From Bolinopsis microptera (lineage: Eukaryota > Ctenophora > Tentaculata > Lobata > Bolinopsidae): 60,000 nucleotides of DNA. This document shows positions 1 through 60,000 of this stretch, in pieces; within the stretch, counting starts at the first letter, position 1, and each line of letters starts with the position of its first letter. The stretch is taken from assembly GCF_026151205.1 (NCBI RefSeq), contig NC_087083.1, forward strand, positions 11,532,944 to 11,592,943, written 5' to 3'. A program made the translations under genes and the position numbers. The notes under the pieces were generated by a model. The model searched no databases. It saw nothing but the letters and a program-made list of their open reading frames with translations, and had not been told where the DNA came from.

Positions 1-1211
1 GTTGCTTAGTCTAATAGTCTCATTTGTTGCAAATGTTCATATCTATAGTAAAACATTAATACACAAAGGCTGAACAAAAAAGCTGAAATAAATTTTACTC
101 AGGGGCTCCCCTTTTCGTTGATTCATGAGGAGCCATAACTTTGAATATCAAAAAGCAAGGTAACTATACTGAATCAGAATGAAGTTTATTAATGTTCTTC
201 ATATTATTATAGTTGATGGGTTTAAACTTTACTTGTCAATTTCATGGCCGGCAGTTTAAAGTTTGACAATCTGCCACTGTACGTGGATTTTCATACCTCC
301 AAGAAATTGTGACTGTGTTTGAAACCCATGTGATGGTCTCCGGTGCGTTACCTAAGGTTTCTTATAAGGCTATACGATATTTATTTGTTTTATCTATAAT
401 ATAAAGTGTTGAAAATTTGGGCAACTATGGCTTTATTTGTAGGCCTAGGTTTTCACGGCCATTATATCGACAATTTAATAAGACAATTTAAAACAACTAG
501 ACCCATAAAGTATTAATCCATAAGTTACAACTTACAAGGCATCATGAGCCTCATTTCTCCGTTAAACTACAGTTTAAACTTTAAAGTTGTTATTTCAAGC
601 TTGGTTAGTAATTTAAATTTAGTTTGACAAGAAATAGGGCCAATTATTACGGCCAATTTATTTTATATATTATATAATACTGGTTGGAAGTGCAGCATCC
701 CTACGATCCGGCATTAATCTGACAGTAGTTTATATTAACAGTTAGTTACCCATCCATTGCATCCAGTACTCTAGGTGCCAAATATGTCAAACATCGTAAT
801 ATCAAACTTTAAAAGGTTATACAGCGTTTCTAAGTTCCATGAGGTGTCCTAATTAAGGACCTGATTCTGAAAATTTTCCATGAGATATAATACCAGTTAC
901 CACTTATCTTGCATTCTCAGTTTGTCACAGTACTGTCTCGGTGTGCCTCTTATAATTATCAAAATGTTTGAATACTAAGGATTGGTGACTAGTTTATACT
1001 TCATGCTTTCATAGGCAAAATGCAATCCAAGAAACTTTTAAAAAGGTGCCGAACTCCACGAACTTTTAAAACCGGTTACCAAACGTTTACCGAACTTATA
1101 ATTCACCATAATATATACTTCAGTAGTGAAACGCTTATTCCGAATTATCCCATAGCTTAGTATAACTATAAGCTGATTGGTTTATAAAACACAAACATCA
1201 GGCAGTGTCAC
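1..1211. other. AT-rich intergenic or intronic DNA, no gene seen
   Basis: No long open frame, RNA gene or recognisable repeat was found. It could be intron of the gene whose last exon lies at 4343-4492, or intergenic DNA; the sequence does not decide. Confidence 0.5.
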
Positions 1212-1392
1212 GTGTATGGCGGCCGAGAATTGTTTTTAATTTCAATATGAAAATCGTTTTTTATTTAAATTTTAAAATAATTTTAGAAATCAAATTTAAA
1301 ATCGTTTTTATTTTGTGATTAATTGTATAATTAATTTTTAAATTACAAATTTTCAGTGAAAATTTAGGTGAGCCATCTCGGCCGCCATACAC
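1212..1392. mobile_element. Short MITE with 17-bp perfect terminal inverted repeats
   Basis: The ends are GTGTATGGCGGCCGAGA and its exact reverse complement, 181 bp apart outer edge to outer edge. The interior is extremely AT-rich and has no coding capacity. GC-rich ends on an AT-rich core are typical of a non-autonomous DNA transposon. No clear target-site duplication is visible in the flanks, so the superfamily is not assigned. Confidence 0.6.
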
Positions 1393-2640
1393 CTCGGAAT
1401 AAAATATTCAGCCGGGATAGAATAATCAATTCTGATAATCCCGGCTCCCGCTGTTAATTTTGTCCCGCATAATAAATAACCCCGGCACAGTTTCTATAAT
1501 CCCGCCCCGCTTTGGCTCAGCTAGATTTTGTTCGTCAGCGGGGCCTTTCGTTACGCCACTGGGCCAGGAACTATTTATAAATAGAATGCCAATTTCAACC
1601 GTCATAGTACATTAATTTTGCTTATCTAGTAGAATAAATATAATATACGTCCCATATTATATTTTCCATACTGATAGTTAGAATGAAAAGGTAAATGTTC
1701 AAACGAATTAGCCTTAGCACTTAACAACATCCCGGAGGAGTTTCTAACACAAAACGCCGGCACGCTTAAGGTTGTATTAAAATAACCCCTCGTGCTAAAT
1801 AGTAGGCTCTTACGGGAAAAAAAGGCACTTGTCTGCTGGAGCCCCTAGGCTCCTGGGATGATTGTCTTATGGACTAGTAATTAGTGCCGCATCGATAGCC
1901 GATCTCAGATGCCACTATGGAGGCTGTATGACCATGTGCTGACGGTTATTTGCTTTTTCCCGCGCACCTCGGTAAATCAAAAAATAAACGCTCGAATTTG
2001 ATTATAAAATATTCACACAACTTCTTGATACCTACTTGACAATATTACGTAGCCAGATTTACCTCTGTTGCCTATCTTTTGGTGTTATGACCGTTCAAAG
2101 TTTCAGATTATCACGTGACACATTATGTCACAGTCATGTCACAGTAAAAGCACGTCGTCGTTATTTTCAAAACAATCCCTTGTGCACTCGAAATTATTTA
2201 ATATTATAATAATTAATATTATCAACTTTGGCTGCACGTCGCGGGAAAAATTTCAATATAATCCCTGTGCCGGTGTTATAGTATAATTCAACATGTGTCT
2301 TAAGGTTAGGTACCCCTCTAGTTCTACTTGTAAAAAGTTGCTGCTTTTGCGCACGTGTTTCCGTACAGAAATAAATTCTCACAATCTTCAGTTGTTGGTT
2401 GGGAAAGAACTCTCAGATTTACTTTTTGCTCCTGCCAGTGTACGTATGTTTGTGCTACAATCTATGGACTTTCTGTCAAGTTGCAGGAATCATCTTCACG
2501 GTCAACAAGTTATCCCAACCCTCCAACACTTATTTTAAGGTAACTTGAGGCTATCTTTGACTATTAGATTTTAATACTGGTGTGGATTTGGCCTGTTTTG
2601 AAAGTCACGAAGCTGGTTAATTGCTTCCACCATTGTAGCA
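1393..2640. other. Non-coding stretch, nothing recognised
   Basis: Only short frames (about 60-80 codons) without family features occur. A few scattered CCCGGC/CCCGCC blocks near 1410-1560 interrupt otherwise AT-rich sequence. No gene is called. Confidence 0.4.
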
Positions 2641-3369
2641 GTGTGGTATAATAGTATGGTATAGTAGTGTGGTATAGTAGTGTGGTATAGTAGTGTGGTA
2701 TAGTAGTGTGGTATAGTAGTGTGGTATAATAGTATGGTATAGTAGTGTGGTATAGTAGTGTGGTATAGTAGTGTGGTATAGTAGTGTGGTATAGTAGTGT
2801 GGTATAATAGTAGTGTGGTATAGTAGTGTGGTATAGTAGTGTGGTATAGTAGTGTGGTATAATAGTAGTGTGGTATAGTAGTGTGGTATAGTAGTGTGGT
2901 ATAGTAGTGTGGTATAATAGTAGTGTGGTATAGTAGTGTGGTATAGTAGTGTGGTATAGTAGTGTGGTATAGTAGTGTGGTATAGTAGTGTGGTATAGTA
3001 GTGTGGTATAGTAGTTTGGTATAGTAGTGTGGTATAGTAGTGTGGTATAGTAGTGTGGTATAGTAGTGTGGTATAGTAGTGTGGTATAGTAGTGTGGTAT
3101 AGTAGTGTGGTATAGTAGTGTGGTATAGTAGTGTGGTATAATAGTAGTGTGGTATAGTAGTGTGGTATAGTAGTGTGGTATAGTAGTGTGGTATAGTAGT
3201 GTGGTATAGTAGTGTGGTATAGTAGTGTGGTATAGTAGTGTGGTATAGTAGTGTGGTAAAGTAGTGTGGTATAGTAGTGTGGTATAGTAGTGTGGTATAG
3301 TAGTGTGGTATAGTAGTGTGGTATAGTAGTGTGGTATAGAAGTGATGTATAGTACTGTGGTATAGTAGT
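2641..3369. repeat. 13-bp minisatellite (TAGTAGTGTGGTA)n
   Basis: About 55 tandem copies of a 13-bp unit, most of them identical. Interspersed variants carry an extra ATAG or TAG (the ATAATAGTAG steps) or single substitutions near the right end. The unit has a strong purine/pyrimidine bias and no coding frame of interest. If the exon at 4343 has upstream exons in this window, the array lies in its last intron. Confidence 0.95.
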
Positions 3370-3778
3370 TCTCCTAAACTAAACTTCTCCCCCAGAAGCA
3401 GCTCAGAAGCGTGTTCTCAGTAGCTCTCTCGCTGGGCTGCACTTGGATTACAGCCCCACTTTTATACATCGACAATAAACATATGAAGGGGATTGTCCAA
3501 ATGGTCTTCATCCTAACCAACGGAATGCAGGTTTAAATGCGTGGTCAAGGTATACATTCCAGACAAAAAAGAGAAAGTTTTCTAGTACAAGAAGTAGAAT
3601 TTCCTTATAGTCGATTATAATCGCTTAATGAGCGGTCAAAAGGCGCTTTTTTTAAAGAACCGTTTGTAAACGCTTCCAAATTGCTTTTATATATATTATG
3701 AGTGATGGAAAAGCGGTCAGCCGGGAAAAAAATCCGAGTATAAGCGATTATAAGCGATTATAATTGTTCATAAAAAAT

Positions 3779-3999
3779 CGAATTTAGCTTTCATTTTAGA
3801 CTTCACGTCTCCCGAAATAAAACTGCGAACAAAGTGAAACAAGGAACTAAGTAAACTGTAAAACCAAATTTTCGTCACGCATTGGACTTTATCAAGGTTA
3901 CCTTGATAAAGTCCAATGCGTGACGAAAAAAAAACTTGTTTCACTTTGTTCGCAGTTTTATTTCGGGAGACGTGAAGTCTAAAATGAAAGCTAAATTCG
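3779..3999. repeat. Long near-perfect palindrome (two nested inverted repeats)
   Basis: The outer arms 3779-3843 and 3935-3999 are 65-nt exact reverse complements. The inner arms 3869-3898 and 3900-3929 are 30-nt exact complements around a single T at 3899. The left side carries an extra 25 nt (3844-3868) with no partner, so the palindrome is interrupted, not mirror-perfect. Flanking sequence on both sides is rich in AAGCGATTATAA-like motifs. It resembles a foldback element or the product of a recent inverted duplication. Confidence 0.9.
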
Positions 4000-4342
4000 T
4001 CTCAAACTCACGCTCAGCCTTAAAATCTATTTTCATAAAAAATCACAAATGTGTGCGCTTTCCAAACCTGCTAGACACTAAACAAACCAGTTAAATGGAC
4101 ATTTAGAAATGCGGTTATAAGCGATTTTGCAATTTTCTGTTTGAAAAATACATAAGAAAAGCAAATTTTAACGCTTATAATATGAAGTATATGATAAAAA
4201 CGCTTATCAACACTTGAAATTGCTTTTCATAGACACTAACAGAAAATTTTATTTTTGGTAACTTAACTCTTTGCTCTTCTAGTCTAGATAAATTCCAATA
4301 ACTTTGTTCAATTTTGTTTTGACTAAATGTTTCTTCTTTCAG

Positions 4343-4492
4343 GGTCTTTTCATCTTCATTTTCTTCGTTTTACTTCAACCAGATGTGAAGCAAGAATTGC
4401 TGAATTCTCTTTCCAACAGAAAAAGCTCTTTGAAGACTGAGAAGCTGGAGGAAAAGGAGTTCCATGAAGTACCCACAGATGAAGCTGAATAA
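4343..4492 (+). CDS. Terminal exon, probable adhesion/class B GPCR (end of TM7 plus cytoplasmic tail)
   Basis: A splice acceptor (ttcttctttcag) ends at 4342 and the open frame runs in phase 0 to a TAA at 4490-4492. The first residues GLFIFIFFVLL followed by QPDVKQELLNS match the end of TM7 and the start of the tail in adhesion-type GPCRs, where the pattern LQGxFIFxFxxLLxxxVR is typical. The rest is a short, charged, Ser/Glu/Lys-rich cytoplasmic tail of about 35 residues. No upstream exon was recognised, so the gene body lies in small exons further left or outside the window. An ATG at 4304 lies inside the presumed intron and is not used as a start. The call rests on one short motif. Confidence 0.5.
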   Translation, partial: GLFIFIFFVLLQPDVKQELLNSLSNRKSSLKTEKLEEKEFHEVPTDEAE

Positions 4493-5381
4493 GGATCAGA
4501 TGAAGCTACCGTCAATAAGGAAAACTGTCATATTAAAGTTATTTGACGCCCTAGCAGTTGCTCTCCCTGCTTCTTATGGATGCCATATCTAGCTACCCCA
4601 GACTTAATTCATGAAGTCATTCTCTTCCCAGAATAAGTTCCCTAAACTCAAGAATTTGACCCGACAGGGCTGCACCCATTGCAGAATTAACTGTTCGTTA
4701 TTAAAACCCTGTGCCTCTTTTATTTCCATTATATTTATATTTTTTCCGTGTCATATTTTGCAGTATTGATCATTTATTCTTGTAGTCGGGAGTGTTAGGG
4801 CTCCCGTTGACCAAATTACATTTTACCCCGTTTAATCCCGTTCAAACTCGTTTACAAAATTCTTTTAAAAAACCCAAAAATCACCATATTCAGATGCTTA
4901 AAAACCATATTAAAATAAAATTAGAGGCGTGTAATTGCAACTTATCGTTATTAATATTACTATTAGTGCTGAGTCCTGCTTCCAGTTCATCAATTTTGAA
5001 TGAATGGGAAAAGCGAGCGACCAATTTCATTCTCGGTGTCATTTTGCGTTTAGGTATGGTAATTTAAATCGATATCATTCCCTTTTGTTTGGAAAAATAA
5101 AATACTGTTATACTCTATCCAATTTAATTTTTGGTTTCTTCAATATCTTCTTCTTTTAGTTAATAGTACTATAATAGTAGATGCTCTTATGGACAAAAAG
5201 TCGTGTTTGGCGCCCAAATCATTAATTGGACACGATAGTATGATGTATAAGCATCAAGAATCTGTTTCGAAATATGAAACATGAATCAGTCATGTGCTAT
5301 ACCAATGCGCGTTTTAAACTTTGACAGTCTATAACTCTTATGTCTTAGGCGAATGAAGTAATTGTATAATGTATTTGACCA
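4493..5381. other. 3' flank of the GPCR-like exon, no further gene seen
   Basis: Probable 3'UTR of the exon above, with an ATTAAA-type signal near 4700. Segment 4997-5095 is a diverged direct copy of the repeat arm at 5709-5882 (shared GGAAAAGCGAGCGACC and CCTTTTGTTTGG blocks). Confidence 0.4.
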
Positions 5382-5882
5382 AAACACATAATCATTGGTA
5401 GAGTGGACCGCTGCCAGTGTCTCTCTTTCCCAAACAAAAGGATATGATATCAATTTGATTGACCGTTCTCAAATGCAAATGATACCGAGAATGAAATCGG
5501 TCGCTCGCTTTTCCCATTCATTCACGGCTTACGAATTGTAATAATTTTCGATTAATTACATCAATCAAATGCTGTAAAAATCTTTTTGGGTTGTGTTCGG
5601 GTCGATACCTAGTATTTCGCGATAAGGGTGGTAGTTAGTGAATTATCTGAAGTTTATTGAATCTTTGTTGCCGAGTACAGCTGCCTTCGGGTAGTTCTTC
5701 TTAATCTATTACAATTGTAAATGAATAGGAAAAGCGAGCGACCGATTTCATTCTCGGACCTCGGTATCATTTTGCATTTGAGAACGGTCAATCAAATTGA
5801 TATCATATCCTTTTGTTTGGGAAAGAGAGACACTGGCAGCCGTCCACTCTACCCATGATTATGGGTTTTGGTCAAATATCAT
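5382..5882. repeat. Inverted repeat with arms of about 165 bp
   Basis: The arm at 5382-5543 and the arm at 5709-5882 are reverse complements with a few small indels, separated by about 165 bp. Shared landmarks include the AAGCGAGCGACC block, TTCATTCTCGG, and GGGAAAGAGAGACACTGGCA next to the outer edges. A third, partial copy lies at 4997-5095. The pattern fits a MITE family present as two head-to-head copies, or one foldback element. Confidence 0.8.
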
Positions 5883-7023
5883 CTCTTTTTGATTATAATG
5901 TCAGGGTACTTTTCAAAGTCGAAATTCATAACTTTATTAATAAGGTAAAGGAGGTAATTTCAACGCGATTTTGAAATTTTACCTTTGAAAACATTTCCTT
6001 GTGTTTAGGTAAGCATATCTGTCGATCACTTTCTGAATATTCCACATTATACTCATTCAAGTCTGCATTAAATTCATATATAATGCCATTTAACTGTCAT
6101 GGAAAAGCAGAATCTAATCGAAATCACGATTGAGCAAAATTCTCACCTTTCGCACGTGCAAACATTGAGCGGACGTTGCGTGCGCATCCAATATTGAATC
6201 ACCTTAAATTTTTGCATATTCATTATTTATGTATAGTTTGATAAGCATGCAAAGTTTCAAAGTATTTCAAGAAGAACTGTATTCACAACGGCACTCCAAA
6301 GTTGACAGAAAATGGTAAAAACAGCAACTTTCAGTGATTTTAGCAATTTTTAATCAATTTGGGCGTGTCCCCACGTATGCAACTTTTCGATTTTCAACTT
6401 TAAAACTAGCCTAATGCACAATTTATACCTATAGGAAGCAGAACTGAGCTCCACAACCCAAGGGATAGCCCAACACCAGAGAATACTAAATCGCAAGATG
6501 TTTTTATAAAGTAATTCTTCAAAAAAGCACTAACTTCAATGGCAAATATCTTTATGAAGGAGCAAGGTAGGGAAACTTTCCGGTAGATTTTCGGAATGCT
6601 TAAACAATTATCTAACCTGTTAATGTCCTCAGATTTTGAATAAAATTACTCCTTAATGGTGTAAAATCAGTTTGAAAAGTTGTTATTTTGTCAAAAATCA
6701 AGTTTTAAAAACACTTAATTTGATGACGTCATCAAGTGGTGATGATGACGTTAAATTATTTTTTGATATAATTGAAACTGAAGTGTAAACGATTATATTT
6801 AAGACCTGTGCCTTAAATTATTTCAGAATTATAACTATTGTGAATTCAATAAAATATTTATCACTTTTGTATCCTTGTATCCTTGTATCCTTGTATCCTA
6901 CAAGTATGAAAAAAGTGATACAATAGTTTGTAGAATTACTATTAGTAACAGAAGCTTTAAAAAAAAACACATGTTAATTGTCTTCCGCTTTCAGTGAACA
7001 TTTTAAATTTTAACTCCAAGTCC
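5883..7023. other. Intergenic; 3' flank of the hydrolase gene
   Basis: No coding region was found. A short (TTGTATCC)n tract of about four units lies at 6867-6900, and a TGACGTCATCA palindrome (CRE-like) near 6724. Neither can be tied to a gene. Confidence 0.4.
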
Positions 7024-9387
7024 CTAACTCCACGTATGATGGTCCTGTCTGTGGATGACATCTTTCCACTTCCTTGCAAAGATCTCTTCGCCACACTCCG
7101 ACCAACTCACAACTAGTCTCTCCTCCAAATAATAAGAGTCAGCATCCCCCGACAAGACCTGGTGTGTCCTGATCCTGACCCCGACCTCCTTCTCACACGT
7201 GTCGCTGAACTCCAGGGAATGAAACACCACCACGTGCTCCTGGTGGATCTTAGCTACAGCTTCAGTCACCTCAGTGTCACACTCGTAACTCTCGTGGGAT
7301 TTCTCGAAGTGTTTCAGGTTTATGGTGTGAGGCAGGGACTCCACCCCGGAATCCTCCCTGAACACAAACTTCACTCTGTCCCCAATGTTGGTAACTAGAT
7401 AAGAGTTAGTGCCCGGAGTAGTGGAGCGGTACGGCATGCTCAAAAGGGGTCTCGGAGCTGGAAATGTAACAGTGTTGTTACTCAGATAATCCAAACTCTC
7501 TGTCTGGTAGAGAAACATGCAGGCACTAGGTTTTATGTAGAGATGAGAAGGAACAAGAGAGGGCCACAGAAGTGGGAAGTTGTTTGGGGAGATAGAGAGG
7601 GAGATCTTGTGAGCAGGCAGGAAGCAATGTGATGTGAATCTCATAGGGAGTGAGAATGTCCTGCTATCTTCTTCACATTCGAGGGGTTGCAGATAGTTGA
7701 GATCAAACTGACATCTTGTGACTAGAGTGGCAAATCCGTCTGGGTGGATGTCACATACTTTAACGGAGAGGTAAACCCTTTTCCAACAAGAAGCAGACAG
7801 TTTTACTACAAAGTTTGGTGTTCCAATCATAACCAGAGATGTTTCTAATGGATCAGAAGAGAATGAGACCGAGTTATCAATTGATGCGGTCTGGTCCCCA
7901 GAGAACCCCCAGTCGATCCGTAACCAGTGACCACTGTTAACACCTTGGAGAGGATGGTTCAGCAGTTGAATTGGTTCACAACACGGTTCACTTGGCGGCT
8001 TATATGTTGTTATTTTGTTGATATTGTCAGTGGTAGTTGTGATGAAAAGGACCTCTACCATTTTATCGTTGCTTGCAACATGAGACTCGCCGGGAAGAAA
8101 ACTTTTTACAGTGAGATGCTTGCAAGTATCCGCTACCTTTGTCCCCCTCTCCTCCCAGTCGTCAAAAGCCACAAACCTGCCAACATCTCCAATTTCCCCG
8201 TCTTCAGAACACAATATGTCTTCTGGTTTAAAACTGTTTCGTACAAAGAGTTGCAGCCGTGGCCAAGAAGAACACTTATTTTCCTGCTCAGTATGAACAT
8301 CTTTGAGGTGATAACTAAACCAGTTGAGACACATATCAAGAAACTCTATGCGTGGTCCCGTCGCAGACACGTCAGGCCAGTTGTGGACCCAGGGGCCGAT
8401 AATTACTTTAGAGGATCTGTTAAGCTTCCTTGCCATCCGCTCAATGGCCGTGGTGTATCCATCCTCCAGGCCCCCAATAGCGAGGATAGGGACAGTGACC
8501 TTCTTGTAGTCCTCATCAATTGATCCATGTTCCCAGAACGGTCCGGGGAGCTGGTTATTGGTCCAGGAAGACATTGGCGATTTAGAGGATTTCTCCAGCC
8601 TTTTTAACCACGTCTGATACCATTCCAGTTTCGTGTCGAAAAGTCGAGGAGGGGGAGGAAGAGCGTTTATAGCAAACATAAAGCTGGACCAGGAAAGCAG
8701 CCCTGATCCGATAGGACAACCTCCCTCGTAATGTATATCATCAGTATACCGGTTATCAGTGGAGTACAGTGATATAGCTGTCTTCAACGGGCTACTCTCC
8801 GGCTCCAGGTACGCCATCTGAAGTCCGTTAAACCCACCCCAGCTCTTACCATACATCCCCACCTTACTGTTACTCCAGGACTGCTGGCTGATGAACTGGA
8901 GCACTTCTGAACAGTCGCTCATCTCCTGGGGTAGATACTCTCCGTAGTAGCACCCGTCTGAAGCTCCAGTCCCTCTCATCTCCACTCTCATTACCACGAA
9001 GCCGTGAGAAGAAAACCAGGGGTGTCTGTTGTAGTCCCGAGCTGCTGTCAGTATATCCTTGTAGTAGGGCAGGTATTCCAGGATAACCGGGAACCTCTCC
9101 TCCTTATCGACTGTTTCTTCGTCATCAACAACAACAATGTCATCTTCAACTGTTTCTTCACCTTCTCCAAATATAATCCTTACATCAGTGGAGTTAGAGT
9201 TAAAAGTGTTGAACTGCTCAGAGAATGAGTTGGAGGGACCGTGTCTGATGTCGGGGACCCAGACACGGCATGACAGCGCCACACCATCCTTTAGAGGAAT
9301 TGTGTAGTCACTCAGTTCTGTGACATAGTACTTTCCCAGACCGTACTTTTCTCTTCTTGTTGACACCATTCTATACAGAGTAGACAT
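7024..9387 (-). CDS. CocE/NonD (peptidase S15) family alpha/beta hydrolase, intronless
   Basis: An open frame of 787 codons. Residues about 25-360 form an S15-type alpha/beta-hydrolase core. The serine nucleophile lies in GKSWGG (Ser182), the acid is Asp309 in GGLEDGYT, and the histidine is His335 in GPWVHNWPD. RGTGASDG near 138-145 is a typical oxyanion-side motif of the family. Residues about 480-780 match the C-terminal jelly-roll (PepX_C), for example the VCDIHPDGFATLVTRCQF stretch. Known members hydrolyse esters (cocaine esterase) or X-Pro dipeptides; the substrate here is not predictable. No signal peptide is seen, so a cytosolic enzyme is likely. An acidic, low-complexity insert sits at about residues 50-98. 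Met1 is used, but Met7 (MVSTRRE) is an equally plausible start. A single exon of this length between repeat-rich flanks is notable: it may be a retrocopy, an ancestral single-exon gene or an old bacterial transfer. Confidence 0.88.
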   Translation of the reverse strand: MSTLYRMVSTRREKYGLGKYYVTELSDYTIPLKDGVALSCRVWVPDIRHGPSNSFSEQFNTFNSNSTDVRIIFGEGEETVEDDIVVVDDEETVDKEERFPVILEYLPYYKDILTAARDYNRHPWFSSHGFVVMRVEMRGTGASDGCYYGEYLPQEMSDCSEVLQFISQQSWSNSKVGMYGKSWGGFNGLQMAYLEPESSPLKTAISLYSTDNRYTDDIHYEGGCPIGSGLLSWSSFMFAINALPPPPRLFDTKLEWYQTWLKRLEKSSKSPMSSWTNNQLPGPFWEHGSIDEDYKKVTVPILAIGGLEDGYTTAIERMARKLNRSSKVIIGPWVHNWPDVSATGPRIEFLDMCLNWFSYHLKDVHTEQENKCSSWPRLQLFVRNSFKPEDILCSEDGEIGDVGRFVAFDDWEERGTKVADTCKHLTVKSFLPGESHVASNDKMVEVLFITTTTDNINKITTYKPPSEPCCEPIQLLNHPLQGVNSGHWLRIDWGFSGDQTASIDNSVSFSSDPLETSLVMIGTPNFVVKLSASCWKRVYLSVKVCDIHPDGFATLVTRCQFDLNYLQPLECEEDSRTFSLPMRFTSHCFLPAHKISLSISPNNFPLLWPSLVPSHLYIKPSACMFLYQTESLDYLSNNTVTFPAPRPLLSMPYRSTTPGTNSYLVTNIGDRVKFVFREDSGVESLPHTINLKHFEKSHESYECDTEVTEAVAKIHQEHVVVFHSLEFSDTCEKEVGVRIRTHQVLSGDADSYYLEERLVVSWSECGEEIFARKWKDVIHRQDHHTWS

Positions 9388-9422
9388 TAGAATACTGTGT
9401 TGATTAGTATTTTAACATCTTC

Positions 9423-9429
9423 TTTTATA
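9423..9429 (-). promoter_or_regulatory. Possible TATA box of the hydrolase gene
   Basis: TATAAAA on the minus strand, about 36 bp upstream of the ATG at 9387. A start site 25-30 bp downstream would leave a very short 5'UTR. The match is exact, but such motifs are common in AT-rich DNA. Confidence 0.3.
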
Positions 9430-10604
9430 CGACCTTGTTCGGATTAGACGCTAAAAAAATGATATATTTAGGACTTCAAGTAGTGGATAGAGCAATGCAC
9501 ACAAAAAACCAACAATGCACAAAAAAACTCGATCGAGAAGAACTCTATCATAAAAAAGAATGGTAGAGTGGAAATAACATGAAGGTAAAATTAAAGCAGT
9601 AGCATGTGCACCCCGAAAAATTTTTAAGGAAATTAGACAATTTTGACGCATTTTCCAGTACTTGAGGGACACGAATTTACGTTCGTAGCGGGAAATTTGA
9701 AGTGTGACCTTTGTTTTCTTTTCCATCTTCTGCAGTTCACAGTAATTTGGTCACAGAAATTCGGTTACATGACATTCCGTTTTCACACTTAAACATGTCC
9801 GGCCAATCAGTGTCAGGATGACCCTGACACTGATTGGAATCTTTTGTTTGTGTAACTGTAACGGTAAAATAGGCAGCGCGAGATCAACTTAACACGCAAC
9901 CATGCTGTGCTCCCACTCTCCCTCCCTCCCTCCCTCTCTCTTCAACCCCCTGGACGGAATTCATCCATCGTTCGTGGTAACTGGCATGGTATTTAAAAAT
10001 AACACAATGTAGGGGGGGGCTACAGTGCAGTGGGGCTACAGAGCAGTGGGTGCGAAAACAAAACTGTATACCATAGCCGTCTGGTTTAATGTTATGTTGA
10101 AGAATAAATTTTCATGTTTTTGTTAACTTGTCCCCCAAATCCCAGGGGGGGGCAGCTGCCCCCCCTGCCCCCCCGGTGATGTAGCCCATGTATATTGCGA
10201 GAGCTAAAAGTAAGATCGTGAGAACATGGGCTACTTCGGAGACAAATACAATTCTAATTCCTAAAAAAATTTACTTCCTACGATGTAGTAAACAAATTAT
10301 GCCATAGATGACTGACGAATGACAAAATATAGCAACAGTTATAGAACTGTTGTCTTAACTCAACAGTTAACTCGTAGACGTATTATTTCAAGAATATGGG
10401 GTTTGAGACCATCCACTACCACTCACCAGCTAACGAAATAGGTACTAGTACTAATTCTGAATCTACCCAGTCTAGAAACCTGAAACCGTAATCTCACCTG
10501 TGGTCGGAAATTGCTGTATCTTTTATAGGTATAAATCTAAAGACACCTGAATGTAGCCTATAATTGACTGGCAAAGCGTCTATCCCTGAATATATGTATG
10601 TATA
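9430..10604. other. Intergenic with GC/pyrimidine tracts and hairpins
   Basis: No gene seen. Contents: a 15-bp perfect hairpin (below), a CCCTCCCTCC-type pyrimidine tract at about 9912-9946, and G/C runs at about 10012-10060 and 10141-10180 that include a GGCAGCTGCC palindrome flanked by poly-G and poly-C. Confidence 0.5.
9803..9837. repeat. Perfect 15-bp hairpin
   Basis: CCAATCAGTGTCAGG, a five-base loop, then its exact reverse complement. It is not followed by a T-run, and no terminator function is claimed. Confidence 0.8.
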
Positions 10605-11421
10605 CCTTATTTGACCTTATTTGGACGGACATTACTTGAACGCTGGAGGCCCTAGCGTTCATCTTAATGTCCGTTTAAATAAAGTCCGTTCAATTAATGT
10701 CCGTCCAAGTTAAAGTCCGTTGAATTTTTTCAAACATTTTTTCATTTCGAACTTTTTGTCCAGAATATGACAAATTTTTAATTTCGGTCAATTTCAATAG
10801 CTATCATTAGACTAAACTATATCGTTGAATTAATAAAAACAAGGTATTATAAAATTTTAACAATCTGAATTGTAAATATCACATAATTGCATGATCACTA
10901 TCTTGAAGTTGATCTTCGGCTTCTTCTACCTCCACATTTTATCTTACAACTGGTTGTCTGTCCAACTCGTAGTCGTACCGGGCAATGAACGGTCCCAACT
11001 GCTCTACTAGAGAGATACTTGAATGCATAAAGTACAGCTTAAGCTTTATCTCTAGTCCCCCACTTGGTATAGGCGACCTTCGGTGACTTATGTCAGCTAC
11101 GATACCTTCTACCATACCGCCCATCTCGATAAAGTAGAAGACAAACTGGGATATCTCCCTAGTTATGTGACCGACGGTATCTAATCTAGTCCTGTAGGTA
11201 CCTTCGTACCTTATCTGCACAGCGCAGATAAGCTTAAAGTTACTGTATGAAAAATGGATTTTAAAATCATTTGCTAAAATTTTTAAAAAGTCAAAAAAAG
11301 ATGAAAAAAATTCGGATTTTTGATGGTTTTGATTGCCTTCTAGTTCTAGCGTTCATATTTAAATGTCCGTTCATAATTATGTCCGTTCAAGTTATGTCCG
11401 TCCAAATAAGGTCCGATAAGG
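10605..11421. mobile_element. Pogo/Tc1-like non-autonomous element, copy 1 (TA-flanked, CCTTATCGG ends)
   Basis: An 817-bp element flanked by TA on both sides. Its right end reads GGTCCGATAAGG; its left end is slightly diverged (CCTTATTTGACC). Just inside both ends lie reiterated GTCCGTTCAA/GTCCGTCCAA motifs, as in the copies at 15216, 17545 and 24029. The interior differs from the other copies. It lacks the DDE remnant and instead carries a HIRAN-like coding fragment on the minus strand. It is probably mobilised in trans. Confidence 0.8.
10939..11220 (-). pseudogene. HIRAN-like domain gene fragment carried inside a transposon
   Basis: A frame of about 93 codons containing VGHITREISQFVFYFIEMGG and then SPIPSGGLEIKLKLYF. 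This matches my recollection of a HIRAN-related family in invertebrate genomes, with the pattern VGHxPRxISxxxxxFLxxGG...SxxPxGGLEVPxxLxF. Only the C-terminal half of such a domain is present, and no promoter or other exons are visible. It lies wholly inside the TA-flanked element, so it is either a captured host fragment or the relic of an accessory transposon gene. The function is not assigned. Confidence 0.5.
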
Positions 11422-12174
11422 TATACGTTACTCGTATGCATTATGATTATATTTGCAGTACATAATTTCATAATTTTATGTATATATTATATTTCAAATT
11501 TCAATTTTCAGCTTCAGCTCGCAAATGCAGAGTTGAAACCACGCGATTTTTAGGAAGGTTGTAGACAAAGGAATAGGAGACAGCATTCTTAGAATTTTAA
11601 TTTAGGCTTTAGATTTTGTATAATTAACGTTGGAAGTGAGGTAAAATAAACGTTAAAATAATGGCGTTATTTTAGCAAAGGTTAACTGCGTCGTTGCCTA
11701 GCAAAAGCTTTACCTGGGGACCCCAAGCTATTATGTTCATTAACCTAATAAACCGAATAAAGATGCAGCGGAATGACAGGCTGAGCGCCGCCCTGCATTA
11801 ATTTAGTGTATGTGTCGAACTTTAGTTCATGAGCGGGTTAGGAATGAAAATGAACAGTGTTTGTCTTTCTTGACCTAATTTGTAATTATTATAAAAACAT
11901 ATAAACTGAATTATAAGGTGATGGTCACGATATTCGGAATTCAGATCATTGTGTTTCTTTTCAGATTAACCCTACAAAAAACATTAATGCAGCAAAAGTA
12001 TGTTAATTATGTAATCTAATATTGCATGATCCAGATCAAATTGTGACTCTGCAAAATTCAGTTGCAGAAAACATGTAAACTAATAAATCAACTACAACTT
12101 TGATCGAAATTGAGAATAAATTTCCACATTCCAGGGAAGACCAGGAGAAAGGAAATGCAAACACGTAATGTAAA
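11422..12174. other. Non-coding spacer before the tandem duplication
   Basis: No coding region or known repeat recognised. Confidence 0.4.
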
Positions 12175-14221
12175 AATAGCTCGAAGGCTGGTAAGTGGTA
12201 ACCTCGTGCCTGATGCTAACCTCATACCCAGAATCCGTTGAAAAATGATCATGACCGGAATCAAAGATCGAGATGGCTCATGCCATTATCATTATCAAGG
12301 ACACAAAAATTTCGTCGCGGGTACACCACAAAAAAACTCAAATAATTTATGTGTGTTATTTTCTTTCAGTTTCTTTTTTAGTTTTATATTGTTCAAACTC
12401 AAGAAATTATACTTACAAGAAAATGAAAAATTACTAATTAGTAAAATTGAAAACTTATACAAATTTTGAAATTGTTGGCCAACAATTGAATTGCGCTAAT
12501 CCTGCAACATCGTTTTCTGCACCTAAGGACCATTTGAAATTTAACCTGTAACCAGCTAACGCTGACTTTAAGAATTGAAAATTATTTTGTCAATTTCAAT
12601 GACCTTTAGCATGTGGAAAAGTTTTGAAAATTTTGTCAGTCACAAAGGACACCTAAATGACGATAGACGTTGGCCAGGTCAGATCCACTTACAAGAACTT
12701 TCAGTTCTGAGTGCAAAACAATATCGTGACGGTCGGAAAAGATCGTGATGGTTGGAAAAGATCGTGACTGTAAAGATGGAAAATTGACATAGGAAGAAAA
12801 AAATGCAATTCAATTAATCTCGGAGTTTTAATCTAAAAATGTAAAAATAAAGTTGCGGCGAATACTTCAGTATTGATACCTCAGGAGTGAATATTATCGT
12901 CGATAACTTACTTTAGCTTTAGTGCTAGGGTAAAATTGATAAGGAACCCGTCTAGTAGTAGTTATTTATAATTATACTGGATCCGTGACGTGTCACGTTA
13001 TCGATTACGTTAACGTAACGTGTCACGTCACGTCCTGGTATAAAGCCACAAACCTTCGTACAAGTTGCACAACTTTCTCAACCATCGAACTCTTTCCACT
13101 TTTTCCCTTTTAATTTAATTTTCTGAACCATCCTTCATGGCTGATCTCTGTACGAATTTTAATTGAATAAATTTTGCTTGTCTGCAAATATGTGCGATAA
13201 CAGATAAACGTCAAGTATAAAGTGCGAATATATCGATATATGCGTCGCACGGCTAAAGCCTAAAAGTGCGATTCTGCACCTGCCGCACATAAATAAATAT
13301 AATGTTGCCTCCGATATTTATTATTTACAACCGTGCAGTTAATTGTTTCATAGTCATGGTCCGTGCGTACATTTTCCGGGAAAAGTGCGTAAAGTGCGTA
13401 AAGTGCGTAAAGTGCGTTCGCCTTAGATCTTGCAGGCAATCCTAGGTTTGGATAAACAATTAAAACGAATTTATAAGCTAATCTTAACTTACTTAATACC
13501 TACTTTATAACATACTATGCAGTTAGTGGACGATAAATGAATATTGAGAATACCCGATTGAAATCAAAACGGACCAACACGATGTAAAAAACTACAGTCT
13601 ACAAGTACATTGTATTTTGAATGTTCGGGCCGATGGTATGTGTAGTGTGTAGCTTACCTATAAGTTTATTTGGTAAAAAGTCCATAAAGGTACCAAAAAG
13701 TGCGTGAATTTAGGTCGTTTCGTGCGTTGTGTTTTAAAAGTGAGTAAAGTGCGCACGAACCAACTATAGTTTTTTCCGTTAGGGCACAGACCATCGAATT
13801 TAGAATGCTGATCAATTTCATCACGGATACTAGAGATTTCATAAAGAGCGAATATTAAAAGGTTGTACTTTAAGTCCAAGTTACTGCGGACATAGTTCAC
13901 TATGTGTTTACCGTGTTTGGGTTCATAAGGCCTGCTCGTGTTATCCTGCCGTGGTTCGCAATATTTATAGTTATTATCAGTACATCTGAGCAATTTTCCC
14001 ATGGATTAAAGTTTATAATTCATTGTTTTCTTCAAAACTATCTCCTACATACATGTATGATGTATATAAATATTATATACATATTATATATATTACAGTC
14101 ATGGTTGCTATGGTACTGGTAGGGGTAAAATTTTGAACGTTTCAAATTGAAATATGTGTTCGTAGATCAATGATAGGCTGCGCCGGTTAGATGACCTGCT
14201 TAATGCTTGTGACAAGGTAAT

Positions 14222-14990
14222 AACATGTCACATACATTAAACACACACGTCACGTACAGTATAAACATACCTCACACGCACAGTATAAACATACATCACA
14301 CGTACAGTAAAAACACACATCACACGTGCAGTATAAACATACATCACACGTGCAGTAAAAACACACATCACACGTTCAGTAAAAATACATATCACACGTT
14401 CAGTAAAAACACACGTCACGTGCAGTAAAAACACACGTCACGTACAGTAAAAACACACATCACAAGTACAGTAAAAACACACATCACACGTACAGTATAA
14501 ACATACATCACACGTGCAGTATAAACATACATCACACGTGCAGTAAAAACACACATCACACGTTCAGTAAAAACACACGTCACGTGCAGTAAAAACACAC
14601 GTCACGTACAGTAAAAACACACATCACACGTACAGTAAAAACACACATCACACGTACAGTATAAACATATCTCACACGTGCAGTAAAAACACACGTCACG
14701 TGCAGTAAAAACACACATCACACGTGCAGTAAAAACACACATCACACGTACAGTATAAACATATCTCACACGTGCAGTAAAAACACACATCACACGTACA
14801 GTAAAAACACACATCACACGTGCAGTATAAACACACATCACACGTGCAGTAAAAACACACGTCATGTGCAGTAAAAACACACGTCACGTACAGTAAAAAC
14901 ACACGTCACGTACAGTAAACGACCGTCACGTACAGTAAACACACATCACGTACAGTAAACACACATCACACGTACAGTTAACACACACGT
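14222..14990. repeat. 22/24-bp minisatellite array in unit 1
   Basis: Tandem repeats of CAGTAAAAACACACATCACACGTA-type units of 24 bp, mixed with 22-bp units carrying ACACGTCACGTG. Many units contain the palindrome CACGTG (E-box core) at the CACGTGCAG junction. The last few units shorten to CAGTAAACACA forms. Long frames across the array are repeat translations and not genes. Confidence 0.95.
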
Positions 14991-15215
14991 ACTGGAATCA
15001 GAGGGCACGCCTTCAATACGAGGATAGAAACTCCAGTTTTGGATAAAATCTGTTTTGGAATTTTACTAGAATTAGAATTAGGATTATTTTAATCTATTGC
15101 ATCATTCAAAATTCTGAACAGTGTTCGTTGGGCGCCGAAATTTTCCGGGCTGACTCTATGCACAGTGTTTGTTGCAGGAAATATTGTTTTCATTTTATAG
15201 TCAGAGGTTAACTTA

Positions 15216-16099
15216 CCTTATCGGACCTTATTTGGACGGACATTACATGAACGGACATAATTATGAACGGACATTAATATGAACGATCGAAGGCATTCAA
15301 AACCATTAAAAATCCGAATTTTTTGACTTTTTTAAATTTAAGCAAATGATTTTTAAATCCATTTTTTATACAGTAAGTAAGAAAAGCAGTCATTAAGCAG
15401 TAAAAATGTTAAAATATGTGTACATGATCAGTTTCTAATATCACATATCATCTTCATCAAATGGGTTTTCGTGCATGAAATAGTCCATGCTTAAAGCATC
15501 AGTGATTTCTAGCTTTATGGAAACCTTTTTTATCAAACTACCCCGGTCCTGCATTTCAGTGTTAACTTTTACAAGCCATTCGGCGTGAAGTGGTTTTATC
15601 TTAGACAACTTAAGGTTAACCTTAACATCACGTGGAGCTTTCCTAGCACTGTTTCATTACCGCCCCTGAGTAATATGAGCTATAACAACGTCGGACAATG
15701 TCCTTGGCGACACGATTTACCGTAATATCTAGAGGCTGGAACAAGTTTGTCATGTTGGCGGGGACTAGTTCATGAACTATGTTGTTGAGTGCCATAATTT
15801 CGTTGACTTTTTTCCGCCAAGTGACCCTTGAAAACATCATATACTACTACTAATAGAGTTTTCTGTGCCTCCGGCAGACCAAGGAGAACCTTTCTGTCGT
15901 TAACTTACGGCACAATAAAGTTCTCAAAGTTGTCAAATTCTGGACAAAAAGTTCGAAATGGAAAAATTTTTGAAAAAATTTCAACGGACTTTAACTTGGA
16001 CGGACATTAATTGAACGGACTTTATTTGAACGGACATTAAGATGAGCGCTAGGGCCTCCAGCGTTCACGTAATGTCCGTCCAAATAAGGTCCGATAAGG
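15216..16099 (-). mobile_element. Pogo/Tc1-like element, copy 2, inserted only in unit 1
   Basis: An 884-bp element with CCTTATCGG...CCGATAAGG ends and TA on each side (15214-15215 and 16100-16101). Unit 2 keeps the empty site, reading aacttacatag across the join at about 22592-22602, so the boundaries and the TA duplication are read directly. On the minus strand, 15643-15840 encodes a DDE fragment with VPANMTNLFQPLDITVNRVAK, which is characteristic of pogo/Tigger DDE_1 transposases. The catalytic domain is incomplete, so the copy is non-autonomous. It lies immediately 5' of the CAP gene of unit 1, ending 95 bp before its ATG. Confidence 0.92.
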
Positions 16100-16188
16100 T
16101 ACATAGTTTGTTAAAGGTTTGTTTTAGTGATTTTGTCATTCTACAGTCCTTAAACACGGTCCACATTACATAACCAAACCAACTTTTC

Positions 16189-16190
16189 AG
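16189..16190 (+). promoter_or_regulatory. Possible 3' splice acceptor four bases before the CAP gene ATG (unit 1)
   Basis: The sequence accaacttttcag|cgaaATG places a good acceptor just upstream of the start codon. It could close a 5'UTR intron or be a spliced-leader trans-splice site. It is conserved in unit 2 (AG at 22666-22667). Confidence 0.4.
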
Positions 16191-16194
16191 CGAA

Positions 16195-17163
16195 ATGACT
16201 GCCAAGGCTGTGACAATTATAGCAACTCTATTCTGTACGCTGATATGTCCAGCTAAAGGATTCTGCAAAGATCCCCCCACGGCTTTAGAGCAATTAATTT
16301 TAGACAAGCACAACGAACTGCGGGCACGGCACGTAGATACCGAACCACTCTGTTTCGGTTTATCGAACCCGGGGGATGATTTTACCTTCAGCACTCAAGA
16401 AAGGGTTAGCGGGTGGACACCAACAGGAACATTTGACGTAGACATCGGGGAGAGCCACGCTATTGATACTTTGAAAAACGTCAGAAGCCAAACAGATGCT
16501 TACGAAACAGTACCTAGACTTATGTGGTATTCAAAAGGATACCACTGGGACTATACCACAAGCACAAAATCCATCACCTCTCCTGAAACCCATATTCATG
16601 AGTTTACAAACATTGTTTGGAGGAGTACCAAAGAGGTGGATTGCAAGTACAGAGACGCCCCGCCTAATTTCATCTTGCTCTGCCAGTACTATCCGCCCGG
16701 AAATGAGGAGGACCCAGAAGCAGCTGCAGCTAATGTCGGACGTCTCAAAGGTGTTTGTGAAAGACCTGAAGTCACGATAGAGAACGCAATCCTGGAGCCG
16801 GACGCAGTAACCTTGATGGAGGGGACATCTTTCACACTCAAATGTAGAAATGGGGTCGTGAAGTTGTTGACATGCGGCTCTGACGGAAATCTGACGCCAG
16901 CCGGCCCTATCTCTTGCAAAGTTGACCAAAAGAAAACCTGTGACAAACCAATGGTAAAGAACGCAATCCTGGAGCCGAACACCGTGGAGGAGGGGGAATC
17001 TTACACAGTCAAATGTTTGAGTTTTGGGGTCGAGAAGTTCTTGACATGCGGCGCCGACGGTAACCTCACACCTTCCAGTGTCACCTGTGATGAGATGAGT
17101 GGAGCAGGAAAACTGGCTATGTCTGCAGTGCTCGTTGCCGGTGCTGCTGCTCTATTTCTATAG
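16195..17163 (+). CDS. Secreted CAP-domain protein with two CCP-like modules and a GPI-type tail, copy 1
   Basis: A single-exon protein of 322 aa. Residues 1-23 form a signal peptide ending near KGFC. Residues about 31-171 form a CAP/SCP (CRISP/antigen 5/PR-1) domain: HNELR at 39-43, the GES segment at 85-87, HEFTNIVW at 135-142 (the CAP signature) and the LLCQYYPPGN signature at 161-170. Two compact four-cysteine modules follow (C188, C207, C227, C241 and C249, C274, C285, C298), each with a CG-x-DGNLTP core like the CCP/sushi pattern C-x-xDGxW. The last 20 residues are a small-residue hydrophobic tail after SGAGK, consistent with a GPI anchor. CAP proteins include venom, sperm and immune proteins; the role here is unknown. 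An AATAAA lies 143 bp after the stop. The pogo-like insertion upstream may alter its promoter relative to copy 2. Confidence 0.9.
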   Translation: MTAKAVTIIATLFCTLICPAKGFCKDPPTALEQLILDKHNELRARHVDTEPLCFGLSNPGDDFTFSTQERVSGWTPTGTFDVDIGESHAIDTLKNVRSQTDAYETVPRLMWYSKGYHWDYTTSTKSITSPETHIHEFTNIVWRSTKEVDCKYRDAPPNFILLCQYYPPGNEEDPEAAAANVGRLKGVCERPEVTIENAILEPDAVTLMEGTSFTLKCRNGVVKLLTCGSDGNLTPAGPISCKVDQKKTCDKPMVKNAILEPNTVEEGESYTVKCLSFGVEKFLTCGADGNLTPSSVTCDEMSGAGKLAMSAVLVAGAAALFL

Positions 17164-17305
17164 ATGCTCTATTTTTCAAGGCCATTAGCCTACCTTTTTA
17201 ACTGACATTCGCTGCTATCACTGTGCATGGTTAACAAGACATCGAACGTAATTTTTAGTTTTTAGAGTCGTGTGAGTAAGAAGATTTTATAAAATTTTTC
17301 CGTAT

Positions 17306-17311
17306 AATAAA
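17306..17311 (+). terminator. Poly(A) signal AATAAA of CAP gene copy 1
   Basis: Canonical AATAAA within ATAATAAACC, about 145 bp after the stop codon, followed by a T-rich stretch. Conserved in copy 2. Confidence 0.6.
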
Positions 17312-17544
17312 CCTTTTTTAATCATTTTTAAGACATTTTTTATAAAACATCATTTATTTGGAATGTAAAAATGTTTTATGAAAATAAACACTTTAAGCGA
17401 AAGTTAAAAATTTAAATAAGTAGTCTCTGTCACTATAGAGTATAAATGACTATTTTTCCATAAATACATTGTACGGTGCTTAATTATAATTCATATTTTT
17501 CCAGAACTCTAGTTCATCTGATGTATTACTCGTTATTTTGTATA

Positions 17545-18539
17545 CCTTATCGGACCTTATTTGGACGGACATTACTTGAACGCTGGAGGCCCTAGCGCTC
17601 ATTTTAATGTCCGTTCAAATAAAGTCCGTTCAATTAATGTCCGTCCAAGTTAAAGTCCGTTGAATTTTTTTCAAAAATTTTTCCATTTCGAACTTTTTGT
17701 CCAGAATATGACAACTATGAGAACTTTATTGTGCCGTAAGTTAACGACGGAAAGGTTCTTCTTGGTCTGCCGGAGGCACAGAAAACTCTACTAGTATATG
17801 ATGTCTTCAAGGGTCACTTGGCGGAAAAAGTCAACGAAATTATGGCACTCAACAACATAGTTCATGAGCTAGTCCCCGCCAACATGACAAACTTGTTCCA
17901 GCCTCTAGATATTACGGTAAATCGTGTTGCCAAGGACATTGTCCGACGTTGTTATAGTTCATATTACTGAGGGGAGGTAATGAAACAGTGCTAGGAAAGC
18001 TCTACGTGATGTTAAGGTTAACCTTAAGTTGTCTAAGATAAAAACCACTTCACACCGAATGGCCAGTGAAAGTTAACACTGAAATGCAGGACCGGGGTAG
18101 TTTGATAAAAAAAAGGTTTCCATAAAGCTAGAAATCACTGATGCTTGTTTAAGCATGGACTATTTCATGCACGAAAACCCATTTGATGAAGATGATATGT
18201 GATTAACGGGTGATACTCGTAAAATATCTGTTCCATATATTGGACCGTCGACGAGTCCAACTCGGCGCGCGTCCTGGTAGGTTGTAAACCTACAAATATG
18301 TGATATTAGACACTGATCATGTACACATATTTTAACATTTTTACTGCTTACTGACTGCTTTTCTTACTTACTGTATAAAAAATGGATTTAAAAATCATTT
18401 GCTGAAATTAAAAAAACGTCAAAAAATTGAAAAAAATTCGGATTTTTGATGGTTTTGAATGCCTTCTAGCGTTCATATTAATGTCCGTTCATAATTATGT
18501 CCGTTCATGTAATGTCCGTCCAAATAAGGTCCGATAAGG
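17545..18539 (+). mobile_element. Pogo/Tc1-like element, copy 3 (unit 1)
   Basis: A 995-bp element flanked by TA, with CCTTATCGGACC ends. A degraded pogo-type DDE frame runs over about 17703-17989 on the plus strand. Readable pieces are GLPEAQKTLLVYDVFKG and VPANMTNLFQPLDITVNRVAK, with a stop between the first conserved block and the rest. Subterminal GTCCGTTCAA/GTCCGTCCAA repeats lie at both ends. It was present before the tandem duplication, because unit 2 has it at the same place. Confidence 0.9.
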
Positions 18540-21139
18540 TATATGTATGCATGTATCACGACAATCTATCGTAAAACAGGGGTTCCAGAAAACCCATTTC
18601 CCGATACTCCTGAAACACGAAATTTTTTTAACAGTCGATTTGGTCAACATCTAGACGCCCTGCAAAGTTTCAGATCTCTAACTCAATTTTAACATGGTTT
18701 TTAAGGCACCTGCGTATTATGGCGATTTTGGGTTTTTTACCGAATTTCGTATTTTGCGCAAATTTCTTAAAAACCTCCACATAACTATTTTTTGTTCCTG
18801 TCATCTTTAACATTGAATTAGAATGATTTGAATTTTAATATACCTGCTGAACAACTTTCGATGAGTCTTAATGCCTGAAAAACAATAAAGGGGTATAAAA
18901 GTAAAAGGGGTAAATAGTAAAGGGGGCCATGGTAAATAATAAAGTCAAGTAAGTCAAGTCATGCTTGCCAGCATTGTGATTCATATTTTGTCAGCAATAA
19001 GATTATATCACTTTTTATTTTTGTGAAAAATGAGCCTAAATAGACGTAATCTTGCTGATATGAGTTACGGCTGTTTGAAGCTTTTGATGAACACTCGGAT
19101 GCATATTGATAACAACTAATTAATAGCTCGAAGGCTGGTAAGTGGTAACCTCGTGCCTGATGCTAACCTCATACCCAGAATCCGTTGAAAAATGATCATG
19201 ACCGGAATCAAAGATCGAGATGGCTCATGCCATTATCATTATCAAGGACACAAAAATTTCGTCGCGGGTACACCACAAAAAAACTCAAATAATTTATGTG
19301 TGTTATTTTCTTTCAGTTTCTTTTTTAGTTTTATATTGTTCAAACTCAAGAAATTATACTTACAAGAAAATGAAAAATTACTAATTAGTAAAATTGAAAA
19401 CTTATACAAATTTTGAAATTGTTGGCCAACAATTGAATTGCGCTAATCCTGCAACATCGTTTTCTGCACCTAAGGACCATTTGAAATTTAACCTGTAACC
19501 AGCTAACGCTGACTTTAAGAATTGAAAATTATTTTGTCAATTTCAATGACCTTTAGCATGTGGAAAAGTTTTGAAAATTTGGTCAGTCACAAAGGACACC
19601 TAAATGACGATAGACGTTGGCCAGGTCAGATCCACTTACAAGAACTTTCAGTTCTGAGTGCAAAACAATATCGTGACGGTCGGAAAAGATCGTGATGGTT
19701 GGAAAAGATCGTGACTGTAGAGATGGAAAATTGACATAGGAAGAAAAAAATGCAAATTCAATTAATCTCGGAGTTTTAATCTAAAAATGTAAAAATAAAG
19801 TTGCGGCGAATACTTCAGTATTGACGAGGAGTGAATATTATCGTCGATAACTTACTTTAGCTTTAGTGCTAGGGTAAAATTGATAAGGAACCCGTCTAGT
19901 AGTAGTTATTTATAATTATACTGGATCCGTGACGTGTCACGTTATCGATTACGTTAACGTAACGTGTCACGTCACGTCCTGGTATAAAGCCACAAACCTT
20001 CGTACAAGTTGCACAACTTTCTCAACCATCGAACTCTTTCCACTTTTTCCCTTTTAATTTAATTTTCTGAACCATCCTTCATGGCTGATCTCTGTACGAA
20101 TTTTAATTGAATAAATTTTTCTTGTCTGCAAATATTTGCGATAACAGATAAACGTCAAGTATAAAGTGCGAATATATCGATATATGCGTCGCACGGCTAT
20201 AAAGCCTAAAAGTGCGATTCTGCACCTGCCGCACATAAATAAATATAATGTTGCCTCTGATATTTATTATTTACAACCGTGCAGTTAATTGTTTCATAGT
20301 CATGGTCCGTGCGTAAATTTTTCGGGTAAAGTGCGTAAAGTGCGTAAAGTGCGTAAAGTGCGTTCGCCTTAGATCTTGCAGGCAATCCTAGGTTTGGATA
20401 AACAATTAAAACGAATTTTATAAGCTTCTTAATCTTAGGACTTAATACCTACTTTATAACATACTATATGCAGTTAGTGGACGATAAATGAATATTGAGA
20501 ATACCCGATTGAAATCAAAACGGACCAACACGATGTAAAAAACTACAGTCTACAAGTACATTGTATTTTGAATGTTCGGGCCGATGGTATGTGTAGTGTG
20601 TAGCTTACCTATAAGTTTATTTGGTAAAAAGTCCATAAAGGTACCAAAAAGTGCGTGAATTTAGGTCGTTTCGTGCGTTGTGTTTTAAAAGTGAGTAAAG
20701 TGCGCACGAACCAACTATAGTTTTTTCCGTTAAAGCACAGACCATCGAATTTAGAATGCTGATCAATTTCATCACGGATACTAGAGATTGCATAATGCAT
20801 TTCATAAAGAGCGAATATTAAAAGGTTGTACTTTAAGTTCATAAGGCCTGCTCGTGTTATCCTGCCGTGGTTCGCAATATTTACAGTTATTCAGTACATC
20901 TGAGCAATTTTCCCATGGATTAAAGTTTAATTCATCGTTTTCTTCAAAACTATCTCCTACATACATGTATGATGTATATACATATTATATACATATTATA
21001 TATATTACAGTCATGGTTGCTATGGTACTCATGGTAGGGGTAAAATTTTGAACGTTTCAAATTGAAATATGTGTTCGTAGAATGATAGGCTGCACCTGTT
21101 AGATGACCTGCTTAATGCTTGTGACAAGGTAATAACATG

Positions 21140-22390
21140 TCACATACATTAAACACACACGTCACGTTCAGTAAAAACACACATCACACGCACAGTATAA
21201 ACACACATCACACGTGCAGTAAAAACACATCTCGCACGTGCAGTAAAAACACATCTCGCACGTGCAGTAAAAACACACGTCACGTGCAGTAAAAACACAC
21301 GTCACGTGCAGTAAAAACACACGTCACGTACAGTAAAAACACACATCACACGTACAGTAAAAACATATATCACACGTGCAGTAAAAACACACATCACACG
21401 TACAGTATAAACACACATCACACGTGCAGTAAAAACACATCTCGCACGTGCAGTAAAAACACACGTCACGTGCAGTAAAAACACACGTCACGTACAGTAA
21501 AAACACACATCACACGTACAGTAAAAACACACATCACACGTACAGTATAAACATACATCGCACGTACAGTATAAACACACATCACACGTGCAGTAAAAAC
21601 TCATCTCGCACGTGCAGTAAAAACACACGTCACGTGCAGTATAAACATACATTACACGTACAGTATAAACACACATCACACGTGCAGTAAAAGCACACAT
21701 CACACGTTCAGTAAAAACACACGTCACGTGCAGTAAAAACACACGTCACCTACAGTAAAAACACACATCACACGTACAGTAAAAACACACATCACACGTA
21801 CAGTAAAAACACACATCACACGTACAGTATAAACATACATCACACGTACAGTATAAACATACATCACACGTGCAGTAAAAACACATCTCGCACGTGCAGT
21901 AAAAACACACGTCACGTGCAGTAAAAACACATGTCACGTACAGTAAAAACACACATCACACGTACAGTAAAAACACACATCACACGTACAGTAAAAACAT
22001 ATCTCACACGTGCAGTAAAAACACACATCACACGTACAGTAAAAACACACATCACACGTACAGTAAAAACACATCTCGCACGTGCAGTAAAAACACACGT
22101 CACGTGCAGTAAAAACACACGTCACGTACAGTAAAAACACACGTCACGTGCAGTAAAAACACACATCACACGTACAGTATAAACATACATCGCACGTACA
22201 GTATAAACACACATCACACGTGCAGTAAAAACACATCTCACACGTGCAGTAAAAACACACGTCACGTGCAGTAAAAACACACGTCACGTACAGTAAAAAC
22301 ACACGTCACGTACAGTAAACGACCGTCACGTACAGTTAACACACATCACGTACAGTAAACACACATCACACGTACAGTAAACACACACGT
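21140..22390. repeat. 22/24-bp minisatellite array in unit 2 (expanded)
   Basis: The same repeat family as 14222-14990 but about 480 bp longer. It has extra variant classes not seen in unit 1 (units with ACATCTCGCACGTG). The flanking sequence on both sides is homologous to unit 1, so the length difference arose by array expansion or contraction after the duplication. Confidence 0.95.
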
Positions 22391-22671
22391 ACTGGAATCA
22401 GAGGGCACGCCTTCAATACGAGGATAGAAACTCCAGTTTTGGATAAAATCTGTTTTGGAATTTTACTAGAATTAGAGTTAGGATTATTTTAATCTATTGC
22501 ATCATTCAAAATTCTGAACAGTGTTCGTTGGGCGCCGAAATTTTCCGGGCTGACTCTATGCACAGTGTTTTCATTTTATAGTCTGAGGTTAACTTACATA
22601 GTTTGTTAAAGGTTTGTTTTAGTGATTTAAACACGGTCCACATTACATAACCAAACCAACTTTTCAGCGAA

Positions 22672-23640
22672 ATGACTGCCAAGGCTGTGACAATTATAGC
22701 AACTCTATTCTGTACGCTGATATGTCCAGCTAAAGGATTCTGCAAAGATCCCCCCACGGCTTTAGAGCAATTAATTTTAGACAAGCACAACGAACTGAGG
22801 GCACGGCACGTAGATACCGAACCACTCTGTTTCGGTTTATCGAACCCGGGGGATGATTTTACCTTCAGCACTCAAGAAAGGGTTAGCGGGTGGACACCAA
22901 CAGGAACATTTGACGTAGACATCGGGGAGAGCCACACTATTGATACTTTGAAAAACTTCAGAACCCAAACGGATGCTTACGAAACAGTACCTAGACTTAT
23001 GTGGTATTCAAAAGGATACCACTGGGACTATACCACAAGCACAAAATCCATCTCCTCTCCTGAAACCCATATTCATGAGTTTACAAACATTGTTTGGAGG
23101 AGTACCAAAGAGGTGGATTGCAAATACAGAGACGCCCCGCCTAATTTCATCTTGCTCTGCCAGTACTATCCGCCCGGAAATGAGGAGGACCCAGAAGCAG
23201 CTGCAGCTAATGTCGGACGTCTCAAAGGTGTTTGTGAAAGACCTGAAGTCACGATAGAGAACGCAATCCTGGAGCCGGACGCAGTAACCTTGATGGAGGG
23301 GACATCTTTCACACTCAAATGTAGAAATGGGGTCGTGAAGTTGTTGACATGCGGCTCTGACGGAAATCTGACGCCAGCCTGCCCTATCTCTTGCAAAGTT
23401 GACCAAAAGAAAACCTGTGACAAACCAATGGTAAAGAACGCAATCCTGGAGCCGAACACCGTGGAGGAGGGGGAATCTTACACAGTCAAATGTTTGAGTT
23501 TTGGGGTCGAGAAGTTCTTGACATGCGGCGCCGACGGTAACCTCACACCTTCCAGTGTCACCTGTGATGAGATGAGTGGAGCAGGAAAACTGGCTATGTC
23601 TGCAGTGCTCGTTGCCGGTGCTGCTGCTCTATTTCTATAG
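22672..23640 (+). CDS. Secreted CAP-domain protein with two CCP-like modules and a GPI-type tail, copy 2
   Basis: 322 aa with the same architecture as copy 1. I count five amino-acid differences, at residues 89 (A to T), 96 (V to F), 98 (S to T), 128 (T to S) and 237 (G to C), and about three silent differences. Four replacements fall in the central variable part of the CAP domain. The last adds a cysteine in the first CCP-like module, giving it five cysteines. Signal peptide, CAP signatures, GPI-type tail, upstream splice-acceptor-like site and AATAAA (23783-23788) are all kept, so both copies look functional. Copy 2 has the uninterrupted upstream region, without the pogo-like insertion. Confidence 0.9.
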   Translation: MTAKAVTIIATLFCTLICPAKGFCKDPPTALEQLILDKHNELRARHVDTEPLCFGLSNPGDDFTFSTQERVSGWTPTGTFDVDIGESHTIDTLKNFRTQTDAYETVPRLMWYSKGYHWDYTTSTKSISSPETHIHEFTNIVWRSTKEVDCKYRDAPPNFILLCQYYPPGNEEDPEAAAANVGRLKGVCERPEVTIENAILEPDAVTLMEGTSFTLKCRNGVVKLLTCGSDGNLTPACPISCKVDQKKTCDKPMVKNAILEPNTVEEGESYTVKCLSFGVEKFLTCGADGNLTPSSVTCDEMSGAGKLAMSAVLVAGAAALFL

Positions 23641-23782
23641 ATGCTCTATTTTTCAAGGCCATTAGCCTACCTTTTTAACTGACATTCGCTGCTATCACTG
23701 TGCATGGTTAACAAGACATCGAACGTAATTTTTAGTTTTTAGAGTCGTGTGAGTAAGAAGATTTTATAAAATTTTTCCGTAT

Positions 23783-23788
23783 AATAAA
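23783..23788 (+). terminator. Poly(A) signal AATAAA of CAP gene copy 2
   Basis: Same context and distance from the stop as in copy 1. Confidence 0.6.
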
Positions 23789-24028
23789 CCTTTTTTAATC
23801 ATTTTTAAGACATTTTTTATAAAACATCATTTATTTGGAATGTAAAAATGTTTTATGAAAATAAACACTTTAAGCGAAAGTTAAAAATTTAAATCATAAA
23901 TGAGTAGTCTCTGTCACTATAGAGTATAAATGACTATTTTTCCATAAATACATTGTACGGTGCTTAATTATAATTCATATTTTTCCAGAACTCTAGTTCA
24001 TCTGATGTATTACTCGTTATTTTGTATA

Positions 24029-25029
24029 CCTTATCGGACCTTATTTGGACGGACATTACTTGAACGCTGGAGGCCCTAACATTCATCTTAATGTCCGTTC
24101 AAATAAAGTCCGTTCAATTAATGTCCGTCCAAGTTAAAGTCCGTTGAATTTTTTTCAAAAATTTTTCCATTTCGAAATTTTTGTCCAGAATATCAAATAT
24201 GACAACTATGAGAACTTTATTGTGCCGTAAGTTAACGACGGAAAGGTTCTCCTTGGTCTGCTGGAGGCACAGAAAACTCTACTAGTATATGATGTCTTCA
24301 AGGGTCACTTGGCGGAAAAAATCAACGAAATTATGGCACTCAACAACATAGTTCATGAGCTAGTCCCCGCCAACATGACAAACTTGTTCCAGCCTCTAGA
24401 TATTACGGTAAATCGTGTTGCCAAGGACATTGTCCGACGTTGTTATAGTTCATATTACTGAGGGGAGGTAATGAAATAGTGCTAGGAAAGCTCTACGTGA
24501 TGTTAAGGTTAACCTTAAGTTGTCTAAGATAAAAACCACTTCACACCGAATGGCCAGTAAAAGTTAACACTGAAATGCAGGACCGGGGTAGTTTGATAAA
24601 AAAAAAGGTTTCCATAAAGCTAGAAATCACTGATGCTTGTTTAAGCATGGACTATTTCATGCACGAAAACCCATTTGATGAAGATGATATGTGATTAACG
24701 GGTGATACTCGTAAAATATCTGTTCCATATATTGGACCGTCGACGAGTCCAACTCGGCGCGCGTCCTGGTAGGTTGTAAACCTACAAATATGTGATATTA
24801 GACACTGATCATGTACACATATTTTAACATTTTACTGCTTACTGACTGCTTTTCTTACTTACTGTATAAAAAATGGGTTTAAAAATCATTTGCTGAAATT
24901 AAAAAAACGTCAAAAATTGAAAAAAATTCGGATTTTTGATGGTTTTGAATGCCTTCTAGCGTTCATATTAATGTCCGTTCATAATTATGTCCGTTCATGT
25001 AATGTCCGTCCAAATAAGGTCCGATAAGG
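24029..25029 (+). mobile_element. Pogo/Tc1-like element, copy 4 (unit 2 partner of copy 3)
   Basis: A 1001-bp element in TA-flanked context identical to 17545-18539, with the same DDE remnant (about 24190-24460) and the same end sequences. It was duplicated with the unit and is not an independent insertion. Confidence 0.9.
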
Positions 25030-25607
25030 TATATGTATGCATGTATCACGACAATCTATCGTAAAACAGGGGTTCCAGAAAACCCATTTCCCGATACTCC
25101 TGAAACACGAAATTTTTTTAACAGTCGATTTGGTCAACATCTAGACGCCCTGCAAAGTTTCAGATCTCTAACTCAATTTTAACATGGTTTTTAAGGCACC
25201 TGAATATTATGGCGATTTTGGGTTTTTTACCGAATTTCGTATTTTGCGCAAATTTCTTAAAAACCTCCACATAACTATTTTTTGTTCTTGTCATCTTTAA
25301 CATTGAATTAGAATGATTTGAATTTTAATATACCTGCTGAACAACTTTCGATGAGTCTTAATGCCTGAAAAACAATAAAGGGGTATAAAAGTAAAAGGGG
25401 TAAATAGTAAAGGGGGCCATGGTAAATAATAAAGTCAAGTAAATCAAGTCATGCTTGCCAGCATTGTGATTCATATTTTGTCAGCAATAAGATTATATCA
25501 TTTTCTATTTTTGTGAAAAATGAGCCTAAATAGACGTAATCTTGCTGATATGAGTTACGGCTGTTTGAAGCTTTTGATGAACGCTCGGATGCATATTGAT
25601 AACAACT

Positions 25608-26949
25608 GAATGGTTTTGCGCGTCATGTGCGTCGACATTTTGCAAAAACGCTTGCGGAGTGGATAAATTTCAGCATTTAAAAATTATCTGTATTACTTTT
25701 TGCAGCTGTAGCAAATCGACTTAAAAATAACCGTATCGGTCTATCGTGTCTGTCTCAATATTTCCTTTCTGAGAAGTATCCACTTTATTTAATTTATGCT
25801 AACTGCTGCTAACTGCTGCTGATTGCTGGTGACTACTGTTTGACCATTGTTAATGGTCTGACCCGGCGCGCGCTACTTCGTAGCACTTGCCATCGGGCCA
25901 TTTCGAGAAGAAAGCGGCGCGCGCTACTTCGAAGAAATTTAGACGAGTAACATCCGTCAAGACTACTGCTAACTGCTGCTAACTGCTGCTAACTGCTGCT
26001 AATTGCTGCAAATGGTGCGCATGACAGCAGCAGTTAGCAGCAGTTAGCAGCAGTTAGTTGCAGTTAGCAGCAGTTAGTAGCAGTTAGCAGCAGTTGCGCG
26101 CAGCGTGTGCTGCGCGCGCAGTAAAGACACGCAGTATACTGGGCCTCGCCGAGCTGCGATGAATTGACATTGTCAATTAACTAGGAGGTGCACGATAGAA
26201 ATAAATTTGTTCGGATTTTCAAAATTTTGTAGTATTGTTTTTAAAAGAGTGTAAGCCTTTTATTGTTTACAATACCAAATTGGTCATATCGTGGAAGACT
26301 TCACCTTTTTAGTGAAACAAATTTTTTAGTGAAACAAATTTAAAATTTTATCCTTTATTTTACAATTATAATATAATAATATTTATAAGCCTCCGTTTTG
26401 AAAGTTTTAAATTTTAATACATTCACATTTCTATTTAAAATTCAATTCTATGTACAAGTCAATAACTGGCCGCCAAAGCCGCGCATTCTTGAAAACAGGA
26501 TTAACTTGATTATAGTTATACGACTATGTAAATTTAAAACTATCCGTGGTTTTTTCTTTAAAATAAATAAGTTATAATTTACCTAAGTCCAAAGCCAGCT
26601 TTGAAAAATTTACTATTAAATCATACCCGGCTCAAGCTGTTCATAGGAATAAGATTATCGTGCGATATTTGCGCTGTGGCCAAATTATATACCATCCGAT
26701 AGGAAAAACGCCAAATCGGATGTCGCAAGAAAAGCGAAACCTAGCGCAGGTTCCTATAAAAAGTTATGACTAAATAACTGGTCAAAATAAATATTTACAC
26801 CGCGCAGCAAATAAAACAAACGAATATCAAAATAACATGCGCGTCGCTATTATGTATCGCTAGGCGTTACTATGGTTATGGCGTTACTATGGTTATGATG
26901 TCACAAATGACTATATTTGGAAATGAGGGGAAGGCTCCTTTCTCGCAAC
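25608..26949. other. Intergenic, GC-rich palindromic patches, no gene
   Basis: No coding region seen. GGCGCGCGCTACTTCG occurs twice (near 25864 and 25916), and GCGCGCAGCGTGTGCTGCGCGC (near 26097-26120) is palindromic. Segment 26148-26182 resembles 54688-54722 (a dispersed repeat). Confidence 0.5.
25964..26095. repeat. (AACTGCTGCT)n / (AGCAGCAGTT)n inverted tandem repeat
   Basis: A run of AACTGCTGCT units (25964-26010) faces a run of AGCAGTTAGC units (26025-26095) across a loop of about 15 nt. The two can form a hairpin stem of about 45 bp with minor mismatches. A further short AACTGCTGCT run lies at 25799-25830. Confidence 0.85.
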
Positions 26950-27200
26950 GGCGAGGTAGCGCAGTTGGTTAGAACACCAGCTTTGCAACCGCGAGGTTGC
27001 GAGTTCGAATCCCAATGTCTGCCTGGTTGTGGGGTGAGCGTCGTTGACGTTCAGCTAAGGATCCTGAGTGGTCTATGCAGCCCCCCGGTATACTCAGCCG
27101 AATACTCGGGAAATCGGGTGTGAGGGTTAAATGAGGAGCTGCACATTGCAGCAGTCTCGGGCGAAGTAAGTATGGTACACACTACTTTAAGTTTAACAGT
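26950..27200 (+). mobile_element. tRNA-derived SINE
   Basis: The head resembles a tRNA. An A box (TAGCGCAGTTGG, 26957-26968) and a B box (GAGTTCGAATCC, 27001-27012) sit at tRNA spacing, with CTTTGCAA in the anticodon-loop position (Ala- or Cys-like). The acceptor, D and T stems do not pair well, and the sequence continues into a non-tRNA body with CACATTGCAGCAGTCTCGGG and similar. This favours a SINE over a functional tRNA. The 3' end is approximate because no second copy is in the window. Confidence 0.65.
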
Positions 27201-28680
27201 CACTGGCCAAAATAAATCCTTCGGCTTCCTGCAATTGGCTGGTTGCACGTGTGTAACAATGTAGCTGTTGGAATACTTCGAAGTAATATGTATAAGTGTC
27301 TTGATACAAAATTACTGTCATGTACTATATCATATATACTGTAGTCGATCAACTTAACCGACTATACCATATCAATTATCGTATGATTATTTGTACCATT
27401 AGTTCTGATTACCAATTCGCACTTGCAACTTGCTGGCCCAAAACTTATTCCTTGCCAAACTTTTATTTTTTCGTATTGTTTGACATACAAATGGCCATAT
27501 AATAAGAATCATTTGATTCAGCCAGTGTCATTGATAATGGTATTGGTATGTTTTATCTCTCTTTTCGTGAGATTATTGTTGAACTTGATCTCGTGGTACA
27601 TGTCTTCACATACAACCACTATACCTACGGGGGCGTTTGCATGGTTTCAGCAAGCTCTTGGCTATTTTACCAACCAGTACAATTCACAGACCAGCGCAAT
27701 AAATTGTTTTAGACTATAATTAGAGTACTGCTCAAAGGTTACTATGAGTATGACATGCGATTATCAGTTCTACAAAATGTCTATTAATTAATAGTTAGAT
27801 TGATAAAGTTCTTTAGATTTATTGAATAATCTCGGTCAAATTGAGTGGGTTCCTTGTTACAGCAAGACAAGAATTCAAACACATTTTATTCTATCAATAA
27901 TTCATTTCAGTCATATTCAAGATTACAGTCGAAACATCCCATGAAATGCTTACTCTAAAATCTTTCAGTAAACGGTTGTCAACATTGCAGTTCGTCTCCT
28001 GGCCAAGTTTTAGAAACCTTGCAGTCATTCGATCTGCAGACACAGCTTGGCAGCGAATCCGTCGCTGTACGAAGATTCATCTGCAAGTGCAGGCCCAAAA
28101 TTGTTGAATGCAATGCCCTAGCCTATAATATCTGAATTACACCATCTTAAATCAAAACTCGTCCAGTTCATGCTCTCTCTCTTCCTGATAACCTGTAACC
28201 ACCCATCAGGGGCTACTCTTCTCAATTTAAACTGGCTGCTTTGCTAGAGGAATGACAGAGATCTCCTCTCCGTGGTCTGGGTGGTCACACGATGCACCAA
28301 TTACGAAAGCGATGTCAGCTATTTTAAATAACCTAACAGTTAAGACTCGGTTTTGATATTAAAACTGTTCGTGTTACAGGGTTATGGATATACAAATATT
28401 GTGTCAATGAAGATCACAAATAAAAGGTACAAAATACTATCGGATGATGCAGATAAAATGGAATCATTACAGACCTGGCTGACTATCTAATTCTCTATTG
28501 TGTTCACAGTAGTTCAAGCCTAACATAATTGAAGATTCTAATAATTTAAGCATTGATCGTTGAAACACAGTTCAACAATGATCAAATAACCTAGCAGTAA
28601 CGTTGAAATATAGTACAATCGAAAGTATAACTAAATACCAATATCATAAAACCGTTAATATCAATAATCAAATGTCGAAT
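27201..28680. other. AT-rich intergenic, no gene seen
   Basis: Frames of 60-98 codons occur but have no family features and an AT-driven composition. No repeat was recognised. Confidence 0.4.
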
Positions 28681-29628
28681 TCATAGTGCAGCAAAAACAG
28701 CAGAGAGATAATCAATGACTTCGTACTCCTGGTTATCGTAGGCTTGCATGAAGGATTCCAGAAGGGAGTCGTACCTTATCCACTTGGCAGCTCTCTGGGG
28801 TGGAGGTCTTCTCATCAGTCTTTCCGTGATCTTCTGGTCTGTTAGTCCTTGCTCTAGTTTGAGGGCTTCAAGGAATTTCCAGATGGTAGGATTTGAACAA
28901 TGGACGAGGCTGCGGAAACCATTATGTCATCCTTCTGCAAGGTTCAAAGAGCGTGGGAGACCAGTTAGACAGCAATCGTACTGGTTCCAGGACAGGTGAT
29001 CGAAGCGAGCAGGTCTGTTTGGTGTTCCCATCCACGTGGACTCAAAGTATAATGTAAAGACATCCATATCTGCAGAGAGGATAGGTCTAACTCTAAGGGT
29101 CTGCCATGCGTAGTGGACGTCACCAGGAGGGATGAAAGGTAGAGCTCCGATCCGTTGGAAGGCTTTCCGGATGTCGGATCCAACCACCTGATACTCCGGA
29201 ACAAGGTCGGAGCGAGCGAAGTTCCTCCATAGAGCCTGTTTGAAGTGGAAGTAGCAGCCATGTAGAGTAGTCCCGGGCCAGACAGCAGTGACACTGTTCC
29301 GTAGCCCAGCTTCATAATCGCAAAGGGCGGTGTCTGGATGGAAAGGTCCAAAGCGATCCAGTTCTTCTAGTAGGTTTGTGTAGTGTTCTTGCCGCTTTCC
29401 AGGGAGAAGACCAAACGCCAGAGGAAGTCTGTAATTGTCTGGGGTGATTCCATGTACTGTCAGGAGTTGGGTGAATAGATTGGGTGCCACCTTTTTTTGT
29501 TTTGTGTTGCTGCGCTGAGAGGTGTTTATGTTGGTCGGCAGCTTTCTGCTTCAATTCTGCTCTGAACTCTGCTTTCTTAGCTAGAATTTCTTTAGCTAGG
29601 CAAATTTTGTCTTTCGCACGTACGTCTC
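28681..29628 (-). pseudogene. MULE (Mutator-like, FLYWCH-type) transposase pseudogene
   Basis: The core frame at about 29490-28681 reads LFTQLLTVHG, then RLPLAFGLLPGKRQEHY, then ALCDYEAGLRN (second catalytic Asp) and GCYFHFKQALWR. This is the standard MULE DDE block order. At 28927-28929 the tryptophan expected in the EGWHNGF motif is a TGA, and the same frame continues for about 80 more family-like codons (SLVHCSNPTIWKFLEALK...) to a true stop at 28681. Upstream, after an acceptor-like tattttcctcag, lies a charged helical segment (AKDKICLAKEILAKKAEF) in a different frame. It joins at an A-run near 29500, and the region holding the first catalytic Asp is missing. The element is therefore dead, by nonsense mutation, frameshift and deletion. 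No terminal repeats were found. Confidence 0.85.
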
Positions 29629-30085
29629 CTGAGGAAAATAATAATTATTAATAGTCAAACATGAATCATAACACATAGAGGGGGGTTTGGTCGTTGATTA
29701 CGTTATCAACATTTTCTTTTTTACCCTCTAGAATAATAAAACAAAAGTTAATAAAACAAAAGTTAAATTTATTACCAATTATTCAATCAATACATATCAT
29801 AAATTCTAATATTGGAAACACAATGCAGAATGGATGTCTTAAACTATAATTTTGTTGTCACTAATAATCTATTTACTTTCAAAGTTGAAATTTAGTTCAA
29901 AGTTGAAATTTAGTTAAGTATGAAATGCCACCACATCATAGTTAGGGTAAAATATAATTCTTAAAAATTTTAAAATTGAGAAGATTGCTCTATGACTTAA
30001 AATTCAAAATTTAGCAAAAGATATCTAATTTTTAAATAGTTGGTTACAGTTTATGACAGTACTGGCATGATCAATTTTATTGTGG
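29629..30085. other. Spacer between MULE relic and LINE-B 3' end
   Basis: AT-rich; nothing recognised. The duplicated TTCAAAGTTGAAATTTAGTT near 29878-29912 is a small local repeat. Confidence 0.4.
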
Positions 30086-30095
30086 CTGGTAAAAG

Positions 30096-30142
30096 GACCC
30101 AGTTGCCTGTAAGGGCTTTACCGAACCCCTGGGGACCACAAT
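30096..30142 (-). promoter_or_regulatory. Conserved LINE 3'UTR block
   Basis: The plus-strand text AAGGACCCAGTTGCCTGTAA...CGAACCCCTGGGGACCAC matches 46604-46652 in LINE-A closely. It lies 939 bp after the LINE-B stop codon; the distance in LINE-A is 966 bp. Conservation in an otherwise diverged 3'UTR suggests a reverse-transcriptase recognition structure. Confidence 0.6.
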
Positions 30143-31080
30143 GTGATTGGATCAGGCCAGATGTTTCTATGTAGAGCATTTTATTTATTTTGGAGATATG
30201 GTTACGTGGTATAGCTGGTGGTCATGTTTAAAGGTCAGTTTATCTTTGTGTGCTAATTATCCATCCAGATGCTTAGTGATGTGAGTAAATCATGCCCTTC
30301 TACAATATATAACGTTTAACTATAAATTTGTTTTTACCACAGAAACTGTGGCACTAAGGTCAAGAATTAAAAATTTGTACTCTCATTGATAGTTAAAGCG
30401 TTTTTTTTCCCCAGCACTACTACACAACAAAAACCTGTCGGCCCACCGAGGAAACACAGTCGCAGAACAAGGAACCCAATAGTGCTCCTCTATTCTGTGA
30501 TCGTGTGTATTTACTATAAACTAGCTAAATGCAGTTAGTAAAATTTTCTGGAATCATTAAAGTCGTTTGATTAGTTTATGTGTCAAAGTAATGTCCATGA
30601 TAATCATATATTTGGATCCCCGGTGGGCAAACACTCGTCCCAAAGGCTAAGGCAAACCTTTCACTGTTTCACCATACGAAGTAAGGAGATTTGAACACAT
30701 ACTCAGCCTACAACTCCACCCATGGGACGAGACGTCGTGAGCCTCAAAATATATAGCATATACCCAGTCAGCAAACACTATACACAACATACATACGATA
30801 ACAAACAATGTATAATGCCATTACTTCATTTAAAAGAAAATATATCTGCTATCTAATTTAAAAAAATTGAAGAATAAACCTGAAGAGAGGAGAAGGAGAG
30901 AGGGGTTTGGGAGAGGTAGAGTAGGAAAACAACAGGATCCTGTGCCGCAGGATTTTAAAATTTGTTGTATGATGATTCGTTTTGTGTCGTCTCTTAGATT
31001 AATATAGGTCTGATACCCTTGTCATGGTTTTTTGCAATAACACCGTGGTTTACTCATATGATTATGTTTACTAAATCAAC

Positions 31081-32855
31081 CTATTTCAATGATAATTCAT
31101 TTGCATCAAAGTTGTAACTGCACCAAAGTTGTCGGTCATATTTAGATTGTAGTTCTAACAAAGATTTCTTAAGATTATTCTTGAATATACTGATGGGAGT
31201 GGAGAAGTCTATTTCACTTGTTGACTTACGGCAGTGATTCCAAATACTAGTTGATTGATAGATGAATAGTGAGGATGGAGTGGGTGGGATGAAGTAGTTG
31301 TCTCGTCTTGGTGACCTGTTGAATAAAGAGAACATTGAGACTGGTGATTGGAACTTATTAATTTTAAACATTTCCAGTAAACAGTGCAACTTATGAAGAT
31401 TGTGGACAGTCAGGAAGTTATACTCGTTACAGATTGGTTTACTGTGTTCTAGTTCAAAGAAATCTTTGCCTAACATCTGCTTGATAACTTTACCGGTCTT
31501 ATCCCTAGTGATAGGCCTTACTCTGGCACATGTTTTGAACTTATTGAAGTATGCATCATTATCACCAAAGAGAATTCTTATGCATTTCTTTTGTGTTTTA
31601 AATATGGCTTCTAGTTTATTATTTGATACACCTCCCCAAACAGATATTCCATAACATAGGTGTGATTCAAAAAGGGTGTGGTACAGGTCCTTATATAGTT
31701 TTTTAGGTACACAGCGTCTAATTCCACATAGTCTACCTATCTCACATTTCAATTTACGGTTTAACGCTCTTAAGTGAGCATCCCAGTTCAGTTTTTGGTC
31801 AATAATGACTCCAAGAAACTTAGTTTCCTCCACCTTTTTAATTACTATATTATTTAGTGTCAGTTCTAATTCATTGGTGTTTGAATCTGGTTCATTTCTA
31901 CAGTTCGGCTTAAAGTGGATATAACAACATTTCTTTATGTTGATATGCAGCAAGTTACTCTTCATATACTGATGAACAAGTTTAAGAATTTTATTAGCTT
32001 TGCAGTAAAGTGTTTTTATACATTTATCTACAACAAATATGTTGGTGTCATCGGCAAAAAGTATAAACTTACCTAGGTCTGATACTCTATATATTTCATT
32101 GATGTAGATAATGAAAAGCAAGGGACCTAATACTGACCCCTGAGGAACACCAAATATTACAGACAGTTTTTCGGATTCTTCTCCAAGTACTGAAACATAT
32201 TGCTGTCTATTAGAAAGGTAACTGGCTATCAATTTATTTGCAGTCCCTCGAATTCCATAATCATTCAGTTTTTTAAGCAGTTTATCATGACAGATTGTGT
32301 CAAAAGCTTTACTTAAATCAATGAAGATGCCTAGTACGTGATTTTTATCTCTTAAAGATTTTTCAATGTAGTCGACAGAGAAGTTGAGTGCATGGCTTGT
32401 CGAGTGATTTTTTCTAAAGCCATATTGATTTTCATATAATAATCCTTGCGACTGAAAGAAACTGTAAAGCCTGGAGAATATGATTTTTTCAAGTATTTTA
32501 CCGAATATCGCTAAGGTTGAGATAGGCCTGTAATTTTCAAGAAGCTCAGCATTTTCTTTCTTATATATTGGACTTATTTTACCTACTTTTAGGTCGTCTG
32601 GAAAAAATCCCTGTTGCATACATTCGTTGTACAATACCGATAGTAGTGGGCTAATTTTGCCTGATACTGCCTTTACTATATGTACTGGTATGTCGCTAGC
32701 CTTGCCATTCTTAAGTTCCGATATGATCTTAGCCACCTCCTCAGGTGAGCAGTCATGTAGATATATATTAGCTGTATTCGATTTAGGTAAGAAGTCACAG
32801 AAACTTGGAAGCTGATTTATTTGTATCTCTCCTAGTTCTGTGTAGGCTGCATTAA
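31081..32855 (-). pseudogene. LINE-B ORF2, 3' half (reverse transcriptase and C-terminus)
   Basis: Encodes the RT palm and thumb. Visible are KNGKASDIP, ENYRPISTLAIFGKILEKI, NQYGFRKNHSTSHAL, IDLSKAFDTI (catalytic Asp), GVPQGSVLGPLLFIIYINEI and FILFADDTNIF (catalytic DD), then a C-terminal region with GISVWGGVSNNKLEAIFKTQKKCIR. It ends at 31081. The homologous sequence begins at the TTAA at 32852-32855. An ATG at 32985 lies in the inserted piggyBac and gives a false chimeric N-terminus. With the 5' half, ORF2 would be 1127 codons plus stop, against 1117 in LINE-A. Confidence 0.92.
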
Positions 32856-34044
32856 CCCTTAAACAGCGAAGCAAATATGTGCTTGTTAACGGCGAAGAGC
32901 ACTCCATATGGACGGCCCCCACGTGACATACAATTTGGATATCGATCCTTTGGGTCACGTGGTAAGATTTTTGGTCCCGTGTCATGAAATAACGTAATAA
33001 TTTTCCCGCTAATATCTAAGGCATAGTTGCTGTTCATCAAATTAGATCATCATTATATCCTGCAAAAGTAGAGCTACTTTAGTATCAATAACTCAATTAT
33101 GCCCGTGTAAGCTATTAGTATTACACTTTTCTAAGGTTGGCTCGGATAAATTTAAATCTAGCTGTGTAGTTACAATTTGGAATCCTAGAAAGTGACCATC
33201 TTGAAATAAAAATTAGTCTTTCATCGGTTTTACTTTATATTTGAAGATCCGATATGTGTCAAAAGTGTACTAAACATCATATCCTTGGCACGGTGTACTT
33301 TAAAGTTAAGCTGTGTTAACGTGATAAGCATGTTACTCATATAACTGTGTATTCTGTGTAGTACGTTCTAGGTGACACTGGTGTAATGTTTGTTGATAAA
33401 ATTGTGACAAATCTCCGTATATTAAGTATAACCAAGGTGAAAGAAAACACAACATACGTTGGTCAGTTGGAGAAACATTTCAGTAAAGTCACTAGCAACA
33501 GGCATATAAGATTATAAGACATCAACTTTGTATATTTATGTTCATGTCTCCGTAAATCATATCTTGATCTATGACTATGATTTTATTGGAACTATGATTA
33601 TGAATTTATATTTTGACTAAAACTGTCGAAATTAGGTAATAAAAATACGAGGTTTTTTATTATAAAAAGTTTTGTTTCCCCTTTTCAAAGCTTGAATATA
33701 CAGCTCGTTTGTCCTAAAGGTTCATTAATGAAGCTGAAAAAGCCTTACAGTGACTAACTTTTCATTTTGCTTACCGAAATTTACCTTCGCTATCGGTAAA
33801 ATGGAAAATCTTTGCCTAGTCACACACAAGCGTACCGTCAGCTTGCAGCTGGACTCGCAGTATCCAAAAATTGAATTTTAAATTTATACTGTTTTACAAA
33901 TTGAAACACAGGATGACAAAAGTGTTCAGTAAAAATATTTTGGTGAATTATCGTCATCAATTTATTCTCATTGTTATCATCATTTCAATGAATGATTTGT
34001 TTTTTGTAATAGTAATACTAAAAGTGTAGTGGTAACAACAAAGC

Positions 34045-34640
34045 AAAATGGCTAGGGCTAGCAGTAGCAGTGGCAGCAGCCAGCGCTAGCAGTAGTAGCA
34101 GCCAGCGCTCGTTAGCGCTAACAGTAGCATGGCAGCAGCCAGCGCTCTTTGTGCTAGCACTAGCAGTTGCAGCAGCCAGTGCTCGTTGGCGCTAGCAGCA
34201 GCCAGCGCTCTTTGCGCTAGCATTAGCAGTAGCCGGTGCCCGACGCTCGTTAGCGCTATCAGTAGCAGTAGCTGGCGCCCGATGCTCGTTAGCGGTAGCA
34301 GTAGCAGTAGCCAGCGCTCGTTAGCGCTAGCAGCAGCAGTAGCCGGCGCCCAACGCCCGTTGGCGCTAGCAGTAGCAGTAGCCGGCACTTTACGCTCATT
34401 AGCGCTGCCGCTAGCAGTAGCAGTAGCCGGCGCTTGACGCTCATTAGCGCTGCCGCTAGCATGGTAGCAGAAGCCAGCGCTTGACGCCCATTAGCGCTGC
34501 CGCTAGCAGTAGCACTAGCCGGCGCTTGACGCTCATTAGCACTGCCGCTAGCAGTAGCACTAGCCGGCGCTTGACGCTCATTAGCGCTGCCGCTAGCAGT
34601 ATAAGCAGTAGCCGGCGCTTGACGCTCATTAGCGCAAGCA
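34045..34640. repeat. GCTAGC/AGTAGC minisatellite inside the piggyBac element
   Basis: Irregular tandem repeats of about 35-50 bp built from GCGCTAGCAGTAGCAGTAGC, CCGGCGCTTGACGCTCATTA and close variants. GC-rich in an AT-rich setting. Frames across it are Ala/Ser/Leu-rich repeat translations and not called as genes. Confidence 0.85.
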
Positions 34641-35649
34641 GAAGGAAGTGTAACTGTAAATTAGCATTACTTGCGCTAGTTAGCGCTTACGGTAACGGCA
34701 CTACTGTGCTTCATTTAACTATGAGTATGGCTGCAATAATAATTTACTTGCTTATTGCTATTTACTTTCTACTGCCACAACTTACTTACTATACTGTTAC
34801 GTTGAGCTAGCTAACGCTAATGATAGCACTAACTAGCACCTTATAATTTACTGACAAAAGCGCTCACTAACGCCGGTTCGGGTTAGCTAATGATAAATAT
34901 CACAAAATCCCATGTTCAATGTTGACAGTTTGCTGTTTGTGGTACTGGTAGCTACCGCTAACTATATGGATAATAGAAAAGCGCACCCATCTAAAACTAG
35001 CGCTAACTAATTTCATTTAGCGCAAACATACTCTACCATAACCAATACAAGGCGAGGGAAATTTAGTATCGAGAATTGAGGTACAAAGCTCCATTCTTTC
35101 TTATTGCTTTATTGCAGAGCTTGGTCTTATTTTAGCCATGAGGCTGTGAGGTTTGAAAAATAAAATTACTTTTTCCTGGTATAATCTTAGAAAATAAATG
35201 TTGTGAATATGCCACAGGCTAAATCAACGGCAACAATTTCGTCCTATTATATTATAATCGGCTCATTTCATCACAGTTTGAAATTTAGAAATATGCAGCA
35301 ATAATGGATCGTGCACACGATATTTATAACTGCGTTAATTTTGACTGATAACTTGATAAGAAACAAAACAACATTATATGCTACAAAAACAAGCGATCAT
35401 AATTTCAAAGAATCTCATTGATAAAATAAATAATAAACTAATAAACATATTTCGCAACCCTGGTTGTGTCAATACATGGATTTATTTGCCGAATTTTTGT
35501 AATAATTGTAGCCCATTTCTGTCAGTTTTTGCAAAGAAAACTTGATTGTTAAACATGGATAAATTCAAAAGACCCTAATTCGCGGGTTGAAGATTTTAAA
35601 CAGATTGCACAACCAGGATTGTGATTCATTAGCAAGTTTCATAAAACAA

Positions 35650-36475
35650 GAGGAGATGCACATTCTGCACCATGTGATGTTTATGGTAAATCCTCTCACC
35701 ACACAGTTCACACATGCTATAAACAGCTGAAACCTTTTTGCTGTTTTTTATAGTCTTTCCCCTTACAGTTCGAGAGGCAGTCACGACACTGCTTCTTGCT
35801 TTCAACTTTCTTGGGGAAACTAATCATGCTGCTTGGGACTTCAGCTGTCCTCCGAAATTTAGGATTCCCCGTTATGTTGAATGCTGCTGTCAGGACATGT
35901 GCTCTAACAGTCCAATGATGGGCTTTTCTATTAGCCAAGGCTTCATGAGAGATAGCCCTTATTCCAATCCAAAGTCAGAGGAGGAATTTTTCCACCTGAA
36001 TGAGTCCACTCTGATGGATTGCTTAGTTGGACGACAGTGTGGATGTTCACCCTTGTGGTGTCCAGAATGTAATACCACACGCAGTGTTTCCACTTGTTGG
36101 ATTTCACCTTGGTACTGTATCGACTGAAACAAGAACATTTGTTCATTTTGTGAAATATTTCTAAAATGTTCAGATATTATTATTATTAGTACTACTCGAG
36201 TAATACTACACATAATACATATAGTACTTTTTTAATAGGAATTTTAGTGACAATTAAACTAACCCTATCCTCTGATCCATCAAATCAGTTCGATACTTAG
36301 TGAGGTCATACAGCTTTCCGATCTGCGGCTTTTCTTTGTTATCGTCTTCTGTTACTCCTTTAAAATTAAATAGCACTGGTTTAATAACTATATTCTTGAT
36401 GTTCAGACGTACATAATGAGAAAAGTTTGTCAAAGTATCAGCTTTGAACGTAATTGAATAGATTGCAACACACAA
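35650..36475 (-). pseudogene. piggyBac transposase, C-terminal part, with one intron
   Basis: Exon 1 (36475 to about 36263) contains KPQIGKLYDLTKYRTDLMDQ, matching the piggyBac KPxxxxxYNxTKxGVDxxDQ block that holds the third catalytic Asp. A donor GG|GTTAGT (about 36262) and an acceptor ttcttgtttcag (about 36127) bound an intron of about 135 bp. Splicing there continues the family reading with RYSTKVKSNKWKHCVWYYILD. Then come frame-disrupted segments HEALANRKAHHWTVRAHVLTA and a Cys-rich end (KKQCRDCLSNC..., CELCGERIYHKHH on the minus strand down to about 35650), as in piggyBac C-terminal zinc domains. The N-terminus and the first two catalytic Asp were not found, so the gene is dead. Confidence 0.75.
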
Positions 36476-37315
36476 AATAAATGGATTATTTTTACTGTCG
36501 ATTTGAACTGTAGCTGTACTATTTCAATAGAATACCAACTTCCTTGTCCATAAAGGAGAATATAAGTGCTGAGCTGCAACTCTGAAACAAAAATTGTATT
36601 TCAAATTGATTGCACAATACTGTTGTTTCAAATGTAAGAATCTTTTTGTTGGCTACGAAGTGGGGATTCGCAATTTTGCAAAAAACGACATCAAACTATC
36701 AAATGAGAGCATCTGCCGAAATTATGCAAATCACACTGAAGAACAATGAAGAAGAGCGGCCGATATCACAATCACAGTAGCCGGGTTTCTTTATAGGAAG
36801 ACAAATACAGGAGCAAAGCATAAATCATCGATGACAAATTACCGAATATTTTGATCCGGTTTCGTGATTCGTTAATATCAGTCACAAGAGAGAATCGTGC
36901 GCTCTCATTGGTTTTTATACTAGCGAGCATTAGCTCAAAGGTGCAACTCAATAATTGAGTTATTTGAAGCTCCTCCGATTGGATTGCAATGCGCTTTGTG
37001 ACATGACATGTGATCCGCTGTCCACGTGGTGTTTACTTACCTATCAGATCACTTTAAAGTAACATATACCTAGTCGTCCAACTGGACGGTTCTCCGCTAG
37101 ACATATTTAATGCAATTTTTGGCCTTTTTTAAACTAATAATTAACCATAACTATGTTAAATAGTAATTTTTGTAAAAAACAGATAGTTTAGGCGATAGGT
37201 AGTGTTCTTGCCGATAGATAGCTGGCGTATCACCGGTATTGCTACTACATGTGGAACACAAATGGTAAAACATTGGAGGGGCACTCCACATGGAGTGCTC
37301 TTCGCTGTTTAAGGG

Positions 37316-38928
37316 TTAAGGTTAGATGCTAGGGATACAAAATACTTATTGAATTCATTAGCTATAACTCTGCGATCAGTTATCTTTTCATTGTCTATGG
37401 TAAATATAGGTCTGATATCACGTTTCTGTTTGCCACGAATTTTATTTATCAGTTCCCAGGTTTTCTTGGAATTTCCCTGAGTTTCAAGAAACTTGTCAGA
37501 ATAATATTCAGATACAGCTTTTTTACGAACCTTTTTTAGAGCCTTTCTATATTCTTTGTAGTCATCATAACGGTTTCTTTTATTACAGCAGATAGAACAC
37601 AGGCATGTGCCCCCTTTTGTGTCAGTTTCGCCTTGTTTACACTTAACTTTCCTGACTTTCGCCCAGTCATCATACAGCCCATGGCAGTGGTTTACTGAGG
37701 CTATAATCCCGCCAGTAATCCATGGGTTGTTCTGGATAGTGCGCTTAGTGGTTTTGGGTACAGCTAGTTTGCAGGTTTCGTCAATGCTGTTTTTAAAGAT
37801 ATCATGAAAGTTAGTAAAATCTATAATTGGTTCATTGTCTAGTTTGTTACCCAAGACTTCAGCAAATTTATCAGTGTTTGATTTACAATAGTCATAATAT
37901 TGAGTGTGCTTGTGAATATTTTTGGTCTTGCTAATTTCCCAGTCAAATGTTGTAAATATAGGGAGGTGATGAGATATGTGATCAGTTATGACTCCAGAGG
38001 CAGTAACAGAGTCTAGGTCATTTGTAATGATGTTGTCGATGCACGAGGCATTACATCCAGGCTTTTCATGAGTTGCTAATGATATCAATGGAAAGAAGCC
38101 TCTACTAAATAGGACATCTTCATACTGTGCAATAATGCTACTGTGGTTACTATGGAGATTAATGTTAAAATCACCTGCAATGTGTGTATGTTTTGGTGCT
38201 TTATCAAGTATTGACGACAGTTCTTGGAGAGCTTGCTCAGCATTGCCACTTGGAGGGCGGTATATTACTCCTATAGAAGTAGAATTTCCTAGACTACCTA
38301 TAGTTACAAAGAGGGTTTCTAGATTTTCTGTTACTTGTGAAAGGTTGTTATTTTTGACAGCATTGAAGGAGTTCAGGACATATAGAGCTACTCCTGAGCC
38401 TTTTACTTTCGAGTCGAAGGTATCTTGATAGAAGCTCTCATAGCCTGTGAGTTCGTACAAGTTTTTCATTTCAGGGCCTACATTCGTTTCAGCAAGACCA
38501 ATTACAGAGAATTTGTTAGTAAACCTAGCTATTTCAATTGCCAGCGAGTCAAAGTTTGATTTGTTGCCATCAAGATTTTGAAATATTAGTGAGTTTTGCA
38601 CTTGTAATTCGTTAGCAAAGGTGCGGTTTATGTCTTTTACAGAATATGAGTCACAGCTTTCAAGTACCTCAGAGATTTTACGTATTACATCATCTGCATC
38701 AGTGTTGTCATCATTGTCATCATTCAGAAGCTTAAATGGGTTATAACGGTTTACTGCTAGGTGGATACAATTATTGCAGTACAAGTCAACTTTTTTATTT
38801 TGTTTGTCACTGGTGTTAAAACATCTAGAGTGAATGGGACAATTACAGTGGTAGCATTCAATTATAGATTGACCTAAGTAAATACTTTTTAAACAGTGGG
38901 CACAGACCTCTTTTTTAAGAACATTCAT
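37316..38928 (-). pseudogene. LINE-B ORF2, 5' half (zinc finger and APE endonuclease)
   Basis: Starts with an ATG that overlaps the ORF1 stop in an ATGA arrangement (38928/38925). It opens with a Cys/His zinc module (CAHCLKS...CYHCNCPIHSRC...CNNC). An apurinic-type endonuclease follows: LIFQNLDGNKSNF, LAETN, VIYRPPSG, AGDFNINLH, CIDNIITND and DHISHHLPIF. Next come the conserved C-x(11)-C-x-C-x2-C cluster (CKQGETDTKGG...) and a basic helix. It stops artificially seven bases inside the piggyBac end. The frame resumes exactly at 32855. Confidence 0.92.
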
Positions 38929-39473
38929 GCTGGAGGCTGATAGCCTTCAACATGAGGCTGTCCTCCGGCGGCATGAGAATAAAGTGTTGAACCAACCTTA
39001 CCGTCCCTCCTCCCCCTCTTCCTCCTATCAGTCCCTCCATGCATCCTAACAAGGACAGTATTACGGATTAAAGTAGCAAGTTTGGCCACTCCCTTCCAAT
39101 TAAGGTGCAGGTAATCCGTTCGGCCATATCTGTCAAACTCCCTGGACAAGGTTAGGCAAAGTAAGCCAGTGTTATTGTCAAGGAAGTCATCAAAGCCATC
39201 AACGAACTGGACACCAAAGTTTTTGGGGAGTAGCTCACGACGAATAAGTTCTATAAAGTAAAGAACTTTCCTATTTAAATCAGCATTTCGAGTTGGTAAA
39301 AGAGGACAAAGAAATACTTGGGCAGTTGGATTGGCCTCTTGAATTTGCTCAATCTTGAATTCTAGATGACTAAATATAGCAAAAATTTCACGCTGAGATT
39401 TAACAGATGGTCTTCTAACATCATTTATACCACACATAATAACAATTTGACAATATTTTAATTCAAATTCCAC
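38925..39473 (-). pseudogene. LINE-B ORF1, 3' part (SGNH esterase C-terminal half)
   Basis: Begins in the middle of the esterase domain near VIMCGINDV (block III, GxND) and continues to TDYLHLNWKG (block V, DxxH), then a basic C-terminus (GGTDRRKRGRRDG) ending HVEGYQPPA. The GDS block and the PHD/AlkB part seen in LINE-A are lost through 5' truncation at about 39470. Its stop overlaps the ORF2 start (ATGA). Confidence 0.85.
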
Positions 39474-39534
39474 TCAATTTCACTCTGATAGTGATAAAAT
39501 TTAGAAATTGATCGAATATCCGGCTATAATACAG

Positions 39535-40195
39535 CAGGGTGTCATAATTATTGGCGTGTAGACAATTTTGCGTAAAATTTTAGCTCACCCAAGCTTTTAG
39601 AAACGATCATTACTTGACTTCTGAGTGTCAGTTTCCTATGGAGTCTTGATCATTCAAGAAATAATCCTTCATACTACAGTTTAGTCTAAAAATGAAGTCC
39701 GAAAGAAGTTAAATTTTGTCGATAATCACGACGAAAGAGAAAAATTTGGATTACTGGACTTAAAGCCTTCGGCTGCTTACCCTAAATTCCGGGATGAGTC
39801 CGCCTGACTATATTTTATTGCGTCAGTTAGAGGAGAAAGAGAGCTTTTATAAAATCTATAGTTTTCTATATGTTTCGCTATCGCCTGAAGAGCTGTGCAC
39901 TTTAGTCTAAAGAATAATTTCAGAAAAAATTCACCGAAAAAAAATTGCACATAAAATCTCTTACTTCTTCGTAAATCTAACCAAGTATGGAATCGACCCT
40001 TTAAATAACGGCCTTTTGAGGTACATCAACACAAAATTCTGAAATCAAGAAAAAGTTCAGACGATTATCTACAGACCAGTTTTTGAATTTTGAAATTTAG
40101 ATATTCAGAAGTAAAGTTATGACCCGGCGAAAAATATTGATTTCATCATAAAATACACAGAAAATTTCAAACACGCCAATAATTCTGACACCCTG
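39535..40195. mobile_element. 661-bp MITE with 24-bp terminal inverted repeats
   Basis: The left end starts CAGGGTGTCATAATTATTGG, and the reverse complement of the right end is the same with one mismatch (A for T at position 11). The TIR runs on through CGTG for 24 bp. No coding capacity. Both flanks carry CAG (…acag / cag…), so a 3-bp duplication is possible but not proven. It sits just upstream of the LINE-B truncation point. Confidence 0.8.
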
Positions 40196-43100
40196 CAGTA
40201 GTAAGTAGTTTAGAAGTTGCTTGGCCGGATATCATAACAATGATTTCGGCTCATCATCATAGCATGATCAGGGTAGCATGAAACGTAGAAAAAGTGTTTT
40301 CTAGGAAAATAGTCAAGGGGGGATCAGGCCATGATTACGTACTTTTGCTGTCAGGAGGGCCGGGGGGGTTGGGTCTTGATAACGGTTGATTACGGAAGGG
40401 GGGAGGCCAGGGGGGTAAAAATTTGTAAATGCGCGTAATTTTTACCGCGCGGCGCTAAAAATTATTCAAAAATGTTGACACTTAGGGGTTTTATCAGTAT
40501 AAACAGATCGCGCCAGGGGCAGACAGAAGATGAATCCGAGTTCGTGGAAACATTTGTGACAGGATTAAAAACATATTTTTGGCTGTATATGTCCGTAAAC
40601 TGAGTTGGATTTGCCCTGGTATGATACAGTGTCATGAGTACTAACATTTTTAGCCTCCTGTGACATATTTCCCTGATTCATGGAATGAACGAAATGAACA
40701 AAAAATGAACATTATCCTAGAATCGCCTGAATTGAGCTGAAACCGATTGGGATCGATTGGTAATGATACCAGAAGTGTTCTAAAACTCGTCGGATGGCCC
40801 CAAAACAGGTAGGAATCGTTTGGAATTGGCCCTAATAGTGTTCCTACAAACTTTGGTGGCCCTAGCACTCCCAGAACACCCATTATACCCTTGGCTGGAT
40901 TCAAGAATTTAGAACCAGTTGAGCAGATAAAACAGATTTTGAGAAATTTTGTCTGCTTGTGTTGTTGCAGAGAGTTGAATTTGGTTCAACAGTATTCAAA
41001 CAAGATGTGTTCCAACTTAGTTTTGTAGCCCTACCAGTTTCAGAACGTCCACTAGAATCCGGTTCCATTTCATTTTTGTTCATTCCGTTCATTCCATGAC
41101 TCAGGGAGCCTCTGGCGACAATTTTGACGTCAAAATAGTTGGTAAACACATCCCCCTACACCGTACAACCATTTCCAGCACTCTGAAACTACTTTAACAG
41201 ACTGAAATGACCGTATCAAAATGCCTCAAAAACCGTATCATCTGGTTCCACAATCTCGGATACTCAGGAACCAGCTTTTTGATACGGAAATGGAACCAAG
41301 TCTCTAGTGGGCGTTCTGGGAGTGCTAGGGCCACCAAACTTTGCAGGAACACTATTAGGGTCAATACCAAACGATTCCGACCTGTTTTGGGGGCAATCCG
41401 ACGAGTTTTAGAAAAAATTTCATTTTTGTTCATTCCGTTCATTCCATGACTCAGGGAGCCTCTGGCGACAATTTTGACGTCAAAATAGTTAGTAAACACA
41501 TCGCCCTAAACCGTACAACCATAATTATCTATTTTTGATCCAAAATATAGTCAAAATAACGTTGGTTCCAAACCGTATCAAAACCGTATCATTGGTTCCA
41601 AATTGGTTCCAAAATCTCGGATTCATGAACTCGGGGCAGAAGATTAATCCAAGTTCGTGGAAACATTTGTGTCCGATTTGGAAACATGTTTTTGGGGCCC
41701 AGATTGCCGAGTTAGGGCTAAATTTACAGGGTTCTGAAGTGTCTAGGAATAATATTTAAACCTTTTTCTAGCCTGCCAGGAAGATTTGGAAATTTGAAAA
41801 TAGAATCAGGTACAATTTTTTTGACGTTGAAATAGAGTTCGTTTTAAAACATTACCCCTAAAATGTCATTTCTATATGTGCGATAATTACAAAATGTACA
41901 GGAGGCCTGATTTATCTTTTGTCACTAGAACTATTTGTTTTGTCTTATTAAAACATTAAGCTACTTGAAAACATTCACTCACTAAAGGAAGTACCTCAAA
42001 ACCATAATCACCCCCTAAAATGTCACGTGCACCACCCCTAAAACTTCAGGTAATATACAGGTTGTGTAGTACTCAGAATGTTGCTCAATTATTAATTTTT
42101 AACTACTTCTGGGACTAATATACCTATTTCTGAGAGGTGTAGACTAGAATTTCTCTCTCTGTTGAAAAGAAATGGTGGAATTTAGTCAATTTACTTTTTG
42201 TGACATTTTGGGGACTTTTTTTTGAATACCCAGAACTTACGGCAAAACAGTAACTCAGTCAACAAAATTAGCACCTGTAGATATCTAGAGTTAGATTATC
42301 TAGTTATAAACTAACAATTGGCACAAAATAAATGGATTCAATGTGATTTTAACCTTGTGCAAATTGCATGTTTTAATTGCATTTTTTGGGATTTTTAACA
42401 TCATCCTGCATTTTAGCAATTTTAGTGACCTGTAGTTAACTAAGCCAACCCAGTAATCGATCTGACCTTCTCTATAGACTAGATTTGACTGCTTTTAGCA
42501 AAATTGGAAACATTTGTGTCCGATTTGGAAACATGCCCTTGTAGCCGCATTTATGCCTATTGCCTTGACTGACTTGAAATCGATCTGGTATGGTAGAGGG
42601 TCATTTGTACTAATGACAACATTTCTATGCAATTTATAAAGCAACATAAGGTCTCCAGTGCTTCATTTTATAGACATTGGCAAAAACTATTTTTTGGCTC
42701 AGCGAACCAAAAATGGCACTGAATTTTGGTAACTTGAACTAGGAAGGTCGTAGAGACTTGAATTTTAGCTTAAAATGACCGCAAACATCATATTTATATA
42801 CAACTTATAAAGCAATATAAGCCTTTTAATGCTTATTTGTTAAGATATTGACAAAAATCGGTTATTTTGGTTGCACGCGTGAGGAAAAATACCAAATTGG
42901 GGAACAATTGTTGGTCTTTTTTTAACAAGTTTTGTGCTCAAGTTATTAAAATGTGCTTTGCAGTTGTAGATCGGGTGTTTTCTTCCAATATGGGTTTCGG
43001 TATAAATCAGGAAGCACCCGGTTCATGGGTGATAGGGGTTAAGAACCCTAAAATTTCAGGAGATGGGCGAGACAATTGTCTGAATTTGGTTATAAAATCA

Positions 43101-43899
43101 CTCTTTGCTAGGGTTAGCTTTTTTCCGCTACAGCGATCCGATTTCTAACTACTAATCATCCCCCTCTACATCATTCTCTTTTAGATACGTGATTTCTATA
43201 AGTTCTTCAAGGTACATACGGCATGATGTTAAGTCTGGTGGTTACAATTCGATAAAATCAGTATTTACAAGCAAAAAACTGCCCCAAATTTCTCCTCCGA
43301 ATATGGTCCGCTAGTTCGAAATTATAAACGTTATTGAGACATTACATTAGGGTAATTTACCACTGAGACCAGATGTAGTGATCTAGATTCAGATAAAGCG
43401 AAGAAGGTGCATATATGAATTAAAAATCGATTTAATTGGCTATCAATTAAAATAATTACCAGGCATGAGGATATTTTTCCTTCAAACGATCCAATTCCAC
43501 CACACTGGATTTGTGCTTCATTTTAGCATAGTTGATCTTCGCTTTAAAGATGTCTACGTCTTGTTTCTTCTAATACCCTGCGGTTAAGATAATTTAAATT
43601 AAAGGTTTAGTTAATTGGAGAATTTAAAAGCTTACGAAATTAACTCCGGGATAACTTCTCAACTGCACAAAATATCCAAGTTAACAACCATTTAAATTTT
43701 AAGCAATTTAAATGGTTGTGAGCAATTTAAGCGTCTATTTCTTTATCCATGGGAATGTTAGCCTTAGTTTAAGCATTTATTTACGTTCATATAAGGGTCA
43801 AAACAAATAATAATATTGGAGTGCTACTAATGGAGCTGTTGTGACTGCCACACCGCACTCATCGTAAGAGCTACTAACTTTTTTATGTCAATATCAGCA
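40196..43899. other. Repeat-derived non-coding block
   Basis: No gene seen. G-rich runs occur at 40345-40425. An inverted/direct repeat complex lies at 40668-41523 (next entry). Pieces of the same family recur at about 40540-40590, 41572-41700 and 42500-42545 (shared GGAAACATTTGTGTCCGATT and ACCGTATCA...GGTTCC motifs). The stretch looks like nested copies of one unidentified repeat. Confidence 0.5.
40668..41523. repeat. Inverted plus direct repeat complex
   Basis: Segment 40775-40885 is the inverted, about 85-90% similar partner of 41295-41412 (CCTAATAGTGTTCCTAC, TTTGGTGGCCCTAGCACTCC). Outside it, 40671-40710 pairs inverted with 41420-41460 (GGAATGAACGAAATGAACA). A block of about 105 bp (TTTTTGTTCATTCCGTTCAT onward) is repeated directly at 41072-41168 and 41425-41521. 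Confidence 0.8.
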
Positions 43900-44640
43900 T
43901 TACCAATCATCTAAGATTCTAACCACCGAATTGTTTCTGTTGCAGATATAAATCTTAGTGGGCTTAGTTAATACTCGAGAATCTGGCAAAGGTCCTGCCT
44001 TCAATGGGACTTCCACGAATGTGATGATTCTGACCGTTCTGATGACAAAGATAAGCGTTTTTCCTAAGCGCAAAAGGATTTTCCTAACAAAAGCAGTTAA
44101 CATTGCTGTGCAAAACTTTCTACTTACTAGTCATTTCACTTTCACTGTCAAGTGTCAGGACACGTCATTTTAGTGTCATTTAAAAAACATGTCCTTAGTA
44201 GGCTGTATCAAAAACCACAAACAATAATTTATTCACCTTCTAAATAGGTGCATTAAGTCATAGAACTCCCAATTGACATTTAAATAATTGTTAAATTGAA
44301 TTTTTTGTTCAATTGAGAAATTGTCAATAAATAGTTAAAATAGCACAGTTACCTGCATAGTTGACAAGTTCATTAATGTTGTTTCGGTGAACAGGGCGTT
44401 CTTTCTCATTCATTTCGTATCAGGCTGAATTTGATTATCATTATATTTACGCTTATTTATAATTGTACCAATCAAAATCATGTGAAAAGCTTGTATATGT
44501 TATAATCCAAAATTAAGTCTCACGCTAGACAAACCATCTGCATCCTGTGAGAGCATCTTTGATTAGAAGATCTTTGGGGTGATCTTGGCAACTCTTTCTA
44601 AGCATAGTCTGGATCTATAAACATGTCAGCTTCTTGTGGT
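43900..44640. other. AT-rich spacer, no confident gene
   Basis: Nothing supported. A minus-strand frame at 43900-44103 ends with a short NHL-like string but has no repeat structure (see rejected items). Confidence 0.3.
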
Positions 44641-44740
44641 GATAGTAAAGTTATAATATTATTATTATTATCTTATCTAAAATAGCTAATAGTTTAGTTA
44701 ATTATTAACAGGCCCCATAACGTGGGCAATAACATCCTCT
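44641..44740 (-). mobile_element. 3'-end fragment of the LINE-D family
   Basis: About 65 bp (44673-44733) match the LINE-D 3' end at 58650-58715 in inverted orientation (GCCCACGTTA, GGGGCCTGTTAATAATT, TATTAGCTATTTTAGAT). The match is followed, on the minus strand, by an (AAT)n tail at 44653-44672. It is a heavily 5'-truncated insertion and supports the LINE-D 3' boundary. Confidence 0.75.
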
Positions 44741-46594
44741 TTACAAGCTGAAATATATAGTTCGGAATTAATAGTTCAGGAAAATAATTCAGGGTAGAGC
44801 GATAAAAAGGCATGTAGTTCTAATGTACCTTCACAATAGTGACTTTAAATATATCAAGCAAGAGATTAAACTGTATTATAAAGGAAAACAAATTTTTTTA
44901 GCAGAGGTACTGAAATGATTGTTATCTAAAATGAGTACCCTTAGGACACGTTAAATAGTGCATGAACCATAAATATGTTTGAACCATAAATTAATTATCC
45001 GTAGTGGGTAAATGTGTTCACACTTCCATTGGATGATGAGTTAAGTGGTCAGTTGTACAATTGTGCAGTTCCAAATCGGCAAGCCAATACTGAAAGTAAA
45101 AAACGAGTAGGAAAACAAAATAGTTAGGATAACAAGATCCTATGAAAAAACTGCTGTATCAAATTAAACATTGATGAGACGTGTTAGATAGCTGCTTTAA
45201 ATAACATTACGGGTAACGGGAGACAAGAGTAAATTACGAACAAAACAGAAAGGACATCGGAACATGGTTTCTCACATTTGTGTAATGAAATGCTATGCTA
45301 ATGGTAGCGCTCGATCTGTTATGCCTTTAAGTTTAACCGCGCGCACTGCACACGCCAATTGTCAGAGTGTTTTTCACCACTAAAATGTGCTACTCCTGTT
45401 AAATTCAAAACTTTCTTCTCGCTGAAAATGCTAATAAATTTTATCGAACAGTATTTTTGGGTAAAAATATTTCCAAATGCGACCATAAAATACCTTTAAA
45501 TGTTTGCGCGCGAAAATCTATTGTTTGTAAATTTTTTTAAATGTATACTGAGAAAATTTTTAGAAATGGTTTGTGATTTCTTATGATATTATTATTAAAA
45601 GATTTTGATTATAAAAAGTTCTACATATTGTAATGTATTAAAATGCATTATATGTGAGGCGTTTCTTCATACTTACTTGCCGAAATTGCCTGAAACCTTG
45701 AAATGTGAAAGAATAATAAGCATTTAAAAATGAGATCCAAGAACCATTTGAATGTCAAAAAGATTTTAAACCAGGTAACTTTAATTTACAATTTAAAACA
45801 CTTTAAAATGGCGATGACGCACGTTAATATATAATGGTCAAAATTCCTTATAATATATAAACAGTTTTTATTTTTTAAACGATTATTGGCGGGTCGTAAA
45901 GTAATATAAAAAATAAACTCTTCGATATTCAGTATTTGTTAATTATTACCTAAAGACCTCGGTAGTAAGCCTTTAGTTGTCAATAATTATAAACACATTC
46001 AACATTAAAAATAGAGGTATGGCGGAACAAAAGGCTAAACACCGCTCAGCAGTGAGAAAGTTACAATACTTTTAAATTTTAAAATAGTATTTTCAATGGG
46101 ACACAAAACAATCAACATTTTACTCAAATTTTAGTATAATTTGAACCTGAAAAGTGTTTCGAATATTTTATTCATTAGCTGTTATCTTTAATTTATTAAA
46201 CGATATGAATTAATTCATAACTTGATGCGCGGTTTTGGGTAATGTTGTGCAGCGCGCGGCCGAAATTGTGACAAACAGAAGGAAATAACTCGTCATCAAA
46301 ATGTATCGCGCGAGAATGTTTTAGTAGACGCGCATGTGACGTCACAAGTGAAGAGCTCGCAGTGGGTAATATATCGTCAACTTTAAATATTTACAATGCA
46401 ACAATTCATTAATCTGTAAACACGCGTACTCCAGCCCCTAAACGCATAAATTGTTATGCGGCGCGGCTCAAGCCGCGCACGCACGTATTATTTTATACTG
46501 TTTGCTTTCTAATAAATATCGTGCCAATGTGTACGTCTAAATTGTAAACGTTCATGTTTTGTGTAAAGTGAATCCAATTGGGACTAGTGACAAG
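44741..46594. other. AT-rich spacer, no gene seen
   Basis: No coding region, TIR or tandem repeat recognised. A few GCGCGC patches lie at 46250-46470. Confidence 0.4.
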
Positions 46595-46603
46595 GATAAG
46601 GAC

Positions 46604-46652
46604 CCAAGTGCCTGTACGGCTTTTTCGGACCCCTGTGGACCACTACTCTTGA
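46604..46652 (-). promoter_or_regulatory. Conserved LINE 3'UTR block (LINE-A copy)
   Basis: Plus-strand AAGGACCCAAGTGCCTGTAC...CGGACCCCTGTGGACCAC, matching 30096-30142 in LINE-B at nearly the same distance from the stop codon (966 bp against 939 bp). Confidence 0.6.
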
Positions 46653-47617
46653 AATCACTCTACAACATTGAACATCTATATCTACTACGTCATTTGGCAA
46701 TTATTGTCATTAATCTAACTTTCTAATTAATTGCTGAGGGGGAAGAGTAAACGCTTCACATTAAAATTCAATATACAAAATTCAAAACCATCAATACGGT
46801 ATTAAATATTATGGACAAATCTATAGATCTATTTCGTAGTCATATATTCACATGATTTGCTTTATATTATCTTAATTCTGTAATGAAGTACAGTAGGATT
46901 TGTGTTTCGAGAAAGAAAGGTTGCGGTCAAATTATTAACAAAAGTAAACAAAAGTCCATCAGGGACTCCGTGGAGTCGAAAAAGGTACACGGCCGCTGTC
47001 TGGTGCTGCTAGGCATTTATTGATCAAGATGTTTTATTGTATTGATTTATAATGATTCTATTGTTCGTGACTAATCAAGTTCTAAGTGGAGGTATAAAGT
47101 GCTGCTTAAGATACTTCGTCATCTCATGTCCAGTATAATGATTAAGATAGTATACAATGCAGTTTTAGTAGTTGACCCATACAGTTAAGTCCGTCATAAC
47201 TCACAATCGTTAAGTCGTCGGTCAATTGTCAAAGTCGTCGTGTGTTTATTCGTTGAGATAGCAGTAAGATAAGACGTTACGCGCGCGCGCGTTTAATCCC
47301 GTCGACGTGAGGTGTGACAATGAAAACGCCATAGAATAATTATTTTCGCGCGTTACGTAGAGTTTACCAGTGTGTAATACTAGTTAACACTGGGTGTACA
47401 CTGAGTGTAAGTGTAAGTTTCATATACAAGCCGTTGAATATTTCCAATTTTGAGTGTATCGTGAGCATGTTTTACATTGCGATTGCTCGGTACTAGTGTG
47501 TTTGTGTATATATATATATATCATTTGTGGAGTATGGTGTAAGTAATGTTTTTGGTTGGAGTGCAGTGGTTGTATGTATGAGAAAAGATATATGGTCATT
47601 TTAGTAACTCACATAAA

Positions 47618-50600
47618 TCAGAACTTGAGCTCATTTGTGGCAAAATTAAGCTCACACCAATCAAGTGTATCATGCTTGAATTGCAATTCTCGTAAGGCAA
47701 TTTTCAATATATTCTTAAACCCGTTTGTCGGAGTATTAAAACTTATCTTACTTGATGTTTGTCGACAGCTGTTCCACATGTAGGATGATTGGTAGATGAA
47801 TTGTGAGGATGGTTGTGATGTAAAGAAATAATCCTCTTGTCGTGGTGACCTGTTAAATGATGAGTACAGTGATAATGGTTCCTCTAACTTATTAATTTTG
47901 AATAGTTCTAAGAGACAAGTGTACTTGTACAGATTGTGGACCGTCAACAACCTGTGGGTTTTAAACAAGGGCTTGGAGTGTTCTTTTTGGTAAAAGTCCA
48001 CCCCCAGTCTTTGCTTATCAACAGGTCGTGTTCGGGCACACGTTTTAAACTTCTCTAGGTAAGCTTCTCTATCCCCAAACAGAATTCTTATACACTTTTT
48101 CTGTGTTTTAAAGATAGGTTCAAGTCGGTTATTGCTAATACCACCCCACACAGATATTCCAAATCCTAAATGTGATTCAAATAGAGTATGATATAAATCC
48201 TTATAATACTGCTTTGGGACAATGTGTCGTATTCTGCACAGCTTTCCTACTTCGCATTTAAGTTTTGAGTTAAGTGACTGCGTATGTGATTTCCAGTTAA
48301 GTTGGTCGTCAATAATAACGCCTAGAAATTTAGCTTCTTGAACTCTTTTAATAACTACATTATTTAAAGTTAGTATGTTCTCGTCATTTTCTACTTCCTC
48401 TTTGGCCCGTGAGGGTTTAAAATGAATAAAACAACATTTCTTAATGTTAATATGTAATAAGTTTAGTTTCATATACTTGTACACAAATGATAGAACTTCA
48501 TTTCCTTTTTCGTATAGTCTTTTGACACATGTGTCTTCTATAAATATGTTAGTGTCGTCGGCAAATAGTATAAACTTTCCTATAATTGATGAGTTACGGA
48601 TGTCATTAATATAAATAATAAAAAGTAACGGACCAAGACAGCTCCCCTGCGGCACTCCATAGACTACTGGAAGTTTCTCGGAGTCTTCACCTAATACTGA
48701 GACATACTGGTATCTGTTCGACAGGTAACTTGCTATAAGGTTATTTGCATTTCCACGGATTCCATAATTTTCTAACTTATGTAGTAACTTTTCATGTGAT
48801 ATTGTATCAAAGGCTTTACTAAGATCAATAAATATTCCAAGAACGTGTTGTTTTTTCTTGAGGCAAGATTCTACGTGGTTCACTGAGTAATTTAGGGCAT
48901 AACTGGTCGAGTGATTTTTACGGAATCCGTACTGGTTTTCATATAAGGAGTTCTGTGAATGAAAGAAGCTGTATAATCTATTGAATATAATCTTTTCAAA
49001 TATTTTACCAAACACAGCTAGCGTTGATACAGGTCTATAGTTTTCAAGGAGTTCCTGGTTATCTTTCTTGTAAATGGGACTAATCCTTCCAACTTTAAGG
49101 TCATCTGGAAATATGCCATCTTTCATACATTCGTTATACAGTACAGTGAGTAAAGGAGTAACTATTTTAGAGGACTGCTTAATTACATGAATCGGTATGT
49201 CACTTGCCTTGCCATTTTTAAGTTCAGATATGATTTTGCTAACCTCGTCTGTTGTGCAGTCATGCATGTAAATGCTGGAAGTGTTTGAAAGCGGTAGATA
49301 ATCATAGAAACTAGGTATACTGTTTATGTTAATTTGTCCAAGATCATTGTAAGCGGTATTTAGGTCAGAGGCTAATGATACAAAATATTTATTGAATTCG
49401 TTTGCTATGATCCTTCTATTTGTTATCTTAACGTTGTCTATGGTGAACAGCGGCTTTATTTCACGCCGCCGTTTACCTCTTATACGATTTATTAGTTCCC
49501 AGGTCTTTTTACTATCACCGCTATTTTCAGCAAATTTACCAGAGAAGTATTCTGTTTTCACAGTTTGACGTGTTTTCTTTAGGACTTTTCTGTATTCTTT
49601 GTAGATAAGGTAGCGACTACGTTTTAGTGAGCATTCAGGGCACTGGCAAATGCCGCCCTTGTTATCAGTTTCCCCAAGTTTACATTTTCTATTTCTTATC
49701 TCAACCCAATTTTCGTACAGTTTATGCTGATTATTAATTGAGCAAATGAGACCGGGAGTTATCCAAGGGTTAACCTGAACAGTTCTCTTAGAGGTTTTCG
49801 GGGTCTCTAGTTTAAACGATTTTTCGACGCAGTTTTTGTAAGTGTCATGGAATTCAGTAAAGTTATGGATTGTTTTAGTTTTAAGCTCATCTTCAAGATC
49901 CACTAGGAAGCCGTTAACATTTGATTGACAGAAGTCGTAATATTGTTTAAAAGAAGTTTTTTCAGAGTTGACTTCAACATTCCAGTTAAATGTGTTAAAA
50001 ATAGGTGAGTGATGAGTTATTCGTTCTTTTAGGGTGCCTGAAGTAATCACATTCTCAATATCGTTAGTAATAATGTTGTCTATGCAGGATGCTTTACAGC
50101 CTGGTTTTTCGTGGGTAACAATAGATATTAACGGACAAAATCCTTTACTGAATAATATTTCTTCATATTTTTGAACATTTTTGTTATCTTTATCATGAAG
50201 ATCGATATTAAAGTCTCCAGCTAGATAACTAAACTTCGGCATGTGATCAAGAAGGTTAGAAAGTTCAACTAGAGCTTGGGAAATACAGCCACTTGGTGGA
50301 CGATACAAAACACCTACATTAACAGGTTGATCTTCGTTACTTAATGATAAGACAAGTATTTCTAGATGTTCTGTGACTTGTGATATATTCTCAATTACAG
50401 TAGCATTTAATTTATCGTCAACATAAAGGGCTACTCCAGTGCCCTTTTGTTTGTTAGGTGCTGTGTCCTGATAGTAACTATTATAACCGTCGAGCTGAAA
50501 TAGATTGCTTAATTCTTTTCCAGTGTTGGTTTCAGCTAGGGCTATTACGGAGAATTTTGTTTTGTACCTACAGGTTTCAATGGCAAGGTTGTCAAAATTT

Positions 50601-50971
50601 GATTTATTTCCATCAATATTTTGAAAGAGAATAGATGATTGTTTCTTAACTTGGTTGCAGAGAATATTTGTAAGGTCAGATGCAGTGTATGAGTTACAAT
50701 CATTTAAAGTATTTGAGATTTTGGTTGTGTATTCGTCTAGGTTGTTGTCGTCGTCGTCATTGTCAGTGAGTAGTTTAAATGGGTTGTATTTAACCTTGTC
50801 TAAATGGATACAACGAGTACAGTAAAACTCATTAGATTGGCTATTTGGATTTGATTTGCGATAGCATTTATGGTGCATTATGCAGTCACAGTGAAAACAT
50901 TCAACTATTGTTTGGCCGATGACTATGTTCTTAGAACAGACAGGACATACCTCCTTAATGAGGGGAGTCAT
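47618..50971 (-). CDS. LINE-A ORF2: zinc finger, APE endonuclease, reverse transcriptase
   Basis: Intact, 1117 aa. Residues 9-54 form a Cys/His zinc module (C9, C12, C25, C28, H34, C36, C51, C54). Residues about 114-335 form an APE-type endonuclease: N118 in FQNIDGN, E147 in LAETN, YRPPSG at 223-228, GDFNID at 252-257, D298 in CIDNIIT and the SHxP-like THHSPI at 319-324. A cysteine cluster C430-x(11)-C442-x-C444-x2-C447 precedes a basic helix. RT spans about 580-900: ENYRPVSTLAVFGKI, IDLSKAFDTI (D716), GVPQGSCLGPLLF (772-784) and FADDTNIF (D805, D806). The C-terminus carries GISVWGGISNNRLEPIFKTQKKCIR. The start ATG overlaps the ORF1 stop as ATGA, implying termination-reinitiation. It would nick DNA and prime cDNA synthesis for retrotransposition. 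Confidence 0.96.
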   Translation of the reverse strand: MTPLIKEVCPVCSKNIVIGQTIVECFHCDCIMHHKCYRKSNPNSQSNEFYCTRCIHLDKVKYNPFKLLTDNDDDDNNLDEYTTKISNTLNDCNSYTASDLTNILCNQVKKQSSILFQNIDGNKSNFDNLAIETCRYKTKFSVIALAETNTGKELSNLFQLDGYNSYYQDTAPNKQKGTGVALYVDDKLNATVIENISQVTEHLEILVLSLSNEDQPVNVGVLYRPPSGCISQALVELSNLLDHMPKFSYLAGDFNIDLHDKDNKNVQKYEEILFSKGFCPLISIVTHEKPGCKASCIDNIITNDIENVITSGTLKERITHHSPIFNTFNWNVEVNSEKTSFKQYYDFCQSNVNGFLVDLEDELKTKTIHNFTEFHDTYKNCVEKSFKLETPKTSKRTVQVNPWITPGLICSINNQHKLYENWVEIRNRKCKLGETDNKGGICQCPECSLKRSRYLIYKEYRKVLKKTRQTVKTEYFSGKFAENSGDSKKTWELINRIRGKRRREIKPLFTIDNVKITNRRIIANEFNKYFVSLASDLNTAYNDLGQININSIPSFYDYLPLSNTSSIYMHDCTTDEVSKIISELKNGKASDIPIHVIKQSSKIVTPLLTVLYNECMKDGIFPDDLKVGRISPIYKKDNQELLENYRPVSTLAVFGKIFEKIIFNRLYSFFHSQNSLYENQYGFRKNHSTSYALNYSVNHVESCLKKKQHVLGIFIDLSKAFDTISHEKLLHKLENYGIRGNANNLIASYLSNRYQYVSVLGEDSEKLPVVYGVPQGSCLGPLLFIIYINDIRNSSIIGKFILFADDTNIFIEDTCVKRLYEKGNEVLSFVYKYMKLNLLHINIKKCCFIHFKPSRAKEEVENDENILTLNNVVIKRVQEAKFLGVIIDDQLNWKSHTQSLNSKLKCEVGKLCRIRHIVPKQYYKDLYHTLFESHLGFGISVWGGISNNRLEPIFKTQKKCIRILFGDREAYLEKFKTCARTRPVDKQRLGVDFYQKEHSKPLFKTHRLLTVHNLYKYTCLLELFKINKLEEPLSLYSSFNRSPRQEDYFFTSQPSSQFIYQSSYMWNSCRQTSSKISFNTPTNGFKNILKIALRELQFKHDTLDWCELNFATNELKF

Positions 50972-51782
50972 GGTTGGTAACCATCCACGTGACCCTGACT
51001 AGCAGCAGCAGGAACAACAGGACCAGTTTCTCTTCCAGCAGTCGCATCCCTGTAGGATCTATCGTCTACCCTTGTGGACCTCCTCTTCCTTTTGTCGATA
51101 CCACCGTTAATCCTGAGAAGAACAGTGTTACGAATAAATTGACCTAACTTTGCTAGTCCCCTCCAGTTGAGGTGAAGGAAGTCCGGTTTTTGGTATTTGT
51201 TGAGGTCGCGAGAGAGAGAGCGGTCAAGGAGACCATCCCTATCACAGAACTCATCAAATCCATCCACATAACTGACACCAAAATTGGACGGGAGCAGCCT
51301 ACATCGAATCAAACTGTTAAAGTATATAAGCTTTCTATTTAAATCAGCACGTTAAGAAGGAATTGTTGGACAAACATATACATGCACACCCGGATTAATA
51401 GATTGAATCTGGGCAATTTTTGAAACTAGATGGTTGTAGATTATATCAATATCGTTTTGGCTTTTTACATCTGTTTGTTTCAGGTCATTAACCCCACACA
51501 ATATAACACAGTTTCTATAGCCACAGGACACATAAGGATCAATACTATCGACAGTTGGGGCAAAGAATCGTTTTCCAGGTAGCCATTTGCCGAATGACTT
51601 GGCAGGATCAGAACCGAATTTCAGTCCGCCGGTGTTTGAGTCCCCAATGATACATGTAGCGTTTCTATTCAGGGAACTGACTGATCTCAATGTTATACTG
51701 TAGCGCAGCCCAGTTATCTCGCCTGCATCGATACGATGGTGGAACAGTGCTTGGCTACGACGAGTCATTACATATAATGATC
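50968..51782 (-). pseudogene. LINE-A ORF1, 3' part (end of AlkB domain, SGNH esterase, basic tail)
   Basis: Continues ORF1 after the inserted DNA element. It opens with GSLYVMTRRSQALFHHRI (the distal metal-binding His lies at about 51741-51736) and RYSITLR (51705-51685), the AlkB R-x5-R signature. The SGNH domain follows: GDSN with Ser at 51639-51637, GVND at about 51495-51484 and DFLH at 51183-51172. One in-frame TAA (51352-51354) breaks the domain where LINE-B has an Arg codon; the frame is otherwise open to the stop at 50968. The C-terminus is basic (DKRKRRSTR). Confidence 0.88.
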
Positions 51783-51787
51783 CTGGG

Positions 51788-52897
51788 CACAGTGGGCTGT
51801 GAGTGGGGGTCATGCTAGCATAGGGTATTTTAGACCATCACACATGCCCCTAACTTTGTTTCTAAGGTAATTTGGGTACAAAAATACGATTCCAATCATT
51901 TACAGGGCCCAAAATGTCTTAGAAAAAATTTTTGGGCCGATTTTGAGCACTCCTGTAGTCCAAAAATAGGAGGCTGATCCCAGGAAAAGTTGTTTTTTAG
52001 AGGTTTAATCAATTTTAAAGCTCTTCTATGAACTGTAAACGAAAGACAGCTATCTTAGGAACTCAAATCTTTTTGAATCATGAAAAAACATTGATCAGAA
52101 CAAAAGTTGTGCCCATTTATATGACCAAATTGTTCTGAAACACCCAAATTTTTCCTGTTATTTTCAAAAATTTCGTTTAAAATCACGATTTTTTTGGATT
52201 TTTATCAATTTTAACTATAATAATTGTGATATATTGATTTTTCATCCATATGCTTCTAGTCTAGGATGCAAAAAACGCCACAAACATGGAGAATAACTAA
52301 GATATGTCAATTTAATAGCAAAATTGAGCTCATAAATTATCTAAAAATGCAGCAAATTTGACCCAATTTTTGAGTTTCTTAATTTTTTCTTGACAATTCC
52401 CCCAAAAGTGCCCAAAGTGATTCTTATTGCATCTGATAGGGAATTGTCTAAGCTTTCTGATGATACCATGCATTATACCGAACTATTGCAAACCAACAAC
52501 GATTTCTGTCGTTAAATACCCCAAAAATTGCCTAAAATACACGCCATAAAAAAGGCGCGGTCAAAAATCAGGTGAAAATGTTAAAGTCACACAGTTTTTT
52601 TTAGATGGCTGAGTATTCTTAAGTACTATACTGTATTTCAATTATTAAAAACTGCCTTGATCAGGCATTTTAGCCCAAAATAATAAATATTAGGCAATTT
52701 TTGGCTAAAAAAGGCAAAATTTCTTGACAGTGAAAAATGCTATTTTTTCACGCGACGCCATTTTGGCATCTTGCAAAGTTTTTAATTACGGTTTTTTGCA
52801 TGAAATCGGGCTAGCGTTTTACAATAAGGAAAGCTTATTTTCAAAGAAATTTAAGAAAGTCGATTTTAGGCCTATGCTAGCATGGTAGCCCACTGTG
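51788..52897. mobile_element. Transib/RAG-like non-autonomous DNA element (CACAGTG ends) inside LINE-A ORF1
   Basis: A 1110-bp insertion flanked by a 5-bp duplication CTGGG (51783-51787 and 52898-52902). Both termini read CACAGTGGGCT inward. The block CATGCTAGCATAGG recurs inverted at both ends, after a 16-nt spacer from the heptamer on the left (51795-51810) but 6 nt on the right (52885-52890). Removing the element plus one CTGGG (1115 bp) restores the ORF1 frame. The interior has no coding frame of note. A CAC(A/T)(A/G)TG heptamer with a GC-rich 5-bp duplication is diagnostic of Transib/ProtoRAG transposition, and CACAGTG is the exact RSS heptamer consensus. No nonamer-like box is obvious. 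Only one copy is in the window. Confidence 0.82.
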
Positions 52898-54230
52898 CTG
52901 GGCCACATAGTTGCTTGTGCTCATCGATACCTGTACTAGCATCAGAGAAAGAAACATGACATGCAGTACCAAGAGAGACTGTAAAGATACTTGATTCCGG
53001 GTGGATAGAAGGCTCGTTATCAGAGTGTCTAGGCAAGGTGCTGCTTGTGCCGTCAAACCGATTCACCAAACAGCTGTTAACCTGAGGTTGGTCACCTGAA
53101 CAAAACTCACTGTTGATTCTGTCGATGAGTTTTCTCAAGGGTGGTGGTATTGCCTTTGGTGTCTTGGACGACTTAGATCCAAGATAATCGTACCGTTCCC
53201 CATATGATAGGCAGGAGCGTTCGTTTTCAATTTTGAAGTCTGTGCTGCTCAAATCAAATAGGTCAACTAGTTCTTCCGCAGTCTTCTGATCTATATAATC
53301 GTTTTTGAACAGTTCCACAGGTTTCTGCTCATGATGAGGTGGCTGCAAAAGGACAGGTGGTGCTGGAGGACGAGGATGCTGTGCAGGAGGTAGGTTGGGA
53401 GGAATGCAAGGACCAGGGTTATGCAATGGCTGTATAGAACTTATAGACTGTTTTAGTTCAGCAATGCCTGCAGCTACAGTGGGCTCATTTGCAGAAAGTG
53501 CGGTGAGTTGTTCTGAGATGCTCTTCAGAAACTGCTCAGATGAGTCTGTAGATGGGGATGATTCAGGGGAAGGTCTAGATGCTAAAAGTTTAAGGTCCCT
53601 CTGTAGTTCAGCAATGTTGGTATTGATTGATTCTAATGATTTGTCATGGAGCTTTATTTCATTATTTAGGCCATTAAGGGAGTTCTCTTTAAGAAGCAGG
53701 TGTTGAAGGTGAACGTCGAACTGGGAGAGAGTGTCAAGGTTCCTAGAGAACTGTTCGAAGTCAAATTTTTCAAGAGCTGAGCCTGCTGAGCTTGCTGATG
53801 CCACAAGTGCACTGACAGTTTCAAGATTCTTAACAGCTGTAGATGCTTCAAAATCTGAGTTGGCCTGTTGCAAAGCCCTTGTGTTCCTGCAGCTGTAACA
53901 AAATTCGTCTCTCTGTTTCTTCAGTGTTGATACTGGTGCCACGAAGCAGTATGGGCACAGCCATTCTACCATGGAGTTGATAGCTGACCTCGCTATACCC
54001 TTCATAGACAAGCAGTCCACATGCCACTCTTGATGACACTTAGAACAGTCAATGAGGTAAACTTTACCGTTAAAAGAGCGTTGACATGGACATTTCTTCT
54101 TGTCCCTATGTTTCCTGTTTACCTGATCTTCATTGTCCACTGTAGATTGATCGACTAAAATGTTGCGAGACAAGCTATTAGATGTTTTAGGAGTACCTGA
54201 ATTCTTCCTAGTATTTGACGCCATTTTCAA
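52898..54230 (-). pseudogene. LINE-A ORF1, 5' part (PHD finger, coiled coil, AlkB-like dioxygenase N-terminal part)
   Basis: Starts at ATG 54230. Residues 47-95 form a PHD finger (C47, C49, C62, C65, H70, C73, C92, C95), with a further CxxC at 111-114. Residues about 155-265 are a helical, coiled-coil-like region and 270-300 are Pro-rich. From about 307 an AlkB-like 2OG-Fe(II) oxygenase begins: LSYGERYDYLG, PPPLRKLIDRIN, NSCLVNRFDG, RHSDNEP with the HxD metal ligands H402 and D404, then SIFTVSLGTACHVSF. The domain is cut at residue about 443 by the CACAGTG-ended element and resumes in frame at 51782. The full ORF1 would be 715 codons plus stop. Likely role: RNA-binding and chaperone functions of a LINE ORF1 with an added demethylase-type domain (inference). 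Confidence 0.88.
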
Positions 54231-54976
54231 ATCAAATGTAAGTAATACTGACCAAATAGATCCGACTTGGGGTCGGCTCCCGTTAAGTGTTTTGTTTTGG
54301 AGGGGATTAGGACTTCAGAGTTGATGACCCTAGTAAAGTGTAGATGACCCTAATAGAGTGTAGAATGTAGATGACCCTTAGCTTAGTACGCCCCTTCGGG
54401 GGAGTTGTAACATACCATTCCTGAACACTCAAATTATTTGTTATATAGTAGTGTTGAAAGTATTAAAACGCGCCGCACAAACTAGCATTCTTGCTTCGCA
54501 TCGAAGACGGAAAGGGTTGACATCGTCAAGCAAGTCATATCTTTTTTAAATGATAAGTGGGTTTTGCCAAGGTGCCAAATTTAATGATGCGCAGCTTTTG
54601 GAGCATCCGTTAGTGTAAAAGTTGTAGCGCGATGCATTACTGGCCCGCGCCGCGCATCTTCTCGCAACCACTGTATGCAAATCGGCGAGATGCGAAGGAT
54701 TGACATCGTGAATCAAGTGTAAAAGTCGCATATTTGACGAAAGTTGTTAATTCGGCGTTTTATTTTGTCATATCACATAATTTTAGTTTCTGGAATGAGA
54801 TCATTGTGAAAATTTGTAAAGACTTTCTAATCGGATTTTCAAAATTGTCCCAAAAACTTGATGGATATCGGAATTGATTTAATAATTGATAATGAAAATG
54901 GACCAAAAGACGTTGCCAGTCTATTAGTAAACTAACCAATTTTTGTTAAAATTGTATTGAGGGAAGGTTACTCAAT
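54231..54976. other. LINE-A 5' leader and upstream non-coding DNA
   Basis: GTAGATGACCCTA-type units repeat three times at about 54320-54381. Further right, GAAGGATTGACATCGTGAATCAAG (54694 onward) and AAGGGTTGACATCGTCAAGCAAG (54510 onward) are imperfect direct repeats, related to 26148-26182. No gene seen. Confidence 0.5.
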
Positions 54977-55225
54977 TTGTATCTGTTTCAAAAATGTTGT
55001 GCTGGCCAGGGCAGCATATTAGGACCGATCCTCTTTAGTCTATTAATAAACGATCTTAGTCGTAATTGCACACAGTCTACTGCTTACTTATTTGCAGATG
55101 ACAGTGCACTATATTTCGATAATATTTCTAGAGGCATAAACGACAATGTAATAGAAGATATGAAAATTGTGTATGAATGGCTTAGAATTAACAAGCTGAG
55201 ACTAAATGTTGCAAAGTCCGCCTAG
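54977..55225 (+). pseudogene. Reverse transcriptase fragment of another LINE
   Basis: About 80 codons covering RT motifs B to D: GQGSILGPILFSLLINDL, then YLFADDSALYFDN (catalytic AspAsp), then EWLRINKLRLNVAKS. Both ends are truncated. It is on the opposite strand to LINE-A and LINE-C and its sequence is unlike theirs. A dead fragment. Confidence 0.8.
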
Positions 55226-55807
55226 AAACGTCCATTAGCTTGATAAAATTGAGAACCAAAGCACTATTAATGCAAGCACAGGCAGCTGACTTAAAAGATA
55301 CTTGGACTCCAAACAATTTTAAATTGCAGTAATCAAATCTAATTGCAGCTGCACACACTTACTATTACTATCATGATTGTACTACAGACAAAAAACCATT
55401 TGTTGTAATGTTTTTAGATACTAAATATCTAAATTTATAAAAATTTTTATCGGAACGAATTAATTAATATTTAATAATTTATTCTGTAGATTTATCTGAT
55501 ATTGATATTGATAATGATTATATTGATATTGTTATTATTGAACGAAGCTAACTCTAGACATAGTTAATATTACTTCTTTCAACAAAGGGACTTTGAGTAT
55601 AAACGACCAAGTACAAGTTTGCATAAATTTCTATCCAACCAAGAATTCAGGAGGCAAAGGTGGGTGCGTAAACTTTATGGTCTGCACTCTCCCATCCTGT
55701 ATCACCCTGGATTCTTCTCGATGTATCTTTGTAAAAGGTATATACCTTCTAGCCAATCTCTTGCTACTCCAAGTCCCCTAGGATATCTGATCTAAAGTTC
55801 GTGCTAG
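55226..55807. other. AT-rich spacer, no gene seen
   Basis: ATATTGATATTG-type simple sequence at about 55500-55540; otherwise nothing recognised. Confidence 0.4.
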
Positions 55808-56028
55808 TTAATAATAATTATAATAATAATAATTTAAACTTATAGATTATAGTGGCACAACAACTTAAAATGCACAGGTGTGCCACGAAAACAAGTCAGG
55901 ATACAAGAAAACCTGAAAAGCAATCCACATTTAGGTTCCAAACCATAGAAAATTGTAAAGACTTGATACACTAAATTACAATGTTAAGGGTATGCACTTA
56001 ACAGTAGAAACGTTGAAAAAACAGTAAA

Positions 56029-56190
56029 TTAATTAATATCAAAAGCACGTTTAAAAAGAAACGTTTTCAGATACACTTTAAAAGATTCCAGTGACATGCA
56101 ATTCTTAATTTCAAGAGGCAGCTCATTCCATAATTTAGGGCCAACTTTCTGAAACGATCTTTCTCCATACTGTGAATATACTCTTGGTTC
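56029..56190 (-). pseudogene. LINE-C ORF2 C-terminus
   Basis: About 53 codons reading YGERSFQKVGPKLWNELP, then LESFKVYLKTFLFKRAFDIN and stop (56029-56031). This is the standard C-terminal signature of L2/CR1-type ORF2 proteins (YGxRSFxxxxPxLWNxLP...FKxxLKxxLF). It continues the frame broken at 58732. Confidence 0.88.
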
Positions 56191-58723
56191 TATAATCTGC
56201 AAGTAGTTACAGTGAAGATGATCCGCTGAACAACCATATTTCCATAGACGAGATAAAATCAGCTATAGAAAGGCAAGAAACAAATGACAAATCATGTGAT
56301 GCAGACAATATTCACCCCACCATCCTCAAACACATAAAAACAAATTGTCTTCACGTCTTGCAGATCATATTTAACTGGTGTATGAGCACAGGAAAATGGC
56401 TGTGGAAATCTTCCGATGTAACATTCTTGAGGAAAGAAGGAAAATCCAGCTACATGTTACCTGGTGCCTATAGACCGATTTCCATATCATCCTACTTTGG
56501 AAAGATTTGTGAAAGAGTGCTAGATAAAAGATTGAGACTCTTCCTGGACATTGAAGGAACTCTTGATGAAGATCAGGAAGGTTTTATTGTAGGGAGATCA
56601 ACAACGCGATATCTTTTCAGAATGCTGGCTAACCTTGAGGAAGTTAAACGACAGAAGCTGGCATGTATAGTGCTTTTCCTTGACTTCGAAAAGGCATTTG
56701 ACAGTGTTCATCTTCCATCACTATGTGTCAAACTATCAACTCTCGGTATTCAAGGAAATATTCTTAACGTGCTGAGAAGTTTCCTGTTCAACCGGACGAT
56801 ATGTCTAAAAGTGAACAACTATAAAGGAGAAAAAAGAAAATGCACAATATTTGGACTACCTCAGGGGGCTGTACTCTCACCTCTCCTCTTTATCCTATAC
56901 ATAGCAGACATGACGCACAACACCCCGGAAGAGGTAAAAAGATATCTAAGCTGCTACAAATTTGCTGATGATGGTACACTTATGATTTCCTTTGAGAACA
57001 TCTCCGGATGCCATGAAAAAATGCAGATGGTATGTGACCACCTTAGCAAGTGGTGCATCAAGAACAAGCTAGTAGTGAACTGTGATACAAATAAAACAGA
57101 GGCAATAATCTCGAAAACTGCAGCCTATAATGAAGAACAGAAACCTGCAGAATTATGTATTAATGGGAAAAGCATCAACTACGTCAAAAGTACGAAGGTC
57201 CTTGGGGTAATAGTAGATGAGGACCTCAATTTCAAGAAACATGCGTCTCAAAAACTTAAAGAATGCAAAAGAAAGTGGGGATTAATAACAAAATCAACTA
57301 ACCGCAACTATGGTCTAAACGTTTACAGCCTCACTCTCCTCCTTAAGACAATGGTCCTCACTAAACTGTTCTACGCAGCACCTATTTGGCTTCACAAGTG
57401 TCTCAATCAATTTAAAAGCTTCTGGAATAAAATAATTCTAAAAATATCTGGATCAGTCCTGAACCCACAAAGGGAATTAACCGAACTTGCTCTCCACCTA
57501 CCACCACTGGATGTGCAACTCGAAGCTCTCTCGGTTAAATTCATGTGCAAAATACTCACACAAGGTGACAATCTTTCAGCTACCCTCTACCAAGTTGATG
57601 AAAGCAGAATACCAAGTTTTCATGTCCTAACAATGTCACTGAAAAAGTACTTCCTCTGGAAAGAAAATAAGTCACACGGAACCAGAATGATAGACCTAAC
57701 GCAGCAACATTTCAAGGATCTAGCCTATTACACTCAGGCAGACATAATGAGCTACAAAAATAAGATCTGGATTGACAGCATCGAAACAAATCTGCAATGC
57801 AGAACTGTCAGTAACAACAAGGAGACCAAGATACTCGGTGTGATCACAAAGATCAAAAACAGTGGGCTGCTCCTAGACAAAAACAACTTTTTATTCGGGC
57901 ACAACACGAGTAAAAATCTGGACAGCCGAATAATGGACTACATTCACGGCAGCTCACCACTCTTTGCGAACATCCAAAAGATCATGGGTGGTGGCAGTGG
58001 TGAGGCCTGTCGTTTCTGTAACAGCTTCATTGATTCCCCCGTACACCAGCTCCTATTGTGTCTGGAGGTGCAAGACACCAGTTACCTGCAACTGAAAGAA
58101 GAGCTGGGTGGGGCAGACTCACATTCCTATCTAGATGAAGTGTTAACAAAAAGCAGCACACAAAAAGCATTCATTAGGAGAGTCGAATTTCTTTGGGGAC
58201 AAAATGATGCTCTCCAGGATTTATCCGACTAGAAAGATCATGAAATAAAGACTCTGCAAACATCTCAGAGAAATATTACCACCATAAAGAACAAAGAGGG
58301 AGTATCCTGGACCCCGAAATCCACCACTTTTCTGTACTTTCAGAGGTACCAATGTGGCAGGAAACCAGGGCTCATGCTGCCGCTGAGCTAAAGCAGTAGA
58401 GGGGATGGCGGCTTCTCTAGGATCTAACACGTCCTGAAGCAGACCAACACTATGTCCCAACGCACTGGTGTTGGGATGTCTGCCCCCGGTGCCTGTCCGG
58501 GTCAATAAAGCAGTCAAGCATCATGTATGTTATGTTGAGCATTCTCAACCAACAAATGTGGGAACTCCCACGAAAGACCAAAACAGATCTAAAGAGACAC
58601 TTAACAACATTGGAAAATAGACTTCAATTTGTTTATATAATTTATAAAGCGTATATTATTGCCCACGTTAAGGGGCCTGTTAATAATTTATTAAATTATT
58701 AGCTATTTTAGATTTAATAATAA
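56191..58723 (+). mobile_element. LINE-D: 5'-truncated non-LTR retrotransposon inserted in LINE-C
   Basis: A plus-strand element bounded by the 8-9 bp duplication TCTTGGTTC. ORF2 spans 56196-58232, the 3'UTR 58233-58700, and the tail is TTTAATAATAAT. The 3' end matches the isolated fragment at 44641-44740, which confirms the boundary. The 5' end is truncated inside ORF2, upstream of the RT. Confidence 0.88.
56196..58232 (+). pseudogene. LINE-D ORF2, truncated: reverse transcriptase and C-terminal region
   Basis: Open from 56196; the first in-frame ATG at 56358 lies inside the RT and is not a true start. Motifs in order: ISIDEIKSAIERQ (upstream RT region), GAYRPISISSYFGKICERVL, FIVGRSTT, LFLDFEKAFDSVH (catalytic Asp), FGLPQGAVLSPLLFILYIADM, YKFADDGTLM (catalytic DD) and VLGVIVDEDLNFKKH. 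The C-terminal half has LPPLDVQLEALSVKFMCKIL and a Cys/His finger-like CRFCNSFIDSPVHQLLLC near the end (C-x2-C...H...C). This places it in the Jockey/R1/I-like group, not CR1. The endonuclease and ORF1 are missing. Confidence 0.88.
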
Positions 58724-58729
58724 TCTTGG

Positions 58730-60000
58730 TTCAGTCAAATAGATAAGATGATTATAATTGGCATATTTAAACATATTACTTAAATAATCTGGTCCCATAC
58801 CATTAAGACATTTATAGACAAGAAGCAATAACTTATATTGAATTCTGTAACTAATAGGCAGCCAATGAAGGTCTTTCAGAGTGTCTCCTAGATGATCATA
58901 TTTATATAGTCCTACTATAGCTTTAGCAGCTGCATTCTGAACGAGTTGGAGTTGGTGGATGAGGTTGTCACTAATTCCATAATAAAGAGCATTGCAGTAG
59001 TCCAATTTGCAGACAATGATGCTGTTAATTATAAACTTGAGCTGAGCTTTACTAAAGAGATATTTTCTCCTTATAACATTCCTAAGGAGTCTGAAACAAT
59101 GCTTTTTGAGGGACATGATTTGAGGCTCAAAAGTAAGATGATGGTCAATTTGAACACCAAGGTTCTTTGTTGTGCTGACAAATCTGATACAGGTATCATT
59201 TGATAGCTCAACTCCCCCTATACTGACCTGGTTTAGAACTTGAGGTGAGGCGATGATAAGTATTTGTGTTTTTCCAGGATTAAGTTGAAGGCAATATTCA
59301 ACCATCCAGCGCTGTATGGTCCTAGCGCAATTCACAATTTGGATGCCCAGAACATTTACCTGATCACAAGGTTTGAAAGTTTTATATACCTGGTGGTCAT
59401 CTGCATATCCTTGCACATTGAATCCAGATTTCTCGATGGTCCTATACAGAGATCTGATGTATATGTTGAATAGCACCGGTCCTAACACAGAACCTTGAGG
59501 TACACCAAATTCTAGAATGATCATATCACTAGTAGAAGAGCCTATTCTGGTTCTTTGAGTGCGGCCTACCAGGAAACTCTTGAACCATTTAAGAGCAGTA
59601 CCTCCGATATGAATCTCTTCAGAAAGAATTTTGAGTAATTTTCTGTGTTCCACTGTGTCAAAGGCTGCAGATAAATCGAGCATCATGAGAACAGTGGAGG
59701 GTTTGCTATCACATGCCAGCAGTAGGTCATTTGTTACTTTTAACAAGATGGTCTCAGTAGAATGGAACTTTTTATAGGCAGATTGCTGTGGAACATTGAG
59801 ATCATTTTTAGCCAGATGTTCATTTAACCTTTTCAGCACAACTCTCTCGATGAGTTTACCCAGAAAAGAGAGGTTAGATATAGGTCGATAGCTCTTGAAG
59901 TCATTTGGATCAAGTTTGTGGTCCTTGATGGTAGGAATAATGTCAGCAGTCTTCAAACCGTCGAATGTGCCCTTAGCTAGAGACTGGTTGACCAGTTTGC
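58730..60000 (-). pseudogene. LINE-C ORF2, RT part, open to the window edge
   Basis: The frame enters from beyond 60000 (LAKGTFDGLKTADIIP) and shows KSYRPISNLSFLGKLIERVV, QSAYKKFHSTETILL, MLDLSAAFDTVEH (catalytic Asp), FGVPQGSVLGPVLFNIYI and GYADDHQVY (catalytic DD). Then come TKNLGVQIDHHLTF, KLDYCNALYYGI, AAAKAIVG, LHWLPISYRIQYKLLLLVYKCLNG and LTEP. It is cut in the EPR codons by LINE-D. A stop at 58703 lies in the inserted sequence and is not the native end. The typical animal L2/CR1 arrangement. Confidence 0.92.

Follow-up and report, generated by a model that had tools for sequence, protein, structure and literature searches.

The first open reading frame (ORF1) of a LINE retrotransposon from the ctenophore Bolinopsis microptera encoded an AlkB domain between a coiled coil and an SGNH-type esterase and, as judged by comparison of its genomic relatives, this domain is kept by purifying selection in this LINE lineage. 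The element was located in a stretch of 60,000 nucleotides (the window), where it occupied positions 46367..54469 of the minus strand together with a nested insert of 1,110 bp. These ends were approximate, being set by where blastn matches with other copies in the genome stopped: the 5' limit at 54469 was shared by 4 of the 12 loci compared (L005, L008, L010, and L017), and the 3' limit at 46367 was found in L017. An ORF2 with endonuclease and reverse transcriptase (RT) downstream of ORF1 identified the element as a LINE.

ORF1 started from the ATG at 54222-54224 and contained, in this order, a PHD-type zinc finger, a coiled coil, AlkB, and the esterase. The finger (53946..54092, minus strand) had eight Cys/His residues in the C4HC3 order, with the first pair one residue apart (direct reading), and the PHDs of DIDO1/BPTF were the nearest PDB profile matches to this part of ORF1. 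However, PF00628 scored 18.8 bits (E 0.0016) in the window and 20.6 bits in P0001, a relative of the window ORF1, both below the cut-off of 24, and for this reason the finger was named PHD-type only. The next region (53307..53885, minus strand) was a predicted helical coiled coil with a Pro-rich linker, based on weak profile matches to coiled-coil proteins and on the AF2 model of P0001, which had helices between 106 and 259. The esterase and the ORF1 C-terminus (50968..51669, minus strand) matched PF13472 with E 0.00097 and 20.1 bits against a cut-off of 32.9; the score of this domain was below the cut-off wherever it was matched, in the window as well as in the relatives. A PHD finger and an esterase had both been proposed for this ORF1 by a sequence-only reading; their key residues were indeed kept, but neither domain reached the curated Pfam cut-off.

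The stop of ORF1 and the start of ORF2 overlapped in an ATGA at 50968..50971 (minus strand, direct reading). The same overlap was present near 38925 in a second LINE of the window, and in these two copies it may reflect coupled translation reinitiation. ORF2 (47618..50971, minus strand) was intact and encoded 1,117 aa with an N-terminal zinc finger, an endonuclease, and an RT according to Pfam (RVT_1, E 3.5e-36; Exo_endo_phos, E 3e-4 and 21.0 bits, just below the cut-off of 24.5; the N-terminal zinc-finger matches were weak). Its closest relative among the 120 matches listed of 393 was 96% identical, and the same 120 included three named Mnemiopsis leidyi proteins at 67-68% identity. Judged by frame length, a frame of 1,100 aa or longer lay downstream of ORF1 in 15 of the 20 longer loci (L015-L034). 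The second LINE (37309..39473, minus strand; profile A2 E 1.1e-65, ORFs) was a 5'-truncated member of a related subfamily that comprised the esterase end of ORF1, the remnant starting within the esterase, and the start of ORF2. Two further RT-like frames from other element types were recognized by eye at 56196-58232 (plus strand) and 58703-59998 (minus strand).

The AlkB domain of the window copy was split into an N-terminal part (52898..53306) and a C-terminal part (51670..51787), both on the minus strand. PF13532 matched the frame with the N-terminal part (52875-54311, minus strand) with E 1.1e-9 and 39.2 bits against a cut-off of 31.2, and gave a weak match in the right order (E 0.23) for the C-terminal frame alone (51355-51837, minus strand). 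A profile built from the relatives matched both pieces (E 1.4e-54 and, with profile A3, 1.1e-15), and PF13532 was above the cut-off in all eight relatives scanned (50.8-61.2 bits). By direct reading, the HxD motif was at 53019-53027 (His 53025-53027, Asp 53019-53021), the distal His at 51736-51738, and R-x5-R at 51685-51705 (Arg 51703-51705 and 51685-51687). In this set, HxD and the distal His serve the metal, and R-x5-R lies on the side of 2-oxoglutarate and the substrate. Thus, the AlkB domain and its full set of ligands were present where the sequence-only reading had put them. A match by chance was rejected on the basis of the Pfam score, the relatives, and 200 mononucleotide shuffles of 51301-54400, which yielded zero AlkB matches in six frames. 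The predicted fold was the double-stranded beta-helix of AlkB proteins, and a fold search with the whole-ORF1 model (pLDDT 79.2) returned AlkB-fold entries alone among the matches listed. The closest solved folds were ALKBH3 and ALKBH2, which share the ligand set at 21-24% identity in the top rows but, unlike the element AlkB, are stand-alone host enzymes. A search of a viral structure library ranked giant-virus AlkBs and RNA-virus polyproteins first, with 19% identity for the best match.

The interruption of the domain was due to a non-autonomous DNA transposon of 1,110 bp (51788..52897) inserted within AlkB. It had 11-bp inverted ends (CACAGTGGGCT) and was flanked by a 5-bp duplication (51783-51787 and 52898-52902), and such a target duplication was present in 4 of 4 copies read, including that of the window. 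The genome contained 40 matches to the insert, itself included; 31 of them spanned at least 1,108 bases, and the others among those 31 were 93-97% identical to it. The inverted ends in L011-L014 began with CACAGTG. These ends and the 5-bp duplications would fit transposons of the Transib/RAG type, in which the termini are similar to the V(D)J heptamer. The insert was absent from this site in nine loci of the same family (L002-L010) and in three of a related subfamily (L015-L017). Additionally, a TAA at 51352-51354 broke the esterase of the window copy, while P0001 and L002 had a sense codon there. The window LINE copy is therefore dead, its AlkB being split by the insert and its esterase stopped by the TAA. 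The proposal that all four domains share one frame thus failed for the window copy; uninterrupted copies were present elsewhere in the genome.

The genome searched (264.65 Mb, 232 contigs) had 97 matches to the N-terminal part of ORF1, some of which were pieces of one copy. AlkB was spanned by 78 of them, including 56 that read across it in a frame of 689 aa or more free of stops. When the same part was used as a protein query, 48 proteins were retrieved, including one named protein from the ctenophore M. leidyi, and 43 of the 48 carried a precomputed PF13532 label. To describe conservation, we used 29 ORF1 frames of 690 aa or more out of 33 loci (L002-L034) that were chosen to cover subfamilies, with long frames favored; this set left out the window copy (L001, L011) and the shorter frames in L009 and L010, and L012-L014 held the insert only. 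The 29 ORF1s formed nine clusters at 90%, with identity between them down to 35%. The five AlkB ligands (H, D, H, R, R) were present in 29/29, as were Ser, Asn, Asp, and His of the esterase, each of these nine positions being encoded by more than one codon. The YxYxG motif, which is common to several cellular AlkBs, was also invariant (29/29), whereas the residue following HxD varied (N in 15, R in 7, and D in 7).

The NG86 estimates of dN/dS for AlkB were below 1: 0.12 for L002-L015 (bootstrap 0.00-0.21), 0.13 for L028-L031 (0.06-0.24), and 0.20 for L019-L025 (0.10-0.32), with the pair L022-L028 saturated and giving no estimate, and the A-B AlkB dS of 1.4 near saturation. The pooled AlkB pN/pS within seven families was 0.19. 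A decayed passenger domain was rejected by the ligand invariance and dN/dS. In a 50-row alignment (48 protein hits and two window pieces), counting rows with letters, His of HxD was present in 45 of 47 and Asp in 45 of 46, and the distal His and both Arg were present in 44 of 44; the exceptions, P0028 and P0048, did not align over the motif. Further database relatives did provide counter-examples, namely P0190, in which Asp and one of the Arg are missing, as well as P0199, P0204, P0206, and a microbial protein, P0221, each without one or two ligands. Two outcomes had been named beforehand as speaking against the domain, a failing profile search and other genomic copies without the ligands; both were looked for and neither occurred.

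Synonymous divergence was uneven along ORF1. Between L002 and L015 it was 0.02-0.11, then 0.43-0.78 over the middle including AlkB, and then 0.02-0.20; between L028 and L031 it climbed toward the C-terminus, and between L019 and L025 it dropped past the N-terminal third. ORF1 is probably a mosaic in which segments containing or bordering AlkB have been swapped between LINE subfamilies.

AlkB was not peculiar to this LINE; several LINE types and Helitrons of the same genome also carried the domain. A Pfam AlkB search of the genome listed 150 places that each exceeded the cut-off (151 matches were counted, and 150 of 587 candidates were scored), with zero overlap with the 97 ORF1 matches. Together with the 78 matches spanning AlkB this makes at least 228 places, broken copies and host genes included. 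Ten of the 150 were read. Three were host-like genes, one similar to ALKBH2 (L042, 4e-60) and two to ALKBH3 (L041, 2e-39; L043, 2.6e-27). L040 had the same layout as the window LINE but was more divergent, with a weak PHD match, AlkB, an esterase motif seen by eye, and an endonuclease above the cut-off in the next frame. In L036, L037, and L038, AlkB with a below-cut-off esterase match preceded a different type of ORF2, which Pfam identified in L036 by its RT and a weak endonuclease and which was recognized by eye in the other two. Inspection by eye also showed L044 to be a broken copy related to L038. L039 possessed AlkB and a weak esterase match in a frame of 843 aa, had an RT frame downstream (L045), and had 56 genomic matches. 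According to these matches, AlkB is accompanied by an esterase-like part in the ORF1 of two further LINE types (L036-L038 and L039/L045). On the other hand, L035 2883-9998 (G000:C10:16871500-16881499) was a Helitron in which a single frame encoded SGNH (below the cut-off), AlkB, DUF6570, and Helitron_like_N. Of 41 genomic matches to Helitron_like_N, 6 lay in the same open frame as a match to AlkB, as judged from the listed positions and frame lengths, and two more places had an AlkB match within 4.5 kb. Viral and bacterial/archaeal contigs were scanned for encoded relatives, and none was confirmed.

In a first tree, rooted on the very divergent microbial AlkB P0228, the LINE AlkBs were non-monophyletic. 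After this tree was seen, P0227, P0228, P0231, and P0236 were removed, and the rebuilt tree separated 31 LINE rows from 19 others across one branch with support 99/99. A later tree, again without these four, was extended to other classes of element and to genes of the host and separated 22 element rows (LINE type 1, L040, LINE type 2, and Helitron) from 19 others with support 100/98. The three host-like genes (L041, L042, and L043) were outside the element clade, which joined neither the ALKBH2-like nor the ALKBH3-like genes. Recent capture of a host ALKBH gene was accordingly not favored, although grouping with the ALKBH3-like genes was not rejected (p-AU 0.11). L039 was outside the element clade in the best tree, which suggested, but did not establish, a separate AlkB origin for this third LINE type; a single clade including L039 was not rejected (p-AU 0.2). 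Long branches made the exact places of the Helitron and L039 rows unsure.

Enzymes of the AlkB type undo the methylation of RNA and DNA, and lesions on the Watson-Crick face block reverse transcription. We consider it rather probable that the ORF1 AlkB is a selected and active 2-oxoglutarate/Fe(II) dioxygenase whose putative function is to strip methyl groups from single-stranded nucleic acid of the element; that it is catalytically active is most likely. ORF1p, the presumed packaging protein of the element RNA, would multimerise on it via the coiled coil, and the tethered AlkB would take methyl groups off single-stranded element RNA or cDNA. In the ribonucleoprotein, the template or cDNA would be repaired, or a mark deposited by the host would be undone. 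The likeliest targets would be m1A and m3C, as for ALKBH3/ALKBH2; such Watson-Crick-face lesions are favored because reverse transcription is blocked by them, because no folds are nearer than those of ALKBH3/2, and because of the presence of AlkB in Helitrons, which points to a single-stranded intermediate rather than RNA alone. However, the shared fold by itself shows no substrate. In ALKBH2, the alignment placed an Asp after HxD, and this residue contacts the base; since the position varied among the 29 ORF1s, the substrate may differ from that of ALKBH2/3.

It is also possible, though distinctly less likely, that AlkB erases a silencing mark imposed by the host, either m6A on the element RNA or 6mA/5mC at the loci of the element, and that the PHD-type finger guides ORF1p to chromatin. 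The finger indeed precedes AlkB, and a host defense common to unrelated classes of element would fit with the module recurring in them. Moreover, an element-borne PF13532 AlkB in a Ty3/Gypsy lineage of the orchid Phalaenopsis is described in the excerpted text of PMC9289625 as an m6A demethylase in vitro. Against a benefit from m6A removal speaks ALKBH5, an m6A eraser that suppresses L1 retrotransposition according to the excerpt of PMC7873242. Hydroxylation or demethylation of protein (ORF1p, ribosomal or chromatin proteins) instead of nucleic acid is improbable: AlkB does sit among protein-interaction modules, and AlkB-fold enzymes such as ALKBH4 and ALKBH7 can act on proteins, but YxYxG was invariant here and the closest solved relatives act on nucleic acid. 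Finally, a non-catalytic fold kept just for RNA binding or ORF1p architecture is very improbable, because, even though the activity of many enzyme domains borne by transposable elements is unproven and P0190, P0199, P0204, and P0206 have lost ligands, all five were invariant in the full-length copies of nine subfamilies.

The architecture resembles, by its domains and not by a clade placed in an RT tree, the CR1- and L2-lineage LINEs, which according to the excerpts of PMC4120745 and PMC3905857 likewise have an ORF1 with a PHD-type finger, coiled coil, or SGNH-type esterase, an ORF2 with endonuclease and RT, and a reticulate evolution of ORF1; it differs from them in the AlkB between the coil and the esterase. 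In its excerpted part, PMC4120745 tabulated the ORF1 domains of 448 Jockey-superfamily elements, AlkB not being among them, and the corresponding parts of PMC3905857, which treated LINE esterases, and PMC5408684, which found esterases common to different retroelement classes, did not mention AlkB. The orchid elements share with ours a retrotransposon-captured AlkB proposed to act on element RNA, yet they are LTR elements with AlkB in an extra ORF, whereas here it is in LINE ORF1 across many subfamilies and in Helitrons (excerpt of PMC9289625). Similarly, in the excerpted sources (PMC544882, PMC9289625), plant RNA viruses carry an AlkB thought to shield the RNA genome from methylation, but in replicase polyproteins rather than LINE ORF1. 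Both "AlkB" and "Helitron" occur in the excerpt of PMC11294593, where alkB2 is treated as a host gene. In the titles and abstract starts of the matches listed from open-licence PMC, AlkB in a LINE or Helitron was not found.

Returning to the removal of methyl groups from element nucleic acid, we tentatively suggest that one AlkB module, usually with an SGNH-type esterase, has passed between at least two LINE lineages and Helitrons in the ctenophore lineage and would serve the same purpose in all of them, taking methyl lesions or host marks off single-stranded transposition intermediates. If true, element-encoded nucleic-acid repair or counter-defense would be common to retrotransposons and DNA transposons. 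The fixation of AlkB in ORF1 of many LINE subfamilies and in Helitrons suggests that nucleic-acid methylation limits transposition there, either as damage or as defense, a question that becomes testable with a single purified domain. These elements also provide a natural and varied set of AlkBs in which the residue adjacent to the metal motif varies from one subfamily to another.
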